Under the pieces are notes generated by a model that saw only the letters and a list, made by a program, of their open reading frames with translations, made no database searches and was not told the DNA's origin. Made by a program: the position numbers and the translations under genes. Source: Rothia sp. SD9660Na (GTDB lineage Bacteria > Actinomycetota > Actinomycetes > Actinomycetales > Micrococcaceae). From it: a DNA stretch of 64,000 nt. Positions within the stretch are counted from its first letter, which is position 1. Every line of letters begins with the position of its first letter. Below are positions 1-64,000 of the stretch, in pieces. The DNA is taken from assembly GCF_030064065.1 (NCBI RefSeq), contig NZ_CP125946.1, positions 62,001 through 126,000 on the forward strand, read 5' to 3'.

Positions 1-2505
1 GTTTATTCACCCCGCGTTGAGGGTGTGCACCTGCGCTTCGGCTCCGTTGCCCGCGGTGGCCTGCGCTGGTCTGACCGCCGCGAAGACTTCCGCACCGAAG
101 TGCTCGGCCTGGTCAAGGCCCAGATGGTCAAGAACGCCGTCATCATCCCCACCGGCGCCAAGGGCGGCTTCTACCCCAAGCAGCTCCCCAACCCGGCCCT
201 AGACCGCGACGCCTGGATTACCGAAGGTCGCGAGTCCTACAAGGTCTTCATCGCCTCCCTGCTCGACGTCACCGACAACCTGGCTATCGAAGCCGACGGC
301 AGCGAAACCGTCGTCCACAACCCCCGCGTTATCGCCCGCGACGGCGACGACTACTACCTGGTTGTAGCCGCTGACAAGGGCACCGCATCCTTCTCAGACA
401 CCGCAAATGCCATCAGCGCAGACTACGGCTTCTGGCTGGGCGACGCCTTCGCCTCCGGCGGCTCCGTGGGCTACGACCACAAGGCCATGGGCATTACCGC
501 CCGCGGCGCCTGGGAGTCAGTCAAGCGCCACTTTGCTGAGCTGGGCATCGACTGCCAGGCCGAAGAATTCACCGCCGTCGGCATCGGCGACATGAGCGGC
601 GACGTCTTTGGTAACGGCCTCATGCGCTCCCGCGCCACCCGACTGGTTGCAGCCTTCGACCACCGCGACATCTTCCTGGACCCCAACCCCAAGGCCGATG
701 TCGCCTTCGACGAGCGCGTACGCCTCTACAACCTGCCCCGCTCCTCCTGGCAGGACTACAACCCCGAGCTCATCTCAGACGGTGGTGGCGTCTACTCACG
801 CGGCGCTAAGTCCATCCCAATCTCCGAGCAGGTACGCCAGGCCCTGGGTCTCGACGAAGGCGTCACCGAAATGGCCCCGCCCGAACTGCTCTCCGCTATC
901 CTTAAGGCCCCCGTCGACCTGCTCTACAACGGCGGTATCGGCACCTACGTCAAGGGCTTCACCGAAACCCACGCCGCCGTAGGCGACAAGGCCAACGACG
1001 CTATCCGCGTCAACGGCCGCGACCTGCGCGCTCGCATCGTGGGTGAAGGCGGCAACCTGGGCTTCACCCAGTTGGGTCGTATTGAAGCTGCCCGCGCTGG
1101 CATCCTTATCAATACCGACGCCATCGATAACTCCGCCGGTGTAGAGACCTCAGATCGCGAGGTCAACATCAAGATTCTGGTAGATCGCCTGGTCACCGCC
1201 GGTAAACTCTCTGCCGAAGAACGCGCAGGCTTCATCGAAGCCCAGCGCGAGGACGTTGGTGCTCAGGTACTGCGCACCAACGTTGAGCAGAACGTGCTGC
1301 TACAGGCCGAGCGCCACGGCCTGGTGCCCGGGGTTGAGGTCTACATTCGCCTGATTCATGACCTCGAAGAGAACGCCGGCCTCAACCGCGAGGTGGAATT
1401 CCTACCCACCGACGAGGAAATCCGTGAGCGATACGAGGCTACCGGGGAAACACTCAACGGCCCCGAGCTGGCCGTCCTGGCAGCCTATGTGAAGATCCAC
1501 CTGACCGCAGAGCTCGAGAAGACCGACCTGGCAGACGACCCCTACCTGGCCCGCGTGCTCACCGAGTACTTCCCGCCCGCCCTGGTCGAGCGCTTCGGCG
1601 AGCACCTAGAATCTCACCCCCTGCGCAAGCAGATTATCTGCACCCGCGTAGCCAACGAAATGGTGAACCTGGGCGGTATCACCCACGTCTTCCGCGCGGT
1701 GGAAGAAACCGGCGTGGGGGTAGACGCCCTGGCCCGAGCCTTCTACGTTTCACGTGAAACATTTGGCATTGGCAACTCTGCACGGTTGCACCGGGAGCTA
1801 CCCGCCTCTGTTCCCCTGGAAGGCTGGCAGGCCGTTATCAAGGACTGGCAGCGCGTGCTCGACCGCTTGGCCCGCTGGTTTGCAGCCGAACGCTCAGTCG
1901 TCGTGGGCACCCCCATCGCCGAGATGATCGTGCGTTTCAAGCCAGTTGCCGAACTGATCCCCTCACTCAAGGACTACTTCGCCGACGATACCCGCGCCCG
2001 CGTCCGCGCCATGCGTGATCAGGCAGAAGCCTGGGGTCTGCCCGAGGAGCTCATCGTCAACTGGATTCGTGAGTTCGAAGCCTTCGCCCTCATGGACGTA
2101 GTGCGTATCGCAGAAGCCAACGGCCTCTCTACCGAGCAGGTCGCCCGCGTCTACTACTCGGTCTACGACCGCTTCCAGGTTGATCTGCTACTGACCACCA
2201 TCTCTAAGCTGTCTCGTAACGACCGTTGGGAGACCCTGGCCCGTTCATCCCTGCGCGATGACCTCTACGAGATTGCTGCCTCCCTGGCCCTCAATGTCGT
2301 ACAGGAGGTTGGTGAAGGTGTTGCTGCTGGAACCGAGAGCGGCGACACCGCAGTAGCCCGCTGGGTAGAGAACCACCCCGTCCGTATGGGTCGTGTGGAT
2401 TCCATGCTGGCTGAGATTCAGGACGCCGCCCCCGGCGCCGATGGACGCCCCCGCCTGGCCGTCCTACAGGTAGCCCTGCGCACCCTGCGCGGAGCGGTCA
2501 GCTAG
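1..2505 (+). CDS. gdhB: NAD-specific glutamate dehydrogenase, C-terminal part (5' end outside window)
   Basis: This is the C-terminal ~834 codons of a large (~1600-residue, 180-kDa class) NAD-dependent glutamate dehydrogenase, which oxidatively deaminates glutamate to 2-oxoglutarate and ammonium in the cytoplasm. The frame is open from base 1, so the true start lies upstream. The family hallmarks are visible: the segment with GGLRWSDR and EDFRTEVLGLVKAQMVKNA near codons 18-42, then IIPTGAKGGF with the substrate-site lysines, and GDMSGDVFGNG near codons 197-207 (dinucleotide-binding part). The long helical C-terminal domain runs to the TAG at 2503. The following terminator makes it the end of its transcript. 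A near-perfect parS sequence lies inside it at 1746. Identity is secure; only the N-terminal domain cannot be checked. Confidence 0.95.
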   Translation, partial: VYSPRVEGVHLRFGSVARGGLRWSDRREDFRTEVLGLVKAQMVKNAVIIPTGAKGGFYPKQLPNPALDRDAWITEGRESYKVFIASLLDVTDNLAIEADGSETVVHNPRVIARDGDDYYLVVAADKGTASFSDTANAISADYGFWLGDAFASGGSVGYDHKAMGITARGAWESVKRHFAELGIDCQAEEFTAVGIGDMSGDVFGNGLMRSRATRLVAAFDHRDIFLDPNPKADVAFDERVRLYNLPRSSWQDYNPELISDGGGVYSRGAKSIPISEQVRQALGLDEGVTEMAPPELLSAILKAPVDLLYNGGIGTYVKGFTETHAAVGDKANDAIRVNGRDLRARIVGEGGNLGFTQLGRIEAARAGILINTDAIDNSAGVETSDREVNIKILVDRLVTAGKLSAEERAGFIEAQREDVGAQVLRTNVEQNVLLQAERHGLVPGVEVYIRLIHDLEENAGLNREVEFLPTDEEIRERYEATGETLNGPELAVLAAYVKIHLTAELEKTDLADDPYLARVLTEYFPPALVERFGEHLESHPLRKQIICTRVANEMVNLGGITHVFRAVEETGVGVDALARAFYVSRETFGIGNSARLHRELPASVPLEGWQAVIKDWQRVLDRLARWFAAERSVVVGTPIAEMIVRFKPVAELIPSLKDYFADDTRARVRAMRDQAEAWGLPEELIVNWIREFEAFALMDVVRIAEANGLSTEQVARVYYSVYDRFQVDLLLTTISKLSRNDRWETLARSSLRDDLYEIAASLALNVVQEVGEGVAAGTESGDTAVARWVENHPVRMGRVDSMLAEIQDAAPGADGRPRLAVLQVALRTLRGAVS
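1746..1761. promoter_or_regulatory. parS-like ParB-binding site (15/16)
   Basis: The sequence CGTTTCACGTGAAACA matches the bacterial parS consensus TGTTTCACGTGAAACA at 15 of 16 positions. It lies inside the glutamate dehydrogenase coding region, as parS sites often do. Binding by ParB is inferred from the match and from a perfect copy at 23564. Confidence 0.6.
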
Positions 2506-2522
2506 GCCTCGGTTTATACACA

Positions 2523-2592
2523 GCAGCCCGCCCCCTCTCTTAAATCCTGCGACTGATTAGCAGGAACTTAAGAGGGCTGGGGTGGGCTTCTT
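2523..2592. terminator. Long nested hairpin terminator after gdh
   Basis: An imperfect outer stem pairs AGCCCGCCCC..TCTTAA with TTAAGAGGGCTGGGGTGGGCT, and an inner stem pairs TCCTGC with GCAGGA. It begins about 15 bases after the gdh stop and is followed by TTCTTTG, so it probably ends that transcript. Confidence 0.7.
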
Positions 2593-2719
2593 TGTCTCAG
2601 TGGTGTTTCTCGGGTCTATCTTTCTTAAGTAGGCAATATTCTGCCGTTTTGCGGGATGGTGACCTAGAAGTATAGATAAATTGAGTGTATCGGCGAGATT
2701 TTGCCGGTTGGGAGATGCT

Positions 2720-2911
2720 GTGGAGCTAGGAAAAATCGTGCGTGCCTATCGTAAAAAACTCAAAATGTCGCAGGAAGAGTTGGCTGCACTCAGTGGTATT
2801 TCTGAACGCACTCTACGTGATTTGGAGAAAGGGCGTTTAAGTGTCTCTTTGGAGAAAGCTGTAGCTGTTGCCGATGTGCTAGGTCTGAAAATTCAGGTGA
2901 TTGAGGCATGA
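2720..2911 (+). CDS. HipB-like XRE-family regulator/antitoxin
   Basis: A small helix-turn-helix protein of the HipB/XRE family, about 63 residues, whose usual role is to neutralise the HipA kinase and repress the hipBA operon. The HTH is clear: MSQEELAALSGISERTLRDL followed by EKGR, and a C-terminal strand (LKIQVIE) typical of HipB dimers. I prefer the GTG at 2720, because GGGAG lies about five bases upstream; a TTG at 2681 would add 13 residues. Its stop overlaps the start of the downstream hipA remnant by four bases, the normal hipBA arrangement. The partner has been destroyed, so this is probably an orphan antitoxin kept as a repressor or in transit to loss. Confidence 0.75.
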   Translation: MELGKIVRAYRKKLKMSQEELAALSGISERTLRDLEKGRLSVSLEKAVAVADVLGLKIQVIEA

Positions 2912-3232
2912 ACGAGCTCAAAGCTGATGTGTACAAACAAGATACTCTTGCCGGGCACTTTTTCAGCACACCTCATACTACTGAGTTTCGTTATTCTGCT
3001 GATAAATATGAAGTCACAGCCTTGCGGTTAGCGCAGGCGAAAAACTTTTCTCGATTTTGGACAGGAACTTGGGGTGCGTCCTGCCGCAACCGCCCTCTTA
3101 CTACGTAAGATGCTTCACGAAACAGAGAGGCTTGTTGAAGGGGCGACGGGCCTTCCTTTTGACTCTGCTCGCCGTAAGCAGCTAGTCAAAATTCTGAAGA
3201 ACCGTCGCCTATCTCTATCGGCAGGGCTCTAA
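2908..3232 (+). pseudogene. hipA toxin kinase remnant (core deleted)
   Basis: Both ends of a HipA serine/threonine kinase survive without the middle. The first frame gives the N-terminal sandwich region (MNELKADVYKQDTLAGHF, then FRYSADKYE). From about 3055 the homology switches frame to FGQELGVRPAATALLLRKM and ends with RRKQLVKILKNRRLSLSAGL at the TAA at 3230, which resembles the HipA C-terminus. The whole piece is about 108 codons instead of roughly 400, and the P-loop, catalytic and metal-binding motifs are all missing. The simplest reading is one internal deletion that changed frame. Translation coupling to the HTH gene (ATGA overlap) is intact. The 3' end overlaps the convergent gene by four bases. 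Confidence 0.75.
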
Positions 3233-3690
3233 GCAGCCTTCACCGGCACCCAGACCTGCATCTGAAAATCGTCAGCGGACGGGTCGCCCTGCCCATAGGC
3301 CTCAAAGACCGGGCCATTGGGCTTAAAACCTGACGCGGGCAGGAAGGTGCCCATCAGGTGGTCCACCCCGGCCATGGTGCTCATGGGCACCGGGCCCTCA
3401 ACGGTCGTCACCGCGAACTCACCGCCGTCCACCTTAAGGGCATTGAGGCCCAGAGCCTGCGCGGTTTCCAGGTTCTCCACCAGAATCCCCGCCATGTAGT
3501 CGAACTCGCCGGCAGTGTTCATCCCCACAATCACACCCATCGAGTGGACCTCAGGCATGGTCACCCCCCGCGCCTCAGCGTGGGCGGTAAGCTTCTTCCA
3601 AAGCTCGCCAATGCCGGCGCCCTGCTTCACGGTCTCGCGGAAGCCCGCAATAAAGAACTCATCCTTGTGCTCTACACGCGCACCAATCAT
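3229..3690 (-). CDS. GyrI-like small-molecule-binding domain protein
   Basis: A 153-residue stand-alone GyrI-like/AraC effector-binding domain (SOUL/BRE fold). Such proteins bind small hydrophobic molecules or act as drug-responsive modulators. The sequence shows the duplicated beta-alpha-beta pattern, with IAGFRETVKQG near the start, an EFDYMAGILVE segment near residues 62-72, FAVTTVEGPVPM, and a C-terminal DFQMQVWVPV strand ending in two alanines. The ATG is preceded by AAGGAG at good spacing, which fixes the start. There is no HTH domain, so it is not a transcription factor itself. It is convergent with the hipA remnant and lies downstream of the ArsD-like gene on the same strand, separated by 36 bases. 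The ligand is unknown. Confidence 0.75.
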   Translation of the reverse strand: MIGARVEHKDEFFIAGFRETVKQGAGIGELWKKLTAHAEARGVTMPEVHSMGVIVGMNTAGEFDYMAGILVENLETAQALGLNALKVDGGEFAVTTVEGPVPMSTMAGVDHLMGTFLPASGFKPNGPVFEAYGQGDPSADDFQMQVWVPVKAA

Positions 3691-3726
3691 CGACTACTCC
3701 TTAGAAAAATGTGTGTCGGCTCTATT

Positions 3727-4323
3727 TTAGTCGCCACACCCGCAGCCACAGCCACATGAGGCCTGCTTCGCAGGCTGCCCTGATTCGGCAGAGGCCCCCT
3801 GTGACGCCGGTGCAGAATCGTGGCCCCCCATCAGGTTGACCCGGTGGCCAATGTCAGGGCCACCGGCAGGCTTAGGCGTCACTCCTGCCAGCACCGCAGC
3901 AAAGCCAGCCGGCTCAGCGGCAGGAACCGTGGCGGGGGCGTCCGCACCACCGGTACCGCAGGCCGCTGCGGCGGCGTTGACCTTGGGCTGCTTGACCTCA
4001 CCAAAGCGGGAGAAACGGCGGAGCTGCTCCGCGGTGGGGTACATGTACGAGACCTTGACCAGGCCCTCCACCAGCAGGATGGGCAGAACCTCGGCCCCGG
4101 CCATAGCAAGCTGGTCGGCAACTGGCTCACAGTCGGTAAAGGCAGAGGGGTAGGAATCGGTGGAATAGACGGCAATATCAAGGCCCTCATCGAGCAGCTC
4201 CTGCGCTGCAGCCAGGAAAGTCTCGCGCTGGGTGTCGCCGGGGTCATCCGGGTTTTCGCCAGCAGCGGGGATGAAAACTTCAAGGGGGGTGTCGCCCAGG
4301 GCGTCGCGAGATGAGCGTGCCAC
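3727..4323 (-). CDS. ArsD-like protein with Cys-rich tail
   Basis: This ~198-residue protein contains an ArsD-like thioredoxin-fold region (arsenical metallochaperone/repressor family): LDIAVYSTDSYPSAFTDCEP, then AMAGAEVLPILLVEGLVKVS, then YPTAEQLRRF, matching the ArsD pattern of a 'GLPLLLLDG'-type strand followed by 'YPKRAEL'. The N-terminal CCxxGxC of ArsD is not evident. The tail is glycine/alanine-rich and ends in a CGCGCGCGD run that could bind metal. An open frame extends upstream to 4407, but the GTG at 4323, with GGAG five bases upstream, is the better start. No arsA, arsB or arsR is adjacent, so a role in arsenic handling is only inferred; another metal or redox role is possible. Confidence 0.6.
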   Translation of the reverse strand: MARSSRDALGDTPLEVFIPAAGENPDDPGDTQRETFLAAAQELLDEGLDIAVYSTDSYPSAFTDCEPVADQLAMAGAEVLPILLVEGLVKVSYMYPTAEQLRRFSRFGEVKQPKVNAAAAACGTGGADAPATVPAAEPAGFAAVLAGVTPKPAGGPDIGHRVNLMGGHDSAPASQGASAESGQPAKQASCGCGCGCGD

Positions 4324-4453
4324 TGCTACTCCGTTCGTTGATTCATGTGCTCTACCAAGCCTACGCCCGCTGCCGCCAACAGGAAAGGCTGGGCGGCACA
4401 CCCGCAACCGGGGTGTGCCGCCTGTTGTGCCTTATCAGCCTGTTGCGGGTGGG

Positions 4454-6154
4454 CTAATCGCCGATAAAGAACTTGCGCAGGGCTGAACGCAGACTTCGGT
4501 CGTCCTGCTTCTGCTCGTTTTCTTCTGCGGGCTGCTGGGGCTCGGCCTGCGCGGATGCCAGCGACACCTTCTTAGCCCGGGCCGCAATGCTGGGTACGGC
4601 GTCGGTGTCTGTGCTCTGGTATTCCTTGCGCTCTTCGGGGGTGCCGAAAGCGAGAGTGCCTATCGTGTTAGCGATATTTTTCTGCTCAGGTGAGGCCGGC
4701 ACACGGGCAACCCCGGGATCAATGTCGCGGATATCCTGGGCTTTCTCTCCGGTGGTCATGGGAAGGTCGTTGGGGAAGGCCGCAGCCGCGTAGGTGCTTG
4801 CCGCCCGGCTCAGGGAGCTGGAGGCAGCCTCGTCCTGCTCCTGCGCGGACGGCTCCGGTAGGGTCTCAGCCTCGGGCCCGGTATCTGATGCGAGGGTAGC
4901 GACCGATTCTGGCGCAGGCTCGTCTGCCCCCGGGGTGGTGAAGAGGCTGGAGGCATTTTCCGAGGTCGTAGTGGATTTAATAACCACCGGCGCTGCGGGG
5001 GCAATCACCGGCTCGGAGCTATCGGCCGGGGCGGGGGTGTGCTCATCTGCCAGGGCGGGTGCTTCATTGCTCTCGACGGGCTCTTCGGCCGCGGCAGCCT
5101 CAGGCTCGGCCGCTGAGTCGGGGTTGATTTCAGCTAGAACCGCCCGGTAGCGGGCCTCAGTGGGGGCAAGCGTCCACCCCAGGAAGCCGGGGAGGGCTAC
5201 TGGCTCAACAGTACCCACCCAGGCGATAGTCTGCGCGAGAGCGGACGCCCCCGTTGTAGCCTTGGGGGTAGCCGCGGCGGCCGGGGCGGAGGAGCTGCTG
5301 CCGGCGTCCTGACCCACCAGATCACCGGTCACAAAATCTGCCAGCGACAGGGCAACCTGAACTGGCACAGAAGCCTCACCGCGCCTGCGCGCGATAATCT
5401 GCCCCACGGTGCCCTGAGCACCAGGAGCTAAGTCAATGGCGTAGAGATGGGTGGGGGAGCTGGCAATTTCAATCCACAGGGTTTGATTGAGGACGGCCTG
5501 GACGGTGCCGTCCGTCTTTTCGGGGGCCTTCCAGGGGGCTGAATCGAGGGTGGACGCCCCAAAATCAGCCTGCGGGGTGGAGGCAATAACATTCTGCCCC
5601 GCGACTTCGGCAACCACACCGTTGCGTACTAACGCCCGGTAGAACTTGAGTTCAGGGGTGAAGGTGAAGCCGCGCTGCTTCTCTTCGGCTGCGACCTCGG
5701 CGGGGGAGTAGCCGGAGTTGTGCCCGCGGGCAAGCAGGGCAGAGCGCAAACGTAGCCCATTATTTGAGACAGACTGAGTGGGCGCGGATGGCTGGGGGGC
5801 CTCGTCCTGCTCTGTTGCTGGGGCCACGGTGGGCATCTGCTTGACGATGGCCTGCCCGCCGGGGGAGGTGTTGATGCGTACTGTGTAGGAGCCCTTAAAG
5901 TGGCCTGCCTGCGCTAACTCAAAGGCTGCTACTGTTGCGGCCTGGGCAAAGTCAGCAGGGGCGCTTATGCCCAGTGCGCCGGTGATGGTGGCGGCGGGTG
6001 CTTCAACGGTTGTCCCGTGAACGGTGAAGCGAAAATCCAGGGGCTGCTGGTGCGAATTTGAGTACCACTGGGTGAGGTGGGAGAGAGCTAAAAGGTGCGG
6101 GGGGAGCTCGGAGTGCGAATCAAAACTCATAGACTCTATTTTTGCATGATTCAT
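4454..6154 (-). CDS. Hypothetical protein with SUKH (SMI1/KNR4)-like region and low-complexity linker
   Basis: A 566-residue cytoplasmic protein without signal or membrane segments. Residues ~1-115 form an uncharacterised domain. Residues ~140-290 resemble the SUKH/SMI1-KNR4 fold: YSPAEVAAEEKQRGFTFTPE followed by LKFYRALVRNG, and later LYAIDLAPGAQGTVGQIIA with SLADFV. Known SUKH proteins are often immunity proteins against polymorphic toxins or general adaptors. Residues ~300-540 are an Ala/Glu/Pro/Ser-rich disordered linker, and the C-terminus is basic (LRSALRKFFIGD). A second ATG at residue 9 is a possible start; neither has a strong ribosome site. The domain call is from pattern memory and is moderate at best. 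Confidence 0.5.
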   Translation of the reverse strand: MNHAKIESMSFDSHSELPPHLLALSHLTQWYSNSHQQPLDFRFTVHGTTVEAPAATITGALGISAPADFAQAATVAAFELAQAGHFKGSYTVRINTSPGGQAIVKQMPTVAPATEQDEAPQPSAPTQSVSNNGLRLRSALLARGHNSGYSPAEVAAEEKQRGFTFTPELKFYRALVRNGVVAEVAGQNVIASTPQADFGASTLDSAPWKAPEKTDGTVQAVLNQTLWIEIASSPTHLYAIDLAPGAQGTVGQIIARRRGEASVPVQVALSLADFVTGDLVGQDAGSSSSAPAAAATPKATTGASALAQTIAWVGTVEPVALPGFLGWTLAPTEARYRAVLAEINPDSAAEPEAAAAEEPVESNEAPALADEHTPAPADSSEPVIAPAAPVVIKSTTTSENASSLFTTPGADEPAPESVATLASDTGPEAETLPEPSAQEQDEAASSSLSRAASTYAAAAFPNDLPMTTGEKAQDIRDIDPGVARVPASPEQKNIANTIGTLAFGTPEERKEYQSTDTDAVPSIAARAKKVSLASAQAEPQQPAEENEQKQDDRSLRSALRKFFIGD

Positions 6155-6565
6155 AGGTTGCTGGTTGGTAACTTAACGGGTGACGGCGGGCTATTCGCGT
6201 CAGGAGGGGTGTCCCTGCCCTCACCTGGCAGAGTGGGTAGTGGAGCGGACGTTGGTGGTCGGGTGTGTGGGTGGTAAGAGGCTAGAGTGGTGGAGTTGGA
6301 TGCAGCTTAGTGAAAATGGGATGGCTTGAATCTAGGTTGAAAAATCGAGAAATATACTCAATAAGTCATTTTGTCACTCGTAAAACTCGCTAACAATTTA
6401 CCTATATAGCAATTTTCGACATAGTATCTATACTTGTCAGATAATGAATGGAGTAATTTTGGATGTTCTTTGGTGCGTATTGTTAATCATATAAAAAATA
6501 CCTGGTGGTCTGAAAAGTGAGTACTAATATAAGCTGAACTCAATCACTTTTAGGGGAAACTAAAT
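6155..6565. other. Intergenic region with abrupt GC-to-AT change
   Basis: The first ~150 bases are GC-rich, like the surroundings. From about 6300 to 6560 the sequence becomes strongly AT-rich (for example ATATAAAAAATACC near 6490) with no convincing coding frame. It probably holds the promoter of the small gene at 6566; AGGGGA at 6552-6557 is its ribosome-binding site. Confidence 0.5.
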
Positions 6566-6961
6566 ATGTCTATCACCAATAACCGCCGCGGTCTTGAGCC
6601 CTCTATTTCTCATGCTGTCGACTCATCGGGCAACAACGTTACCGTCACCGTCTCTTACAACTTTGCTGATGCAGCTAGCTACCGGCAGATTATTGTAACC
6701 TCTGACAGTGGCGACCCCATGACTCTGGCGGGTACCGTTAGTGGTGCTACTTTGAACCAGACTGGTGACGTTCTCACTATCAACCACGATGGATCTGCCT
6801 CCCTGGCCTTTACTGTGACCATTACTATCGCGACAGAGCGGGTTGACCCTGTTGATGGTACTGAGGTTTCCTTTATCTACGCCATTAACGGTGACTGCAC
6901 TACCTCTAATATTTACCTCATTCCTGCAGATGTTTCTACCCAGACCGGTACTGTTCAGTAG
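6566..6961 (+). CDS. Small beta-rich hypothetical protein
   Basis: This 131-residue protein was not recognised. It has no signal peptide, membrane segment or cysteine cluster (a single Cys in NGDCTTSNIY). Long alternating Val/Thr/Ile stretches (NNVTVTVSYNF, SLAFTVTITIA) suggest an immunoglobulin-like beta sandwich. The start is well supported by AGGGGAAAC upstream. It is monocistronic, with its own AT-rich promoter region and a strong terminator at 7013. Codons are translation-friendly (GGT, GTT, CTG) even though the promoter region is AT-rich, which would suit high expression. Function unknown. Confidence 0.7.
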   Translation: MSITNNRRGLEPSISHAVDSSGNNVTVTVSYNFADAASYRQIIVTSDSGDPMTLAGTVSGATLNQTGDVLTINHDGSASLAFTVTITIATERVDPVDGTEVSFIYAINGDCTTSNIYLIPADVSTQTGTVQ

Positions 6962-7012
6962 TCAGCTCATACTGATGTAAAACAACACGGTATTATCGAA
7001 GTAGGTTTTCTT

Positions 7013-7050
7013 AAGTAGGTAGCTCACACGGGTTGCCTACTTTTGTATTT
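7013..7050 (+). terminator. Rho-independent terminator of the 131-aa gene
   Basis: The arms AAGTAGGTA and TTGCCTACTT form a nine-base-pair stem around a GC-rich loop, followed by TTTTGTATTTT. It lies 50 bases past the stop of the upstream gene. Confidence 0.8.
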
Positions 7051-7062
7051 TGGCTTCACTCT

Positions 7063-7758
7063 TTATCGGTGAGTCCCCAGTGTGGCACTCAGCCCCGTCA
7101 GCAGGGCTGAGAGGCCTATGTTAAAGGCTTCGTCTTGGGGGCTGTTTCCCAGTGCTCCGTAGGCCTCCGCCATGGTGGGGCGTTCGGATGCATAGTCACC
7201 GGGGTTAAAGATATCCACGGGTGCATGCAGGTCGGTGGCTGCCCCTAAGAGGAAGGCCTCGATAGCCTCTACGGTGAGCAGGGCCTGCCTGGGGCTCATG
7301 CCGAAGGCGGTAAAGGCAGAAGTTACTTGCTCATACATGGCCAGGGTTGCAGGTGCCCTGCGCACCGGCGTCACTGCCAGCGTCATCACGACCGCAGGTG
7401 CTACCGAAAAGGCCTGTCGGTAGGATCTTGCCCATCGCTCGGTTGCCTCCAGCCACAGGGCCCGTGCCCCCAGTGCGCTGATGGTTCCGCCGCGAACCTG
7501 GGCGGCGGCGTCCTGAAGCGCCTGCGTGTCGATTTCCTGCGCCACCTGATCTGAAATTGCCGCCAGCACTTCATCGCGCGAGGCTACATGGTTATAGAGA
7601 GAAGATGGTGCAACCCCTAATGCCCGCGCCAGTTTTGCCATGGTGAAATCACCCTCTGTGGCCATGAGCTTCTGGGCGGCTTCGGTGATTTTATCCGAGG
7701 TAAGTAAGGACGCGCTGGGGCGCCCGGCACTGCGCGGTGAGGTGTGAGTAGGGGTCAT
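7063..7758 (-). CDS. TetR-family repressor, probable regulator of putrescine/GABA genes
   Basis: A 231-residue TetR-family protein. The N-terminal HTH spans about residues 22-68 (TEAAQKLMATEGDFTMAKLA, then LGVAPSSLYNHVASRDEVLA). The C-terminal ligand domain is of the TetR_C type, with a WARSYRQAF segment. The gene is divergent from putrescine oxidase, and a 19-bp inverted repeat lies in the shared intergenic region at 7870. A near-identical repeat precedes the permease/GABA operon at 10410. This makes it the obvious candidate repressor of both units, derepressed by putrescine or a metabolite of it; that assignment is inferred from position and operator sharing, not from the protein sequence. 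Confidence 0.85.
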   Translation of the reverse strand: MTPTHTSPRSAGRPSASLLTSDKITEAAQKLMATEGDFTMAKLARALGVAPSSLYNHVASRDEVLAAISDQVAQEIDTQALQDAAAQVRGGTISALGARALWLEATERWARSYRQAFSVAPAVVMTLAVTPVRRAPATLAMYEQVTSAFTAFGMSPRQALLTVEAIEAFLLGAATDLHAPVDIFNPGDYASERPTMAEAYGALGNSPQDEAFNIGLSALLTGLSATLGTHR

Positions 7759-7869
7759 GGATATAAAGGTAGCACTGTGCCAGTGGGTGGGCGCTGATGG
7801 GGTATGAAGCTGTCCCCTCTATATATTTTCGTAAGGTACTTCACAGGTCTTAGGGTTCAAGCTACACTA

Positions 7870-7888
7870 AAACGAACGGTATTCGTTT
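7870..7888. promoter_or_regulatory. TetR operator upstream of putrescine oxidase
   Basis: AAACGAACGGTATTCGTTT is an inverted repeat (arms AAACGAA and TTCGTTT), embedded in a longer imperfect palindrome GCTACACTAAAA...TTTAGTGTAGC spanning 7861-7896. It ends 33 bases before the putrescine oxidase ATG. The same arms and spacing recur at 10410. Confidence 0.75.
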
Positions 7889-7921
7889 AGTGTAGCTAGC
7901 GCTGCAGAAAGGCTGAGCACC

Positions 7922-9352
7922 ATGGCTCCCCAGGAAATCACCCGCGATGTCGTCATTATCGGTGCAGGCCCCTCGGGTCTTACCGCTGCCTACCGCCTGC
8001 AGCAGGCTGGGCACTCGGTTGCCGTCCTCGAAGCCCGCCACCGCGTCGGCGGCCGCACTTGGAATGGCGACCTTGATGGTGCCTTTATCGAAATTGGTGG
8101 CCAGTGGGTTTCCCCCGACCAGACCGCCCTCAAAGCCCTGCTCGACGAGCTCGACCTCAAAACCTTCTCCCGCTATCGCGAGGGTGACTCCATCTACAAA
8201 ACCCTCGATGGTCAGGTCAAACGCTACTCCGGTGACATCTTCCCCGTCGATGAGGCTACCAAGGGTGAGATGCTGCGCCTCATCGACATGATGGACGAGA
8301 TCGTCGCTGAAGTTGGCGCTGAAGCCCCCTGGGCGCACCCCCGCGCCAAGGAACTTGACTCCGTCAGCTTCCGTGAATGGCTCAAGACCAAGACCGATAA
8401 CGAAGAGGCCCTCAATAACATCTCCCTCTTCATCGCCGGAGCCATGCTGACCAAGCCCTCCCACGCCTTCTCTGCCCTGCAGGCCATTCTGATGGCAGCC
8501 TCCGCAGGTTCCTTCTCTAACCTGGTCGACGAAAACTTTATTCTCGACAAGCGCGTACTGGGTGGCATGCAGAAGGTCTCCCTCACCCTGGCTGAAAAAA
8601 TCGGTGAAGAGAACATCATCCTGGGCCACCCCGTGCGCCTGCTGCGCTGGCAGGAAGAGGGGGAATACCCCGTCCTGGCTGAGGCTGAAGATTTCACCGA
8701 GGACGGCATCGCCAACCCCGACGGGGCTGTGAAGGTCCGCGCCAAGTACGCCATCATGGCTGTGCCGCCTAACCTCTACTCCCGTGTCTCGTACGTGCCC
8801 GCCCTGGACCGCCGCCAGCACCAGATGCACATGCACCAGTCCCTGGGCCTGGTCATTAAGGTTCACGCCGTCTACGACCGCCCCTTCTGGCGCGACAAGG
8901 GACTGTCTGGCACCTCCTTCGCCTGCGACAACCTGGTGCAGGAAATCTACGACAACACCAACTACGACCCTGCCACCGGCCAGGAAGAAGAGCGCGGCAC
9001 CCTGGTTGGCTTCGTCTCCGATGAAAAGGCCGACCGCATGTTCACCCTCTCGGCAGAGGAGCGCAAGCGCACCATCCTCGAATCCATGGCAGAGATGCTG
9101 GGCGAAGAGACCCTGAACCCCATTCGCTACTACGAATCCGACTGGGGTGCCGAAGAATGGACTCGTGGTGCCTACGCCGCCAGCTTCGACCTGGGCGGCC
9201 TCTCCCGCTACGGTGCCTACCAGTCGGACCCTGTTGGCCCCATCCACTGGTCCTGCTCCGACCTGGCTGCCGAGGGCTACCAGCATGTTGACGGCGCGGT
9301 GCGCATGGGTGAAAAAACTGCCGCTATGATTAGCGAAAAACTCAAGGGATAA
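7922..9352 (+). CDS. puo: Putrescine oxidase (FAD-dependent amine oxidase)
   Basis: This 476-residue flavoprotein of the monoamine oxidase family matches the Micrococcus/Kocuria putrescine oxidase in length and sequence. It oxidises putrescine to 4-aminobutanal with release of ammonia and hydrogen peroxide. Visible features are the N-terminal Rossmann motif VVIIGAGPSGLTAAYRL, then VLEARHRVGGRTW, the substrate-cavity segment IGGQWVSPDQ, and the C-terminal FAD segment ending GYQHVDGAVRMGEKTA. There is no signal peptide, so it is cytoplasmic. The start has no competing upstream ATG. It is followed three bases later by a UspA gene in the same transcript, and is probably controlled by the operator at 7870. 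Identity as an amine oxidase is certain; putrescine as substrate is supported by the neighbouring GABA genes. Confidence 0.9.
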   Translation: MAPQEITRDVVIIGAGPSGLTAAYRLQQAGHSVAVLEARHRVGGRTWNGDLDGAFIEIGGQWVSPDQTALKALLDELDLKTFSRYREGDSIYKTLDGQVKRYSGDIFPVDEATKGEMLRLIDMMDEIVAEVGAEAPWAHPRAKELDSVSFREWLKTKTDNEEALNNISLFIAGAMLTKPSHAFSALQAILMAASAGSFSNLVDENFILDKRVLGGMQKVSLTLAEKIGEENIILGHPVRLLRWQEEGEYPVLAEAEDFTEDGIANPDGAVKVRAKYAIMAVPPNLYSRVSYVPALDRRQHQMHMHQSLGLVIKVHAVYDRPFWRDKGLSGTSFACDNLVQEIYDNTNYDPATGQEEERGTLVGFVSDEKADRMFTLSAEERKRTILESMAEMLGEETLNPIRYYESDWGAEEWTRGAYAASFDLGGLSRYGAYQSDPVGPIHWSCSDLAAEGYQHVDGAVRMGEKTAAMISEKLKG

Positions 9353-9355
9353 AAC

Positions 9356-10255
9356 ATGCGTTACGTTGTCGGCTATTCTCCCTCGTCCCGGGGGCGGGAC
9401 GCGCTCAATCTGGCGGTTGCTCTCGCCTCATCGCTGGGTGCTGAGCTCGATGTGGTCTATGTGCTCAAACAGCAAAACCCGCGCCTAGCTGCCCCGCGCT
9501 CTAACTTCGGGGCCATGTTGCAGGAGCAGGCTGTGGGGTGGCTTGAGGAGGCTCAGCAGTGGGTGCCCACCAGTCTTAAGGCTCGTTTTCATCTGCGACA
9601 GGCGGAGTCTACCGCAGCCGGGTTAATGGAGTTCGCTGGAGCTATCGGGGCTGGTGCCATCATTGTGGGTGGCGCTAAGACCGGTGGCTGGCTCTTCCAC
9701 TCCATCGGCTCGGTAGGCAACGCCCTGCTGCACAGGGCTTCAGTGCCAGTGATTCTTGCGCCCCACAACTACGATGCGGCTACCCATATCGCTCAAATTG
9801 ACTGCGCGATTTCCCCCGATATCGATTCAATCGGTCTGGTGGAGGAGGCGGTGGCTACCTGCAACCGCACCGGCCTTGCGGTGCGCCTGGTGTCCCTCAT
9901 TGAGGACCCCGCCGCCGATGGTTCTGCTGCCCGTGAGGCTGAGGAAGGTGTGCGGGACCTGCTGGAGCAGTCCTCCCTGGCGCCCGAGCGTCCGGATCTT
10001 ATTACCGTTGCTGTTGGGCGCGGTGCCAGCGTGCCCGAGGCTGTGGAGTCCGTGGACTGGTCCGCCGGGTCTGTGCTCATGGCGGGGTCGTCTAAGCTGG
10101 CTCAGCGCGGCGAGCTTTTCTTGAGCTCCAACACCGCAAAAATTCTGACCCGTCTGCCGATTCCGCTGGTGGTTGTTCCGCGCGATTATTCGCCAGGACG
10201 CCGCGGCTCGGCTCAGGAGCCCTGGACCGGCTCAATTCCCGTAGTGGGTCGCTAG
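9356..10255 (+). CDS. Tandem-domain universal stress protein (UspA family)
   Basis: A 299-residue protein with two UspA domains. The first begins MRYVVGYSPSSRGRDALNLA and carries the nucleotide-loop pattern AIIVGGAKTGGWLFHSIGSV near residues 100-120. The second domain is more diverged, ending in VLMAGSSKLAQRGELFLSSN and PLVVVPRD. The gene starts three bases after the putrescine oxidase stop, so the two are co-transcribed. UspA proteins bind ATP or other nucleotides and act in stress survival. Its place here may relate to the hydrogen peroxide or aldehyde produced by putrescine oxidation, which is inference. Confidence 0.85.
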   Translation: MRYVVGYSPSSRGRDALNLAVALASSLGAELDVVYVLKQQNPRLAAPRSNFGAMLQEQAVGWLEEAQQWVPTSLKARFHLRQAESTAAGLMEFAGAIGAGAIIVGGAKTGGWLFHSIGSVGNALLHRASVPVILAPHNYDAATHIAQIDCAISPDIDSIGLVEEAVATCNRTGLAVRLVSLIEDPAADGSAAREAEEGVRDLLEQSSLAPERPDLITVAVGRGASVPEAVESVDWSAGSVLMAGSSKLAQRGELFLSSNTAKILTRLPIPLVVVPRDYSPGRRGSAQEPWTGSIPVVGR

Positions 10256-10409
10256 TTCCTCATGGGTGCGCGTGCGCCGCACTGCTCGTTACCTACCTGC
10301 TGGGTGGGGTGCCGGGCGGTGCGGCGCACATTGCGTTCCGAGGTGCTGCTGTGTAAAAACTTGGTTACGCACTTCACAAGAACCACTTAAGGTTGTAATC
10401 TAACTAACT

Positions 10410-10428
10410 AAACGAATGATGTTCGTTT
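10410..10428. promoter_or_regulatory. Second copy of the TetR operator, upstream of the permease operon
   Basis: AAACGAATGATGTTCGTTT has the same seven-base arms and five-base centre as the site at 7870. It lies about 50 bases before the permease ATG. Together the two sites define a small regulon. Confidence 0.75.
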
Positions 10429-10477
10429 TCTTGTTCTGCTTGCAACCTCTGAAGGTGATAGTGAAAAGGAGTCAGCG

Positions 10478-12034
10478 ATGACCCAACCCCCAGCTACCTC
10501 GGGAGCCCGTCCCCACGGCTCTGTCGACGTCAGCGCCGCCAATAAAAAAGGCCTCTCATCGGGCAACGTCACCCTGTTCTCATCCATCATCATTGGTATC
10601 TCCGTTGTAGCTCCTGCTTACTCCCTCTCAGGAGCCCTCGGCCCCGTCGCCGCCGAAGCTGGCATCTACATGCCCGCCATGTTCCTCATTGGCTTCATCC
10701 CCATGCTCCTGGTCGCCATCGGTTACCGCGAACTCAACGCCGCCATGCCCGATGCAGGAACCACCTTCACCTGGACCACCAAAGCCTTCGGCCCCTACGT
10801 CGGCTGGATGGGCGGCTGGGCCCTGCTGGTCGCCACCATCCTGGTGCTCTCCAACCTCGCCGGTATAGCCGTTGACTTCCTCTACCTCTTCCTCTCCCAG
10901 GCTCTCGGCAACCCCGACATCGCAGACCTTGCCGCCAACAACCTGGTCAACATCGCAACCTTCCTCGCCTTTATGGCCTTCGGTTGCTACATCACCTACC
11001 GTGGCCTGGACGCCACCCAGAAACTCCAGACCGTCCTCATCATCTTCCAGCTGGTCGTCCTGGCTCTCTTCTCCGCCGTAGCCCTCTACAAGGCCGCCAC
11101 CGGCACCGGCTTTGCCAACCTGACCTTCAGCCTCGAATGGTTCAACCCCTTCGGTATCGATTCCTTCTCAACCCTGGCAGCCTCCATGTCCCTGGTCTTC
11201 TTCCTCTACTGGGGTTGGGACGCCGTGCTCACCATGAACGAAGAAACCGAGGGTAAGCACACCACCAGCGGCACCGCAGCCGTCGGCACCATCCTGACCA
11301 TCGTCGTCCTCTATCTCTTCCTCTCCGTGGGCACCCTCTCCTTTGCCGGTACCAGCGAGGACGGCCTGGGTCTGGGTAATCCCGACAACCAGGAAAATAT
11401 TTTCGCCGCCCTTTCCGGCCCCGTCCTTGGCTCCCTGGGCATCCTCATGTCCATTGCCGTGATGGTCGCCGCGCTCGCTTCGTTGCAGTCCACCGCTGTC
11501 TCCCCGGCTCGCACTCTGCTAGCCATGGGCTACTACCGAGCACTGGGCCCCAAGTTCGCCCGCCTGTCACCCAAGTACCAGGCTCCCTCCTACGCCACCA
11601 TTGCCTCCTGCCTGATTGCCAGCGTCTTCTACGTAGCTATGCGTTTTATCTCCACCTCGGTACTCTGGGACACCATTGCAGCGCTCAGCCTCATGGTTTG
11701 CCTCTACTACGGTGTTACCGCCTTCGCCTGCGTCTGGTACTTCCGCAAAACCTCCCTCAAGAGCGGGGCTCGCAACCTCTTCAACCAGTTCATCCTGCCC
11801 CTCATCGGCGGCATTATCCTGGTGGTCTTCTTCGCCCAGACCTTCGTTGACTCCATGGATCCCGCCTACGGCTCCGGTTCAGAAATCGGCGGTATCGGCC
11901 TGGTCTTCATCCTCTCCCTGGTGCTCCTGGCTCTGGGGTTTACGGTCATGTTCTACCAGCGCTTTAAGCGCCCCGACTTCTTTGCAGGCCGGGTGCCCAT
12001 GGATGTTGAGCACATGCTTGACCTGCCCGAATAA
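10478..12034 (+). CDS. APC-family amino acid/polyamine permease
   Basis: A 518-residue integral membrane transporter of the amino acid-polyamine-organocation family, with about 12 hydrophobic segments. The family signature sits at the N-terminus: GNVTLFSSIIIGISVVAPAY, then SLSGALGPVAAEAG, where helix 1 is broken by the GISVVAP substrate loop. A later helix has YWGWDAVLTMNEET, and the ends are hydrophilic, as usual. It is the first gene of the unit containing two aldehyde dehydrogenases and GABA aminotransferase, and it lies behind the shared operator. Import of putrescine or GABA is therefore likely; the sequence alone cannot decide between them. A ribosome site AAGGAG lies just before the ATG. 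Confidence 0.85.
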   Translation: MTQPPATSGARPHGSVDVSAANKKGLSSGNVTLFSSIIIGISVVAPAYSLSGALGPVAAEAGIYMPAMFLIGFIPMLLVAIGYRELNAAMPDAGTTFTWTTKAFGPYVGWMGGWALLVATILVLSNLAGIAVDFLYLFLSQALGNPDIADLAANNLVNIATFLAFMAFGCYITYRGLDATQKLQTVLIIFQLVVLALFSAVALYKAATGTGFANLTFSLEWFNPFGIDSFSTLAASMSLVFFLYWGWDAVLTMNEETEGKHTTSGTAAVGTILTIVVLYLFLSVGTLSFAGTSEDGLGLGNPDNQENIFAALSGPVLGSLGILMSIAVMVAALASLQSTAVSPARTLLAMGYYRALGPKFARLSPKYQAPSYATIASCLIASVFYVAMRFISTSVLWDTIAALSLMVCLYYGVTAFACVWYFRKTSLKSGARNLFNQFILPLIGGIILVVFFAQTFVDSMDPAYGSGSEIGGIGLVFILSLVLLALGFTVMFYQRFKRPDFFAGRVPMDVEHMLDLPE

Positions 12035-12176
12035 ACCCAGCCCCGGGTTCGGACGTCCGCTCAGGGCATGTGAGACAGGCTACCTGCCCGGCGGGTAGGG
12101 GGCGTAAGATAAGCAGAAGGATGGGCCTGATGGTGTGCCCATCACACAGATAGTTCACGAAAGGTGCACACCGGCT

Positions 12177-13664
12177 ATGACCGTAGATGTGAAAGAACTC
12201 CTAGCAAAGGTACCTACCGGCCTGCTCATCGGCGGCCAGTGGCGAGACGCCTCAAACGGCGAATCCTTCGACGTAGAAAACCCCGCCACCGGTGAAGTCA
12301 TCGCCACCCTGGCCTCCGCCACCGAAGAAGACGCCCTGGCCGCCCTCGACGCAGCCTGCCGGGCAGAAAAAGAAGCCGGTGAGCACGGCTGGGCCGCCAC
12401 ACCCCCGCGTGAACGCGCCGAGATTCTGCGCCGCGCCTTCGAACTCGTCACCGAACGGGCCGAAGAATTCGCCACCCTCATGACCTTAGAGATGGGCAAG
12501 CCCTACGCCGAAGCCCTCGGTGAGGTCAAGTACGGCGCCGAGTTCCTGCGCTGGTTCGCCGAAGAAACCCCCCGCCACTACGGCCGCTCCCTCGACATGC
12601 CCGAGGGTACCCTGCGCATGATCACCCGCCGCAAGCCGGTCGGCCCCTGCCTGCTGATTACCCCCTGGAACTTCCCCCTGGCCATGGGCACCCGCAAGGT
12701 TGCCCCCGCCATCGCAGCAGGCTGCACCATGGTGCTCAAGCCCGCCCGCCTGACCCCGCTGACCAGCCAGTACTTCGCCCAGACCATGCTCGACGCTGGC
12801 CTGCCCGCCGGCGTCCTCAACGTTGTCTCCTCCAAGTCGGCAGCAGCTATCTCCGAGCCCATCATGAGCGACTCGCGCCTGCGCAAGGTTTCCTTCACCG
12901 GCTCCACCCCCGTCGGCAAGGACCTGCTCAAGAAGGCAGCTGAGAACGTGTTGCGTACCTCCATGGAACTCGGCGGCAACGCCCCCTTCCTTGTCTTTGA
13001 GGACGCTGACATCGACCAGGCCGTCGCTGGCGCCATGGCAGCTAAGATGCGCAACATTGGCGAAGCCTGCACCGCTGCTAACCGCTTCATCGTCCACGAG
13101 TCCCTGGCCGAAGAGTTCTCCCAGAAGTTCGCCGAAAAAATGGGTGAGCTCAAGGTCGGCAACGGCCTGGACGAAGGCGTCACCTGCGGCCCCCTCGTCG
13201 AAAAGAAGGCCCAGGACTCCATGGTCGCCCTCGTGGAGGACGCCGTCGCCAAGGGCGCCCGCGTACTCACCGGCGGCGAAAAGGGTGAGGGCGCAGGCTA
13301 CTTCTTCAAGCCCACCGTGCTCGTTGACGTGCCCCTCGACGCCCGCGTCGCCCGCGAAGAAATCTTTGGCCCCATCGCCCCCATCTTCACCTTCAAGGAC
13401 GAATACGAGGCCTACGAACTGGCCAACGACACCGAATACGGCCTGGCCTCCTACGTCTACACCGAATCCATCGACCGCCTCTACCGCGCCAGCGACCACC
13501 TAGAGTTCGGCATCATGGGCTTCAACGCCGGTGTAGTCTCCAACGCGGCCGCCCCCTTCGGCGGCGTCAAGCAGTCCGGCATGGGCCGCGAAGGCGCAGC
13601 TGAAGGCATCGACGAGTACTCCTCCATCCAGTACATCGGCCTGCGCGACCCCTACGCCAACTAA
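12177..13664 (+). CDS. gabD: NAD(P)-dependent aldehyde dehydrogenase (succinate-semialdehyde / 4-aminobutanal type)
   Basis: A 495-residue aldehyde dehydrogenase closest in appearance to NAD(P)-dependent succinate-semialdehyde dehydrogenases. The cofactor and catalytic motifs are present: PWNFPLAMGTRKVAPAIAAG, KPARLTPLT, FTGSTPVGK, the general base in ELGGNAP, and the nucleophile in NIGEACTAANRF. I chose the ATG at 12177 (AAAGG upstream); a GTG at 12135 would add 14 residues unrelated to the family. It lies 142 bases after the permease. As a second, different aldehyde dehydrogenase lies downstream, one of the two probably oxidises 4-aminobutanal to GABA and the other succinate semialdehyde to succinate; which does which is not settled by sequence. 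Confidence 0.85.
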   Translation: MTVDVKELLAKVPTGLLIGGQWRDASNGESFDVENPATGEVIATLASATEEDALAALDAACRAEKEAGEHGWAATPPRERAEILRRAFELVTERAEEFATLMTLEMGKPYAEALGEVKYGAEFLRWFAEETPRHYGRSLDMPEGTLRMITRRKPVGPCLLITPWNFPLAMGTRKVAPAIAAGCTMVLKPARLTPLTSQYFAQTMLDAGLPAGVLNVVSSKSAAAISEPIMSDSRLRKVSFTGSTPVGKDLLKKAAENVLRTSMELGGNAPFLVFEDADIDQAVAGAMAAKMRNIGEACTAANRFIVHESLAEEFSQKFAEKMGELKVGNGLDEGVTCGPLVEKKAQDSMVALVEDAVAKGARVLTGGEKGEGAGYFFKPTVLVDVPLDARVAREEIFGPIAPIFTFKDEYEAYELANDTEYGLASYVYTESIDRLYRASDHLEFGIMGFNAGVVSNAAAPFGGVKQSGMGREGAAEGIDEYSSIQYIGLRDPYAN

Positions 13665-13677
13665 AGCCCCAAACCCC

Positions 13678-13737
13678 GCGGACGCCCGCCCCGGCACCGT
13701 AGCTCCAGCACGGGCGTCCGCACCCCAACTTTTTGTA
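13678..13737 (+). terminator. Hairpin between aldehyde dehydrogenase and gabT
   Basis: The arms GCGGACGCCCG and CGGGCGTCCGC form a perfect eleven-base-pair stem around a 25-base loop, followed by ACCCCAACTTTTTG. It may attenuate read-through into gabT. Both arms carry the abundant octamer GCGGACGC. Confidence 0.6.
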
Positions 13738-13774
13738 GTTACAAGAAAATCCATCACTAAAGGAACCCTCCACC

Positions 13775-15121
13775 ATGGCCGACATCGCCTACCGCCTACC
13801 CCAGCAGATCAGCCTCAAAGGCACCGTCCCCGGCCCCAAGTCCACTGAACTGGCAGCCCGCCGCGCCGCCAACGTCCCCGCCGGCGTAGCCTCCACCCTG
13901 CCCGTCTACGCAGCGGACGCCGACGGCGGCGTCATCGTCGACGTCGACGGCAACTCTTTCGCCGACCTTGGCTCCGGCATCGCCGTCACCTCCGTCGGCG
14001 CCTCCGCCCCCAAGGTCGTTGAAGCCGTGCGCGAAGCCGCCACCCACTTCACCCACACCTGCTTCATGGTCACCCCCTACGAAGGCTACGTAGCCGTCGC
14101 CGAAAAGCTCAACCAGCTCACCCCCGGCGACTTCGACAAGCGCACCGTACTCTTCAACTCTGGCGCCGAAGCCGTAGAAAACGCCGTCAAAATCGCCCGC
14201 GCCGCCACAGGCCGCAACGCCGTCGTCGTCTTCGACCACGCCTACCACGGCCGCACCAACCTCACCATGGCCCTCACCGCCAAGGCCGCCCCCTACAAGA
14301 AGGGCTTCGGCCCCTTCGCCCCCGAGGTCTACCGCGCCCCCATGAGCTACCCCTACCGCGACGGTGATCTGGGTGGCAAGGAAGCAGCCGCCCGCGTCAT
14401 CGACATGATCGAAAAACAGATCGGCTCCGAATACGTCGCCGCTATCCTTATCGAACCCATCCAGGGCGAAGGCGGCTTCATCGTCCCCGCCGAAGGCTTC
14501 CTGCCTGAGCTGGTCACCTGGGCCCGCGAAAAGGGCATCGTCTTCATCGCGGACGAAGTCCAGGCAGGCTTCTGCCGCACCGGCAGCTGGTTCGCCTCCG
14601 ACCACGAAGGCATCGAACCCGACCTCATCACCACCGCCAAGGGCATCGCCGGCGGCATGCCTCTCTCCGCCGTCACCGGCCGCGCCGAACTCTTCGACAA
14701 GGTCCAGCCCGGCGGCCTCGGCGGCACCTACGGCGGCAACCCCGTCGCCTGCGCCGCAGCCCTTGCCACCATCAAAACCATGGAAGAGTGGGACCTCAAC
14801 GCCCGCGCCGCCCGCATTGAAGACATCGCCCGCGAAAAGCTTGGCCCCCTCGTCGACGAACTCGACATCGTCGGCGAAATCCGCGGCCGCGGCGCCATGT
14901 TCGCCGTCGAATTCGTAGCAGACTCCGACTCCAAGGAACCCCACGCCACCGCAGCCAAAGACATCGCAGCAGCCTGCGCCGAACGCGGCGTCCTGATTCT
15001 CACCTGCGGCACCTACGGCAACGTCGTGCGCCTGCTGCCACCGCTGACCATTAGCGAAGATCTCCTGGGCCAGGCCCTAGACATCTTCGTGGAAGAAATC
15101 CGCAAGGTCGCGGGGAACTAA
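13775..15121 (+). CDS. gabT: 4-aminobutyrate (GABA) aminotransferase
   Basis: A 448-residue class III pyridoxal-phosphate aminotransferase that moves the amino group of GABA to 2-oxoglutarate, giving succinate semialdehyde and glutamate. The family motifs are seen: FNSGAEAVENAVKIAR for phosphate binding, AYHGRTNLTMALTAK, the Asp of IADEVQAGFCRTG, and the PLP lysine in LITTAKGIAGGMPLSAVTGR. The N-terminus GPKSTELAARRA is typical of actinobacterial GabT. AAAGGA precedes the ATG at a good distance. It sits between two aldehyde dehydrogenases, completing the path from putrescine through GABA to succinate. The glutamate formed could be recycled by the NAD-glutamate dehydrogenase at the window start. 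Confidence 0.93.
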   Translation: MADIAYRLPQQISLKGTVPGPKSTELAARRAANVPAGVASTLPVYAADADGGVIVDVDGNSFADLGSGIAVTSVGASAPKVVEAVREAATHFTHTCFMVTPYEGYVAVAEKLNQLTPGDFDKRTVLFNSGAEAVENAVKIARAATGRNAVVVFDHAYHGRTNLTMALTAKAAPYKKGFGPFAPEVYRAPMSYPYRDGDLGGKEAAARVIDMIEKQIGSEYVAAILIEPIQGEGGFIVPAEGFLPELVTWAREKGIVFIADEVQAGFCRTGSWFASDHEGIEPDLITTAKGIAGGMPLSAVTGRAELFDKVQPGGLGGTYGGNPVACAAALATIKTMEEWDLNARAARIEDIAREKLGPLVDELDIVGEIRGRGAMFAVEFVADSDSKEPHATAAKDIAAACAERGVLILTCGTYGNVVRLLPPLTISEDLLGQALDIFVEEIRKVAGN

Positions 15122-15140
15122 TCATCTGTTGTGTATGGGC

Positions 15141-15243
15141 AGGGCAGGTGCCTCTCTGTCGGCTAACCTTCTCGAGCTCGCGCGGGGCGCTCGCTCGATT
15201 CATGCCAGACCCAGCCAACTGACTGCCGGGGCACCTGCCCCGC
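15141..15243. repeat. Small palindromic repeat element, copy 1
   Basis: A ~100-base intergenic element bounded by inverted GGCAGGTGCC / GGCACCTGCC arms. Its interior (TCTCTGTCGGCTAACCTTCT, a CTCG-rich centre, then CGATTCATGCCAGACCCAGC and an ACTGCCG end) closely resembles the left part of the element at 62417. It has no coding capacity and lies just before the gabD2-type gene. Confidence 0.65.
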
Positions 15244-15275
15244 CCCAAACCTACAAACACAAAGGAGCTAAACCC

Positions 15276-16652
15276 ATGAGCTACCGACTTGAAGACCCCA
15301 CCACCGGCGAGGTGCTCGAAACCTTCGACACCCTCACCGACGAGCAGGCTACCGCGGCAGTAGACCGCGCCCACGCCGCCTACCTGGAATGGCGCACCAC
15401 CAGTGTCGAAGAACGCGCCGCTATTGTTAATCGCATCGCCGAACTCTTCGAAGAGCGCAAGCAGGAACTGGCCGAAATCATCTCCCAGGAAATGGGCAAG
15501 CCCATCTCAGAGGGCATCGAAGAGGCCGAGTTCTCCTCAGCCATCTTTGCCTACTATGCCGGGATTGCCGCCGACCACCTTGCGGACGAGCCGATTCCCT
15601 CAGAGACCGAAAACTCCGAGGCATACATCCAGCGCAAGCCCCTGGGCGCCCTGCTGGGTATCATGCCCTGGAACTTCCCCTACTACCAGGTCGCCCGCTT
15701 TGCCGCCCCCAACCTCATGTTGGGCAACACCATCGTGCTCAAGCACGCCGAAATCTGCCCCAAGTCTGCGCTCGCCATTGCCGAGATTATGAAGGACGCC
15801 GGACTGCCCGAGGGTGCCTACGAGGCAGTTTTCGCTAGCCATGACCAGATCGAGACCATGATTGGCCACCGCCACATTCAGGGTGTCTCGCTGACCGGCT
15901 CCGAACGCGCTGGCGCCATCGTTGCCGGTATCGCCGGGCGCAACCTCAAGAAGGCAGTGCTCGAACTGGGCGGCTCCGACCCCTACATCGTGCTCGACAC
16001 CGACAACGTCGCCGAAGCCGCCGCCACCGCCTGGGGCTTCCGCATGTACAACACCGGCCAGGCATGCAACTCCAACAAGCGCATGATCGTCATGGCCGAC
16101 ATCTACGACGAGTTCGTCGCCGAACTGGTCAAGCTGGCCGAGGCCATGAAGCCCGGCAAGCCCGCCGAGGCGGACGAGACCACCTACATGGCCCTCTCCT
16201 CCCGCTCAGCAGCCGAAGGCCTCAAGAAGCAGCTCGACGAGGCCGTTGCTGCCGGTGCCACCCTGCGCGCCGGTGGCCAGCTGCTGGATGAGAAGAGCGC
16301 CTACCTTTCACCGGCCGTCCTCACCGATGTACCGGTCGGCTCCGAGGTCTATTACCAGGAGCTCTTCGGCCCCGTCGCCACCGTCTACCGGGTAGAGAGC
16401 GACGAGGAAGCCATCGAGCTGGCTAACAACACCCAGTACGGCCTGGGCGGCGCCGTCTTCTCACAGGACGAGGCCCGCGCTCGCCGCCTGGCCCAGCAGA
16501 TTGACGCCGGCATGGTCAACGTCAACACTCCCGCTGGTGAAGGCGCCGAAATCCCCTTCGGCGGCGTCAAGAACTCCGGCTACGGCCGCGAACTCGGCCC
16601 CTACGGCATGGATGAATTCGTCAACAAGCGCCTCTACTTCATTCAGAAGTAA
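15276..16652 (+). CDS. NAD(P)-dependent succinate-semialdehyde dehydrogenase (GabD2-type)
   Basis: A 458-residue aldehyde dehydrogenase of the short-N-terminus succinate-semialdehyde dehydrogenase group (GabD2-like). It starts directly with YRLEDPTTGEVLETF. Key segments are MPWNFPYYQVARFAAPNLML, LKHAEICPKSALAI, the base in LELGGSDPYIVLD, the nucleophile in NTGQACNSNKRM, and the C-terminal PFGGVKNSGYGRELG. The ATG at 15276 has a near-perfect AAAGGAG five bases upstream; the longer frame from 15129 reads through the repeat element and is not the start. It is the last gene of the putrescine/GABA unit. Oxidation of succinate semialdehyde to succinate is likely, with 4-aminobutanal as the alternative substrate. 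Confidence 0.88.
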   Translation: MSYRLEDPTTGEVLETFDTLTDEQATAAVDRAHAAYLEWRTTSVEERAAIVNRIAELFEERKQELAEIISQEMGKPISEGIEEAEFSSAIFAYYAGIAADHLADEPIPSETENSEAYIQRKPLGALLGIMPWNFPYYQVARFAAPNLMLGNTIVLKHAEICPKSALAIAEIMKDAGLPEGAYEAVFASHDQIETMIGHRHIQGVSLTGSERAGAIVAGIAGRNLKKAVLELGGSDPYIVLDTDNVAEAAATAWGFRMYNTGQACNSNKRMIVMADIYDEFVAELVKLAEAMKPGKPAEADETTYMALSSRSAAEGLKKQLDEAVAAGATLRAGGQLLDEKSAYLSPAVLTDVPVGSEVYYQELFGPVATVYRVESDEEAIELANNTQYGLGGAVFSQDEARARRLAQQIDAGMVNVNTPAGEGAEIPFGGVKNSGYGRELGPYGMDEFVNKRLYFIQK

Positions 16653-16740
16653 GGTTCAACCTCACGACCTGTCACGAAACTGCGCGGACGCCCGCCGCAG
16701 CTCGTGGCAGGGTGTGGGGTTTAGTCTGTGCTCGATTTTG

Positions 16741-17873
16741 CTACTCAGCTAAAAGGGCCAGTGGGACTACCGCTATGCCGTCCTGACGGCGGTAGGCCTG
16801 AGAGCCGGTAGTCACCACCACCAGGTTCGTTACTGAGTTTCCTGCCTTCTCCCGCAACCACAGGAGGTGGCGGACGTCCGCGTCCGTAACGCTTGCGGTC
16901 AACTTCACCTCGATGCCCAGCACCTGCCCCTCGGGCCCCTGAACAATCAAATCAACCTCCCTGTCCCCCTTGGGGGTGCGCAGGTGGCTGACCGTGGCCT
17001 CAGCAGCCTGGGCAGCAGTGCGTACGCTGAGAGTGACTAGCGATTCGAAGAGGGGCCCTGCCATGTGGGCTCCCTGGCTTGTGGCTAAACCCCGCGCTCC
17101 CAAGCCCAGAAGCCGCGCTGCCAGGGCCGGGTCTGCCAACTGGTGTTTAGGCGATACCGCGAGCTTCGTGAACTCGTTATTGGCCGGAACCCAGCCTGGA
17201 ACCGGGCCAAGGAGCCACAGTTTAGTCAAAAAATCCCGGTACATTGCGGTTGTCGTTTTGGCGGGCTGGCTACCATCGCCGGAGGTCGTTGCATCGAGAA
17301 TTCGAGAATAACTTGTGGTGGTAGAACTTGCCGCCGCATAGGCGGTTAGCCAGCGGCGGAAGGTTTCAGGGCGCCTTACTGCATAACCTGACTCAGGTAA
17401 ATCCTTGTCGATTACGCGCTGTAGGTAAGCATCGACTAGGCGCCTGCGAATCTGCTCCGGGGCCTGGAAAATACCGGGGAAGCCACTGCTAACGATTGCG
17501 GTGAAGTAGTCTGCAAGTGTCGTCTGGGTTGTCTGCCCCGCGATGGGATCGCCCTCCCCGAGGAGGAGTTCTGAGAGGCTAACCGGCGTTTGAGGACGAT
17601 AGCGTTCGTAGTAGGTGAGCGGGCGTATGCGCAGACTTAAAATGCGTCCGGCCCCGCTATGGGTATCGATACCCTCAAGAGGGGAGGTGCTACCCGTGAG
17701 CAAAAAATGCCCCCCGGGGGAGCGCCCTGATCAACCTGGCGACTGGCTGTTCCTGTCTTGCCGACACCCTTGGGACCGTCAATCGCAATAGCTGGGGCGT
17801 AGAGCATTAGGAGGGAAAGTTCCCGGTCGATTGTGCGCTGGAGGTAGGGTGATTTTTCTTCTGACAAGGGCAT
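16741..17873 (-). pseudogene. AAA/DUF4143-family ATPase, frameshifted with internal deletion
   Basis: Two reading frames on the minus strand together give an incomplete AAA_14/DUF4143 ATPase. The first (17873 to about 17700) has YLQRTIDRELSLLMLYAPAI and the Walker A loop GPKGVGKT. The second (17703 to 16741) restarts at LLTGSTSP, followed by THSGAGRILSLRIRPLTYYE and the DUF4143 nuclease-like C-terminus with EVDLIVQG and GIEVKLTASV. Between them the homology jumps about 60-80 residues, including Walker B, and changes frame. The gene is therefore dead unless the C-terminal part is made alone. Such ATPases are of uncertain function, sometimes linked to toxin-antitoxin-like loci. Confidence 0.75.
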
Positions 17874-17994
17874 AATTCCAGTATTCTGCTCTCCACACTG
17901 CTGAAATTCTTCCTTTTACGCTACCAAAATTACCTAAACTACACTACTAAAATTCCAGCTCATAACGTCGTCCACCCCTATACCTTGTTTCAAT

Positions 17995-18010
17995 ATACCC
18001 CTAGGGGTAT
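17995..18010. promoter_or_regulatory. CstR/CsoR-type operator upstream of tauE
   Basis: ATACCCCTAGGGGTAT is a perfect 16-bp palindrome of the CstR/CsoR class, 33 bases before the tauE start. The nearby CsoR-family gene lacks the copper-binding histidine, which points to a persulfide-sensing CstR-type regulator acting here. Confidence 0.8.
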
Positions 18011-18043
18011 TATCTCTAGAGTGAAGAAAGAGAAAGAGGAACT

Positions 18044-18820
18044 GTGCTATTAGCTCTTGCAGGCGGCCTGGCTGTGGGCCTACTCATGGGTGCCCTAGGT
18101 GGGGGTGGAGCTATTTTGGCGATTCCCCTGCTGGTCTACGGATTCGGCTTTACGCCCGCCCAGGCAACCCTTGCCTCCCTAGTGGTGGTGGGTATTGGTG
18201 CTGTCACCGGTGTGCTCACTCAGGCTCGCTCCCTCGACTGGTGGCGCGGCACCCTCTTCGGTGCCCTCGGCTTAGCCGGTGCCTACGGCGGCAGGGCTCT
18301 AGCCCACGGTCTCGATGGGCACTTGCTCCTGCTAGCCTTCTCTGCCCTCCTTCTAGTGGTGGCCAGTCTAATGGTGCGGAGGGCACGCAGGGGCTCCGTG
18401 CGGGCTAGTAGGGCGGACGCCACCTCCCGCCCCGCTGCCCTCCGTCAAGGGGTAGCGCTGGTGGGGGCGGCTACAGGTGTTGGCTTTTTGACCGGCTTCT
18501 TCGGGGTGGGTGGCGGCTTCGCCATCGTCCCCGCCCTGACCCTGATTCTGGGGCTCAGTATGGCAACCGCTGTGGGAACCTCTCTGCTGGTCATCCTCAT
18601 CAACAGTCTTGTTGCCCTAGTCCTGGGGGCTGGGGCCCTGCCGTCCTTAGACTGGGCGGCGCTAGCCCCCCTGCTGGCCACAACTATAGTTGGCACCCTG
18701 GTAGGTACCTGGGGCGGGAAGCGGCTACCTCAGCGTGCCCTACAGATAGCTTTCGCCCTCTTTCTCTATCTCGTTGCGGCCTATATGGCAGTTAGCACCC
18801 TCATGCAACTGGCGGTGTAG
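18044..18820 (+). CDS. tauE: TauE/SafE-family sulfite (or sulfur anion) exporter
   Basis: A 258-residue integral membrane protein of the TauE/SafE family with seven or eight hydrophobic helices. Two inverted halves show the signature: GLLMGALGGGGAILAIPLLV near residues 12-31 and GFLTGFFGVGGGFAIVPALT near residues 148-167. The GTG start follows GAGG at close spacing. Members export sulfite, sulfoacetate or thiosulfate, or move sulfite-like anions. The palindromic operator directly upstream and the CstR-like gene next door suggest it is induced by reactive sulfur species, as in Staphylococcus cst-type systems. It is convergent with the regulator, with a strong terminator between. Confidence 0.85.
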   Translation: MLLALAGGLAVGLLMGALGGGGAILAIPLLVYGFGFTPAQATLASLVVVGIGAVTGVLTQARSLDWWRGTLFGALGLAGAYGGRALAHGLDGHLLLLAFSALLLVVASLMVRRARRGSVRASRADATSRPAALRQGVALVGAATGVGFLTGFFGVGGGFAIVPALTLILGLSMATAVGTSLLVILINSLVALVLGAGALPSLDWAALAPLLATTIVGTLVGTWGGKRLPQRALQIAFALFLYLVAAYMAVSTLMQLAV

Positions 18821-18857
18821 GCGGAAAGAAAGGCTACCTCGGCTACGTCACTTAAGG

Positions 18858-18926
18858 ACGCCGCACCCCGGCTCTTATCTCAGCCACCAGTAGAGTGCAA
18901 GGTAAGAGCCGGGGTGCGGCGTTTTG
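18858..18926. terminator. Bidirectional terminator between tauE and cstR
   Basis: ACGCCGCACCCCGGCTCTTA and its exact reverse complement at 18903-18922 form a perfect 20-bp stem, followed by TTTT. It separates two convergent genes. Confidence 0.85.
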
Positions 18927-18941
18927 GTGTGCTGGGTGGGC

Positions 18942-19199
18942 CTAGGCCAGGGAGAGGAACATTTTCTCTAGCTGCTCGGGGGCCATCTCGGGCTTGTCGG
19001 AGGTAAGGCACTGCTGGAGCCCGCTGGCAACCACGGCAAAGCTAGCGCGGTCGACCGCCTTGGAGGCGGCGGCGAGCTGGGTGACAATTTTTTGGCAGTC
19101 ATCGCCCTCTTCGAGCATACGGATAATGCCGTTGAGCTGCCCCTGGGCTCGCTTGAGGCGGTTGATCACGGGTTTCATCTCGTCGGGGTTTAGTTGCAT
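18942..19199 (-). CDS. cstR: CstR-like CsoR-family repressor (persulfide sensor type)
   Basis: An 85-residue all-helical CsoR/RcnR-family repressor. The DNA-contact region INRLKRAQGQLNGIIRML is intact. Two cysteines are present at residues 35 (GDDCQKI) and 64 (LQQCLTS). The histidine that copper-sensing CsoR proteins carry four residues before the second cysteine is glycine here, which is the pattern of CstR proteins that sense persulfides through a di- or trisulfide between the two cysteines. An operator-like sequence overlaps its own promoter region at 19234, implying autoregulation. The true copper CsoR of this window is at 62983 and has the histidine. Confidence 0.85.
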   Translation of the reverse strand: MQLNPDEMKPVINRLKRAQGQLNGIIRMLEEGDDCQKIVTQLAAASKAVDRASFAVVASGLQQCLTSDKPEMAPEQLEKMFLSLA

Positions 19200-19233
19200 G
19201 GGTCTACTTTCAGGTAAAAACTTTTCCCCTAGT

Positions 19234-19249
19234 ATACCCCTGGGGGTTT
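19234..19249. promoter_or_regulatory. Imperfect CstR operator upstream of cstR
   Basis: ATACCCCTGGGGGTTT lies about 35 bases upstream of the cstR start and resembles the palindrome at 17995, with a degenerate right arm. Autoregulation is inferred. Confidence 0.65.
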
Positions 19250-19311
19250 ATTTTTTGGGTGGGCCTCTACTGCCTTTTTACTGCGGCTCGGGAGATGATG
19301 GGCTGTTGGAT

Positions 19312-20967
19312 TTAGGAGTTAGCGCGGGTGAGCGCGGCGGCGACGTCGGCCAGTAGGGCGGGCACGTCGTCCTTATCCATCATGATCTCCAGGAAAACCA
19401 GTTTGTCGCGCGTGGCCTGGGTTAGGGCGGTCGCCTCCAGAAGCTCGGCGGCGGTGGTCACGCGCAGCATAAGTACGTCGTCCTCGGTCGCCCCCAGGGC
19501 CGCCGGGATCAGCTGCCAGTTGTAGCGGCGGATGTCGTTGTAGGGCTGGGTGGCGCCGTGGATAGCGCGTTCCACCGTGTAGCCGTCATTGTTAATCAGC
19601 ACCACCACCGGGTTAATCTTCTGCTCTAGCATGGTGCCGATTTCCTGGAAGGTCAGCTGGGCTGAGCCGTCGCCAATGAGCAGGACGCCGCGCGCACTCC
19701 GGTCGGCAATAGCGGCCCCCAACACGGCGGGCAGGGTATAGCCAATGGAACCCCACAGGGGTTGGCCGATAAACATGGAATTCTCGGGGAAACGACGGGA
19801 GGCCATACCGAAGAAGGAGGTGCCCTGGTCAGCCACCACAATGTTGCCCGGGGACAGCTCGCGGGAGAGCAGGGACCAGAGGACGTCCTGGGTCAGCGGG
19901 GCGTCCATGTCGATATCTTCGTGGGTTTCTTCATCCCAGGGCAGTAGCTCCTTGGGGGCTGCACCCGCCTCAAGGGCGACCTCCCGCACCAGGTCAAGGG
20001 CGGTATCGAGGGTGAGCGGGGCGTAGGTCTTGCGGCCAATCTTGGCGGTCTGGGCCCCAAGGAAGACGGTGTTCTCGGGCAGGTTCTGGGAGAAGCCGGC
20101 GGTGGTGGTGTCGGTGAAGGTCACGCCCGCACAAATTAGGGTTTCTGCCTGCTCCACGGCGTCCTTGGTGCGGGCCGACGACACCACCCCGGCGTAAATA
20201 CCCGCAAAAGCCGGCTTGGACTCGTCCACCAGGGTCTTGCCCCACATGAGGGTGGCATAGGGCAGGCCGGTTGCCGCCAGCATCTCGGTCAGGTTAGCCT
20301 GCGCACCCATGCGGTGAACCAAAAGGTCAGCAAGCACCGTGGTTTGCTTGCCTGCAAGGACGTCGGCCAGGTCGGCGCGGAAGGCTTCAACAGCACCGGG
20401 GGAGGACAGGGCCTTGGGCACCTCCAGGGGGCCGGACGGCGGGGCCACCTCAACCCGGGCCACGTCGGTCGCCAGCAGAATATAACCGGGGCGCTTCTGG
20501 ATCATCATCTCCCGCAACACGCGGTCGATCTCGGCAGTGGCGGTAGCGTGCTCAAGATTAGCAACCGCGCAGGACACCTCGGAGGCCATGCGAATAAAGT
20601 GGCTGAAGTCCCCATCCCCCAGGGTGTGGTGCATGGTCAGGTGGGCGGCCTGGGCGTCCTTGGAGGGAGCACCCACAATGTGCAGGACGGGCACATGCTC
20701 GGCATAGGAGCCCGCCGTCGCGTTAATAGCTGAAAGCTCACCCACACCGTAGGTAGTGACCAGGGCGCCAATACCGCCCACGCGGGCGTAGCCGTCCGCC
20801 GCGTAGCCGGCGTTCAGCTCATTGGCGTTGCCCACCCAGGTGAGTTCCTTATGGGCAATCACATGGTCAAGGAACTGAAGGTTGAAGTCGCCGGGCACAC
20901 CGAAAATATCGGTAGCTCCCAGGGAAGCCAGGCGGTCAAGCAGGTAGTCACTGACGGTGTAGGTCAT
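19312..20967 (-). CDS. ipdC: Thiamine-pyrophosphate 2-oxoacid decarboxylase (indolepyruvate/pyruvate decarboxylase type)
   Basis: A 551-residue enzyme of the pyruvate/indolepyruvate/branched-chain 2-oxoacid decarboxylase family, which converts 2-oxoacids to aldehydes non-oxidatively. Catalytic features are the glutamate in WVGNANELNAGYAADGYARV (near residue 50), the paired histidines in LTMHHTLGDGDFSHF, and the thiamine-pyrophosphate/Mg motif GDGSAQLTF...NNDGYTVER in the C-terminal domain. Length and architecture are complete. AAGGA precedes the ATG. It stands alone, so the preferred substrate (pyruvate, indolepyruvate or branched-chain oxoacids) cannot be told; the family assignment itself is firm. 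Confidence 0.88.
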   Translation of the reverse strand: MTYTVSDYLLDRLASLGATDIFGVPGDFNLQFLDHVIAHKELTWVGNANELNAGYAADGYARVGGIGALVTTYGVGELSAINATAGSYAEHVPVLHIVGAPSKDAQAAHLTMHHTLGDGDFSHFIRMASEVSCAVANLEHATATAEIDRVLREMMIQKRPGYILLATDVARVEVAPPSGPLEVPKALSSPGAVEAFRADLADVLAGKQTTVLADLLVHRMGAQANLTEMLAATGLPYATLMWGKTLVDESKPAFAGIYAGVVSSARTKDAVEQAETLICAGVTFTDTTTAGFSQNLPENTVFLGAQTAKIGRKTYAPLTLDTALDLVREVALEAGAAPKELLPWDEETHEDIDMDAPLTQDVLWSLLSRELSPGNIVVADQGTSFFGMASRRFPENSMFIGQPLWGSIGYTLPAVLGAAIADRSARGVLLIGDGSAQLTFQEIGTMLEQKINPVVVLINNDGYTVERAIHGATQPYNDIRRYNWQLIPAALGATEDDVLMLRVTTAAELLEATALTQATRDKLVFLEIMMDKDDVPALLADVAAALTRANS

Positions 20968-21083
20968 GGGTGGTGTCCTTATAAATCTAAGAAGAGGAGC
21001 AAGGGGTCTTTTGCATGAGATACCTGCGGGGTGTTGCGGGTATCACTTCTATAAGAATGTTAGCGGTGGATGGCTCTATGCCT

Positions 21084-21125
21084 CTACATTCCATGTTTGA
21101 GAGCGGAGTGGTGAACTGAAATCAT
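21084..21125 (-). pseudogene. Truncated toxin start downstream of the RHH antitoxin
   Basis: A 13-codon frame (MISVHHSALKHGM) overlaps the stop of the antitoxin gene by an ATGA junction. The 'SALKHG' pattern resembles the N-terminus of small toxins paired with this antitoxin type in actinobacteria. It stops at once, so the toxin has been lost by truncation. Recognition rests on a very short match plus the coupled arrangement. Confidence 0.45.
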
Positions 21126-21373
21126 GCATCAACCCAGGCCTGGACAGCCGCACGGATAGCTTCTGAACGGTTAAGATGCTCAACCTCAGCCTTATGTAAG
21201 AGGGCCGCAAGGAGCTCCTCCTCCATGCGGACGGGAATGACCGATGCAGGAGCGCTCCCGAGGCTTGGGCGGCCACGTTTCTTAAATCGTTCTACTGCGT
21301 AGCCTGCTTCAGCCTCGTCAGCCCAGGCTTGAATCTGCTCTTCTGTTACCGGGGTGCCGTTGATAGTTTCCAT
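21122..21373 (-). CDS. RHH-type (CopG-like) antitoxin
   Basis: An 83-residue ribbon-helix-helix protein. The N-terminal part TVTEEQIQAW-like (here PVTEEQIQAWADEAEAGY) and the basic linker KKRGRPSLG are followed by the RHH unit SVIPVRMEEELLAALLHKAE and LNRSEAIRAAVQAWV. The ATG at 21373 is preferred, as the frame upstream to 21436 has no family resemblance. Such proteins repress their own operon and neutralise a toxin made from an overlapping downstream gene. Here the toxin has only a 13-codon remnant, so this is an orphan antitoxin. It is divergent from the hydrolase gene. Confidence 0.75.
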   Translation of the reverse strand: METINGTPVTEEQIQAWADEAEAGYAVERFKKRGRPSLGSAPASVIPVRMEEELLAALLHKAEVEHLNRSEAIRAAVQAWVDA

Positions 21374-21419
21374 ATAAAAATCGTAATACGAAAATGCGCG
21401 CGAGAGTATAGTGGGTTTT

Positions 21420-22409
21420 ATGACACAGCCAGACATTCTCGGCGCCCCCTACACCGCCGAAACCATCGACCTGGGCCGCGACTCAGAAGGCCCCATTGTT
21501 GCCACCCTCGTCCACCGACCCGCAGATATCAGCGGGGCGGACGCAACCCCGCAGCTGTCGGTGTCCGCCCAGGGGCAGGGCGGGGCGGCACAGCCCGCCG
21601 TGCTCTACCTGCATGGCTTTGTGGACTACTTCTTCCAGAAGGAGCTCGGCGACTGGTGGGCAGCTCGCGGCCACGACTTCTACGCCCTGGACCTACGCAA
21701 ATACGGCCGCTCTCTGCGGCCGGGGCAGACCCCCTTCTACACCGAAAACCTCGACAACTACTTCGACGACCTCACCGCCGCCTGGCAGCTCATTACCGGC
21801 CGCGATGGACACCAGCAGGTCATTCTCATGGCCCACTCCACCGGCGGCCTCATCGCCTCCCTCTGGGCCAGCCAAACCGCCCCGCCCGAGCTGGCCGCCG
21901 TCGTCCTCAACTCCCCTTGGCTCGACCACTTCAACAACCCGCTTGAGCGCACCCTCATGACCGGGTCGGTGGCGGCGCTCGCGCGCTTCAAACCGCGCGC
22001 GATTGTGCAGAAGGAGCAGGCGGACGCCTACGCCCCCTCCCTGCACGCCGAGCACGCGGGCACCTGGCAGTTCAACACCGACTGGAAGACCCTCAACTTC
22101 CCGCCCATCTACGCGGGCTGGCTGGCGGCAGTGCGCCGCGCCCACCGGCAGCTCCAGCGCGGTCTCGATATTCAGGCCCCCGTGCTCTTGCTGACCTCAG
22201 CCCGCTCCGGCAAACTCGCAAACCCCACCGACCGCCACGACTTCGACGCGGTGCTCAACGTGCAGGGCATCCGCCGCTGGGGTCTAGGGCTGGGCAAGGA
22301 CGTCACCAGCCGTGTGATTGACGGCGGAACCCACGACCTCGTCCTCTCACCCGAACCCGCCCGCACCGCCACCTACCGGGCTATCGGCGAGTTTATCGAC
22401 CGCCTCTAG
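21420..22409 (+). CDS. Alpha/beta hydrolase (lysophospholipase-like)
   Basis: A 329-residue cytoplasmic alpha/beta hydrolase. The early strand VLYLHGFVDYFFQ carries the HG oxyanion motif near residue 60. The nucleophile elbow is MAHSTGGLIASLW (GxSxG-like HSTGG). A late acid and the C-terminal histidine in GGTHDLVLS complete the triad. The family includes monoacylglycerol lipase/lysophospholipase-like enzymes; the substrate is unknown. The ATG at 21420 is preferred over a GTG nine bases upstream: a TATAGT box lies eight bases before the ATG, so the transcript may be leaderless. Confidence 0.8.
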   Translation: MTQPDILGAPYTAETIDLGRDSEGPIVATLVHRPADISGADATPQLSVSAQGQGGAAQPAVLYLHGFVDYFFQKELGDWWAARGHDFYALDLRKYGRSLRPGQTPFYTENLDNYFDDLTAAWQLITGRDGHQQVILMAHSTGGLIASLWASQTAPPELAAVVLNSPWLDHFNNPLERTLMTGSVAALARFKPRAIVQKEQADAYAPSLHAEHAGTWQFNTDWKTLNFPPIYAGWLAAVRRAHRQLQRGLDIQAPVLLLTSARSGKLANPTDRHDFDAVLNVQGIRRWGLGLGKDVTSRVIDGGTHDLVLSPEPARTATYRAIGEFIDRL

Positions 22410-22449
22410 GTAGCCCAGCCTAGCCTCACCCGCCGGTTAAGCCCACGAT

Positions 22450-22937
22450 ATGGGCGGTGCCTACCCGGAGAAACTCAACCGCCTACGGGCCGCTGTGCTG
22501 GGCGCCAACGACGGTATTGTTTCGGTGGCCGCAACTGTGGTCGGCGTTGCCGGTGCAACTACTAGTACCTCGGCTATTGGCGTGGCCGCAGCGGCTGCCG
22601 TTGTCGGTGGTGCTATTTCTATGGCCCTGGGGGAGTACGTCTCGGTCTCTTCCCAGGTAGACAGCCAGGAAGCCCTGATCGCCAAGGAACGCGCCGAACT
22701 GCGCAACCTACCCGAACAAGAGCTCGACGAGCTGACCGAGATCCTTGAAGAGCGCGGCATCTCTCCCGGAACTGCCCGCAAGGCGGCTATCGAGATGATC
22801 GAGAAGAATGCCCTCACAACCCACCTGCACTTTGAGTTGGGCATTGACGATGAGGATATCCCCTCGCCCTGGTCAGCGGTGCCCTGGCCGTCACCTTCGG
22901 CGTGGGCTCCCTGCTGGGGGCAAGCGGCGTGGTCTAA
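22450..22937 (+). pseudogene. VIT1/CCC1-family transporter, internal deletion and frameshift
   Basis: The N-terminal two-thirds of a VIT family (iron/manganese vacuolar-type transporter) protein is clear: LRAAVLGANDGIVSVAATVV, then GGAISMALGEYVSVSSQVDS, then the cytoplasmic metal-binding helices ELDELTEILEERGISPGTAR and HLHFELGIDD. After about residue 138 the frame changes and only the family's last helix remains (ALVSGALAVTFGVGSLLGAS, ending at the TAA at 22935). The third and fourth helices (~70 residues) are missing. A protein read through in the first frame would end in unrelated sequence. The gene is broken by one deletion. Confidence 0.75.
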
Positions 22938-23026
22938 ACCTTCTGATGTGCCCCTGCGCGGCGGACGCCATCAGGCCGGTCTGCGTGAGCAGACCCGCCT
23001 GTGTGCTTCCCGAGGTTGGGTAAAGG

Positions 23027-23983
23027 TTAGGCTGCCGTGCCCGGGTGCAGGCTGACGACCTCCCAGCTGAAGGCCTCCCCGGCACTCTTGCCACAGGACG
23101 CTGGCCGCGGTGGCAGCTCGGTGCGGCGGGCGGTGACTACCCAGAAGCGTCCGTCGCGGTGGGTGATATGGGCGGCGTGCAGGTCGGGTTCGGTGGCGGT
23201 CATTTCACCAGGGTTCAGGTCGTCGGGGCCGGGGCGCTCACCGGCGTCCGCGAGAAGGGTGCGGACGGCCACCTCGGCTACCTGCTCGATGGGGGAGTGG
23301 GAGGAGCGGCCGCGCAGCCCGGTAAGTTCTACCCGGCCCTGCTGGGCATTCTGGGCTAAGGTCAGGGCCTGCTCGAAATCCAATCGCCCGTAGGTGTAGC
23401 CGGTGGGCAGGCTGATAGCGACCGGGGCGAAGCGGTGCCCGCCGGTGTGGGAGCACTCCCAGACGCTGCCGTCCGCGAGCTGTTCAGATACAAAGGACGC
23501 AATGGGGCGGCCTCGTACCGCACAGCAGCGGTCGCGCTTGGAGTGGGTGCAGACAAGGGTCAGTGTTTCACGTGAAACAACCGCACCGGGTATATTTTCG
23601 GGGGTTTCGAGGGGGAGGGAGAGTAAATCCTCCGCGTCTGTTACTTCAAAAGAGTAGAGCTGGGCGGGTGAAAAATCCCTACCCCCGGTGACCGCTACGA
23701 AGGCGCGGCGGCGGATGCCGGCGTCCTTAACCTTCTGCCCCTCACGGCCGGGCTGCCGAATCAACAGCAGGCGGGAGCCTACCTGCGCCATCTTTTCTTT
23801 AAGAGCGGCTGAGAGTTCTGCCCCAAAGACGGTTCCACCGAGAACATCGCGGCCCCAGCCGCCGGGGTGTTCCAGTAGTACCCAGCGTGACTTGCGGGCA
23901 GCGGTGCCCGGCAGATTCTCGTCGGTTGGCAGGGAGCAGGAATCTGAGGGAATGGCAGGAGGGGTAGGGGTGGTCATGGGCAT
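23027..23983 (-). CDS. Sucrase/ferredoxin-like (Suc_Fer) family protein
   Basis: A 318-residue member of the sucrase/ferredoxin-like family, a thioredoxin-fold [2Fe-2S] group of uncertain function. The iron-sulfur ligands are seen in VCTHSKRDRCCAVRGRPI and VWECSHTGGHRFAPVAI, near residues 148-190. The N-terminal segment CSLPTDENLPGTAARKSRWV and the GRLDFEQAL segment also fit. Two start codons six bases apart (both ATG) are possible. A perfect parS site is embedded in the coding region at 23564. The gene is monocistronic and convergent with the VIT remnant. Confidence 0.8.
   Translation of the reverse strand: MPMTTPTPPAIPSDSCSLPTDENLPGTAARKSRWVLLEHPGGWGRDVLGGTVFGAELSAALKEKMAQVGSRLLLIRQPGREGQKVKDAGIRRRAFVAVTGGRDFSPAQLYSFEVTDAEDLLSLPLETPENIPGAVVSRETLTLVCTHSKRDRCCAVRGRPIASFVSEQLADGSVWECSHTGGHRFAPVAISLPTGYTYGRLDFEQALTLAQNAQQGRVELTGLRGRSSHSPIEQVAEVAVRTLLADAGERPGPDDLNPGEMTATEPDLHAAHITHRDGRFWVVTARRTELPPRPASCGKSAGEAFSWEVVSLHPGTAA
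23564..23579. promoter_or_regulatory. parS site (perfect consensus)
   Basis: TGTTTCACGTGAAACA is an exact match to the conserved parS sequence bound by the chromosome-segregation protein ParB. Such sites cluster around the replication origin in nearly all bacteria, so this window is probably origin-proximal. Confidence 0.85.
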
Positions 23984-24048
23984 AAGTGTACGGCAGTGCG
24001 GGCTCGCGCGGGTCAGGGCTTTGCCTGCTCATTGGGTAGCCTAGATAC

Positions 24049-24456
24049 ATGACTTCACCCGCAGACTCAGCCCCCGCAGAGCCGCAGCCGCCTGTGCGCA
24101 TCGACGCCTGGCTCTGGTCGGTGCGCGTCTTCAAAACCCGCTCACTGGCATCCACCGAGGTCAAAGCCGGGCACGTGCGCATCAACAGCGAGCACGCCAA
24201 GCCCTCCCAGAAAATCAAACCCGGCGACACCGTCACCGTGCGCTACCCCGGCTGGGAACGCGTGCTCATCGTGCGAAAAACCATCTCCAAGCGCGTCGGC
24301 GCACCCGTGGCTGTCACCTGCTACGACGACATCTCAGCCCCCAAACCCGCCTACCTCACCAGCGGCGCCCTACCCCGCCGCGACCGGGGCGCAGGCCGAC
24401 CCACCAAAAATGAACGCCGCGCCCTCAACAAGCTCCGCGGCTACGAGAAAGAATAG
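24049..24456 (+). CDS. S4-domain RNA-binding protein (Hsp15/HslR family)
   Basis: A 135-residue protein with one S4 domain, like heat-shock protein Hsp15, which binds stalled 50S subunits carrying nascent chains. The S4 core is RIDAWLWSVRVFKTRSLAST followed by EVKAGHVRINSEHAKPSQKI and PGDTVTVRY. The basic C-terminus (GRPTKNERRALNKLRGYEKE) is typical of the actinobacterial branch. The promoter may be leaderless: TAGCCT lies a few bases before the ATG. It is followed two bases later by an acetyltransferase, probably in the same operon. Confidence 0.85.
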   Translation: MTSPADSAPAEPQPPVRIDAWLWSVRVFKTRSLASTEVKAGHVRINSEHAKPSQKIKPGDTVTVRYPGWERVLIVRKTISKRVGAPVAVTCYDDISAPKPAYLTSGALPRRDRGAGRPTKNERRALNKLRGYEKE

Positions 24457-24458
24457 CC

Positions 24459-24980
24459 ATGCCCTATACCCTGCGCCCGGCCGTCCTTGCCGATGCGCCC
24501 GCCCTCTCAGCTTTTGCCAGCGCCCACTTCCCCGACGCCGCCCCGTCCGTGGTCCCGCGCGAGTTCGTAGCGGCCTTTGTGAGCGAAAACCTAGATGAGG
24601 CGTCCTTCACCCGCTACATCGAAACCGGCGCCTACAGCTTCACCCTGGCCGTCAACGAAGCGGGCAACATCATCGCCTACTTCGGCATCGACCACGAGGC
24701 ACCCCAGCCCGCCGAGATACCCGGCAACGCAGCCTATCTGAGCAAGTTCTACCTCTCCGCCGAAACTCGCGGCACCGGCCTGGCTAGGGAACTCATGAGC
24801 GCCGTCATCGAAACTGCCCGCGCCGACGGTAAAGACGGCCTGCACCTGGGCACCCACCAGCTCAACCACCGCGCCCAGGCCTTCTACGAAAAAATGGGCT
24901 TCACCAAGGTGGGGGAGCGCGCCTTCCAGCTCACCGAGACCGAAGTTGCCCACGACTACATCTACCACCTGTCTATTTAA
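24459..24980 (+). CDS. GNAT-family N-acetyltransferase
   Basis: A 173-residue GNAT acetyltransferase using acetyl-CoA. The acetyl-CoA loop region is FYLSAETRGTGLARELMSAV (motif A, Q/RxxGxG/A) near residues 97-116, and LGTHQLNHRAQAFYEKMGFT is the C-terminal motif B, with the usual tyrosine. It starts two bases after the S4-domain gene stop, so it is translationally linked. The acceptor substrate cannot be inferred. Confidence 0.85.
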   Translation: MPYTLRPAVLADAPALSAFASAHFPDAAPSVVPREFVAAFVSENLDEASFTRYIETGAYSFTLAVNEAGNIIAYFGIDHEAPQPAEIPGNAAYLSKFYLSAETRGTGLARELMSAVIETARADGKDGLHLGTHQLNHRAQAFYEKMGFTKVGERAFQLTETEVAHDYIYHLSI

Positions 24981-25071
24981 AACCTGAAGGTTTCGCAGGT
25001 CGGTGCGGTATCATGACTCTACGCCCTGCCTTCCCCCCACTCGCTCGCAGCGGCAGGGCGCGAGGAGAATA

Positions 25072-25584
25072 ATGAATTTTGAGATCCGCCCACCTGTGCC
25101 CGCAGAGGCTAGGGCGTGGGAAGAGTTACGCATGACCTCCTGGCGTCACGCCTACGCGGGCACATTTACCCCCCAAATGTTTGCCAAGCAAGAAGAGCAG
25201 CTGGATGCCCGCGCCACCGGATTTGCAGAGTGGCTTGATTCCACCGGAGGTACCGGCGAGGACATTCAGCAGCAACTAGGCCAGCACCGCCGCGCTCTGG
25301 TTGCGGTGGAAAAGGACGCCGCGGGCAAGCTACTGGGCCTGGCCTTCGCCTCCCAGATGCCCTACGAGGTACAGAAACTTGAAATGCTCTACCTGCTGCC
25401 CGAGGCCTTCGGCACGGGAGTTGCCCAGGCCCTGCTGAGCGAGGTGCTCGACCACGGCCCGGCCGAACTTGAGGTGCTCTCCACCAACGCCCGCGCGATC
25501 CGCTTCTATGAAAAAGAAGGCTTCACTATCGCCCGCTCTGACGAGTTTGCGGGCCGTAAAACCTACATCATGACCCGGCCCTAG
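25072..25584 (+). CDS. GNAT-family N-acetyltransferase
   Basis: A 170-residue GNAT acetyltransferase. The start at 25072 is fixed by GAGGAG upstream; the in-frame GTG at 25003 would add an unrelated, hairpin-derived peptide. The N-terminal WEELRMTSWRHAYAGTFTPQ helix pair is typical of this subgroup. Motif A is KLEMLYLLPEAFGTGVAQAL and motif B is STNARAIRFYEKEGFTIARS. It ends just before a perfect 25-bp inverted repeat. Substrate unknown. Confidence 0.85.
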   Translation: MNFEIRPPVPAEARAWEELRMTSWRHAYAGTFTPQMFAKQEEQLDARATGFAEWLDSTGGTGEDIQQQLGQHRRALVAVEKDAAGKLLGLAFASQMPYEVQKLEMLYLLPEAFGTGVAQALLSEVLDHGPAELEVLSTNARAIRFYEKEGFTIARSDEFAGRKTYIMTRP

Positions 25585-25600
25585 CAGCCCCACTTTTGAC

Positions 25601-25659
25601 TGTAACGCTAAATGCCATGTGCGCGGTAACGATTCGCGCACATGGCATTTAGCGTTACA
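25601..25659. repeat. Perfect 25-bp inverted repeat (hairpin)
   Basis: The arm at 25601-25625 (starting TGTAACGCTAAATGCC) is exactly repeated in inverse at 25635-25659 around a nine-base loop GTAACGATT. It lies 16 bases after the acetyltransferase stop and has no T-tract. It may be a terminator or a protein-binding/cruciform element. The outer bases GTAA...TTAC resemble those of the 57-nt element just downstream. Confidence 0.8.
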
Positions 25660-25718
25660 CTCAGCCGAGGTGGGGCGGTGCGCGGACGCCGGTGGTAGGG
25701 TGAAAGAGTCAGGCCGGG

Positions 25719-25874
25719 TTGACCCCACTGATTCGCGCTGGGCGGGCCGCTGGCAAGGAGATTATTACCGGTGGCGAGGTCATCGCCCTGCAGGCTGCCG
25801 AACAGTTCAAGCTCTACACCGGGGTTGAGGTCAGCGATGCCGACGTGGCCGAGGCAGAAGCCCAAGCCAGCTAG
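25719..25874 (+). pseudogene. Shikimate dehydrogenase C-terminal fragment
   Basis: A 51-codon frame reads LTPLIRAGRAAGKEIITGGE and then VIALQAAEQFKLYTGVEVSD, ending at TAG. This matches the C-terminus of actinobacterial shikimate 5-dehydrogenase (PTPL...G...G..ML..QA..QF.L.TG pattern). The frame is closed by a TGA at 25701, and nothing of the NADP-binding or catalytic lysine region is present. It is a 3' relic of an aroE-like gene whose body has been deleted. Confidence 0.7.
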
Positions 25875-25884
25875 GTTCTTGAAA

Positions 25885-25941
25885 GTAATCGAAACCTTCA
25901 TCTGCGCGTTCTTTGCACATGCAGATGAAGGTTTCGCTTAC
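25885..25941. repeat. 57-nt hairpin element, copy A
   Basis: It begins GTAATCGAAACC and ends GGTTTCGCTTAC, with a perfect 16-bp core stem (25890-25905 with 25921-25936) and loop GCGTTCTTTGCACAT. The same length, ends and loop start recur, in reverse orientation, at 63385-63441, with compensating stem changes. It sits between the aroE relic and the MATE gene. Confidence 0.75.
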
Positions 25942-25968
25942 CCATACGGACGCCGGTAGGGTGGTTCT

Positions 25969-27429
25969 ATGCCCTCCACACCGTCTTCTTCGCCCCGGCA
26001 GCCTTCGCTCAACCGCCAGATTCTTGCCCTGGCGGTGCCCGCTTTTGGTGCCCTCATCGCTGAGCCCCTGCTGGTGCTGGCTGACTCTGCCATCGTGGGC
26101 CATCTGGGCAGTGCCCCGCTGGCTGGCCTGACGTTGGGTTCCACCGTGGTGCAAACCTTGGTGGGTTTCATGGTTTTCTTGGCCTACTCGACTACTCCCG
26201 CAGTAGCCCGGGCCGTGGGTGCCGGGGATACTCCCAGTGCTTTTGCTGCCGCCCGCAACGGCCTGTGGGTGGCTGCTGGTCTGGGCCTTTTCTTCGGGGT
26301 ACTGCTGGCGCTGACCGCCGCCCCCCTGCTGCGTGGGCTGGGTGCGGGCGGGGACGTCCTTGCCCACGCCACCGCCTACCTGCTGCCCTCCCTGGCGGGC
26401 CTGCCTGGCATGCTTCTGGTGCTGGCGGCGACCGGTGCCCTGCGCGGTTTCCAGGACGCCAAAACTCCCCTCTACGTTGCTACCGTCGGCGCTGCCCTCA
26501 ACGTGCCGCTGAGCTGGGCCCTGGTTTACCCGGCAGGGTGGGGTGTGGCAGGCTCTGCAGTAGCGACGGCTGCGGTGCAGTGGGGCATGGCCCTGGCGCT
26601 GACCTACGCGGTAGTAGCGCGGACGCGGGCACCCGGCTCTACTGCCCGCCCCTCCGGCTTATCAGTGCGGACGCGGCTGCCCGGCTGGCTACCCGACCGC
26701 GCCGGACTAGCCGCTGTCTTCCGGGTGGGGGCCTGGCTGATGGTACGGGCGGCCTGCTTGCGGATTGCCCTGCTGGCTACGGTCTTTGTGGTGACCAGCC
26801 AGGGGGAGAAAAACCTGGCCGCCTACCAGCTGACCATGGCCTTCTTTAACCTGCTGGCCTTCGCCCTAGACGCCCTGGCCATTGCCGCCCAGGCCCTGCT
26901 GGGCAAGGAGATGGGCGCACAGGATCTTTCAACCCGGCAGGGGCAGAGCGCGGTAGTTCAGCTCAAGAACCGCCTGGTGCGGTGGAGCCTGGCCTTTGGC
27001 CTGGTCACGGCCCTGGTTTGCCCGGCGGTCGGGTTTGGTCTGGCCTGGGTGTTTACCCCCGACCCCGAGGTGCAGCGCCTCTTTGCCCTGTCGCTGCTGG
27101 TTCTGGCGGTGGGGCAGCCCCTGGCTGCCTACGTCTTCATTCTGGACGGCGTGCTCATCGGTGCCCAGGACGTACGCTATCTGGGTCTGGCGGGGCTCTT
27201 CACCCTGGTGGCCTACCTGCCGGTGCTGGCCGGGTTGTATGTCTGGTTCGGTGCCGGTGCGGACGCTTCCGCCCCGCTTGCCGGGGGCACCTCCTGGGGC
27301 TGGGGTGGGCTGGTCGATGGCCCCACTCTGGCCTACCTGCTGCTCTGGTGCTCCTATGCCCTGTGGTACATGGGTGCCCGCGCCCTCACCCTGGGTCTGC
27401 GCGCCCGCAGCGGGGTTTGGGTGGCTTAG
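25969..27429 (+). CDS. MATE-family efflux transporter (DinF-like)
   Basis: A 486-residue multidrug and toxic compound extrusion protein of the DinF branch, with 12 hydrophobic helices in two halves. The family opening is LNRQILALAVPAFGALIAEP, then LLVLADSAIVGHLGSAPLAG. The second half starts at RVGAWLMVRAACLRIALLA. A long proline/glycine loop separates the last helices. It exports drugs or metabolites in exchange for Na+ or H+. TAGGGT lies eight bases before the ATG, consistent with leaderless transcription. The downstream DNA drops abruptly in GC content. Confidence 0.88.
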   Translation: MPSTPSSSPRQPSLNRQILALAVPAFGALIAEPLLVLADSAIVGHLGSAPLAGLTLGSTVVQTLVGFMVFLAYSTTPAVARAVGAGDTPSAFAAARNGLWVAAGLGLFFGVLLALTAAPLLRGLGAGGDVLAHATAYLLPSLAGLPGMLLVLAATGALRGFQDAKTPLYVATVGAALNVPLSWALVYPAGWGVAGSAVATAAVQWGMALALTYAVVARTRAPGSTARPSGLSVRTRLPGWLPDRAGLAAVFRVGAWLMVRAACLRIALLATVFVVTSQGEKNLAAYQLTMAFFNLLAFALDALAIAAQALLGKEMGAQDLSTRQGQSAVVQLKNRLVRWSLAFGLVTALVCPAVGFGLAWVFTPDPEVQRLFALSLLVLAVGQPLAAYVFILDGVLIGAQDVRYLGLAGLFTLVAYLPVLAGLYVWFGAGADASAPLAGGTSWGWGGLVDGPTLAYLLLWCSYALWYMGARALTLGLRARSGVWVA

Positions 27430-27490
27430 GGAGGCTTGAGTTATAAGAAGATGACCGATAAATCCCCAGATTGGTTATAATATCAGCTCT

Positions 27491-27622
27491 ATGGAACTAA
27501 AGAATTTGGAATGGTCGTATAAAAACTCTAATAAGTCAAAATTTCAACAAATAACCTATGGTGAAGTGACTATTAATGGAAAGACCACAAGAACTGTTGT
27601 GCAGGTGGTGAAAAAAAGATGA
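27491..27622 (+). CDS. 43-residue ORF, possible polymorphic-toxin C-terminal remnant
   Basis: A 43-codon AT-rich frame (MELKNLEWSYKNSNKSKFQQ, then ITYGEVTINGKTTRTVVQVV) ends in KKR and overlaps the next ATG by ATGA. The overlap, basic beta-rich sequence and low GC next to an immunity-like gene suggest the last part of a toxin whose front was lost. No family was recognised and no clear ribosome site is seen, so it could also be a non-expressed relic. Confidence 0.4.
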   Translation: MELKNLEWSYKNSNKSKFQQITYGEVTINGKTTRTVVQVVKKR

Positions 27623-28182
27623 AAACTGCGGCTACTGATATTTCAGATTTTATCTACATAGTTTTGCACATCCCTTTTGGGGACGTATCAGTTGCGGCTG
27701 TATATTCCAGCTACCAGAAGGCAGGGAAATACTGTCAGGTCTATCGTGAGACAGAAAAATCTGTAGCCCCCTGGATTATCTGCGTACCTAAAAGAACCAG
27801 GCTCTATAATCTTTACCCCCAGACCATGGGGCAGATGGGAGCAATACGGGAAAAAATATCGGCAAACCCTTACTCTCAGGAAGGGATAGATTCTGATGTC
27901 TCTCCCGGAGAAATTGTCGATGATGGTTACATTCTCTTAGTGGAAGGTAGCTCCAATGCCCCTCACATCTTGGGTGTTTCCCCCATCGCAAGTTGGGGGG
28001 AGGCTGACCTTTATGCGGATGAATACCTTGCTGTCCACCCTAAACAGGTTATTGAATTTTGGAATTACACTATAGATACTATCTATTTTCCTTTAGTGGA
28101 ATATGATTATGAGGGACAAGTTTTCATCAATAAAATAGATGGAAATATTTGGGAAGGCCAAGACGTAGAAATTTATCGCTAA
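27619..28182 (+). CDS. AT-rich hypothetical protein, immunity-like
   Basis: A 187-residue acidic protein with no signal or membrane segments and no recognised family. It starts in a four-base overlap with the upstream 43-codon frame, so translation would be coupled. Its base composition is much lower in GC than the flanking MATE and helical-repeat genes, a sign of recent transfer. Size, acidity, aromatic content (for example DEYLAVHPKQVIEFWNYTID) and position are those expected of an immunity protein. That role is inferred only from context. Confidence 0.55.
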   Translation: MKTAATDISDFIYIVLHIPFGDVSVAAVYSSYQKAGKYCQVYRETEKSVAPWIICVPKRTRLYNLYPQTMGQMGAIREKISANPYSQEGIDSDVSPGEIVDDGYILLVEGSSNAPHILGVSPIASWGEADLYADEYLAVHPKQVIEFWNYTIDTIYFPLVEYDYEGQVFINKIDGNIWEGQDVEIYR

Positions 28183-28325
28183 AATAAAATTTAGGATCAG
28201 AAAAAGGCTTGCTCATAAGGGGTGCCCAGTACATATCGGATAGTGCAAATAACCTGATGGTTAAGAGATATAGTAGAACCCTGCTAGTAGTTCTTCAGTC
28301 AGGTTATGTCGGTGGTAGATCAGTG

Positions 28326-30179
28326 TTAGGGCTCTACGAGCTCAGCCAGCAGGGCTTCGACGCGGTGCTCCTGGCCGGTAGCGCGCAGCAGCTCAATACA
28401 GGCGTCCAGGGCAGCAGCACGGGACTTCTTCAGCCTCAAAGGCTCAAAAAACTCCGCCGCCAACTCATAGCGGCCAATCGCCAACTCACTCTGCCCAGTG
28501 GCAGCCGCAGCTTCAGCGGCAACCACCAGTAGACGGGCTGCCTGCTCCAGGCACTCGTTCTTACGGTAGGTCTCAACCAACTCATCCACGAGCTGCTGGC
28601 CCGCAGATTCACCGGTTGCCAGCGAAAGACGGGCAGCGAGATCCTGAGCCTGCATCACAGTCAGCAGGTCTGGGTGGGCCACCTGCTGGGCCAGCTCCTG
28701 TAGCTCACCCACCGGAGTACGAAGGGCTTCAAGCTCATTGACACGTTCGGCCACCGGTGCCCACACACGCACTACCTCGGCCAGCAGGGCAGGGCTGGCG
28801 CCGCCGTCCGCCAGCAGGGGCCAGGCCGTCTCAAAGAACCCGTGGGCCTCAAGCGCCTGCACCCCCGTAACAGGCCCACCGGCCAGCACCAAGAAAGCAG
28901 CCTCGGCGTAGGCCAGACCCGCCTCAAGGGAAGCCCCTGCGGCCTCATGCTCGCGGGCCACCGCCAGGTAGGACTCCACCGGAGTAAAGGACAGGGGGGT
29001 AGCCCCGGTCGCGCCCGCACCACCGGTTTGGGCGCCCTCGGCGGCGTCCGCCCCGGCCGAACCAGCTGAACTAGCCGAACCAGCCCCGTCCGCCCCGGTA
29101 GGCAGCACGATGGGCACCAGAGCATCCAGTTGGGTGGCGGCTTCCAGGGACTCTGAGAACCGGGTGTTGCCCGCCCGGCGGTCAAAGGCCTGTGCCAGTG
29201 GCCGGGATTCGGCCAGCGCCCAGTCGTAAAGCTCCCGCAGGGTCGCCCGCGATGTCTGACCGTCAGGTCGCAGGCCGGTGGGCATATCCCCGTGGTCCTC
29301 TAAAGCCCAGGCCAGGCCAGCGACGATATAGCGCAAGAAGTTGCGGTTATCGCCGGGGTCCCCCGCCAGGTCAAGGGCACGTTTTCCGTGGTCGGCGAGC
29401 AGGTCAAAGGCAGCCTGAAGGTTCTGGCCGCGGGCCAGCACCTCAAGCTCAACCCCCAGGTCGTCCGGGTCGTACTGGTCGCGGTTAGCCGCAGCCCGCA
29501 GCAGGTGCCGGCCGGCAGCTTCGCCGTCCTCCAGGTGCAGGTAGGCAAGGGCCAGCTGCCGGTGGGAGGCCGCAGGCTCCCGGTTACACAAGTCCTCGGT
29601 GGGGGCACCCATGCGGATAGCCGCCTCAAAATCCCCGTCGGTCACGTGGTCGCGCAGAATCCCGCCGTGCCTGCAGGAGCCGCAGTCCATCTCGTCCTCA
29701 CCGTGCGCAAGCCATCGGGCGCGCCAAATCTCTGCGGCCTCGTCCTCGCCGATATGGGCAGCCCACATGTACTCGGCCCGGTCAGGGGCCATCTCGCCCA
29801 TACCCGCCAGACGGTAGCGGCGGCGCATCTCATCGAGCAGCTCGCGCGCCTGCGCTTTAGAGATCTGCGGGTAGGCGGTCATGTCGCCAATAATCCACTT
29901 GAACTGCCAGAAGAGGGTGCGGGCGGTGAACTCGTCAAAGTGCTCGGGGTGGGCGTCGTAGAGACGCAACAGCTTAGAGAACACCGCAAAGGACGCCGGG
30001 GTCGGCTGCCCAAAAACATAGGCCTCCACCAGGTTGAGGTAGGCCTCGGGCAGCATGGATTCGGGGCCCTCCCGTTCAAGGGTGCGGGTGATGTACTCCA
30101 TGGCGGCGGTGCGGGCGCTACCGTAGGGCAGGTCGCGGGTCGCGGCAATTTTCTGGGCGGCTTCGTGGGTGGACCACAC
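28326..30179 (-). CDS. Large helical-repeat (TPR-like) protein of the HSP90-like operon
   Basis: A 617-residue predominantly alpha-helical protein with degenerate tetratricopeptide-like repeats: helix pairs such as YLNLVEAYVFGQPTPASFAV, SHRQLALAYLHLEDGEAAGR and SELAIGRYELAAEFFEPLRL. A CGSC motif (DCGSCRHGG) near residue 165 is conserved-looking and could bind metal. Residues ~365-400 are an Ala/Gly-rich linker. There is no signal peptide. It is the third gene after the YbjN-domain and HSP90-like genes, with a 27-base gap, and probably acts with them as a scaffold or adaptor. Specific function unknown. Confidence 0.65.
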   Translation of the reverse strand: MWSTHEAAQKIAATRDLPYGSARTAAMEYITRTLEREGPESMLPEAYLNLVEAYVFGQPTPASFAVFSKLLRLYDAHPEHFDEFTARTLFWQFKWIIGDMTAYPQISKAQARELLDEMRRRYRLAGMGEMAPDRAEYMWAAHIGEDEAAEIWRARWLAHGEDEMDCGSCRHGGILRDHVTDGDFEAAIRMGAPTEDLCNREPAASHRQLALAYLHLEDGEAAGRHLLRAAANRDQYDPDDLGVELEVLARGQNLQAAFDLLADHGKRALDLAGDPGDNRNFLRYIVAGLAWALEDHGDMPTGLRPDGQTSRATLRELYDWALAESRPLAQAFDRRAGNTRFSESLEAATQLDALVPIVLPTGADGAGSASSAGSAGADAAEGAQTGGAGATGATPLSFTPVESYLAVAREHEAAGASLEAGLAYAEAAFLVLAGGPVTGVQALEAHGFFETAWPLLADGGASPALLAEVVRVWAPVAERVNELEALRTPVGELQELAQQVAHPDLLTVMQAQDLAARLSLATGESAGQQLVDELVETYRKNECLEQAARLLVVAAEAAAATGQSELAIGRYELAAEFFEPLRLKKSRAAALDACIELLRATGQEHRVEALLAELVEP

Positions 30180-30206
30180 AGTTTTCTCCCTTGTTGGTAG
30201 CTATCT

Positions 30207-32039
30207 TTAGGGCTGGCGCAGGGCCGCTTCGAGCAGCTGGGCCAGGCTGTCGCTGAGCAGGTTGGTTTCAGATCCGCGCAGACCCTCACCGGCGAGCATG
30301 AGGGCAGAGAGGTAGAGGGTCGTCAGACCCGGCTCAAAGGACGCGTGCTCCGGCTGATGCAGCAGACGGCGGGTATTTTCGTTGGCGTCGTTGAGCACCA
30401 GGGTGCGGGTCGGCTCGGCTGCCGCCTCGGTGAAGGAACCGAGCAGTCCACCCCAGGCGCCACCGGCGTCCTCGGCCTCCTGGGCCAGGTCGCGGGCGCG
30501 CTCGGCCTCGGCATCCCGCAGCAGCACCGCGGGTACCTCGGCGGGGTCAAAGGTACGTAGCAGGACGCCGCAGTCCTGGGCCGCCAGTACGGCCCGGGCG
30601 CGCTCTAAGCCGCGCAGTACCTCGAACTCGCGTTCCATCTCAACGGCTGCCAGGGTCTGGGTGACGTCCTTGCTGGTCAGCTCGGTGACCTTCCAGCGGG
30701 GACGGTCAGCCAGTTTAGCCAGCAGGTCGGCGTCGTAGACGTAGCCGCCGTTGACCACCCACAGCCCCTGGGCCCGTGCCACCGGAGCCACCCGGCGGTA
30801 GGCCTCGGTAGTGGGGGTGTAGAGCACCTGCCCGGTCTCTTCAACGACCTGGGCGAGGGTAGCGATACCGCCGGTGGTTTCAAAGGGCAGGGAGCGCGCT
30901 ACCACATCGAGCATGTCGTCGCTTGCCAGGGCCACCGCGCGCAGGGCTAGGGAATGAGTTTCGACAAAGCGGTTACGCAGGGCGCTGGGCTCAGAGAGGG
31001 TAGCGGTAATCCAGGTCTTGAGTTGCTCACCGATTGCCTCGCGGGTGAGCAGAAGAATCTCGTCCTCGCGCAGCTGCTCGCGGGAGGCGGTTGGGGTCAG
31101 GGATTCCGAGTTCACCACTGCCCGCACGAAGAAAGCCCAATCGGGCAGCAGAGTGTCTTCGCGGGTGTTCACCAGCATGTTCTTCACATAGACGCGGTGA
31201 CGGCCTGAACCCGGTGACACAGCCTGCGGCAGCACATAGGCCACGCCGGTCGTGCCGGTGGCGGGCACGTCGAGCTCAAGAGCAGCCAGGGGAGTGAAGC
31301 CCAGGGTCTTCTCGGCGTAGTTCGTCAGGGCCAGGGCTCGTTCGTGCTGGTTGGGCTGGTGCTCACCCTCCCCCTCCGCCCAGGGCAGGGCAGGTAGGGA
31401 AATGCGACGCCAGATGCGCTGGCCAGCAGCCGTCACCCGAACCGCCACCTCAATCGGCAGCATATCGGCATAGTCGCTCGCCAGCGTCACCACCGTCTCC
31501 TCGGCAACCCAGTGGGCAGCGTCTGCCCGCGCCTTCAGGCGAATCGTCGTGCCGACCTCGGGAACCTGCCCGGCGGCGTCCTCACCGCCAGCTAGCTGAA
31601 GCACCTCAAAGGTGCCGTCCGCATGGCCCAGCCAACGCACCGGGTCAGCCCCCGGCAGCACACTCTGCGAAGTGACCTCAACAGTATCGGCAATCAAAAA
31701 ACAGGCCAGCAGGCCAATACCGAACTGGCCCAAAAACTCGGCCCGGCCCTCGTTGAAGACCTCATCGCGCTTAGAGGTGCGGCCAATCGTCGCCAGAAAC
31801 TCCTCAGCCTGCTCGGCAGTCAGACCCACACCGGTGTCGGTGATGGTGATGCCGGTGCCGTTCTCCCAGGGCTCCAGGAGCACCTGGGCGGGGGCGTCGG
31901 CGTCCTGCTCCCGGCGGGCAGTAATAGCGTCAACCCCGTTCTGAATCGCCTCGCGCAGGTAAACCTGCGGGCCCGAATACAGGTTCTTCGACAGCAGCTC
32001 AACCAGGCCGCCCAAATCAACTTTAAAGCGCTGTGACAA
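30207..32039 (-). CDS. HSP90-family ATPase (atypical HtpG relative)
   Basis: A 610-residue protein with a GHKL ATPase domain of the HSP90 type: YLREAIQNGVDAITARR (catalytic Glu and Asn), ITDTGVGLTAEQAEEFLATI (DxGxG), and EFLGQFGIGLLACFLIADTV. The middle domain includes VYVKNMLVNTREDTLLPDWA and a NSESLTPTASREQL arginine segment, as in HtpG. The C-terminal part differs from classical HtpG and ends in a short dimer-like helix. It starts two bases after the YbjN gene's stop and is followed by the helical-repeat gene. The operon is recurrent in actinobacteria; a chaperone role on specific clients is inferred. Confidence 0.85.
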   Translation of the reverse strand: MSQRFKVDLGGLVELLSKNLYSGPQVYLREAIQNGVDAITARREQDADAPAQVLLEPWENGTGITITDTGVGLTAEQAEEFLATIGRTSKRDEVFNEGRAEFLGQFGIGLLACFLIADTVEVTSQSVLPGADPVRWLGHADGTFEVLQLAGGEDAAGQVPEVGTTIRLKARADAAHWVAEETVVTLASDYADMLPIEVAVRVTAAGQRIWRRISLPALPWAEGEGEHQPNQHERALALTNYAEKTLGFTPLAALELDVPATGTTGVAYVLPQAVSPGSGRHRVYVKNMLVNTREDTLLPDWAFFVRAVVNSESLTPTASREQLREDEILLLTREAIGEQLKTWITATLSEPSALRNRFVETHSLALRAVALASDDMLDVVARSLPFETTGGIATLAQVVEETGQVLYTPTTEAYRRVAPVARAQGLWVVNGGYVYDADLLAKLADRPRWKVTELTSKDVTQTLAAVEMEREFEVLRGLERARAVLAAQDCGVLLRTFDPAEVPAVLLRDAEAERARDLAQEAEDAGGAWGGLLGSFTEAAAEPTRTLVLNDANENTRRLLHQPEHASFEPGLTTLYLSALMLAGEGLRGSETNLLSDSLAQLLEAALRQP

Positions 32040-32041
32040 GG

Positions 32042-32509
32042 CTATTCCTCCCCGCCGAAGGTGGAGGCCACGGTCTCGAAGTACTCCAGCGAAGTCTGCA
32101 GGGCAGCGCGCAGGTGCTCATCAATCTGGGCGTCCGTCACCCCGCCCGCGTAAACCATGCTCAGCTCAACCGGCAGCACCACAAACCCCTGCCCCTCCTC
32201 TTCAACCCGGTAGGGGAAGACCTTGGGGAAGAGGTTCTGCTGGTTCCAGGCGTTGGTGAACTCGTTGAGGGCGGGCAGCGCCTCGAGGGGGAAGGTGCCC
32301 CGGTAGCTGCCGCGCACGCTCAGCAGGTCGCGGCTGGCGTTACTGGAGAGGGTGTAGTAGAAGTAGCCCCGCTCAAAATGGAACACAGCGGCCCCGTCAT
32401 CGCCCAGCTCGTAGTCAACCTCAAGGCGGTCAAGAGCCTGCAACATACGCTCATCGGTGAGCGGCTTGAGCAGCTGCGCGGCAGACTGGACGGACTCAAA
32501 GTACCCCAT
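32042..32509 (-). CDS. YbjN-domain protein
   Basis: A 155-residue YbjN-domain protein (a fold related to type III secretion chaperones). The pattern LEVDYELGDDGAAVFHFERG YFYY, followed by a region around ALPALNEFTNAWNQQNLFPK and PVELSMVYAGGVTDAQIDEH, is characteristic. It is the first gene of the three-gene operon with the HSP90-like ATPase. YbjN-like proteins act as small chaperones or stress modulators in several bacteria; here a co-chaperone role is plausible but unproven. Confidence 0.8.
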   Translation of the reverse strand: MGYFESVQSAAQLLKPLTDERMLQALDRLEVDYELGDDGAAVFHFERGYFYYTLSSNASRDLLSVRGSYRGTFPLEALPALNEFTNAWNQQNLFPKVFPYRVEEEGQGFVVLPVELSMVYAGGVTDAQIDEHLRAALQTSLEYFETVASTFGGEE

Positions 32510-32661
32510 GGTTCCTCTTTCAACGGTGGAAGATAGTGGTGCGGTTCCTTCTATCCTATAGGTTCGGGCGAAGGTGGGGTTGGGGCGGAGGGCGGATGCG
32601 GACGCTGAGATCTGTCGAGACCGCCCTACAGGTTGGTGATAGTATTTGCTATCTTAAAACT

Positions 32662-33135
32662 ATGGATACCGTGCAGTTAGCCGAGGCGGCTCACACCGCT
32701 CAGCAAAAGATAGAAGAAGGACGCCAGCATCTCGTGAATGCTGTGCGTTCGGCTTATCGGGCGGGCATGTCACAGCGGGCTATCGCTCAAGTCGTTGGGC
32801 GAAGCCAACCAGAGGTCTCCCGTATCATTCATTTTCATGGAACCTCACCTCACGGCCGCGTTCTCAGGGAGCGCCGGGCAGAGCTCATAGACTATTTTGA
32901 AGAACACAGGGTAGATAACGTGAGGGTCTTTGGGTCTGTAGCAACTGGTCAAGATAAACCCACCTCAGATATCGACTTGCTTGTCACAGCGCACAGGCCT
33001 CTCGGCCTACTTGCACAGAGCCGTTTGCAGGCTGAAGCTACACAGATTCTGGGCGCCCCTGTTGACATTGTTTTTGACCATGCGATACGCCCCGATGTGC
33101 GTGACCGAATTGTGAATGAAGCGGTGCTCTTATGA
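32662..33135 (+). CDS. HTH-nucleotidyltransferase (MntA-like antitoxin)
   Basis: A 157-residue fusion of an N-terminal helix-turn-helix (AYRAGMSQRAIAQVVGRSQP, then EVSRIIHFHG) and a minimal nucleotidyltransferase domain with the active-site signature FGSVATGQDKPTSDIDLLVT and a later catalytic Asp in APVDIVFDHAI. MntA-type antitoxins AMPylate their HepT toxin partner encoded by the overlapping downstream gene. Here the downstream gene is only nine codons long. The ATG at 32662 gives the family length; the frame from 32536 is too long. Probably an orphan antitoxin/regulator. Confidence 0.78.
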   Translation: MDTVQLAEAAHTAQQKIEEGRQHLVNAVRSAYRAGMSQRAIAQVVGRSQPEVSRIIHFHGTSPHGRVLRERRAELIDYFEEHRVDNVRVFGSVATGQDKPTSDIDLLVTAHRPLGLLAQSRLQAEATQILGAPVDIVFDHAIRPDVRDRIVNEAVLL

Positions 33136-33161
33136 GTAGAACGATTGAACAGAGCCTTTAA
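33132..33161 (+). pseudogene. Nine-residue stub of a HepT-like toxin gene
   Basis: The frame MSRTIEQSL begins in an ATGA overlap with the nucleotidyltransferase stop and ends at TAA. HepT/DUF86 toxins normally start here and run to ~110-140 residues. A strong hairpin begins five bases after the stub, so the rest of the toxin appears to have been cut out up to the terminator. Evidence is positional. Confidence 0.4.
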
Positions 33162-33165
33162 CCCT

Positions 33166-33225
33166 CTACGCCCCTTCGCTCCTACCTCCGGGGTGATACA
33201 CCGGGGCAGGAACAAAGGGGCGTAG
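33166..33225. terminator. Bidirectional terminator hairpin
   Basis: CTACGCCCCTT pairs exactly with AAGGGGCGTAG at 33215-33225, with an inner CCGG...CCGG stem. It separates the convergent nucleotidyltransferase and YhgE genes. Confidence 0.7.
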
Positions 33226-33243
33226 GTTAGGGGCCTTGATTCT

Positions 33244-35829
33244 TTAGGCGCTCGCCAGGGCGGCCCGGCGGGCCTGGCGTTCGGCCTCTGCCTTATCTTC
33301 GCGGCGGTGGCGAATCCAGATGCTCAGGGCAGTGCCCGCAACAGCCAGGGCAATCCAGCCCAGTAGCCAGGCGATACCCGTTGCAATACCGATGGAGCCA
33401 CCGGCAATCAGGGAGCGGAAAGCCTCCAGCGCGTGAGTCAGCGGCAGCCAGGGGTGGATAGCCTGCAGGAAGGCCGGGGCGGTCTCAATCGGGTAGGTGC
33501 CGCCCGCCGCACCGATCTGCACCACGGTCAGAATCAGGGCGATGAAACGACCGGGGGCATCCAGCAGGGCAATCAGAGCCTGGTTGATAGTCAGGAAGGT
33601 AATAGAGGTCAGGATGGCGAAGCCGGTCAGGCCCCAGAAGTTCACCTCTTCAATGCCCACCCAGTAGTGGATGATGAGCGACATAACGGTTCCCTGCAGA
33701 ATACCCATCAGCAGTACCGGCACCAGGGCCCCGCGCAGGGTGCGCAGGCCGGAGTGGCCGCTGCGGGCGAACTTACGGGAAATGGCCGGGTACATCATGA
33801 AGTAGGCGATAGCACCAACCCACAGACCCAGGGTCATGAAGTAGGGGGCCAGGCCGTGGCCGTAGGTGGGCACCTCGTTCAGGCGGGTTTTCTCGATGGT
33901 GACGGGGTCGCTGGTGACCGCGCTAAGTTCGCTGGCCTGGTCGGTGGTGTAGCTGGGAACCTGCCCCACGGCGTCCCCCAGGGAGGTCGCTAGCTGGGTG
34001 TTGCCGTCCTCTAGCTCATTCAGGCCGCTGGCCAGGGAGGACGCCCCGTCCACAGCTGAGCCTGCCCCCTCATCGAGGGTTGCGGCGCCGCTGGCGAGAC
34101 TGGTGGCACCCGATGACAGGCTGCTGGTTCCTTCAGCTAGAGTCTGGGCGCCGTCGTTGAGGGTAGCGGACCCGCTAGCCAGGGAGCTGGTGCCCTCAGC
34201 CAGGGTGGAGGCACCCGATGAGAGGGAGCCGGTGCCGTCCGCCAGGGTGGATGCACCGCTGGCCAGGGTGCTGGTGCCCGACGCGAGTGAGGCTGCTCCG
34301 TCATTGGCCTGGGAGATGGCGGTGACCAGGGCGCCCAGGCTGGTGGAGAGGGTTCCTGCCTTGCTGTTGAGGGTTGCCGCTCCCTGGCTAAGGGCGTCTG
34401 CCCCGTCGGAGAGGGAAGTTGCGCCGCTTGCCAGCTGGGTTGCCCCGCTGTCGAGAGCGGACGCCCCCGCTGCCAGCTTGGTCAGACCGCTTGAGTCGGT
34501 GCCCACCAGGGTATCTGCCCCGGTGGCGAGCTGCCCGGCGGCTGTGTCTACAGCCCCGGCCCCGCTGGCAAGGGCGGACGCCCCCGCGTTGAGTTGCTGC
34601 AGGGCAGCGAGTTTCTGCTCATCGGTGAGGTTGCCCCAGTTGTCGATGAGGGCCTGTGAGCTGGCCGAAAGGCCCTGCGCGCCGTTGGCAAGGGTGCCGG
34701 TGGCGGTGTGCAGTTGCTCCGCGCCGTCGGCGAGATTCTGGGCGCCGGTGACGGCGGCGTCCGCACCATCCGAGAGGGTGGTGGCACCGCTGGCAAGCTG
34801 CCAGGCGGCGTCCTCAAGATTCTGGGCTCCGCTGGCCAGGCCGTCCGCGCCGGACGCCAGAGCGCCGGTGCCCTCGGTCAGGGCAGGTAGCTGCTCGGGT
34901 AGGGCAGATACGGCGGAGTTGATCTGGCTGAGGCCGTCCGAGAGGGAGGCCGCGCCGCTGGCAGCGCTATTGGCTCCCGTTGCTAGAGAGCTGGCGCCGC
35001 TGTTCAGTTCCGCGGCACCGGAGGCCAGGGAGGACGCGCCGTCGTTCACCTGAGTCGCGCCGTCGGCGAGAGAAGCTGAGCCGGACGCCAATGAGCTAGC
35101 GCCGTCGTTCACCCGAGTAGCACCGTCCGCCAGGGTGCTTGCCCCTGAGCTCAACTCGCTGCTGCCCGACTTGAGGTCGGTCAGGCCCACCACGAGCTCG
35201 TCGGAGCCTTCCTTTGCGCTGGTTGAGCCGTCGGCGAGCTGGCTGGCGCCGTCCGCCGCTTGCCCCAGAGAGTCGTGGATGTCGGTGAAGCCCGCGTAGA
35301 TGTTGTTGAGGTACTCGGTAGACACCTGCCTAGCCAGGGTGTCGGTGACCGCCGTGCCCAGGGAGCTGGCGATGTTACCCGAGATGATGTTGGAGCCGTC
35401 GTTGGTGGTGATGGTCAGCTTGGCTGTCTGGGCTGCTGCCGCATCGTTTTCAGATACCGACGCTACATTGGCTGAGAAGTCGGCGGGAATGGTCAGCACC
35501 GCCTGCACCTCGCCGTTTTCAAGCTTGGTCTGAGCCTCATCGGCGCTCATGGTCGACCAGTCAAAATTCTGTTTGCTGTCGTTACTCAGCAGCTCGTCGG
35601 TGAGGTCTTGACCCAGGTTAAGGGTGCTACCGGTGGCTGTGGTTGCCGGGGCATCCGCATTCACAATTGCCGCCGGAACAGCGTCAATCGTGCCCGTAGG
35701 GTCATAGTTTGCCCAGGTCAAAATACCCGAGTAGATAGAGGGAATGATAATAACGGCCAGCAGAACCAGATACTTCATGGGGCTGAACCGGTCGTGGAGC
35801 TTCGGGCGTTTAGCGCGTGTCGAAGGCAC
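33244..35829 (-). CDS. YhgE/Pip-type membrane protein with long alanine/serine/glycine repeat coil
   Basis: An 861-residue membrane protein of the YhgE/Pip (phage infection protein) group in the ABC-2 permease superfamily. One helix lies near the N-terminus (YLVLLAVIIIPSIYSGILTW), followed by an extracellular domain with NADAPA and FDWSTMSADEAQ. Residues ~190-620 are dozens of repeats of the type LASGAxxLxxGA, predicted to form an extended extracellular coiled coil. The C-terminus has five or six helices (for example MTLGLWVGAIAYFMM, LLMGILQGTVMSLIIHYWVG). It follows a TetR gene and is probably repressed by it. Related proteins export lipids, haemolysin-like factors or ESX cargo; the cargo is unknown here. 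Confidence 0.85.
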   Translation of the reverse strand: MPSTRAKRPKLHDRFSPMKYLVLLAVIIIPSIYSGILTWANYDPTGTIDAVPAAIVNADAPATTATGSTLNLGQDLTDELLSNDSKQNFDWSTMSADEAQTKLENGEVQAVLTIPADFSANVASVSENDAAAAQTAKLTITTNDGSNIISGNIASSLGTAVTDTLARQVSTEYLNNIYAGFTDIHDSLGQAADGASQLADGSTSAKEGSDELVVGLTDLKSGSSELSSGASTLADGATRVNDGASSLASGSASLADGATQVNDGASSLASGAAELNSGASSLATGANSAASGAASLSDGLSQINSAVSALPEQLPALTEGTGALASGADGLASGAQNLEDAAWQLASGATTLSDGADAAVTGAQNLADGAEQLHTATGTLANGAQGLSASSQALIDNWGNLTDEQKLAALQQLNAGASALASGAGAVDTAAGQLATGADTLVGTDSSGLTKLAAGASALDSGATQLASGATSLSDGADALSQGAATLNSKAGTLSTSLGALVTAISQANDGAASLASGTSTLASGASTLADGTGSLSSGASTLAEGTSSLASGSATLNDGAQTLAEGTSSLSSGATSLASGAATLDEGAGSAVDGASSLASGLNELEDGNTQLATSLGDAVGQVPSYTTDQASELSAVTSDPVTIEKTRLNEVPTYGHGLAPYFMTLGLWVGAIAYFMMYPAISRKFARSGHSGLRTLRGALVPVLLMGILQGTVMSLIIHYWVGIEEVNFWGLTGFAILTSITFLTINQALIALLDAPGRFIALILTVVQIGAAGGTYPIETAPAFLQAIHPWLPLTHALEAFRSLIAGGSIGIATGIAWLLGWIALAVAGTALSIWIRHRREDKAEAERQARRAALASA

Positions 35830-35881
35830 GGGATTTCACCTGCTTTCAGGTTGTAGGGTCAGTAAAAATCAAGGGGGCGGG

Positions 35882-36490
35882 CTAGGAGATAGCTGCCCGC
35901 ATCATCTGGGCCAGGCGCTCGCCGGTGGCTTCTGCGGTGTTCTCGCCGGTGAAGTCGGTGGCTAGCCAGCGGACGGCCAGCCAGGCGACCCCGGCGGCAA
36001 CGAACTGGGCGTAGTCACCGGTGAGGTCGGGGTTCTTAGTGATGAAACGTTCGGCAACGGCCGGTCGGCTGAGAAAGCGGTGGCTGAGGAAGTCGATGAG
36101 TTCGGCGACCAGGGAGGAGTTGCCCGAGATAGCCAGCACGTTGCGGTAGAAATCGGCGTCGATCTGCAGCTGCTTGAGCAGGTTGATGCTGACCTCGCTG
36201 GTAAAGACAGCGACGGACGCGGTGGGGTCGGCGGGGGCTAGGGTGTCGAAGGCAGCGCTGAGTTTGGTGAGAGCCGCGGCGTGAATGAGCTCGTGCACGT
36301 CGGTGAAGTGCTGGTAGAAGGTGGGTCGGCTGACCCCTGCGGTCTTGACTAGGGTTGTGATGCTGAGGTTGCCGGGGTCGCTGGTACCCAGGGCCTCGGT
36401 GGCGGCGTCGATGAGGGCTGCGCGGGAGCGGGCCGGGCGCGGGTCGGCGGCGCGGGCGTCCTCTGCGGCGGGTGCCAGGGCGGGGGTCAT
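35882..36490 (-). CDS. TetR-family repressor of the yhgE operon
   Basis: A 202-residue TetR protein with HTH residues ~20-65 (LSITTLVKTAGVSRPTFYQH, then FTDVHELIHAAAL) and a divergent ligand domain. It precedes the YhgE gene by 52 bases on the same strand, so the two form an operon. A palindrome at 36519 covers its promoter, which supports autoregulation. The Ala/Arg-rich first ~20 residues are probably disordered. Confidence 0.85.
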   Translation of the reverse strand: MTPALAPAAEDARAADPRPARSRAALIDAATEALGTSDPGNLSITTLVKTAGVSRPTFYQHFTDVHELIHAAALTKLSAAFDTLAPADPTASVAVFTSEVSINLLKQLQIDADFYRNVLAISGNSSLVAELIDFLSHRFLSRPAVAERFITKNPDLTGDYAQFVAAGVAWLAVRWLATDFTGENTAEATGERLAQMMRAAIS

Positions 36491-36518
36491 AGCGGGTATC
36501 CTCTGCCAATAATTTTTC

Positions 36519-36545
36519 TTACAGATGTAAAGTTTACACTTGTAA
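36519..36545. promoter_or_regulatory. Palindromic operator for the TetR-YhgE operon
   Basis: TTACAGATGTAAA, a central G, then TTTACACTTGTAA make an inverted repeat matching at 11 of 13 positions per arm. It lies 29 bases upstream of the tetR start. TTTACA/TGTAAA arms are usual for TetR operators. Confidence 0.7.
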
Positions 36546-36607
36546 AAAATATCGGCAAGCGGTGGGTGTGTGAGATAAGAAATAGCTGTCTAGGTAGATT
36601 TAGAAAC

Positions 36608-37085
36608 ATGAGCACACTGCCCCGCCCCCTCGCCTTTGCCGCCCTGCCACCGGGCGGGCCGCGCGTCTCTGCCAATGCCTACGCCCGGCTCTTCAACTTC
36701 AAGACCAACCACCGCAAGGTGGCCCTGTCTGAGGCCGAGGCTGTGGTGGCATCCTCCAACCCGCACGACGCCTCTGCGCCCAACTCCAACTTGGGTCTAC
36801 GGGTCACTGGTGCTGTGGTGGGTGACCTGCTGGCCAGCGAGCTGGCGGTTCTCGACTTTTCTGCTCCCGACCTTGCTCGTTCTCTGCGGGGGCTAAGGTT
36901 TGCTGGTGGTGTTGAGTGTTCGGGGCAGGCGTGCAGATTCTGGCGGCTTTGAGCTTCTGAGTGGGTCGGGTAATTTCACCCGCCGAAATATGTGTAATTA
37001 CAACCTAGAAACCAGCCTGCGGGTGCGCGCTGCGGTCGACTCCGCCCTGGCTCAGGAGTTCGCTGAGTACCTTCTAGGGGTTAGA
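36608..37085 (+). pseudogene. Phospholipase D-family protein, broken
   Basis: Two pieces of an actinobacterial phospholipase D/cardiolipin synthase-like protein remain. The first frame has the HKD-like segment LFNFKTNHRKVALSEAEAVV and ASSNPHDASAPNSNLGLRV, followed by the GAVVGDLLASELAVLDFS helix. From about 36950 a second frame gives the C-terminal HKD end SGSGNFTRRNMCNYNLETSL and RVRAAVDSALAQEFAEYLL. The N-terminal membrane or signal part and the region between the two motifs are missing, and the frame changes. The remainder leads directly into the TPM-domain gene. Confidence 0.65.
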
Positions 37086-37186
37086 GAATCATTCTGCCGG
37101 GGGAGTTCTTTTATCAGCAGGCTTGCTATGCTGGCGGTAAGAGCAGGCGCGGATGCCTGGTTGTCGACACGCGAAAGGACGCAGCC

Positions 37187-38200
37187 GTGAACCCTCGGAC
37201 TGACATCACAAGCCCCCTGATCCAGAACAAGAAGCCGCCCCGCAGGCTCGCTGCCCTGCCCGCGCTAGCGGCGGCGGGCGTCCTCGCCCTTGCACCCCTG
37301 ACCATGGCGGCAGCCGAAGCAATAGACCTACCTGCTGCGCCGGCGTCCGGCAACATTCGCGACGACGCCAACCTACTCACCGACGCCGAAGAGAACACCC
37401 TCAACGACCTCATCGACCAGAAAAACCGGGGCACCGACCGTGCCCGCTTCGCCATCTATACCACCGACCAAAGCCCCGGTGACCTGCCCGATTACGCCAC
37501 TGACCTGGGCAATGCCTGGGGCGTTGGCGATCAGGGCAAAGATAACGGGGCTGTGCTGGTCATCGATATGGAGGGCCGTGAAACCTTCATCGCGGTTGCC
37601 GACGGCGCCGGGGACTACATTAGCGATTCTGAGGCAGAAACCATCGCCAGCGACGTCCTGGGCCCCTACCTCACCGACGGCAACTACGCCGCCGGTCTAG
37701 AGACCACCATCGATGAGATTTATGCCGCCGCAGAAACCGAGAGTGCAGATAGTAACCTGATCCTGTGGGGCGTCCTGGGAACCCTGGGCGCTGTTGCCGC
37801 AATTATTGCCGGGTGGGTTTTCCGCGACTACCGCAAGGTCAAGCGGGCTGCCGAGGACGAGATGCGCCGGGCTAAAGAAGAAAACCCCGGCCTGAGCATT
37901 CCCGACGATATGCGCCGTGACTACATCAAATACCGCTACGCCAACCGCACCGCCCCGGTAGACCCCGACCAGCGCGAGGCTGAGCTCGCCGAGCAGGAAG
38001 CGGAGAACAAGGAGACCTACACCCGCTACGCCCCCACCTTTAGCACCTGGCTACCTCTTTATGCGACCATGCCCCACCTCTACTCGGGCAGCAACCATGT
38101 ACCGGAAAATTCGGGAGCATCAGGGGGTAGCTTCTCGGGCGGCTCGTCCTTCGGTGGCGGCGGGGGCTTTAGCGGCGGCGGGGGCGGTGGGCGCTTCTAA
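37187..38200 (+). CDS. TPM-domain (YgcG-like) membrane protein
   Basis: A 337-residue exported protein. A signal segment (LAALPALAAAGVLALAPLTM) is followed by a TPM domain (~residues 58-180: DDANLLTDAEENTLNDLIDQ, YTTDQSPGDLPDYATDLGNAWGVGDQGKDNG region), a membrane helix (LILWGVLGTLGAVAAIIAGW), a charged cytoplasmic stretch, and a glycine-rich tail ending GGGGGGRF. TPM domains have phosphatase-like folds, with roles in membrane protein or photosystem turnover in other lineages. The GTG start at 37187 has AAAGG upstream. It is monocistronic. Precise role unknown. Confidence 0.82.
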   Translation: MNPRTDITSPLIQNKKPPRRLAALPALAAAGVLALAPLTMAAAEAIDLPAAPASGNIRDDANLLTDAEENTLNDLIDQKNRGTDRARFAIYTTDQSPGDLPDYATDLGNAWGVGDQGKDNGAVLVIDMEGRETFIAVADGAGDYISDSEAETIASDVLGPYLTDGNYAAGLETTIDEIYAAAETESADSNLILWGVLGTLGAVAAIIAGWVFRDYRKVKRAAEDEMRRAKEENPGLSIPDDMRRDYIKYRYANRTAPVDPDQREAELAEQEAENKETYTRYAPTFSTWLPLYATMPHLYSGSNHVPENSGASGGSFSGGSSFGGGGGFSGGGGGGRF

Positions 38201-38278
38201 CCGGCGGTAGTGCTGCCTGCTGACCTATAAAAAGTGCAAGCTCTTCCCCCTGAACTTTCTCTGTGCTAAGGTTCTAAG

Positions 38279-38358
38279 TAAGCAACGTAGTGGCCCTCAG
38301 TCTCATCTGACAGTCACACGGACCCTGGCATCCTTTGCTGCGGCAGGCCAGGGTTGCT
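38279..38358 (+). ncRNA. Candidate structured RNA or complex terminator
   Basis: AAGCAAC at 38279 pairs with GTTGCTT at 38352, enclosing an inner stem CCCTGGC (38323) / GCCAGGG (38347) and other possible pairings, followed by TATTTAA. It could be a terminator region shared by the TPM gene and the convergent DUF3800-like gene, or a small RNA. No known family was recognised. Confidence 0.35.
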
Positions 38359-38362
38359 TTAT

Positions 38363-39001
38363 TTAAGGCAGTTCTAGAACGTTATGCTCAAAGGGCTCCA
38401 GATATTCTGTGTTCCGGTGTGAAATCTTTTGGCGCATCGCTGAGGACGCTAAATCAGGCAACCATAGAAGAGGCTCTTGACTCGGAGAGACCTGAACCAA
38501 TCTCGCAGAACGTCTCGCGAGCCCTTCTTTGCGTGCCTTTTCCATGGTTCTCTGGTCTTTCCCCCGCAAACTCTTGCCACGCCTTGCTTCAAGAACGAAA
38601 AGGTCAACCTCTTGACCTGAAAGGAGCGGCTGGTTGTTAAGCTCCTGAATGAGCCGCAGAAAACACTCCACACGTAGCTCTTCGGGCTCTTTTTCTGCTG
38701 AAGTTTTGATGGAGAAGACGCAGGGTTCTTCCCCTTGTCCAAGATAGGTTGCAAGTTCTAATGCTGTTTCCCTACCTTCTTTGGTGGTGAGGTTCTCGGT
38801 GGTGTGCCAGTAGCTCCCTCCAACAATTTGCTGAAGCTCGTCCCTCATTGCTGCAAAATTTTCGGGCGCAATAATGACTGCGGTCAGCACGTAGAAGGCG
38901 GCTTCACCGCTATGTTCTTCCGCCGTTCGATAGGTTTCATCAATGAAAGCAACAGGCTTTTTGCCGTTTTGGTTGTAAGCCTGCTCTAGAACTGACTTCA
39001 T
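38363..39001 (-). CDS. DUF3800-like hypothetical protein
   Basis: A 212-residue protein whose layout fits the DUF3800 group: an early acidic motif after a strand (VAFIDETYRTAEEH near residues 17-30), a FYVLTAVII strand, and late conserved acidic/alanine motif LPDLASSAMRQ near residues 183-193. These suggest an RNase H-like nuclease fold. DUF3800 proteins occur in defence and mobile contexts, but nothing else here supports that. The gene is isolated between the TPM and pdxT genes, with moderately lower GC than its neighbours. Confidence 0.6.
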   Translation of the reverse strand: MKSVLEQAYNQNGKKPVAFIDETYRTAEEHSGEAAFYVLTAVIIAPENFAAMRDELQQIVGGSYWHTTENLTTKEGRETALELATYLGQGEEPCVFSIKTSAEKEPEELRVECFLRLIQELNNQPLLSGQEVDLFVLEARRGKSLRGKDQRTMEKARKEGLARRSARLVQVSPSQEPLLWLPDLASSAMRQKISHRNTEYLEPFEHNVLELP

Positions 39002-39129
39002 GTGAGGTTCCCTTTGCAGGTTTGCTAGCCCAGATACACCAACAGTACTACTATTTTGGGTGGTGAATCTTCAGCGGCGGCGGACGCTTCTAACCGACCG
39101 CGCCAGCCGTCTGCCTACAAGGGGTTGAG

Positions 39130-39771
39130 TTATGGTGAGGACGCTGCCGCCCGGCTAGCCAGGCCCAGCAAGGCCCGGTGCACGGTGGTGTCGCCGGTGA
39201 GTTCCGGGTGGAAAGAGATGCCCAACAGGTGGCCCTGCTGCACCCCGACCACCTGTCCGGCGTGACGGGCCAGCACGGTGACGTCCTCCCCCACCCGGGT
39301 GACGATGGGTGCGCGGATAAAGGCGGCCTTGACCGGCCCCTGCCCGCCTGCGCCGGTCAGCTGACCGGAGCCGTCCGCCCCGGTAGCGCCCCAGGCCAGC
39401 TCAGCCTCAGCCGAGTCAATCTGGGAACCAAAGGCGTTGCGGCGCACGGTCACATCGAGCAAACCCAGGGTCTGCTGGCCTGCCGCCGGGTCCTCAATCT
39501 CCCGAGCCAGAAGAATCAGCCCGGCGCAGGTGCCCAGGGTAGGCAAGCCGCCCCCGATAGAGTCAATCAGGGGCTGACGCAGGCCAAAAATCCTGGTCAA
39601 CCGGTCAATGGTCGTAGACTCACCACCGGGAAGAACCAGGGCATCCAGCCCCTCCAGCTGCTCGGGGCGCTTGACCAAAACCACCTGCACCCCCAGCTTC
39701 TCCAGCAGGGACGCGTGCTCGGCAACCCCGCCCTGCAGGGCAAGGACGCCAACAACAGGGCGAAAAATCAT
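39130..39771 (-). CDS. pdxT: Pyridoxal 5'-phosphate synthase glutaminase subunit
   Basis: A 213-residue class I glutamine amidotransferase that supplies ammonia to PdxS for de novo vitamin B6 synthesis. The motifs are GVLALQGGVAEHASLLEKLG, VLPGGESTTIDRL, the nucleophile cysteine in TLGTCAGLILLA, and the catalytic His-Glu in GISFHPELTGDTTVH. It follows pdxS after two bases, so the two are co-translated. An Ala/Gly-rich insertion near residues 128-145 is mildly unusual. Confidence 0.95.
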   Translation of the reverse strand: MIFRPVVGVLALQGGVAEHASLLEKLGVQVVLVKRPEQLEGLDALVLPGGESTTIDRLTRIFGLRQPLIDSIGGGLPTLGTCAGLILLAREIEDPAAGQQTLGLLDVTVRRNAFGSQIDSAEAELAWGATGADGSGQLTGAGGQGPVKAAFIRAPIVTRVGEDVTVLARHAGQVVGVQQGHLLGISFHPELTGDTTVHRALLGLASRAAASSP

Positions 39772-39773
39772 TG

Positions 39774-40691
39774 TTACCAGCCACGCTCCGCCAGGCGGTG
39801 GGGGGCAGGCAGGTCTGCCACGTTGATACCGACCATGGCCTCGCCCAGGCCGCGGGAAGCGTTCGCAACCGCTGCAGGGTCGTTGTAGAAAGCGGTTGCC
39901 TTGACGATGGCCTTAGCGCGGGCCTCGGGGTTGCCCGACTTGAAGATGCCTGAGCCGACGAAGACGCCGTCCGCACCCAGCTGCATCATCATGGCAGCGT
40001 CAGCCGGGGTTGCCACGCCGCCAGCGGTGAAGAGCACAACGGGCAGCTTGCCGGTTTCGGCAACCTCGCGTACCAGCTCGTAGGGGGCAGCGAGCTCCTT
40101 GGCCTTGACGTAGAGCAGGTCGGGGGCGGTAGCGTGCAGGGCCTGCAGCTCGGCAATCTGGGTCTTGACGGTGCGAATATGCTTGGTAGCCTCGGAGACG
40201 TCACCGGTGCCGGCCTCGCCCTTAGAGCGAATCATGGCAGCGCCCTCGGTGATACGGCGCAGGGCCTCGCCCAGGTTGGTGGCACCGCAGACAAAGGGCA
40301 CCTTGAAGGCGTGCTTGTCGATGTGATTGACGTAGTCAGCGGGAGAAAGGACCTCGGACTCGTCGATGTAGTCGACCCTGAGGTGTTCAAGAATCTGGGC
40401 TTCTACGAAGTGGCCGATGCGGGCCTTGGCCATAACGGGAATAGAGACGGCATCGATGATTCCCTCGATCATGTCGGGGTCGCTCATGCGGGCAACGCCG
40501 CCCTGGGCACGAATGTCGGCGGGGACGCGTTCGAGGGCCATGACGGCCACGGCGCCGGCGTCCTCTGCGATTTTTGCCTGGTCGGGGGTGACGACGTCCA
40601 TGATGACCCCGCCCTTGAGCATGTCGGCCAGGCCGCGCTTGACGAGGGGGGAGCCGGTAACGGTGGTTTCTACGGTGTTGTTTTCAGTCAT
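39774..40691 (-). CDS. pdxS: Pyridoxal 5'-phosphate synthase subunit PdxS
   Basis: A 305-residue (beta/alpha)8 enzyme that makes pyridoxal phosphate from ribose 5-phosphate, glyceraldehyde 3-phosphate and ammonia. Conserved motifs include the N-terminal [15 protein letters not shown] (catalytic lysine), [40 protein letters not shown] and the phosphate site [14 protein letters not shown]. It is the first gene of the pdxST operon. Its regulator PdxR, normally divergent and adjacent, is 2 kb away beyond a GH16 gene. Confidence 0.96.
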
Positions 40692-41224
40692 GGTTTCAAC
40701 TGTGCCCGCCGATATGGTCTAAGAATAGGTCCACTTTCTAGCAAAGTTTTTAGACCACGGCAGGGCGCGGCCGCCCGTCGGCACGTTTTAGGGGGGGCAA
40801 GCTGTCCCCAAAACCTAAAATTTTTTGGCTCTGCCAGCCAGCTGATGAAGCGGTTTGGTGGACAAACTTCCCCCAAAATCTTTGAAAAAAGAAGCTATTT
40901 TGCCCCAAAAGCCGCCATTGGGGACGGGCTCAAATTTTTTCCAAAAAATTTTTTCACCAGACAAGCACCCTTTTACAAGGGTAAATAAAATTACTTCACG
41001 AGGAAAGTGGTAGTTTTGTCCCCACCTCACCTTGTTTTGTCCCCCAAACGTCCTATAAAGTTTTCAACCGAAGCACAAAGGGCTAACCCAAAGCCCACAG
41101 GCTCCACCCAGGAGCCACACGAACCCACCCCAGGGTTCACCCGGATTCCCCCCAAGAATCCACACCCTGGCTCTCCCCAAGAGTCTCCCACCCCAAACAA
41201 ATACACACGAAAGAGACCCAAACC
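40692..41224. other. Long intergenic region between pdxS and the GH16 gene
   Basis: 533 bases without a credible gene. It contains repeated blocks of the type CCCCAAAA followed by A/T runs (around 40810, 40870, 40905, 40935, 41035), giving sharp C-rich/AT-rich alternation. It presumably holds the pdxS promoter and PdxR-binding sites at the left and the GH16 promoter at the right. The final ~130 bases are a CCC/CAC-rich leader. Confidence 0.5.
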
Positions 41225-42676
41225 ATGCTTTCTGTATCCCGCCGCAACTTCCTGTCACTGACCGCCGCAACCGCTGTAGCAACCGCACTGACCACCCAGG
41301 CAGCCCACGCAAACACCGGCACTGTGCTCAATGGCAACGGCCTGGCATCAGGCGTCCTGCGCTTTACCCCCCTGGCGGACGTCACCTACACCTCTCCCTT
41401 CGCTCAGGCCTTCGTCCACGCAGGTGCCTTCACCCCCGCAGGCGTCAAAACCTCCGACGCCCTGGTCGAGGCAACCTACACCACCTCACGCCCGTCCGCT
41501 GGCACCGTCTACACCCGCGTTATCGCACGACGCAACAGCACCGGCCGTGACTACTACACCGCGATGCTCTCCATCGCCAGCAGCGGCGCAATGACTCTGC
41601 ACATCGAGCGTGTAGTCAACCACCGCACCGTCGTTCTCGGTCAGAAGGTTCTTGCAACCGCAGCCCCCACCCAGTCTTTCTCCTACGAACTGGCCCTGTC
41701 GGTACGCGCCACCCGCCTCGTCGCCCAGGTCATCGTCAACGGCCAGACTGTTGAGAACCTGATCGTGCAGGATAACCAGGTTCCCCTGCACGCCACCCCC
41801 CAGGGCACCGGCACCGGTATCAGCGCCTACGCAGGCCGCACCGTCCCCTCCACCCACCTTGTCTCCGTCGCTAAGGCTAAGGCAGACAACTGGGGCGAAC
41901 ACCGCGGCGCTCTGACCGCTTCAGGCTGGGGCAAGCTCATCTTTGAAGACGACTTCAATAACGGCGCAATCGACGGCACCAAGTGGCGCGTGCGCGACAA
42001 GTCCTACGTGGGCTACGACTCCGGCGTCAACCTCAAGGAAGCCGTTACCATGGGCGACTCCTCCGCCAAGATTTGGCTGAAGAAGCTGGCTACCCCCGTC
42101 ACCTACAAGGACGGCAAGCTGCGCGAATGGGCCACCGGCTACATCGACACCATGGGCAAGTTCTCCGCTGAGAGCTTCCGCCTGGAATACCGCGCCAAGC
42201 AGCCCGCGTCCACCCCCGAGCACATCGGCGCCTGGGGCGGCATCTGGATGCGCCCCAACAACACCGCTCTTCTCGGTGAAATCGACATCTCCGAGTCCTA
42301 CGGCTACACCTCCGGCAAGCAGAAGATCGACATCTCCAACCGCTCCGAGGGTACCGTTCACTACGGCCAGCAGCAGGGCAACAAGGCTAAGAAGAACGCC
42401 CTGATTCCCGTACTGGGCCAGAACCTTGCCGATGAATACCACACCTGGGCAGTTGAGAAGACTCCTGCCGGTATCAAGTTCTTCTTTGACGGGGTTGAAT
42501 ACCTGTTCGTCTCGTCAGAGGATCCTCGCTACCAGGCCGCACTGCCTGCTGGTGAGAAGTTCAACATCCGTTTGTGCATGCAGGCAGGTAATGCCTACTG
42601 GGGCGGCCTCGCTGAGACCACCGCGGATTGTGCAATCGAAGTTGACTACGTACGCGTTTGGGAGTACGTAGGCTAG
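41225..42676 (+). CDS. Tat-exported glycoside hydrolase family 16 protein
   Basis: A 483-residue secreted beta-glucanase-like enzyme. The twin-arginine signal SRRNFLSLTAATAVATALTT runs to an AHA cleavage site near residue 30. Residues ~35-230 form a beta-rich concanavalin-type domain, and the C-terminal ~250 residues are the GH16 catalytic domain, with LIFEDDFNNGAIDGTKW and the catalytic motif GEIDISESYG (ExDxxE). The end DYVRVWEYVG is typical. Substrate is probably a beta-1,3-glucan or similar polysaccharide (inference from family). It is inserted between pdxS and pdxR and has its own terminators. Confidence 0.85.
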   Translation: MLSVSRRNFLSLTAATAVATALTTQAAHANTGTVLNGNGLASGVLRFTPLADVTYTSPFAQAFVHAGAFTPAGVKTSDALVEATYTTSRPSAGTVYTRVIARRNSTGRDYYTAMLSIASSGAMTLHIERVVNHRTVVLGQKVLATAAPTQSFSYELALSVRATRLVAQVIVNGQTVENLIVQDNQVPLHATPQGTGTGISAYAGRTVPSTHLVSVAKAKADNWGEHRGALTASGWGKLIFEDDFNNGAIDGTKWRVRDKSYVGYDSGVNLKEAVTMGDSSAKIWLKKLATPVTYKDGKLREWATGYIDTMGKFSAESFRLEYRAKQPASTPEHIGAWGGIWMRPNNTALLGEIDISESYGYTSGKQKIDISNRSEGTVHYGQQQGNKAKKNALIPVLGQNLADEYHTWAVEKTPAGIKFFFDGVEYLFVSSEDPRYQAALPAGEKFNIRLCMQAGNAYWGGLAETTADCAIEVDYVRVWEYVG

Positions 42677-42706
42677 TCAGATTCCCTGGGAAGAATCTGA
42701 TGCGAG

Positions 42707-42743
42707 AGGGGTACCGGCGCCAGCAGCCCGGTGCCCCTTTTCG
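42707..42743 (+). terminator. Terminator of the GH16 gene
   Basis: AGGGGTACCGG pairs imperfectly with CCGGTGCCCCTTTT, with a T-run at the end, 30 bases past the stop. Confidence 0.75.
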
Positions 42744-42758
42744 TTATGTTTGGGGTAG

Positions 42759-42796
42759 ATGCCCGCCGCGTGTGCTTCGCGGCGGGCATTTTTTGT
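42759..42796 (+). terminator. Second strong terminator after the GH16 gene
   Basis: ATGCCCGCCGCG and CGCGGCGGGCAT form a perfect 12-bp stem with loop TGTGCTT, followed by TTTTTTG. It insulates the GH16 gene from pdxR. Confidence 0.88.
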
Positions 42797-42875
42797 GGTG
42801 GACATTTTTCATGGGGTGCGGACGCCGGTGGGCTAGTATCGGGGGAGCGCGGCTTTGATGTCAGGGGAGGGTAGC

Positions 42876-44477
42876 GTGGCGGAATATTCACGGTTTGATC
42901 AGTTGCCGGTGAGCGTGTCGCGGTCGGCACCGGGTTCTTTGCCGTCGCAGGTGGCTGAGCAGATTCGGGCTCTGGTGCTGGGTGGTTTTCTGGTGGCGAG
43001 GGACCCGCTGCCTTCTACCCGTGCACTGGCTGAGCGGTTGAATGTTTCACGTGGAACGGTTGTTTTTGCGTATGAGCAGCTGGTGGGGGAAGGCTATTTA
43101 ACGAGCGGACGCGGGGGCACCCGCGTAGCTGACCACCTCACACTGGGGGCTGCGGGGGTTTCCCGGTCGGCTATTTCAGTGGGGGAGGTGGGCTCTTCGC
43201 GTCCTGTCGCCGTGGGCGGGGAGGCGGGGCTGGCGTCCGTGCGGTTATCAGCCTCGAATACCAGTCTTGCCCGCCCCGCCACCCCCGAGGGTATCGACCT
43301 TCGCCCGGGCAACCCCGATACCTCCTTGGTGGCAAGTGCTGCCTGGCGGGCCGCCTGGCGGCAGGCGGCTGCTACTCCCGGTGCTGCCCACCCGCCTGCT
43401 GGCTCCTACGAGCTGAGGGCGCAGCTAGCTGAGCACCTGCGGCTGATGAGATCGGTGCTGCGCAGCCCGGATGACCTGCTGGTGACCGCCGGTGCTCGCG
43501 ATGGCTTCCGCCTGATTCTTACCGCCCTGCGACGCAGGGTGCGTAACCGTCCACTTCGAATCGCGGTCGAGAACCCCGGCTACCCCTCCCTGCACCGCAT
43601 CCCTCTCGCCTTTGGGCACAAAATCCTACCGATTGAGGTTGATGAGCAGGGCCTTAACCCCGCCCACCTGCCTACGGGGCCAAACCGGCCTGACCTCGTC
43701 CTCATAGCTCCTAGCCACCAGTACCCCCTGGGGGCTTCCATGCCGCTGGCGCGTCGCCTGGAACTGCTAGCCTGGGCACGCACCCACGACGCCCTGCTGG
43801 TTGAAGACGACTACGATTCTGAGCTGCGCTATGTGGGCGACCCTCTACCGGCTCTAGCTTCTCTTGACCGTCCGCCTCTGCCGGGCGGGGCCGAGGCCCA
43901 CCCGGCTCGTTGGGCCTCCGACCGGGTAGTAACACTGGGGTCTTTTGCGAAGATGCTGGCTCCCGGCCTAAACCTGGGCTATGTGGTGGTGCCCCGCCAC
44001 CTTCAGGCTGACCTGCTAGAACTGCGTGCCGATTTGGGCAACCCGGTGTCGTCGGTCGTGCAGGACGCCATGGCGGCCTTCCTCGCCGCGGGCGGGGTGC
44101 GCCGCCATACGGCACGCATGCGCCGGGTTTACCGCGGACGCCGGGAGCAGGTACTCACCGCCCTGCAGGGATTATCCGGCACCCGGGTGTTACCCATGGA
44201 CGGCGGCCTGCACGCGGTTCTTCACCTGCCCGGCATTGACTCTGCGCGAGGGAGGGGCCTTGAGGGTGAACTGGTAGATGCCGCCCGACTAGAAGGCGTG
44301 CTTGTGGCCCCCCTGGGGGATTACTGGTCAGCACGGGCTGAGTCGGGGGAGGCCCTATACGGCCTGGTGCTTGGTTTTGGGGCCGTCAGTGACCGCAAGC
44401 TGGCTCTCGGTCTAGAAAGTTTGCGGCAGGTATTGGAAGGTTACTCTGCTGGTCTAGGTGCCCATTCTGACCACTAG
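42876..44477 (+). CDS. pdxR: PdxR-like MocR regulator (GntR HTH + aminotransferase domain)
   Basis: A 533-residue MocR-family regulator: an N-terminal GntR winged helix (LPSQVAEQIRALVLGGFLVA, then LPSTRALAERLNVSRGTVVF) and a class I aminotransferase-like domain binding PLP through the lysine in VTLGSFAKMLAPGLNLGYVV. PdxR proteins activate pdxST and sense PLP. The GTG at 42876 is chosen for its GGGGAGGG site; an upstream TTG/ATG is less likely. In most actinobacteria pdxR is divergent from pdxS; here ~2.2 kb containing the GH16 gene separates them. The identity is likely from family and genomic vicinity. Confidence 0.82.
   Translation: MAEYSRFDQLPVSVSRSAPGSLPSQVAEQIRALVLGGFLVARDPLPSTRALAERLNVSRGTVVFAYEQLVGEGYLTSGRGGTRVADHLTLGAAGVSRSAISVGEVGSSRPVAVGGEAGLASVRLSASNTSLARPATPEGIDLRPGNPDTSLVASAAWRAAWRQAAATPGAAHPPAGSYELRAQLAEHLRLMRSVLRSPDDLLVTAGARDGFRLILTALRRRVRNRPLRIAVENPGYPSLHRIPLAFGHKILPIEVDEQGLNPAHLPTGPNRPDLVLIAPSHQYPLGASMPLARRLELLAWARTHDALLVEDDYDSELRYVGDPLPALASLDRPPLPGGAEAHPARWASDRVVTLGSFAKMLAPGLNLGYVVVPRHLQADLLELRADLGNPVSSVVQDAMAAFLAAGGVRRHTARMRRVYRGRREQVLTALQGLSGTRVLPMDGGLHAVLHLPGIDSARGRGLEGELVDAARLEGVLVAPLGDYWSARAESGEALYGLVLGFGAVSDRKLALGLESLRQVLEGYSAGLGAHSDH
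43043..43058. promoter_or_regulatory. Degenerate parS-like site (14/16)
   Basis: TGTTTCACGTGGAACG matches the parS consensus at 14 of 16 positions inside pdxR. With the sites at 1746 and 23564 it suggests a ParB-loading zone, but this copy may be chance or weak. Confidence 0.45.
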
Positions 44478-44535
44478 GGCGTAACAGGCTGCCGGTAGAT
44501 CGGCGGCTTTCAGCTTGGCTGGTTAGACTGGTGGG

Positions 44536-45186
44536 GTGACTTTTGATTCTCAGCACTCCAATTCCCGGCACACCGATTCCGAGCCCTCTGGCTCCCACCT
44601 GGCTGCCGGCAGGCAGCAGGCCGACCCCAAGCGTCCTCTGGACCCTGCTCTTGCAGCCGCCCTCACCGGCCCCACCCTGGTACATGCCCTGGTTTTCCTG
44701 GCCTTCGGCCTCACCACAGTTTTCTGGCAGCAACCGACCCTGGGCGTCATTACCGTCATGCTGGGTCTCTACATGCTGGGCTATGCAGGGGCGTCCTACC
44801 TGACGGCCCAAACCCTGCGCCGCGGAGGGGACGCCAGCACTGCCCAGGCCTTTACTTCCATCGCCCTGGTGCAGGCGGCCGGTGGTGTGCTGGCTTTTGT
44901 GGCCCCCCGCGGGGAATTCTGGCTGACCCTGATTGCCGCCTGCGTGCTGGGCTTGACCGGTGTGCTCAAGCTGCTCGCCGGTATGCGTACTAAGGCGAGT
45001 AACCCGGCGGCCCGTGACTGGCAGCTTGAGGGGGCTATCGTGACGCTTTCGGCGGCAGCCCTGCCTGTGGTCTCTGAGATTGGCGATAAGGCCATTATGG
45101 GTACGGCCGGTGGCGGCGCCCTAGTAGCCGGTATTTTCTTGGTGATCGGTGCGCTGTCTTTGCGCGCGGACGCCCGTCACGGCTAG
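44536..45186 (+). CDS. Hypothetical integral membrane protein
   Basis: A 216-residue protein with a ~40-residue polar N-terminus and six predicted helices (for example LVHALVFLAFGLTTVFW, LGVITVMLGLYMLGYAGA, GEFWLTLIAACVLGLTGVLK, GGGALVAGIFLVIGALSL). No family was recognised beyond general actinobacterial membrane proteins. The GTG start lies eight bases after TAGACT, suggesting a leaderless transcript. It is followed by a second small membrane protein 68 bases downstream; the two may be related in function. Confidence 0.7.
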   Translation: MTFDSQHSNSRHTDSEPSGSHLAAGRQQADPKRPLDPALAAALTGPTLVHALVFLAFGLTTVFWQQPTLGVITVMLGLYMLGYAGASYLTAQTLRRGGDASTAQAFTSIALVQAAGGVLAFVAPRGEFWLTLIAACVLGLTGVLKLLAGMRTKASNPAARDWQLEGAIVTLSAAALPVVSEIGDKAIMGTAGGGALVAGIFLVIGALSLRADARHG

Positions 45187-45254
45187 GGGCTGTCGGGCAA
45201 AAGTGGTGCTCACCCCGTAGACTGGTGGAGAGTTTGTTTTCAGGAGGAATGGTC

Positions 45255-45650
45255 TTGGCTCAGAAGAGTGAATCACCCAATCGTGGGTTTAAGGCGCAGG
45301 TGCGCGGTCCGCTGATTATTGCGGCGGTCTTGGCCCTGGTGGCTTGCTTGGGCATCGTGGTTTTTGCAACCGGCGGTACAAATAACACCCCGAATGTGGT
45401 GCTGGCTTTGACCGTTGCCGGTGCCGTTTTTGTGGTCACCCTGGTCATGTGCGCAACCCTGATTCTGGTGGAGCGCCCCAACGATCCCGAGCTGGGTGAA
45501 GGTACCGGTATTAACCGGTCGTCCGCCAAGCTGTACGCTGAGGCCCGTGCCCGCCGCGAAGCTGAGGCCAAGCGCCGTGAGGCTGAAGAAAAGGAACGCC
45601 TGGGTAAGCGTATTGACGAGGCCAACGCTGCCCAGGACGGCCAGCAGTAG
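45255..45650 (+). CDS. Hypothetical two-helix membrane protein with charged tail
   Basis: A 131-residue protein with two hydrophobic helices (PLIIAAVLALVACLGIVVFA and VVLALTVAGAVFVVTLVMCA) and a long charged C-terminal helix (YAEARARREAEAKRREAEEK). The TTG at 45255 is preferred, because AGGAGG lies seven bases upstream; the nearer ATG leaves no spacing. It resembles small actinobacterial membrane proteins of unknown function. A very strong terminator follows. Confidence 0.7.
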   Translation: MAQKSESPNRGFKAQVRGPLIIAAVLALVACLGIVVFATGGTNNTPNVVLALTVAGAVFVVTLVMCATLILVERPNDPELGEGTGINRSSAKLYAEARARREAEAKRREAEEKERLGKRIDEANAAQDGQQ

Positions 45651-45671
45651 GTCTGATTCCGTAAGGCAGAA

Positions 45672-45716
45672 GGGCCGGGGCGGGTACCAGTGGTGGTACC
45701 TGCCCCGGCCCTTTTA
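45672..45716 (+). terminator. Strong rho-independent terminator
   Basis: GGGCCGGGGCGGGTACCA pairs with TGGTACCTGCCCCGGCCC (one mismatch), followed by TTTTA. Confidence 0.9.
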
Positions 45717-45778
45717 TGGTTGAGGCTCTAAGGCGCCGGGTGCCCTAGGCTTTGGGGTGCCGTATCCCTCGGGGCGCC

Positions 45779-46748
45779 CTAAATCTCGGGATCGATGAAG
45801 ACCCCGTTGAAGTAGGCAGCTAGGGCAGCGTGGTCGGCCAGGGGTAGGACTGCACCCACGTACTGGTCGGGGCGCGCGACTACCACTATGCCGTTGCGGG
45901 AGAGTTTGCGTTCTTCGAAGATGTCTTCATCGGGTAGGGTGCAGTAGATGTTCTCCCAGTACTCAATCTGGTAGGTGCCTACCAGGGGGGCGGAAGGCTG
46001 CGGGGGCGTCGGTGGTCTCGAACTCGGTGTAGTTCTGCTGGTAGACCACCACCGGCTCAATCAGGGCATTAAAATCTGCTCCCTCAGTTCGGTAGCGCAC
46101 GAAGGGGGAGGTGGCGTCCTGGGTCAAGAAATCGCTCAGGGCCCGCACCTTCGAGTCGGCGGACGCCGGGTGTGCGGCATTGGCGAAGACGTAGAGTCGG
46201 TAGCGGCCGTCAGCTACTGCTTCATGCCCTAGGTGGCGGGGGTAGGCGTTCTCGCGGCGATTCACACGGGCTGAGCGGAACCGTTTGCCCACGGGGAATC
46301 CCTCAGCCAGGTGCTGGTGCTCGGTACCACCGGTGATAAGAGAAGGCTTGTAATCGGTCATGAACCCGGCCGGGAACTCTGCGGTTTTCATGTAGAACTC
46401 TTCAAGGTATTCGGGGCTGGGTAGGTCCTCGGGTTTGGTAGCCATGAGGGTGGACCACTCTTTATCGAAGTCAATCAGGTTCTTGGCGATTTCCTGGCGT
46501 TCGCCGGAGTAGGTATCGACATCGTCGAAGTGGTCGGTGAGGTGGTGGCCGACTTCGTAGACCGAGTGCCAGGCCACGTTCTTCACGTCGATGGAGTAGG
46601 GGTGGTAGATGGCGTTGGCGCGGTCAATGATTTCTTCAATGGGGGTGGAGCGTACGGCATGGTTGTCGTCGAGGGGGACTTCGCCCAGGTCAACGTAAAC
46701 ACGGGCCAGGTGGCCGCCTTCGCGTGGGATATGCAGGATGGAACCCTT
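45779..46748 (-). pseudogene. FAD-dependent aromatic monooxygenase (phenol hydroxylase-like), decayed
   Basis: Remains of a ~600-residue flavin monooxygenase of the phenol 2-monooxygenase/3-hydroxybenzoate 4-hydroxylase type. From the 5' side: IPREGGHLARVYVDLGEVP, then WHSVYEVGHHLTDHFDDV, joined directly to TYSGERQEIAKNLIDFDKEW. The FAD-binding GD motif block normally between those two (about 50 residues) is gone. The N-terminal FAD domain is absent beyond 46748, and a frameshift near 46000 separates off the thioredoxin-like C-terminus (NGIVVVARPDQYVGAVLPL). The 5' breakpoint coincides with the 5' breakpoint of the divergent mmsA fragment. Confidence 0.75.
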
Positions 46749-47034
46749 GGTGGCCCTGCCCACCAACCACGAGTTCGGCAACGGCGTTGCCATCTACACC
46801 CGCGACGGCGACACCGCCCGCGAATTCGCCCGCCGCGTCGATGTGGGTATGGTAGGTGTGAACGTGCCGATTCCCTACTACACCTTCGGTGGCTGGAAGG
46901 CCTCCGGCTTCGGCGACCTCAACCAGCACGGGCCCGACACTTTCTGCTTCTACACCAAGACCAAGACGGTAACATCTCGCTGGCCCTCCGGCATTAAAGA
47001 GGGCGCCAGCTTCGTTATGCCCACCGGTAACTAA
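46749..47034 (+). pseudogene. mmsA: Methylmalonate-semialdehyde dehydrogenase, C-terminal fragment
   Basis: About 95 codons of the C-terminus of MmsA, the CoA-acylating enzyme at the end of valine breakdown: EFGNGVAIYTRDGDTAREFA, RRVDVGMVGVNVPIPYYTFG, then SGFGDLNQHGPDTFCFYTKT and TVTSRWPSGIKEGASFVMPT. Four residues usually found after VNVPIP are also missing. The first ~400 residues, including cofactor site and catalytic cysteine, are deleted. It meets the likewise 5'-truncated monooxygenase head to head. The downstream gene (3-hydroxyisobutyryl-CoA hydrolase) is intact, and this region may now supply its promoter. Confidence 0.85.
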
Positions 47035-47046
47035 AGGAGACCCACC

Positions 47047-48135
47047 GTGACCGATACGCCCGGCACCCAGCCGACCGAGAGCGTCCTAACCGAAAAGCGC
47101 GGCAGCCTGGGGGTTATCACCCTCAACCGCCCGCGCGCGGTCAACGCCCTCAACGCCGAGATGATGCAGCTGATGAACGCAGCCCTGGACGACTTCGAAC
47201 AGGACGCCGGCATCACCGCCGTGCTCCTGAGTGGCGCCGGTGAACGGGGTCTTTGTGCAGGCGGTGACGTGGTGGCCCTCTACAAGGCCACCGGCGAAAA
47301 CCCGGACCAGGGCGTGGACTTCTTCCGAGCGGAATACACTCTGGACCTGCGTATTTCCCGCTACCCCAAGCCCTTCATCTCCCTCATGGACGGCCTGGTG
47401 CTGGGCGGCGGCGTGGGCGTTTCAGCCCATAGCTCCCACCGCATCGTCACCGAACGCACCCGCACCGGCATGCCCGAAACCGTCATCGGCTTCTGCCCCG
47501 ACGTGGGCGGCCTCAACATCCTGGCCCGCGCCCCGCAGAACCTTGGCACCCTCATGGCTGTCACCGGCCTGCACGTGACCGGGGCGGACGCGCTCGCCGT
47601 TGGCATGGCTGATTATTTCGTGCCGTCTGAGAAGCTCGATGGCCTGGTCGCTGCCCTTGAGAAGGTCGAGGGGGCGGACGCCGTTACCCGCGTCATTGAG
47701 GGCTTTGCGGCTGACGCACTTCCCTCCCAACTCGTGGAGAACGCCCACTGGATTGAGGGTGCTTTTGCCGCTGATACCGTTGAAGAAATTCTTGAGAAGG
47801 TCCAGGCAGTGGCTGATTCGGGGGCAGGCGGCGCCGAGTTCGCCGTTACGGTTCTGGCGGCCCTGCAGAAGAACGGGCCGACCGGCATGAAGGTGGCCCT
47901 GGAAGCTGTGCGCCGGGCCGGTAGCCAGAGCTTGGCAGAGACCCTGAACCAGGATTTTATGACCTCCTGTAATGCCCTGGTCCATCACGATATGCGTGAG
48001 GGTATCCGGGCCCAGGTGGTCGATAAGGACCGCAACCCGCAGTGGTCCCCTGCCAGCCTGGCGGAGGTCTCGCGCGAGAGCGTCCTGGCCTTCTTTGTTC
48101 CTACGGAAGCGGGGGAGCTGGGTCTAAAGTCCTAG
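47047..48135 (+). CDS. 3-hydroxyisobutyryl-CoA hydrolase (crotonase family)
   Basis: A 362-residue crotonase-family hydrolase of valine degradation. Motifs: VITLNRPRAVNALNAEMMQL, the oxyanion segment GLCAGGDVVALY near residues 70-80, the GGGVGVSAHSSHRIVTERTR second oxyanion loop, and PETVIGFCPDVGG with the catalytic glutamate. The C-terminal extension ending AEAGELGLKS-like (PTEAGELGLKS) is typical of the hydrolase and absent from simple hydratases. GGAG precedes the GTG start. Its partners mmsA and mmsB are fragments, so the pathway as a whole is not functional from this locus. Confidence 0.88.
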   Translation: MTDTPGTQPTESVLTEKRGSLGVITLNRPRAVNALNAEMMQLMNAALDDFEQDAGITAVLLSGAGERGLCAGGDVVALYKATGENPDQGVDFFRAEYTLDLRISRYPKPFISLMDGLVLGGGVGVSAHSSHRIVTERTRTGMPETVIGFCPDVGGLNILARAPQNLGTLMAVTGLHVTGADALAVGMADYFVPSEKLDGLVAALEKVEGADAVTRVIEGFAADALPSQLVENAHWIEGAFAADTVEEILEKVQAVADSGAGGAEFAVTVLAALQKNGPTGMKVALEAVRRAGSQSLAETLNQDFMTSCNALVHHDMREGIRAQVVDKDRNPQWSPASLAEVSRESVLAFFVPTEAGELGLKS

Positions 48136-48161
48136 CCGGGTACTGTACTGCCTGCTACTTC

Positions 48162-48224
48162 ACCCCCTTGGTTCGCTCTTGACCCCCTTGATTTTCTTGG
48201 GGGTCAAGAGTGAACTGAGGGGGT
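48162..48224. terminator. Long hairpin terminator after the CoA hydrolase
   Basis: The arms 48162-48187 and 48199-48224 (ACCCCCTTGGTTCGCTC... with ...GAGTGAACTGAGGGGGT) form a ~26-bp stem with few mismatches, followed by TTATTTTTCTTT. It also abuts the end of the convergent membrane-protein gene. Confidence 0.8.
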
Positions 48225-48225
48225 G

Positions 48226-48447
48226 TTATTTTTCTTTGGGGCTTCTGCGCATCATTGCCATGGCGCGGATGGTGCTGTAGCCATGGATGGCGAAGCCTAT
48301 GAGAAAGAGGATGAGGCCGGGGAGGAAGAGCTCATTGTGTTTGTAGCCGTGGTAGCCGAGCATGATAAAGCCGGTGAGGGCTATGAGAACTCCTGCCCAG
48401 TAGGTTTTTGAGGTAAACATCTTTTTCATGATGTCTTTGTTGTTCAT
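48226..48447 (-). CDS. Small two-helix membrane protein, Rhs-cassette 1 (candidate immunity)
   Basis: A 73-residue protein beginning MNNKDIMKKMFTSKTYWAGV with two helices (AGVLIALTGFIMLGYHGY; LFLPGLILFLIGFAIHGYST). It is clearly paralogous to the 72-residue protein at 49068 (same MN.KDIMKKM.TSK.YW.GV opening, same HGYKHNELF loop). It overlaps the upstream 80-residue gene by ATGA and is the last gene of cassette 1. It probably protects against the cassette's toxin tip; that is inference from layout. Confidence 0.65.
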   Translation of the reverse strand: MNNKDIMKKMFTSKTYWAGVLIALTGFIMLGYHGYKHNELFLPGLILFLIGFAIHGYSTIRAMAMMRRSPKEK

Positions 48448-48686
48448 TTTAGTAGTCCGTATTGTCCGAAAAGTAGCAGGTAGAGGAAAGCTAGTAATCC
48501 AAGGACGTTAGGCCCTACCGTTGTGAGGTATCTGCCTGCCGGGGTAGGGTTTTTGAAAATCATGGTTTCTGGCCAGACTGCCGGGTTTCCTTCTCTGATA
48601 TTCTTTCGGGTGCGAAAGTAGAAGAAGGGTATCGTAAATAATGTACCGATGATGAAGCAGATATATACGTAATGAATAATTGTCAT
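48444..48686 (-). CDS. Small membrane protein, Rhs-cassette 1 (candidate immunity)
   Basis: An 80-residue protein with one N-terminal helix (VYICFIIGTLFTIPFFYFRT), a basic loop, and a C-terminal helix (VGPNVLGLLAFLYLLLFGQY). It has the same position and general topology as the 75-residue protein at 49283 in cassette 2, though sequence similarity is weaker. It starts 17 bases after the toxin tip and overlaps the next gene by four bases. No database family was recognised. Confidence 0.6.
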   Translation of the reverse strand: MTIIHYVYICFIIGTLFTIPFFYFRTRKNIREGNPAVWPETMIFKNPTPAGRYLTTVGPNVLGLLAFLYLLLFGQYGLLK

Positions 48687-48703
48687 AAAGGTATTCTGAG
48701 TTT

Positions 48704-48937
48704 CTAGTTAACGGGTAGGGGAATGTTGAAGCTAAGGTTTGCACTGCAACCAAGGCCAAGCCCGGCAACGCCGCCGATGGCTCCGCTTTTGGGTGGGAAG
48801 CTCAAATCCAATCCTATGCCAAGATTAAGGTCAGCAAAATTTGCATTGTGAATGTCGTCGATGGATCCCCCTATATTGAGACAGAGAATGTAACAAGAGT
48901 TGAGGCCAACCTGGGTAGCTAATCCTGATGGGTCCAT
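48704..48937 (-). CDS. Orphan Rhs tip 1: glycine-rich putative toxin domain
   Basis: A 77-residue frame beginning at the end-of-core motif MDPSGLA, which is where polymorphic Rhs/RHS-repeat toxins switch to their variable C-terminal toxin. The tip has a CYILC cysteine pair and a strongly glycine/leucine-rich beta-like stretch (NLGIGLDLSFPPKSGAIGGV, then LGLGCSANLSFNI). It resembles tip 2 at 49516 in layout. The core preceding it is a short fragment in another frame, so it would be made, if at all, as a free peptide from the ATG. The toxin role, probably membrane-acting, is inferred. Confidence 0.55.
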   Translation of the reverse strand: MDPSGLATQVGLNSCYILCLNIGGSIDDIHNANFADLNLGIGLDLSFPPKSGAIGGVAGLGLGCSANLSFNIPLPVN

Positions 48938-49060
48938 ACACCCTGGTTTGGGTCATACCAGCGGACACCGAAGAGGAAGCGACCCATGCCACCTCGGTCA
49001 ACGAGCCCAAAACGGTAGAGGAAGGGGTCAAACTTATCCCGGTCAGATGGTACATGTTGG
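48928..49060 (-). pseudogene. Rhs core C-terminal fragment
   Basis: In a separate frame the sequence reads DKFDPFLYRFGLVDRGGMGR and FLFGVRWYDPNQGVWTHQD, then a stop. The FGVRWYDPNQGVWT pattern matches the last YD/Rhs repeat of RHS-family proteins. The ~25 residues normally lying between it and DPSGL (the NRYAYAGNDPIN segment) have been deleted, which shifts the frame onto the tip at 48937. The rest of the Rhs protein is absent. Confidence 0.65.
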
Positions 49061-49067
49061 TGAGTCT

Positions 49068-49286
49068 TTATTTTTGGGGCTTTCTGTACATCATTATCAT
49101 GGCGCGGATGGTGTTGTAGCCGTGGATAAAGAAACCAATGAGGAAGATGGCAAGCCCAGGTATGAAGAGCTCATTGTGCTTATACCCGTGGTGGCCGAGC
49201 ATGATAAAGCCAGCAAGCATAATCATCACGCCTACCCAGTAGATTTTTGAGGTAAGCATTTTTTTCATGATGTCTTTACTATTCAT
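49068..49286 (-). CDS. Small two-helix membrane protein, Rhs-cassette 2 (candidate immunity)
   Basis: A 72-residue paralogue of the 48226 protein, beginning MNSKDIMKKMLTSKIYWVGV, with helices MIMLAGFIMLGHHGYK and LAIFLIGFFIHGYNTIRA. The clear similarity between the two copies shows that the cassettes share an origin. It overlaps the upstream 75-residue gene by ATGA. Candidate immunity protein. Confidence 0.65.
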   Translation of the reverse strand: MNSKDIMKKMLTSKIYWVGVMIMLAGFIMLGHHGYKHNELFIPGLAIFLIGFFIHGYNTIRAMIMMYRKPQK

Positions 49287-49510
49287 TTGAGTAACTCCGT
49301 TATGACCCAGAGCAATCCCATAAGAGCAAACCCAAGAGCTGTTCCTGCATAAAATAGTTTGTCTTTGAAAGTTCCAGGCTCTATACCAGGTAGAAAGAAC
49401 CCACCACGTTTTCCGCTTACGCGGTCTGGATAAACTTTTATCCTGTAGATGAATACAGGAATTCCTATCAGGAATGCAATTGTTCCGATTGTTATGACTG
49501 AAATATTCAT
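49283..49510 (-). CDS. Small membrane protein, Rhs-cassette 2 (candidate immunity)
   Basis: A 75-residue protein with an N-terminal helix (MNISVITIGTIAFLIGIPVF), a basic loop and a C-terminal helix (LFYAGTALGFALMGLLWVIT). It occupies the same place in cassette 2 as the 80-residue protein does in cassette 1, five bases after the toxin tip. Function inferred only from layout. Confidence 0.6.
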   Translation of the reverse strand: MNISVITIGTIAFLIGIPVFIYRIKVYPDRVSGKRGGFFLPGIEPGTFKDKLFYAGTALGFALMGLLWVITELLK

Positions 49511-49515
49511 TTTTT

Positions 49516-49866
49516 CTACTTTACAGGCCAGGAGATTCCATAGGTTGTAGAAGCACCGCCTCCTAAGCCTAATAAAATTCCTCCGTAGAGGTCATTATCG
49601 CTTAGTGAATTAGCACTGCCGCCACCTTCTAATCCAAACCCGTAGGCTCCGCCTGCTGAGCCTGAGGCAGACCATGAAAACTTCTCCACAGGATTTCCAG
49701 TGGTTCTTCCGATAAAGACACCAGCGCTAAGTTCTGCTCCAGCTCCGAATTCAAGACCAAGTGAAACATCTTCACCGTCGTCGGAAGCAATAATAGTGAA
49801 ACTGCCACATGTGCCTGCACACATGCCAAATCCGAATTGCCATGCAGCTAATCCCGCTGGATCCAT
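49516..49866 (-). CDS. Orphan Rhs tip 2: glycine-rich putative toxin domain
   Basis: A 116-residue frame from MDPAGLAAWQFGFGMCAGTC. The DPAGL motif marks the junction of an Rhs core with its variable C-terminal domain. The remainder is Gly/Ser/Ala-rich with alternating hydrophobics (SLGLEFGAGAELSAGVFIGR, then GGAYGFGLEGGGSANSLSD), suggesting a beta-structured or pore-forming peptide. A cysteine pair follows the DPxGLA motif, as in tip 1. No Rhs core remains upstream; a large hairpin begins directly before it. A GTG four codons earlier is an alternative start. Confidence 0.55.
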   Translation of the reverse strand: MDPAGLAAWQFGFGMCAGTCGSFTIIASDDGEDVSLGLEFGAGAELSAGVFIGRTTGNPVEKFSWSASGSAGGAYGFGLEGGGSANSLSDNDLYGGILLGLGGGASTTYGISWPVK

Positions 49867-49876
49867 ACACCCCACC

Positions 49877-49945
49877 ACGAATGTGACTCATATTCCCGAA
49901 AGGGTGTTGTTTTAACGCCCGCTTGGGAATATGAGTCACATTCGT
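49877..49945. repeat. Perfect 21-bp inverted repeat with nested hairpin
   Basis: The arm at 49877-49897 (ACGAATGTGACTCATATTCCC) is exactly inverted at 49925-49945. The loop contains a second stem, GGGTGTT / AACGCCC. It separates orphan tip 2 from the acyl-CoA synthetase fragment and could be a terminator or a recombination scar. Confidence 0.75.
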
Positions 49946-49965
49946 TGTAGAGGGAGATAGCTTGC

Positions 49966-50287
49966 CTAGCCCCTGAGGTCCGGGAAGCCCGTGTCGGCGA
50001 ACTCGTGGTCGTAGCCCTCGCTGGTGGTGCGGGCGGCCAGAGCTGCGGCGCTCTTCTCGCCGTGTCGGCCGTAGAACTCGTTCTCACGGGCCCGCAGTTC
50101 CACACGGCGAATCTTGCCCGAAATGGTCTTGGGCAGCTCGTAGAACTCAATGCGGCGCACCCGCTTGTAGGCAGCCAGGTGGTCGCGGGCGTACTTGAGA
50201 ATATCCTTAGCAGTCTCAGCCGTTGGCTCACGCCCAGCAGCAAGCACAACGTAGGCCTTGGGCACAGCCAGGCGGATTTCGTCGGGT
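49966..50287 (-). pseudogene. Acyl-CoA synthetase (AMP-binding), C-terminal fragment
   Basis: About 107 codons of the C-terminal domain of an AMP-forming acyl-CoA synthetase: DEIRLAVPKAYVVLAAGREP, then AKDILKYARDHLAAYKRVRR, and IEFYELPKTISGKIRRVELR with the catalytic lysine of the A10 motif. The adenylate-forming N-terminal domain is missing. The 5' breakpoint coincides with that of the divergent mmsB fragment. Confidence 0.8.
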
Positions 50288-50516
50288 GAGGGAAGCCAAC
50301 CGCGACTACGAACCTGGCTTCGCTACCGCCCTCATGAGCAAGGACATGGGCCTGGCAGTTGCTGCCCTCGACACCGCAGGGGTCAACGGCGAACTCGGCA
50401 AGCGCGCCGCAGATATCTATACTCACCTAGTAGAAGAAGGGCGCGGCACCAAGGACTTCTCAGACGTCATTAACGCCATTCGTGAGGCCGACGGCTCACC
50501 CGTCTCAGGTATCTAA
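50288..50516 (+). pseudogene. mmsB: 3-hydroxyisobutyrate dehydrogenase, C-terminal fragment
   Basis: About 75 codons of the helical C-terminal domain of MmsB: NRDYEPGFATALMSKDMGLA, then [20 protein letters not shown] and [16 protein letters not shown]. The NAD-binding Rossmann domain is absent. It ends 26 bases before the intact enoyl-CoA hydratase gene, as in intact valine operons. The longer open frame upstream belongs to the opposite-strand synthetase relic and has no family similarity. Confidence 0.8.
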
Positions 50517-50541
50517 CCCCCTACAGCAAGGAGAAACACCC

Positions 50542-51324
50542 GTGACTACCTACGAGAACATTCTGGTTGAAACCCGCGGCCGGGTAGGGCTGATTACCCT
50601 CAACCGCCCCAAGGCCCTCAACGCCCTCAACGATGCCACCATGCGCGAGGTTGTTGCCGCCGCAACCGACTTCGACCGCTCGCCTGAGGTGGGGGCTATC
50701 GTCCTGACTGGTAGCGAAAAAGCGTTTGCCGCTGGCGCCGATATCAAGGAGATGTCGTCCCAGACCTACGCCAGCATGTACGCGGCCGACTGGTTTGCCC
50801 ACTGGGACAACCTCACCCGCCTGCGCACCCCCATCGTGGCTGCCGTCAACGGCTACGCCCTGGGCGGCGGGTGCGAACTGGCCATGATGGCCGACATGCT
50901 GGTTGCCGGGCCTTCCACCAAGTTCGGCCAGCCCGAAATCAACCTGGGGGTTATCCCCGGCATGGGCGGCTCCCAGCGTCTTATTACCCGTGCTGTGGGC
51001 AAGGCTAAGGCCATGGACCTCTGCCTGACCGGGCGCTTTATGGGGGCGGACGAAGCCGAGCGGGCAGGGCTGGTATCGCGCCTGGTGGAGCAGGACGCAG
51101 ACATCCTCCCCACTGCCCTTGAGATGGCGGAGGTAATTGCCTCTAAGTCTAAGTTTGTGGCCCAGGTCTGCAAGGAGGCTGTTAATGCCGCCTTTGAGAC
51201 CACCCTGACCCAGGGGGTTGCTTTTGAGCGCCGCACCTTCCACGCTCTTTTTGCAACCGAGGACCAGAAAGAGGGCATGGCTGCCTTCGTTGAGAAACGG
51301 GAGGCTGATTTTAAGCACCGCTAA
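50542..51324 (+). CDS. echA: Enoyl-CoA hydratase
   Basis: A 260-residue crotonase that hydrates enoyl-CoA thioesters. Motifs are [20 protein letters not shown], the first oxyanion segment [16 protein letters not shown] near residue 65, the second [20 protein letters not shown], and the catalytic glutamates in [26 protein letters not shown] lies eight bases before the GTG, which fixes the start; the upstream in-frame extension belongs to mmsB. Its position after mmsB suggests the methacrylyl-CoA hydratase of valine degradation, but a PaaF-type role for phenylacetate is possible, as paa relics follow. Confidence 0.88.
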
Positions 51325-51368
51325 AGTGTTGCGCGTCTCATCAAAGTGTGGCACAGTTGGGTTGAGTG

Positions 51369-51394
51369 AATAACTGACCAAATGGTCACTAAAT
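51369..51394. promoter_or_regulatory. PaaR-type operator before paaI
   Basis: AATAACTGACCAAATGGTCA contains the inverted repeat TGACCA-AA-TGGTCA. The left nine bases and the GGTCA core recur in the site at 55079 (reverse strand). It lies 15 bases before the paaI relic start, so it is probably bound by the TetR protein at 52483. Confidence 0.65.
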
Positions 51395-51408
51395 ACTTTG
51401 GAGGCACA

Positions 51409-51698
51409 GTGAGCGTAACCCACCCCATGCTTGAACGCAATCACGCCAGCGACTGGATGGGCATTCGCGTGCTCACCGCCCAGAGCATCACTGTGGGGCG
51501 GCAGGCGTCGACGTTAACTACATCGCCTCAGCCTACGAAGGGCAAACCCTACGAGCAGAAGCGAACCTCACAGCACAGTACGGGCGCAACAGCATCGTTG
51601 ATGTGACCGCCACCTGCGGAGACAAACTCATCGCCGAGTTCCGCGGTCGTGGCCGCTCCATCAAGCCCCCAACAGCCACGGAAGGACACCAGGCATGA
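51409..51698 (+). pseudogene. paaI: Phenylacetate-pathway thioesterase PaaI, internal deletion
   Basis: The first frame from a GTG with GGAGG upstream gives the PaaI N-terminus MLERNHASDWMGIRVLTAQS. It then breaks; the C-terminal half continues in another frame as AGVDVNYIASAYEGQTLRAE, ANLTAQYGRNSIVDVTATCG, KLIAEFRGRGRSI. The hot-dog core helix with the catalytic Asp and HGG motif (~45 residues) is deleted. Its stop overlaps the paaK start by ATGA. Confidence 0.8.
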
Positions 51699-52417
51699 GT
51701 ACCTACAAGGCCCCCTCTTGCAGCGTAGAAAACCCCTACACCCCGGCCCCTCGAGCCGCAGACCCCGGCGCTCCGGACCCCGAGGAGCTGATGAGTCGCG
51801 ACCAGATTGAGGCCCTCCAGTTCGAGCGCCTGCGCTGGACCCTGCACTACGCCTACGAAAACGTGCCCGCCTACAAGGTACACAACGCCTACGGCTACGG
51901 CCTCTTCACCGGCGGCCTGGGTGCCCACTACGGTGCTGAACATCTGGGTGCGGCCGTCATTCCTATGTCTGGCGGCCAGACCGAAAAGCAGGTTCAGCTC
52001 ATTCGCGACTTTGAGCCCGATGCGATTCTCTCCACCCCCACCTACCTGCTGACCATCGCCGACGCCTTCCGCAAGCTGGGCATTGACCCCAAGGAAACCT
52101 CTCTCAAGACCGCTGTGCTGGGTGCTGAGCCCTGGACCCAAGAAATGCGCCGCGAAATTATCGACCCCTTCGATGACACCGTGCTCGATCTAGGCTGCCC
52201 CGGCCGCATGGATGAGATGACTGTGCGCATCTAACGCCGCGAAGAGTTCACCCTAGAAGCCGCCGAAGAGGCCGGTAAGCGTCTGCTGCACGATATCAAG
52301 ACCAAGATTGGTTCTACCTGCCGTATCGAGGTGCTGGACCCGGACGTCCTGCCCCGCTCCGTCGGCAAGATCCGCCGTATCTACGACTACCGCAACAAGC
52401 CCAAGGGCAACGAATAA
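51695..52417 (+). pseudogene. paaK: Phenylacetate-CoA ligase PaaK, deletion and internal stop
   Basis: The N-terminus (LMSRDQIEALQFERLRWTLH, YAYENVPAYK) is joined directly to a later block (VHNAYGYGLFTGGLGAHYGA, EHLGAAVIPMSGGQTEKQVQ), losing the ATP-loop region. A second jump joins DTVLDLGC to PGRMDEMTVRI, followed by an in-frame TAA at 52231; the C-terminal domain continues beyond as REEFTLEAAEEAGKRLLHDI and LPRSVGKIRRIYDYRNKPKG. About 240 of ~430 residues remain. The gene cannot make an active ligase. Confidence 0.85.
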
Positions 52418-52482
52418 ACCTACTCGCCTGCGGGCAGGTTTGTTAGCATGTAGGGGGCTCCCTACCCGTGTGTGAGAGGAAG

Positions 52483-53100
52483 ATGCTGTTGAGCACTCAG
52501 TCCCAGCCCGCCAAGCGCGGCCGCCCCGGCTATGACCGCCAAGAGGTGCTGCGCCTGGCCGTAGAGGTCTTCAACGAGCACGGCTACGACGCCACCAGCA
52601 TGGACATGCTCGCCAAGCGCCTGGGGCTGACCAAGAGCGCTATCTACCACCACGTGGCCAGCAAAGAAGAGATTTTACGCATCGCCCTCGACCGTGCTCT
52701 CGACGCCCTTGACGAGGTGTTTGAGGCTGGCGAGAGTTTAGAGGCGGACGCCCGCGAGCGGCTTGAATTTGTGGTGCGCCAGACCGTGTTTGTGCTGGCT
52801 GAGCACCTACCCTATGTGACCCTACTGCTGCGTTTGCGCGGTAATTCCCCGGCCCAGCAGGCTGCTCTCGATAAGCGCCGGGCCCTGACCGGCCGCCTGG
52901 CGGCCCTGGTGGATGCTGCCCAGCAGGCTGAGCAGGTGCGGCAGAGCGCGGACGCCCGCACCCTGGCCCGCTTGATTTTCGGCATGATTAACTCCCTGGC
53001 GGTCTGGTACGACCCGGCCCGCGGCGGCGACGTTGAGGCCCTGGCCGATACGGTCGTCGATATGGCCTTTCGGGGAATTGCGGCAGGCCCCCGCCCCTAG
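52483..53100 (+). CDS. paaR: TetR-family regulator, PaaR-like
   Basis: A 205-residue TetR repressor that in intact actinobacterial paa clusters controls phenylacetate catabolism. HTH: VEVFNEHGYDATSMDMLAKR, LGLTKSAIYHHVASKEEILR. The C-terminal domain is complete. ATG at 52483 is chosen, with GAGAGGA just upstream; an in-frame GTG lies 15 bases earlier. It follows the paaK relic. Although nearly every paa enzyme here is broken, the regulator and two matching operators are intact. Confidence 0.8.
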   Translation: MLLSTQSQPAKRGRPGYDRQEVLRLAVEVFNEHGYDATSMDMLAKRLGLTKSAIYHHVASKEEILRIALDRALDALDEVFEAGESLEADARERLEFVVRQTVFVLAEHLPYVTLLLRLRGNSPAQQAALDKRRALTGRLAALVDAAQQAEQVRQSADARTLARLIFGMINSLAVWYDPARGGDVEALADTVVDMAFRGIAAGPRP

Positions 53101-53125
53101 ATGCGGTGCAGGGTATCGTAGACCT

Positions 53126-53818
53126 ATGACTGAAACTCACTCCGCACTTACCTTTCCTGGCCTAAGCCCGGTGGGGGCGCGCGTCCGCTCCACTAATCGC
53201 GGGGCAGAAATGCCCAGCCCTACAGGTAAGGGAACGACCGGCATTAATAAGCAGCCGGTAGATTCGCTGGAGGTTTTTGCCCCGGCGCCCGGCTATGGCA
53301 ACGGCTCTGGTGTGAGCGGGGATTTTGTGGGAGATGCCAAGCACCACGGCGGTGCTGACAAGGCGGTTTATGCCTTTGCCCGGGAAGAATTGGATTACTG
53401 GGCCGAGCGCTTAGGTGCCCCCTTGGCTGACGGGCAGTTCGGTGAGAACCTGACCACCGAGGGTATTACCTGGAGCCGGGTTCTTATCAACCAGCGCCTG
53501 GCGGTGGGCACGGCCGTGCTTGAGGTGTCGGTGCCGCGCCAGCCTTGCCGCACCTTTGCCGACTGGCTGGGTCAAAAAGGCTGGGTAAAGACCTTTACTG
53601 AGCGTCAGGAGGCCGGCGCCTACTTGCGCGTTATCCAGCCCGGCACCGTCACGGCCGGGGATACTATTACTTTTCTGCCTGCCCCCAATCATGCGGTGAC
53701 TATGGGGCAGGCCTTTGCGGCCGCTATGGGTGATCGTGCCGCCATGCAGGCCGTGGTAGAAGCAGGCTGCTACCCGCCTTTCTACCACGACCGGCTACTG
53801 GCTAAGCTGGGGTGCTAG
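53126..53818 (+). CDS. MOSC-domain protein (YiiM-like)
   Basis: A 230-residue MOSC-domain protein. These use a conserved cysteine in molybdenum-cofactor sulfur chemistry or detoxification of N-hydroxylated compounds. The domain features are FVGDAKHHGGADKAVYAFAR near the start, the PLADGQFGENLTTEGI segment, VLEVSVPRQPCRTFADWLGQ with the candidate catalytic cysteine, and AGAYLRVIQPGTVTAGD. The ATG lies a few bases after TAGACC, suggesting leaderless expression; the longer frame from 53033 overlaps paaR. Confidence 0.85.
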   Translation: MTETHSALTFPGLSPVGARVRSTNRGAEMPSPTGKGTTGINKQPVDSLEVFAPAPGYGNGSGVSGDFVGDAKHHGGADKAVYAFAREELDYWAERLGAPLADGQFGENLTTEGITWSRVLINQRLAVGTAVLEVSVPRQPCRTFADWLGQKGWVKTFTERQEAGAYLRVIQPGTVTAGDTITFLPAPNHAVTMGQAFAAAMGDRAAMQAVVEAGCYPPFYHDRLLAKLGC

Positions 53819-53823
53819 CTGGC

Positions 53824-54063
53824 TCATCTGCCTACTTCATGTGGTTTATTTTTTGACTTAGCCTTTGATACGAAAAATGCTATAAGCCATAAAATTCCGG
53901 TTATTGCGGCCATGAGGAAGCCCATGAGAGTAAGACCTGCGGCGCCTATGTTTGGGTCAGAAGACCCCAGGATATCAGCCTCTATAAATATCCAAATGTA
54001 GCCACAGATTCCTGCTAATAGGCATATAAAAAATATAGATAGTAATATTTTACGAGTTTTCAA
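53824..54063 (-). CDS. Small membrane protein downstream of broken phospholipase A2
   Basis: A 79-residue protein with two hydrophobic helices (ILLSIFFICLLAGICGYIWI and AAGLTLMGFLMAAITGILWL) and a basic C-terminus. The TTG at 54063, two bases after the upstream gene's stop and with GGAG eight bases before, is preferred over an ATG at 54099 inside that gene. Its low GC and position match the small membrane proteins of the Rhs cassettes, so an immunity role against the phospholipase is conceivable. No family recognised. Confidence 0.55.
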   Translation of the reverse strand: MKTRKILLSIFFICLLAGICGYIWIFIEADILGSSDPNIGAAGLTLMGFLMAAITGILWLIAFFVSKAKSKNKPHEVGR

Positions 54064-54065
54064 AT

Positions 54066-54712
54066 TTACCCAGCTCCTGTGCCCTTGTAAAATTTCCATC
54101 CGAATGCTCTAACAAAATTGTAGTATGTATCTGCAATCCTGTGGCATGCGGTGCGCTTAATTCCTGTGTAGACGCGATTACACTCTGTGTAAAGTTGGCT
54201 ATGAAAAAAGAGGTCGCAGTCAGCACGGCTTACTGGGCTAAAACTGGCATAGCAAGCATCATGATTATTGCAGGCTGGCCTAAAATTTGCCTTCCAATAG
54301 AATCAGGGGAAGCAGTGCATCCATTGGGTTGCTAGCTAGCAAATGCTTCGAGTGTCGGCCTGGGGTTGAAGGCTGCCCCTGGGGATTCATAATCAACAGA
54401 GCGAGTAGCATCTATCATGGAAACTATTTGGTTGATATCACTTTCTGTCGCTATTTCGTTAAGAGCCAGAATTTCTTCGGGAGTAAATTCTTCATGGAGG
54501 ATTTTATAATTTGGAGGGGTAATGTTTGATAGAGAATCTTTACTCGCCTCGGCAACGACATAATATTCCGCATGAATTATGGATTGTTCGCTTGACATGA
54601 ACGGCAAGGTTGAAGATGTGGTGGTATTTGTGCTCGCAAATGATACTGTGGGAAGCGCAATAGTTGCAATACAAGCTGGGGTAAGAGCTTTGTTGAATGA
54701 TGTAAATTTCAT
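54066..54712 (-). pseudogene. Secreted phospholipase A2, frameshifted
   Basis: The first frame (54712-54332) has an export signal (TPACIATIALPTVSFAS) and a ~95-residue propeptide-like region. Two frame changes near 54310-54330 follow (the second frame gives GCTASPDSIG-like sequence), and then the phospholipase A2 core: ANFRPACNNHDACYASFSPV with the catalytic His-Asp, DCDLFFHSQLYTECNRVYTG, and YYNFVRAFGWKFYKGTGAG before the stop. The paired cysteines and HDxCY motif are characteristic. All essential residues survive, so inactivation is by small indels and may be recent, or a sequencing error. Confidence 0.7.
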
Positions 54713-54847
54713 GGGATAGTCTCCTTGAGTGCTTGGCCAGTCATCTTTGACTGAGACTTGGGGGTCAAGAACGATAATTGTAGAAAAATTCTATCATTTC
54801 AATATTTGGGCAAGCAAGACTTTTTGTAAATTATTTTTTTTGAATAC

Positions 54848-55047
54848 CTACAGGTCAGAAGCGAACTGGTCGCCGATGGCTAGCTCGGCTAGGGACTTGC
54901 GGAGGGGAGCACCCCCTCGCCCGACTCTACCTGGGCGCGGGCGACGGTTGCGGCGTCCGCCCCGGGGTGCTACACCCCGGTCAGGGCAGTGAGCTTATTG
55001 GGGGAGCCCTTGATGAAGCTGGGGACCGGTGCGGGGGTGCTCGTCAT
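54848..55047 (-). pseudogene. paaZ: PaaZ (oxepin-CoA hydrolase/aldehyde dehydrogenase) relic
   Basis: An ATG with AAGGA upstream opens a frame MTSTPAPVPS that runs into SPNKLTALTG, then a stop. Other frames continue with GADAATVARAQVESGEG and PLRKSLAELAIGDQFASDL. The SPxxLTALTG...RKSLAEL.IGDQ pattern is the hinge between the aldehyde dehydrogenase and MaoC domains of PaaZ. The whole ~500-residue dehydrogenase domain has been deleted and the hydratase domain is cut off. A PaaR-type operator lies 32 bases upstream. Confidence 0.6.
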
Positions 55048-55078
55048 TGAGAAATCCTTACTGTTGGGAAGCCCGGAA

Positions 55079-55103
55079 ATAAATGACCGAGCGTTCAGTT
55101 ATT
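55079..55103. promoter_or_regulatory. PaaR-type operator between divergent relics
   Basis: Read on the minus strand, AATAACTGAACGCTCGGTCA shares its first nine bases and GGTCA core, at the same spacing, with the site at 51369. It lies between the divergent paaZ and thioesterase relics. Confidence 0.65.
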
Positions 55104-55142
55104 GGTATAAACTATAGTTCACATCACAGGTGAGGAAAAGCC

Positions 55143-55350
55143 TTGCACCCCTTGGGGAACAGGGCGGAAAGGACGCTCATGGGCGAGCAGGTGCTCGAAG
55201 AGTCCGCCGAGCGGGTCGTGGCCACCACGCCGGTGGAGGGCAACCGCCATTCACCTGGGCCGTTCCCTGACCACCCACGAGGTCATCATCACCCACGAGG
55301 ACACAGGGGTGCACCTGTACACCCTGCGCATAACCAACTTCATCAAGTAG
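55143..55350 (+). pseudogene. Hot-dog thioesterase relic
   Basis: The first frame has GEQVLEESAERVVATTPVEG, the N-terminal strand of a hot-dog acyl-CoA thioesterase. It is joined with a frame change to AIHLGRSLTTHEVIITHEDT and LYTLRITNFIK, the family's C-terminus. The central helix with the catalytic residue (~65 residues) is deleted. It is divergent from the paaZ relic across a PaaR-type site. Confidence 0.7.
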
Positions 55351-55367
55351 GTACTACCATCTAGCTC

Positions 55368-55397
55368 GAAAAAACCCGCGGACTACGTGGGTTTTTG
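55368..55397 (+). terminator. Terminator after the thioesterase relic
   Basis: AAAAACCCGC and GTGGGTTTTT pair around GGACTAC, with the T-run formed by the arm itself. Confidence 0.75.
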
Positions 55398-55426
55398 ATT
55401 CAGATGGCACCTTCCGGAGGGGGTGG

Positions 55427-55446
55427 TGTGGTGTGGTGTGGTGTGG
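55427..55446. repeat. Pentanucleotide repeat TGTGG x4
   Basis: Four exact tandem copies of TGTGG lie about 115 bases upstream of the htaA-like start, in non-coding DNA. Such tracts can change copy number by slippage; effect on the promoter is not known. Confidence 0.7.
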
Positions 55447-55521
55447 CTGGAAAAAATTAAGTCATATTTTTATGATTTAAATCGACTACATGCTTGCTAT
55501 TAGCTAACACTCTCACTATGG

Positions 55522-55540
55522 TTAGGTTATCCTAATTAAT
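55522..55540. promoter_or_regulatory. DtxR/IdeR iron box
   Basis: TTAGGTTATCCTAATTAAT matches the DtxR consensus TWAGGTTAGSCTAACCTWA in its first half and CTAA core. It lies 20 bases before the start of an HtaA-type haem protein, the class of gene DtxR represses under iron sufficiency. Confidence 0.75.
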
Positions 55541-55559
55541 TTTAGAGATGGAGTGATCC

Positions 55560-57824
55560 ATGCCTACACACACCATAGTGACCAAGAACCTTGCCCTTGC
55601 GGCTATAGCCTTTCCCCTCATCGCAGGCGCACCCCAGGCAACTTTCGCCTACCCGGATACCGCACCTGTGCTCACCACCTTAGCGACCTCAGAAGAACAG
55701 CAAACAAACCTCTCACTGAACTGGGGCATCCGACCCTCCTTCGTCAGCTATCTTGGCGGACACTACGCACTCAGCGAAGGAGCCAGCGAACACAACGGCA
55801 CCTACTCCTTCCCCGTACAAGAGGCACAGGGCAACGAGCAACACCTTGAAATCAAGGCCGCGGGAAAAGTCCAATTTGCAGAGTACTGCGAAGACCGCAA
55901 TAATACAGACACCTGTAAACTCGACCTCACCTTCTCGAACCCCAAGATCATTCTCGACGCTAACGGAGAATCATCGCTTACCTACACAGTACGAACTCGC
56001 AACTACTCCAGCGGCAAAATTGAAGGCCCCCACGAAGTCAAAATGGCAACCCTGGATCTACGCGGGGCAAGTCAAACTGATCACAGCAACGGAACCGTTA
56101 CCTGGAAAAATATTGGCGCCAACCTCACCGAGGACGGCGCACACGCCTTCTCAAACTTCTATGACCCGGGTACAGCTCTAGATGCCCTAGAAATTACTTA
56201 TAGCGGCCCCGTGCTAGATGTTGATGCTTCTCCGTTCACAGTCAAAGAATCTTGGAATACCGGATTTGAATACGACAAGGTCCATAAACTGTACGATATG
56301 GGTGGAAAACTGGTTCATCTGGGGGTAAACACCTATGACCCGGCCGTTCCTGCCGCCACTGTCATCGATGCTAGGACCTTGGAGCCGCTCTCTGTAACAA
56401 CTGAACTACCGGTTAACGGCTACCTAGCGGCAGCAGCAGATACAGCTACCGGAGCTCTATATATCTACAACCAAGACCAGCAATCCATTGAGAAGTATAG
56501 ACTCAACGGTGAAAATAAGCTGGTTCTCGTGGAGACCATCGCATCGGTTGATACAAGCGGACTTACAGTGATGGCACTTGGTTATAACCCCCACAGCAAA
56601 GCTCTAGGGCTGCTGGCCCTCGACGGGAAAGGTAGCGGTAACTTCACCTTCATTGACCAAGAAGGTACCGTAACGCAACAAAATCTTCCAGATCCGCTTG
56701 AGATTTCACCTACCTTAAAAACAGCCTCTGTCCAAGATGCTGTCTATCGATCAAACTATTATGGGGAAACCTACTCCTTCCTTCGTCCTGGTCGTGTTCT
56801 TGAGCCCCTGGCTAACGGTTCGTTTGTGTGGGCTCCAGCAAGTACCGCCCAATACTCCAGCGGTACCCCCATCATGCGAGGCTACCTCCTACAGTTTTCC
56901 CCACAGGGGGTGCAGGAAATCACTCAGACCATCCCGACTGACGGTACCGGGGCAGACATGCGCTCAATCAAGGTAGCAGGCGACTACCTGATGCAATGGA
57001 ACCAGAACTACGGAGAAAGATCTAAAGTTCGAATCCTCAAAGCGAATGGCCAAGATTTTGACCTTGTCTATGAAGCAAGCCAGTTACCCCACGGCATTTC
57101 GAGTATCTCAGGTATGACTTTTGACGGTGAGCACTTTATTGTTCTCGATGCAGACACAGGTAAGGTTCACTGGCTTGATGAGAGCTTCAACCTGGTCTAT
57201 GAGATGTCCATTGCAAACACCAAAAATAGTAACCAGAACGTTCCCTTGCTGCTAGAAACGGCCACACGTGATCTTATTCTGCCTACCGTGGTTGAAGATT
57301 CAGAAACCTACAGGGAAATCACCCATCTGGTGCGTCTTGAACGTTATGTTCGAGCTACGACACCGGACGATGAGGTTGAGCCAAATATTCCTCGGGATAT
57401 AGTGCCGACCCCTCTTCCTAAAGAACCTGCCCCTACTCCGGGTACCCCAGAGGAACCTGCTCCTACCCCCGCCCCTGAGGAGCCTACGCCTACACCGGAT
57501 GCTTCGGAAGAGGCCACCCCCGCTCCTGCAGATCCTGAAGAAGTAGAAACTACCCCTGTTCCTGCAGAGCCTCTTTCTACGCCGAATCAGACTGCACCTG
57601 CAGATTCTGCGTCCGTGATAGCTCTACAGCCGTCACCGGCCGCAGCGCAGACCGGTGGTGTAAAAACAACCGCAACAACCCCGTCGTCTCGTACAGAGTC
57701 TGCTACCTCTTCATCTCGTCTAGCTCATACTGGAGCAAGCTCCATAGCTTTGGTTGCTGTCGTTGGCTGCGTGGTAACAGGGCTGGGCCTGGCAATCATC
57801 TACCGTAGGCAGCGTAGCGAGTAG
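55560..57824 (+). CDS. HtaA-like haem-binding surface protein with LAHTG sorting signal
   Basis: A 754-residue secreted, wall-anchored protein. A signal peptide (residues ~1-30, ending ATFA) precedes an HtaA-type domain at ~45-235 (LNWGIRPSFVSYLGGHYALS near its start, then TYSFP and the DPGTALDALEITYSG end), a class that takes up haem in corynebacteria. Residues ~240-600 look like a beta-propeller (repeats with YDMGGKLVHLGVNTYDPA, FDGEHFIVLDADTGKVHWLD). A Pro/Glu/Thr-rich wall-spanning stretch (~610-700) leads to LAHTG, a class E sortase motif (LAxTG), a membrane helix and a basic tail. An iron box precedes it. The combination of HtaA and propeller is not one I know as standard. Confidence 0.8.
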   Translation: MPTHTIVTKNLALAAIAFPLIAGAPQATFAYPDTAPVLTTLATSEEQQTNLSLNWGIRPSFVSYLGGHYALSEGASEHNGTYSFPVQEAQGNEQHLEIKAAGKVQFAEYCEDRNNTDTCKLDLTFSNPKIILDANGESSLTYTVRTRNYSSGKIEGPHEVKMATLDLRGASQTDHSNGTVTWKNIGANLTEDGAHAFSNFYDPGTALDALEITYSGPVLDVDASPFTVKESWNTGFEYDKVHKLYDMGGKLVHLGVNTYDPAVPAATVIDARTLEPLSVTTELPVNGYLAAAADTATGALYIYNQDQQSIEKYRLNGENKLVLVETIASVDTSGLTVMALGYNPHSKALGLLALDGKGSGNFTFIDQEGTVTQQNLPDPLEISPTLKTASVQDAVYRSNYYGETYSFLRPGRVLEPLANGSFVWAPASTAQYSSGTPIMRGYLLQFSPQGVQEITQTIPTDGTGADMRSIKVAGDYLMQWNQNYGERSKVRILKANGQDFDLVYEASQLPHGISSISGMTFDGEHFIVLDADTGKVHWLDESFNLVYEMSIANTKNSNQNVPLLLETATRDLILPTVVEDSETYREITHLVRLERYVRATTPDDEVEPNIPRDIVPTPLPKEPAPTPGTPEEPAPTPAPEEPTPTPDASEEATPAPADPEEVETTPVPAEPLSTPNQTAPADSASVIALQPSPAAAQTGGVKTTATTPSSRTESATSSSRLAHTGASSIALVAVVGCVVTGLGLAIIYRRQRSE

Positions 57825-57857
57825 GTATTTGCTATCTACTGTATAAACATTAAGAAC

Positions 57858-57898
57858 GTGCCGCACTAGTAGGCCCTAAAACCCTACTGGTGCGGCAC
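57858..57898. terminator. Bidirectional hairpin after the htaA-like gene
   Basis: GTGCCGCACTAGTAGG pairs with CCTACTGGTGCGGCAC (one mismatch). It lies between the convergent htaA-like gene and the dehydrogenase relic. Confidence 0.75.
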
Positions 57899-57913
57899 TG
57901 GTGATAATTTGAC

Positions 57914-58156
57914 CTAGCTGTAGTCATAGAAACCCTTGCCGCTCTTACGGCCCAGCTCCCCGCGGGCCACCATGTCGCGCATGAGCTGCGGCGGGGCAAA
58001 CCGCTCACCCAGCTGCGACTCAAGATACTCAGCAATGCTGAGGCGGACGTCCAGCCCCACCACATCGGTCAGGGCCAGGGGGCCAATGGGGAACTTGTAG
58101 CCCAGCACCATGGCGTTATCGATATCCTCAGGGCTGGCTACACCCTCCTCAACCAT
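57914..58156 (-). pseudogene. 3-hydroxyacyl-CoA dehydrogenase, C-terminal fragment (PaaH-like)
   Basis: Eighty codons of the helical C-terminal domain of a 3-hydroxybutyryl-/adipyl-CoA dehydrogenase: MVEEGVASPEDIDNAMVLGY, FPIGPLALTDVVGLDVRLSI, and ELGRKSGKGFYDYS at the end. The NAD-binding domain and catalytic histidine region are missing. It is truncated at the same point as the divergent AraC fragment. It fits the PaaH step of phenylacetate catabolism. Confidence 0.8.
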
Positions 58157-58157
58157 G

Positions 58158-58244
58158 TTTGATCCCTCGCATGTGAGTAAGGCTTTTAAGGCTGAATACG
58201 GTGAATCGCCCTCGGCTTACCGGGCGAGAGTGCTGGCTAGCTAG
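58158..58244 (+). pseudogene. AraC-family regulator, C-terminal fragment
   Basis: Twenty-eight codons read FDPSHVSKAFKAEYGESPSA and then YRARVLAS before TAG, the last helix-turn-helix of an AraC/XylS regulator (F.D.SH.S.AFK..YG.SP..YR pattern). Everything upstream is gone. It abuts the dehydrogenase fragment head to head. Confidence 0.7.
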
Positions 58245-58248
58245 CCTG

Positions 58249-58300
58249 TCGAAAAGTGCAACTGCCGTATGCAAAGTGACGGGCACTTGCACTTTTTCGA
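58249..58300. repeat. Long near-perfect inverted repeat
   Basis: TCGAAAAGTGCAACTGCCGT pairs with ACGGGCACTTGCACTTTTTC with a few bulges. It begins five bases after the AraC relic and ends 80 bases before the LLM oxidoreductase gene; a terminator is likely. Confidence 0.65.
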
Positions 58301-58379
58301 TGGCATCTCCCTATCGCCTGTAATGCTTTCCTGGTAAAGTAATTCCTGTAAGGGAAATCAACCTGAAAGGCATACAATC

Positions 58380-59387
58380 ATGGCACCCAAAATAGGCTTC
58401 CTCTCCTTCGGCCACTACGGCGACTACCCCGGCTCCAAAACCCGCACGGGCGCTGACATGCTCCACCAGGCAATCGACCTGGCCGTCGGCGCCGAAGACA
58501 TCGGGCTAGACGGGGCCTTCTACCGCGTCCACCACTTCGCCCAGCAGCAGATGTCCCCCTTCCCCTTGCTGGCCGCCGCCGGGGCCCGCACGTCCACCAT
58601 CGAGCTGGGCACCGGCGTCATCGACATGCGCTACGAAAACCCGCTCTACATGGCAGAACAGGCCGCCATGGTCGATCTCATCGCCGGCAACGAGCGCCTA
58701 CAGCTGGGTATCTCCCGCGGGTCACCCGAAACCGTCTACAAGGGCTTTGCCCACTTCGGTTACCTGCCTGCTGAGGGCGAGGATGAGGCCGACATGGCCC
58801 GCCGTCACACCGCCCTCTTCCGCGGGGCCATCGCCGGGAAGGGCATTGCCCCGAGCGTTTCTGACCCCACCCAGCTTGACCCCATCACGCCCCAGTCACC
58901 CGGCCTGCCCCGCCGTATCTGGTGGGGTGCTGGCACCCGCGAGACAGCCCGCTGGACCGGCGAGCAGGGCATGAACCTGATGTCCTCCACCCTGCTGCTG
59001 GAAGACACCGGCGTGCCCTTCGACCAGCTGCAGGCCGAGCAGCTGCGTATCTTCAAGCAGGCATGGGCGGACGCCGGGCACGAGGGCGCCCCGCGCACCT
59101 CGGTATCGCGCTCGATTATTCCGATTATTGACGAGCAGAGTAACTACTACTTCGGCCTGCGCGCCCAGGCTGAGGGCCAGGACCAGGTCGGTATTCTGGA
59201 CGGCGCCGTCTCCCGCTTCGGCAAGAGCTACATCGGCGAGCCCGACAAAATTGCTGAAGAGCTGGCCCAGGACGAGGCCGTGGCCGAGGCAGACACCCTG
59301 CTGGTGACAATCCCCAACATGCTGGGAGTGGACTTCAACCTGCGCCAGCTGGAGGCGATCGTCCGCGATATTAAGCCCGCCCTCTAG
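58380..59387 (+). CDS. LLM-class flavin-dependent oxidoreductase
   Basis: A 335-residue bacterial-luciferase-like (F420 or FMN) oxidoreductase with a TIM-barrel fold. The N-terminal strand KIGFLSFGHYGDYPG, the AEDIGLDGAFYRVHHFAQQQ segment (substrate/cofactor residues), the IELGTGVIDMRYENPLYMAE block and LGISRGSPETVYKGFAHFGY fit the family. The gene is complete and monocistronic, flanked by hairpins on both sides. The substrate is unknown. Confidence 0.88.
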   Translation: MAPKIGFLSFGHYGDYPGSKTRTGADMLHQAIDLAVGAEDIGLDGAFYRVHHFAQQQMSPFPLLAAAGARTSTIELGTGVIDMRYENPLYMAEQAAMVDLIAGNERLQLGISRGSPETVYKGFAHFGYLPAEGEDEADMARRHTALFRGAIAGKGIAPSVSDPTQLDPITPQSPGLPRRIWWGAGTRETARWTGEQGMNLMSSTLLLEDTGVPFDQLQAEQLRIFKQAWADAGHEGAPRTSVSRSIIPIIDEQSNYYFGLRAQAEGQDQVGILDGAVSRFGKSYIGEPDKIAEELAQDEAVAEADTLLVTIPNMLGVDFNLRQLEAIVRDIKPAL

Positions 59388-59424
59388 CCCCTTCCTGCCC
59401 CGAGCAAGGGGACCTCATTTCCAA

Positions 59425-59453
59425 AAAAGGACCGCATATTATGCGGTCCTTTT
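59425..59453. terminator. Bidirectional terminator
   Basis: AAAAGGACCGCAT and ATGCGGTCCTTTT form a 13-bp perfect stem with a three-base loop between convergent genes. Confidence 0.88.
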
Positions 59454-59484
59454 GAAGTTTTGCGGTCCCCTTGAGAATGAGGAG

Positions 59485-60060
59485 TTACTTGACTCCCTCA
59501 ATCTCGGATTCAGTGACCCACTTATGGTTCTTCATGGTCATGCTACCGGCGGTGAAGTCCACCATATAAACGGTCTCATCGGTGGACGATTCAACCGTCC
59601 CCTCAGCTCCCTTCATACCGGTCATGTGCTCGGCCTCGATGGTTACGGGGGTGCCGTCGGCAAGGCGCTCACTCCCGGCGTCCGCCAGTTCTTCCTGCAC
59701 AACCCACTTGTGGTCGGTGACGGGGTCAGACCCGTCGGTGGGTGTGTAGTTCACCGAGTAGGTATAGGTCTGGTAGGCGCCCACGATGGTGGCGGCAGCC
59801 CCGTCCATACTACTCATGTGGTCAGCGGTGAGAACCACCTCGGTACCAACCGGGTAGGTGGGGTCTGATGCTTCGGCGATACCGTCAGGTGCGGGCCCGC
59901 CGTCGGCCGGGTGGTTGGCGTGATCAGCGTGGGCTGCGGCATCCGACGAGACCAGAGTCTCAGCCTCGCTTTTAGCAGTTGACTCGTTGGATCCGCAGGC
60001 AGTCAGAGCCAGCATAGATGCGGCAGCGAGGGCGAGGACGCGGGTGGGCAGGGTTTTCAT
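59485..60060 (-). CDS. DUF1541 (YdhK-like) lipoprotein of the copper operon
   Basis: A 191-residue lipoprotein with lipobox LALTAC (Cys ~22) and a His/Asp-rich linker (HADHANH). It has two DUF1541 repeats: YPVGTEVVLTADHMSSMDGA with TDHKWVVQEEL, and LADGTPVTIEAEHMTGMKGA with MKNHKWVTESEI. The Met/His-rich repeats suggest extracytoplasmic copper binding. It is the last gene after csoR-copZ-copA, 29 bases downstream of copA. The family is common in copper and metal islands of Gram-positive bacteria. Confidence 0.85.
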   Translation of the reverse strand: MKTLPTRVLALAAASMLALTACGSNESTAKSEAETLVSSDAAAHADHANHPADGGPAPDGIAEASDPTYPVGTEVVLTADHMSSMDGAAATIVGAYQTYTYSVNYTPTDGSDPVTDHKWVVQEELADAGSERLADGTPVTIEAEHMTGMKGAEGTVESSTDETVYMVDFTAGSMTMKNHKWVTESEIEGVK

Positions 60061-60089
60061 GGATGCCTCCTAAGGCGTTGGTTGGGGTG

Positions 60090-62366
60090 TTAGGTAAAGC
60101 GGAGCAGGCGGGTGGAGTTGAGCACCACGAAGACCGATGAGAAGGCCATGGCTGCTGCTGCAATCATGGGGTTGAGCAGGCCGGCTGCTGCCACCGGAAT
60201 GGCCACCGTATTGTAGGCAAAGGCCCAGAAGAGGTTGCTCTTAATGAGTCGCAGGGTTGCCCGCGAGAGTCGAATGGCTGTCGGCAGTGAGCTCAAGTTG
60301 CTGCGCACAATGGTCATGTCGGCAGCTTCCATAGCCACGTCGGTGCCCGACCCCATGGCCACGCCCACATCGGCCTTGGCCAGGGCGGCCGCGTCATTCA
60401 CACCGTCGCCTACCATGGCGACCCCTACTCCGCCCTCTTGCAGGTGGGTGATGGTGGCCAGCTTGTCGGAGGGGCTAACTCCCGCATAAACATTTGCGGG
60501 GTCAATGCCCACCCGGGCAGCTACCGCACGGGCGACGGGTTCGGCGTCCCCGGTCAGTAGAACCGGGGTGAGCCCCAGACCCGTGAGTTCTGCCAGGGCT
60601 TCGGACGCCCCCGGCTTGGGGGTATCTTGCAGGGCCAGCAGGGCCGCGGGCTGCCCATTGAGAGCAAGGACAACGGTGGTGTGCCCGGCTTCCTGCCCGG
60701 CCAGTAGGGCGTGGGTTTGGGCTTCGCTCAGCTCGATACCTTCGGCAGCCAAGAAGCTGGTCTGACCCACTAGAGCCGTGATTTCTCGGATTTCACCCGA
60801 GGAAACCTCTTCCAGCAGGGTGGCTCGCACACCCCCGCCGGGAGCTGACTCAAAGGCGGTGATTTCAGGCAGGGAGGAATCCGCTCCAGTAGCCTGGGCT
60901 GCCTGGGTGATAGCCCGGGCAAGGGGGTGCTCAGAGCGGCTCTCAGCTGCACCTGCCAGGGCCAGCAGGCGCCTCGCGTCCTGGGCTTCAAAGCCCGCAA
61001 GGGGAGTTACCGCAGCCAGGGTGAAGGCACCGGTGGTGACGGTGCCGGTCTTATCGAGCACCACGGTGCGCAGGTGCTTGGTGGACTCGAGCACCTGGGC
61101 TGAACGAATCAGAATACCCAGCTGGGAACCGCGCGAGGTGCCCGCCAGTAGGGCCGTAGGGGTAGCCAGACCCAGGGCGCAGGGGCAGGCGATGACCAGC
61201 ACCGACACGGCTGCGGTAAAGGCGGCGTTGAGGTCGCCTGTCAGCAACAACCAGCCTGCCAGGGTAGCCAGGGCCAGCCCGATGACAATCGGAACGAAAA
61301 CCGCAGAAACCCGGTCAGCCAGGCGGGCGATAGGAGCCTTAGTCGATTGGGCCTCAGCCACGGTACGGCTCATCTGAGCCAGCACGGTATCGACCCCCAC
61401 CCGGGTTGCCCGCACCGTCAGGGAACCGGACGTGTTGACGGTCGCCCCGACGACAGCGTCCCCAACTTCCACCTCAACCGGCACAGACTCACCGGTCAGC
61501 AGGGAAGTATCCACAGCAGAGCGTCCTTCAAGGACCTCGCCGTCCACCGCGATTTTCTCACCGGGGCGCACCAGAAAGATATCGCCGGGTAGCAGGTCCT
61601 TGACGGGAATCTGAACCTTCTGCTCGCCCTGCAGCACCGTGGCCGATTTAGCCCCCAGATTCAGCAGGGCCCGCAGGGCCTGGGAGGACCGCTGGGCGGT
61701 ACGGTGTTCAATGGTGCGCCCAGCCAGTAGGAAGAGGGTAATCATGGCGGCGGCATCGAAGTAGAGCATGTGGTCCATGCCGTGCCCGCCTGCGGACGCC
61801 CCGTGCCCGGCATGGGCGGTCATGGCCGGGTCCATGGCCAGCTGCCAGAGCGAAAAAGCGTAGGAGGCAACCACACCCAGAGAAATGAGGGTGTCCATGG
61901 TGAAAGAGCCGTGCCGCAGGTTAGTCCAGGCCGGGCGGTGGAAGGGCATAGCCGCCCAGGTGGCCACCGGCAGGGTCAGGGCTGCAACCACCCAGCCCCA
62001 GTGGGGGAACTGGAAGTTAGCAAACATGGATATCAGAAAGACCGGCAGGGTAAAAACAGTTGCTACCCACAGTCGCGGGGCGAGCGAATCCTGTTCCGCC
62101 TCGTCCGCCTGTTCCACGGCGTCCTGCTTGAGACTAGCCGTATACCCGGCCTTCTCAATGGTCTCAATCAGCTGCTCATCGGTGATAGAAGCAGGGGTAA
62201 CCACACGGGCAGTTTCGAGCGGCAGGTTGACCGAGGGCTCCACCCCAATTTTCTTGAGCTTGCGTTCTACCCGACCCACGCAGGACGCGCAGGTCATGCC
62301 TCCCACGTTCAGATTCACGATGCGGGTGTCACCGGTGAAAACCTCAGCGGTAGGTTGGGTTGGCAT
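60090..62366 (-). CDS. copA: Copper-exporting P1B-type ATPase
   Basis: A 758-residue Cu+ efflux ATPase. One N-terminal metal-binding domain ([20 protein letters not shown]), eight membrane helices, the actuator motif [14 protein letters not shown], the intramembrane CPC motif [20 protein letters not shown], the phosphorylation site [14 protein letters not shown], the HP motif SEHPLARAI and the hinge [20 protein letters not shown] are present. The ATG at 62366 has AGAAGG upstream; a GTG five codons earlier is less likely. It is expressed with csoR and copZ, although a 254-bp repeat separates copZ from copA. Confidence 0.95.
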
Positions 62367-62416
62367 GATGCCTTCTTTCACTTAGTTTGTGGTGTTTGGT
62401 GCTTATAGGTGCTTGG

Positions 62417-62670
62417 GGGGCGGACGCGCGTCTCTGCCAACTAACCATCTCGCGGGCTCGCAAGCTCGCGCGCGATTCATGCCAGCCCCAGCCAGTTGGC
62501 TGCCGACGCGCGCCCGCACCTGCGGGCGACGGAGGGCGGCTGGCGCCCAGCTGGCTCCGGGGCTGGCGTGAATTGCGACGAGCCCCCAGGCGAGGAGCAA
62601 GAGGGTCGCTGGGCAAAGCCGCCCTCCAAAGCCCGAGAAAAATGAGTTGGCAGAGACGCACGTCCGCCCC
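62417..62670. repeat. MITE-like element with 26-bp terminal inverted repeats (copy 2 of the palindromic repeat)
   Basis: The ends GGGGCGGACGCGCGTCTCTG (62417) and, inverted, GGGGCGGACGTGCGTCTCTG (62670) continue into CCAACT on both sides: a 26-bp terminal inverted repeat with one mismatch. The 254-bp interior has no coding frame of note. Its left ~90 bases (TCTCTGCCAACTAACCATCT, CGATTCATGCCAGCCCCAGC) match the element at 15141. It lies inside the copper operon, between copZ and copA. Confidence 0.75.
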
Positions 62671-62681
62671 TGTATCGGTGA

Positions 62682-62897
62682 TTAGCCGACGGGGGTGAAG
62701 CCGGCCTCTTCGATGGCGGCTGAGACGGCGGCGGTATCCAAGTCGCCGGTGTGGTTGATGGTGACGGTGGATTCGCCGCCCTTGACCACATCGACCTCTA
62801 CGCCGGTGACGTTCTCAATCTCTTCAATTTCTTCGCGCACGCTCATGGCGCAGTGGTTGCAGGTGAGACCGGTTGCCTTGACGATGGTTGCTGACAT
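62682..62897 (-). CDS. copZ: Copper chaperone
   Basis: A 71-residue heavy-metal-associated domain protein with the Cu-binding motif ATGLTCNHCAMSVREEI near residues 8-24 and the usual beta-alpha-beta-beta-alpha-beta pattern. It hands Cu+ to CopA. An AAGGAG-type site precedes the ATG. It lies 85 bases downstream of csoR. Confidence 0.93.
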   Translation of the reverse strand: MSATIVKATGLTCNHCAMSVREEIEEIENVTGVEVDVVKGGESTVTINHTGDLDTAAVSAAIEEAGFTPVG

Positions 62898-62982
62898 GGG
62901 GTTTCTCCTTATGAGGTAAGGGGCGCGGACGCCCGTACTTGGGGTGGCGGGAACTGGTTGGCTCCCTGCCGGGTTTGGGGTT

Positions 62983-63330
62983 CTAGCTCTTGACGAGACG
63001 GGTGATAGCTGCCATGGCCTCGCTGATTTTGTCGTCGAGGGGGGCGGTGTCGCCGGTGGCTTCTGCCTGGGTGGCGGCGTCGACGACGCAGTGCCGAACG
63101 TGGTCTTCTAGTAGCTGGATGGAGACGCTGTGCAGGGCCTTGTTGATGGCAGAGACTTGGGTGAGGATGTCGATGCAGTAGATGTCCTCGTCGACCATGC
63201 GCTGGATTCCGCGTACCTGCCCCTCGATGCGGCGCAGGCGCTTGAGGTAGGCGTCCTTGTCGGCGGTGTAGCCGTGCTGGTGCCCCTCGTGCGGGTTGTC
63301 CTGGTGGCTTGCGCAGTGTTCTTCGCTCAT
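62983..63330 (-). CDS. csoR: Copper-sensing repressor CsoR
   Basis: A 115-residue CsoR-family repressor. The His-rich N-terminus (HCASHQDNPHEGHQHGY) precedes the DNA-binding region YLKRLRRIEGQVRGIQRMVD. The copper ligands are complete: Cys in EDIYCIDILTQ, and His plus Cys in LEDHVRHCVVDA (His four residues before Cys). The ATG at 63330 is chosen; the longer frame reads through the operator. A perfect operator lies 12 bases upstream, so the operon is autoregulated and induced by Cu+. Confidence 0.92.
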   Translation of the reverse strand: MSEEHCASHQDNPHEGHQHGYTADKDAYLKRLRRIEGQVRGIQRMVDEDIYCIDILTQVSAINKALHSVSIQLLEDHVRHCVVDAATQAEATGDTAPLDDKISEAMAAITRLVKS

Positions 63331-63341
63331 ATCTTTAACAT

Positions 63342-63358
63342 ATACCCCCTGGGGGTAT
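63342..63358. promoter_or_regulatory. CsoR operator
   Basis: ATACCCCCTGGGGGTAT is a perfect palindrome around a central T, directly upstream of csoR. It differs from the CstR site at 17995 by one extra C/G pair, which may help keep the two regulators apart. Confidence 0.85.
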
Positions 63359-63384
63359 GTCCACAAGGGGGTTGTTTCTTGAAC

Positions 63385-63441
63385 GTAACCAAAATTTTCA
63401 TAGGTGCGGAAAAAGAACGCACTTATGAAACTTTCGATTAC
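63385..63441. repeat. 57-nt hairpin element, copy B (reverse orientation)
   Basis: Read on the minus strand it begins GTAATCGAAAGTTTCAT, has a loop starting GCGTTCTTT and ends ATGAAAATTTTGGTTAC. It has the same length, ends and loop start as copy A at 25885, with many stem differences that keep pairing. It lies between csoR and the GH15 gene. Confidence 0.75.
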
Positions 63442-63487
63442 CTTCAGCACTGCCGGACGATACTAAGCGCCCTGTTAGACTGGTTCT

Positions 63488-64000
63488 ATGGCTTCTTTCA
63501 TCGAGGATTACGCCCTGCTCTCAGACATGAATACCGGCGCGCTGGTTTCCCGCACCGGTTCCATTGACTGGTTCTGCGCCCCGCGCTTTGACTCCCGCGC
63601 GGTCTTTGCCGCCCTTCTGGGGGAGCGGGAGCACGGACGCTGGTTGCTGGCTCCCCTCGAATCGGTCAACCCCGCCCCGGTGGAGGAGATCCGCACAGAG
63701 CGTTCCTACCGCGAGAACACCTTTATTCTGCAAACCGTCTGGTTTGTGGGCGACGCGTCGGTGCGCGTCACCGAGTTTATGCCGCTTTCGGGCGGCACCA
63801 CCATTGTGCGCAACGTGGAGGGCCTGACCGGTGAGGTCACCATGTACCACGAGCTTGCCCTACGCTTTGATTACGGCAAGACGATTCCCTGGGTTACCCG
63901 CTACGAGGGGGTGGACGCCGCTGGCACCCCCGACTCGTCCGCCGACATGCTGGTGGGTATGGCCGGCCCCCACGCCCTGGTCTTCAGGGGCGATTCCCTG
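63488..64000 (+). CDS. Glycoside hydrolase family 15 protein, N-terminal part (3' end outside window)
   Basis: The first 171 codons of a GH15 glucoamylase/trehalase-like enzyme. The opening FIEDYALLSDMNTGALVSRT followed by GSIDWFCAPRFDSRAVFAAL is the standard N-terminus of the cytoplasmic actinobacterial group, some of which are trehalases. RTERSYRENTFILQTVW and VTEFMPL also match. The frame is open to the window end. TAGACT lies eight bases before the ATG, fitting a leaderless promoter. Catalytic glutamates lie downstream, outside the window. Confidence 0.9.
   Translation, partial: MASFIEDYALLSDMNTGALVSRTGSIDWFCAPRFDSRAVFAALLGEREHGRWLLAPLESVNPAPVEEIRTERSYRENTFILQTVWFVGDASVRVTEFMPLSGGTTIVRNVEGLTGEVTMYHELALRFDYGKTIPWVTRYEGVDAAGTPDSSADMLVGMAGPHALVFRGDSL

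What the first reader, a model, noticed from the sequence alone, without database searches (positions are those of the whole stretch)
48226..49945. Tandem orphan Rhs-tip cassettes with glycine-rich tips and paired tiny membrane proteins
Two successive minus-strand cassettes have the same plan: a frame starting at the Rhs end-of-core motif DPxGLA, a cysteine pair, a Gly-rich beta-like domain, then two small membrane proteins overlapping by ATGA. The last genes (48226 and 49068) are obvious paralogues. A stub of the Rhs core survives before tip 1. Rhs loci are known to accumulate displaced tip/immunity modules; a membrane-acting tip guarded by two membrane proteins is a combination I do not recognise. 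The toxin may be a pore-former or membrane-disrupting peptide.
Basis: partly seen in the sequence, partly recalled or inferred. Interest (0 to 1): 0.75.

Follow-up and report, generated by a model that had tools for sequence, protein, structure and literature searches.

The report
Displaced Rhs toxin-tip and immunity cassettes
Two stray cassettes, each with the tip of a bacterial Rhs toxin and two tiny membrane proteins that probably protect against it, sit in a genome in which no Rhs delivery protein was found, and their relatives point to an unnamed toxin-tip family with membrane-bound immunity in actinobacteria.

Summary
Window 48127-49867 is a low-GC insert with two minus-strand cassettes of tip, C (first small protein) and D (second). 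Two close relatives read there have an empty site. Searches of the host genome found no Rhs beyond a 44-residue core stub in the insert.

Related tips end long Rhs/WapA-type proteins in other Rothia, other Micrococcaceae and Streptomyces. They share CxxxC and two further cysteines. Pfam, NCBIfam, PADLOC and PDB sequence searches found no family for the window tips. In 13 of 14 tip loci with readable downstream DNA a small multi-helix membrane protein follows within 600 nt; controls gave 2 of 37 and 5 of 24. In six loci C and D follow in fixed order with opposite predicted orientation.

Best reading: displaced Rhs tip/immunity modules, acquired as a block and kept for immunity. D is under purifying selection like its housekeeping neighbour, while both orphan tips lack cysteines present in 25 of 25 complete attached tips. 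Toxicity, membrane action and immunity are inferred, not shown. The tips are acidic and lack a hydrophobic helix, so a helical pore is unlikely. This is a new tip family and immunity arrangement within a known kind of system.

The parts
48127..49867 (.). whole insert, absent from relatives at this site
   Evidence: G273 and G184 DNA runs from the base matching 48126 to the base matching 49868 with about 15 nt between; low GC
49516..49866 (-). tip A, orphan Rhs tip, 116 aa from ATG; CxxxC kept, the other two cysteines absent
   Evidence: the same 116-aa protein, 99% identical, is in the protein database as P0002
49283..49510 (-). C1, 75-aa two-helix membrane protein, long positive loop
   Evidence: 49% identical to the protein behind the G059 Rhs; topology
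49068..49286 (-). D1, 72-aa two-helix membrane protein, short loop, positive tails
48913..49044 (-). stub of the end of an Rhs core, out of frame with tip B
   Evidence: 75% identical to G059 Rhs residues 893-936, one stop
48704..48937 (-). tip B, orphan Rhs tip, 77 aa; middle part with the third cysteine missing
48444..48686 (-). C2, 80-aa two-helix membrane protein, long positive loop
   Evidence: same position and topology as C1; sequence similarity to C1 not significant
48226..48447 (-). D2, 73-aa two-helix membrane protein
   Evidence: 75% identical to D1; dN/dS 0.18 against the Ca. Rothia avicola D
49874..49948 (.). hairpin at the upstream edge of the insert, native to the spacer
   Evidence: inverted repeat, fold z -9.05, present in G273 and G184, three other places in the genome
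48161..48225 (.). hairpin at the downstream edge
   Evidence: inverted repeat; shared with Ca. Rothia avicola, similar one in G132

Best explanation
Two displaced Rhs tip/immunity modules, taken up as one low-GC block into the spacer between two convergent genes of a Rothia genome in which no Rhs delivery protein was found. Shown: related tips end long Rhs/WapA-type proteins, and small two-helix membrane proteins follow them. Inferred: in the intact systems the Rhs shell is exported by Sec, its tip is held by disulfides outside the cell and acts at the membrane or envelope of a neighbour (beta-type insertion or binding of a membrane target rather than a helical pore); C and D, inserted in the membrane in opposite orientations, block it. 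In this window the tips are probably relics and C/D are kept as immunity against neighbours that use such tips.
For: Attached relatives in G059, G343, G243, G269, G164, G589, G719, G654, P0003 and 17 Streptomyces proteins; profile match between Micrococcaceae and Streptomyces tips at 97.5% against at most 2.5% in 20 controls. Followers with two or more helices in 13 of 14 loci against 2 of 37 and 5 of 24. Opposite predicted orientation of C and D. Empty site in relatives. No Rhs in the own genome but the stub. D dN/dS 0.18 (0.06-0.37), neighbour 0.16. Four cysteines in 25 of 25 complete attached tips but 2 of 5 orphans.
Against: No toxicity, expression or immunity datum. No promoter above chance was found. 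A D relative occurs without a nearby Rhs in G214. D relatives were found in only 3 of 395 family genomes, and the D genes behind G059, G287, G164 and G1088 are not clearly homologous to it by sequence. G589 has no two-helix follower. Two orphan tips (G243b, G719b) keep four cysteines, so loss is not general; by lineage the difference is only p 0.045. C and tip similarities do not track each other.
Confidence: 0.55

Rival explanations
1. Neutral relics: the block is decaying and has no function in this strain.
For: Stub out of frame, tip B shortened, cysteines gone; no promoter above chance; neighbouring genes are also decaying.
Against: Six open frames; D dN/dS 0.18 with upper bound 0.37; tip A is found again as the same protein in other records.
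Confidence: 0.17
2. The orphan tips are still made inside the cell and work with C/D as a toxin-antitoxin pair, as reported for an orphan Rhs of Salmonella (PMC7043789, search listing only).
For: Both tips have ATG starts exactly at the junction and run close to C.
Against: Tips lack conserved cysteines; attached forms look exported; membrane proteins are unusual antidotes for a cytoplasmic toxin; a strong hairpin sits directly before tip A.
Confidence: 0.1
3. The tip is not a toxin but a surface or receptor-binding end of the Rhs protein, and the small membrane proteins help export or anchoring.
For: Gly-rich, acidic, cysteine-bearing extracellular-looking domain without catalytic signature; SLH-domain genes lie upstream in three loci.
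Against: Position after DPxG, strong variation and orphan copies with their small genes are the pattern of toxin tips; arrays of such small genes in G243, G269 and G343 look like immunity arrays.
Confidence: 0.12

Closest known systems
Orphan CdiA-CT/CdiI and Rhs-CT/RhsI modules (PMC3150448, passages seen; PMC3967940, search listing only)
   Same: Fragment of a delivery protein with its boundary motif, a tip and downstream immunity gene, in tandem, without a delivery protein of their own.
   Different: The known orphans described lie downstream of a full-length gene and generally lack translation starts; here the block is an insert with no Rhs gene found in the genome, both tips have ATG starts, and two membrane genes follow each tip.
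WapA-type Rhs toxins of Gram-positives (PMC12704120, passages seen)
   Same: Attached relatives are long Rhs proteins with Sec-like signal peptides; orphans occur there too.
   Different: Known B. subtilis WapA tips are tRNases (same paper); this tip has no nuclease-like match and is followed by membrane proteins.
CdiA-CT/CdiI of E. coli EC93 (PMC8190604, passages; PMC3482391, table passage)
   Same: Works-like analogy: tip that dissipates membrane potential, immunity protein with two transmembrane helices.
   Different: Different delivery, no sequence match found; here two small proteins, and membrane action is not shown.
Tse5 of P. aeruginosa, an Rhs pore-forming tip (PMC10684867, passages seen)
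   Same: Rhs-delivered tip with a membrane target.
   Different: Delivered by type VI secretion; here tips are acidic, Gly-rich, cysteine-bearing, without a hydrophobic helix.
Orphan immunity genes and acquired defence arrays (PMC10539506, passages; PMC12247911, search listing only)
   Same: Immunity kept without the matching weapon; arrays of immunity genes in relatives.
   Different: Here tip remains travel along and the proteins are membrane hairpins.

Membership tests
Rhs/WapA polymorphic toxin, orphan tip/immunity module | Tip homologous to the end of a full Rhs/YD-repeat protein, after DPxG | tested here: met
Rhs/WapA polymorphic toxin, orphan tip/immunity module | Remnant of the Rhs core upstream | tested here: met
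   Before tip B only, 44 residues; before tip A about 27 nt around the junction
Rhs/WapA polymorphic toxin, orphan tip/immunity module | Small gene directly downstream of the tip in attached relatives | tested here: met
   13 of 14 loci, attached and orphan together
Rhs/WapA polymorphic toxin, orphan tip/immunity module | Tip inhibits growth and the downstream protein blocks it | not testable with these tools
   needs expression tests
Orphan module downstream of a full Rhs gene | Full-length Rhs gene next to it or in the genome | tested here: not met
   no match but the stub
Imm-CdiI / Imm17 two-helix immunity families | Match to a described immunity family | tested here: not met
   No immunity family among Pfam hits at E up to 10 or NCBIfam at E up to 1
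Imm17 | Two helices with WxW and an R between them (PMC3482391, passage) | tested here: not met
   Two helices yes; no WxW in C1, C2, D1 or D2 (sequences, read by eye)
Tox-WTIP pore-forming tip | Two membrane-spanning helices, RxxR and WxxIP-type motif (PMC3482391, passage) | tested here: not met
   No 19-residue stretch above mean hydropathy 1.61 in 30 listed tips
Lactococcin 972-like bacteriocin (recalled as a beta bacteriocin with membrane immunity) | Match to a Pfam or NCBIfam family | tested here: not met
   No family for either tip at E up to 10 in Pfam or up to 1 in NCBIfam

The most novel reading that the evidence does not exclude
A new class of Gram-positive contact weapon: a disulfide-locked, acidic, Gly-rich beta tip acts on the membrane from outside, and immunity needs a pair of two-helix proteins inserted in opposite orientations (C with its loop inside, D with its tails inside) that form one blocking complex. 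C is the changing, tip-specific half and D the more constant half, and D together with the DPxG junction serves as the arms by which new tip/C pairs are swapped into a locus.
Probability: 0.2. Interest if true: 0.72.

Novelty: new variant of a known kind. Interest (0 to 1): 0.52.

Why it matters
It adds an unnamed tip family with a clear signature (CxxxC plus two more cysteines, mostly after DPxG) to the Rhs/WapA proteins of actinobacteria and ties it to a two-gene membrane immunity arrangement; the 2012 survey passage I saw (PMC3482391) names only two two-helix immunity families. The pairs can be tested in laboratory strains. It also shows an orphan tip/immunity block at a site away from any Rhs gene, in a genome where no delivery protein was found, with one of the small genes under purifying selection.

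Tried and rejected
Pfam, NCBIfam and PADLOC on the window's tips and small proteins gave no family over its cut-off, only weak matches of small membrane proteins to unrelated membrane models; the same for small proteins of relatives. PDB by sequence: none for the tip profile, one weak match (E 0.1) for the C profile. AlphaFold of tip A with 17 sequences (mean pLDDT 45.6) and of P0005 with 20 (56.8, tip about 25-43) was too poor, so no fold search was made. A protein search with tip A alone found only its own copy P0002, since candidate length is limited; searching long proteins by region found one and 17. I considered that C similarity tracks tip similarity; the scores do not support it. I considered the upstream hairpin as the end of a mobile element; it is native to the spacer of relatives. 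The C profile (A2) hit G000, G059, G287 and G343 clearly; three of these built the profile, so only G343 is independent.

Dropped before counts: from the cysteine count G343 C134 and C36 (cut by contig ends) and G287 (frame change in the tip). G654 and P0005 have the same tip and both stand in the 25; several Streptomyces tips are identical or nearly so, which is why a by-lineage test is given too. G1088 was added to the follower count, not by the script. That script skips a gene whose frame is open through the tip's end, so it names D1, not C1, behind tip A. Three of 27 other-tip loci were too short and left out. The 8 of 66 control includes the family's own loci. Hits of G066, G107, G188, G261 and a second one of G269 (E 0.006-0.008), and the weak single-tip hits, were not followed up except G101, G337 and G214, whose stretches showed nothing relevant but the D relative of G214.

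Full report
What is there. On the minus strand of 48226-49866 lie two cassettes of the same plan. Cassette A: tip A 49516-49866, C1 49283-49510, D1 49068-49286. Cassette B: core stub, tip B 48704-48937, C2 48444-48686, D2 48226-48447. Each C/D pair overlaps by ATGA. D1 and D2 are 78% identical in DNA, and 27 nt around the DPxG junction are 89% identical. So the ends of the two cassettes are alike, while the tips (44% identical over 73 aligned codons) and the C genes (no significant similarity, z 1.5) differ. GC falls to 40-50% from about 60%. The genus is inferred: the genome G301, same genus as the window, matches a contig of Candidatus Rothia avicola.

The tips are Rhs tips. G059, same genus, has a 1075-aa frame with Rhs repeats and the Rhs core domain at 880-962; its last part is homologous to both orphan tips (z 8.8 and 10.0). 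It is followed by 78- and 63-aa membrane proteins, the first 49% identical to C1. In G059 the signal-like N-terminus lies in a separate short frame upstream, so that gene may itself be interrupted near its start. P0003, a 1141-aa database protein, has the same tip at 70% identity. A profile of these tips matched the own genome and 10 others of 395 in the family at E 0.01 or better; of those I read G059, G287, G343, G243, G269 and G164, and four with E 0.006-0.008 were left unread. A wider profile matched 3 others of 394 in the class and 4 others of 396 in the order, G1088 being new. The G654 protein led to 17 Streptomyces Rhs or wall-associated proteins. Profile comparison joins Micrococcaceae-level and Streptomyces tips at 97.5% probability; 20 controls (one reversed, 19 shuffled) reached at most 2.5%; the aligned part includes the DPxG that belongs to the Rhs boundary. 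The family is thus spread but sparse.

Signature. DPxG, then C-x3-C, then two further cysteines; G719 and G1088 have another stretch in place of a plain DPxG start. All 18 database proteins and all 7 complete attached tips of the genome loci have four cysteines. Of five orphan tips, G243b and G719b have four, tip B three, tip A and G1088 two. Fisher p is 0.0025 over all and 0.045 by lineage. In 30 listed tips glycine is 15-26%, acidic residues outnumber basic ones in every one, and no 19-residue stretch exceeds a mean hydropathy of 1.61. Both low-confidence models show six strands and no helix in the tip. N-termini that read like Sec signal peptides are seen in P0003, P0005, G343, G589, G654, G243, G164, G269 and G719 (by eye); some database entries start later and lack one.

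What follows the tips. Within 600 nt downstream on the same strand, 12 of 13 tip loci have an ORF of 45-165 aa with at least two hydrophobic helices; G1088 makes 13 of 14. The miss is G589. Controls: 2 of 37 ORF ends in the window, 5 of 24 testable other Rhs tips of the genus (27 tried, 3 too short), 8 of 66 ORF ends in loci that include the family itself; Fisher p 3e-9 and 2e-5 for the first two. In six loci (window twice, G059, G287, G164, G1088) a first gene C and a second gene D follow. In these C has a helix near each end and a 31-37 residue loop; over nine first genes the loop is 22-37 residues and net positive in 8. D has a 7-10 residue loop; both tails are positive in 5 of 6 and only the C-terminal one in G164. 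By the positive-inside rule (established knowledge) C and D would insert in opposite orientations. I assigned the classes by gene order. G343 C36, G243 and G269 carry longer runs of such genes, not all of which fit C or D; in G343 C36 a C-like/D-like pair stands without a tip directly before it.

Where the block sits. In G273 and G184 the DNA runs from the base matching 48126 to that matching 49868 with about 15 nt between. In five more relatives the DNA match stops at or within 4 bases of the same place (not read further), and G132 has no cassette there. Ca. Rothia avicola shares the D end at this site and its contig stops at the start of D. So the block was inserted between convergent genes at the edge of a hairpin, in the lineage of this strain and Ca. 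R. avicola. The own genome has no Rhs repeat match, no core-domain match and, with a long Rhs protein as query, only the stub.

What is selected. D2 against the Ca. R. avicola D has dN/dS 0.18 (bootstrap 0.06-0.37), D1-D2 0.19 (0.08-0.42); the neighbouring crotonase-type gene has 0.16. The dS of D2 (0.46) is twice that of the neighbour (0.22), which hints at exchange. Tips and C could not be tested this way (synonymous sites saturated).

Mechanism. Shown: a tip family at the end of Rhs proteins; membrane followers; insertion at this site; no delivery protein found; selection on D. Inferred: toxicity; disulfides; action at the membrane or envelope; immunity by C and D; immunity as the reason the block was kept. 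The closest working analogy is the EC93 CdiA-CT, which dissipates membrane potential (PMC8190604, passages), with its two-helix CdiI (PMC3482391, table passage). The closest evolutionary analogies are orphan CDI/Rhs modules (PMC3150448, passages) and an orphan Rhs immunity protein shown to protect Serratia (PMC10539506, passages).

Novelty. The window tips and small proteins match no family over cut-off in Pfam, NCBIfam or PADLOC. The paper searches (open-access library only) listed no paper that I recognised as describing this tip or this pair; PMC3482391 was seen in passages only, and its supplements were not seen. Rhs genes of Rothia mucilaginosa are mentioned in PMC3667864 (passages) without this tip being described there.

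Noticed in passing
window 50286-50303: Two gene ends meet here: relatives G273 and G184 have about 4.5 kb more between the same matches (acyl-CoA synthetase, acyl-CoA dehydrogenase and dehydrogenase-type genes), so this genome has lost that stretch.
   Followed up: partly
window 51695-52234: Broken ligase-type gene; G184 and G132 have a 457-aa frame at the same place.
   Followed up: no
window 49874-49948: Long hairpin (fold z -9.05) with similar DNA at three other places in the genome near C4 2254232, 2279552 and 2280431.
   Followed up: partly
L101:6012-9260: G243, another genus: full Rhs with this tip, then a copied core end with a second tip, then a run of five small membrane genes, an immunity-array-like layout.
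   Followed up: partly
L137:2580-3984: G1088, another family: an orphan Rhs core end with the tip, an 82-aa and a 95-aa membrane gene behind it, beside a helicase-like gene; an independent orphan of the same plan.
   Followed up: partly
L037:6154-6774, L038:10661-11053, L101:2175-2825: Genes with SLH domains lie directly upstream of the Rhs gene in all three loci examined for this; a possible surface anchor.
   Followed up: partly
L042:7489-7890: 133-aa membrane protein in G214 related to D (z 15-18), with no Rhs frame seen in the 15 kb around it.
   Followed up: partly
L048 and L074 (G313, G173): Same Rhs core end and same short tip start followed by transposase-like genes, as if Rhs genes had been cut by insertion.
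   Followed up: no
L050:1501-2527 (G287): Rhs tip of this family split over two frames, with C-like and D-like genes still behind it.
   Followed up: partly
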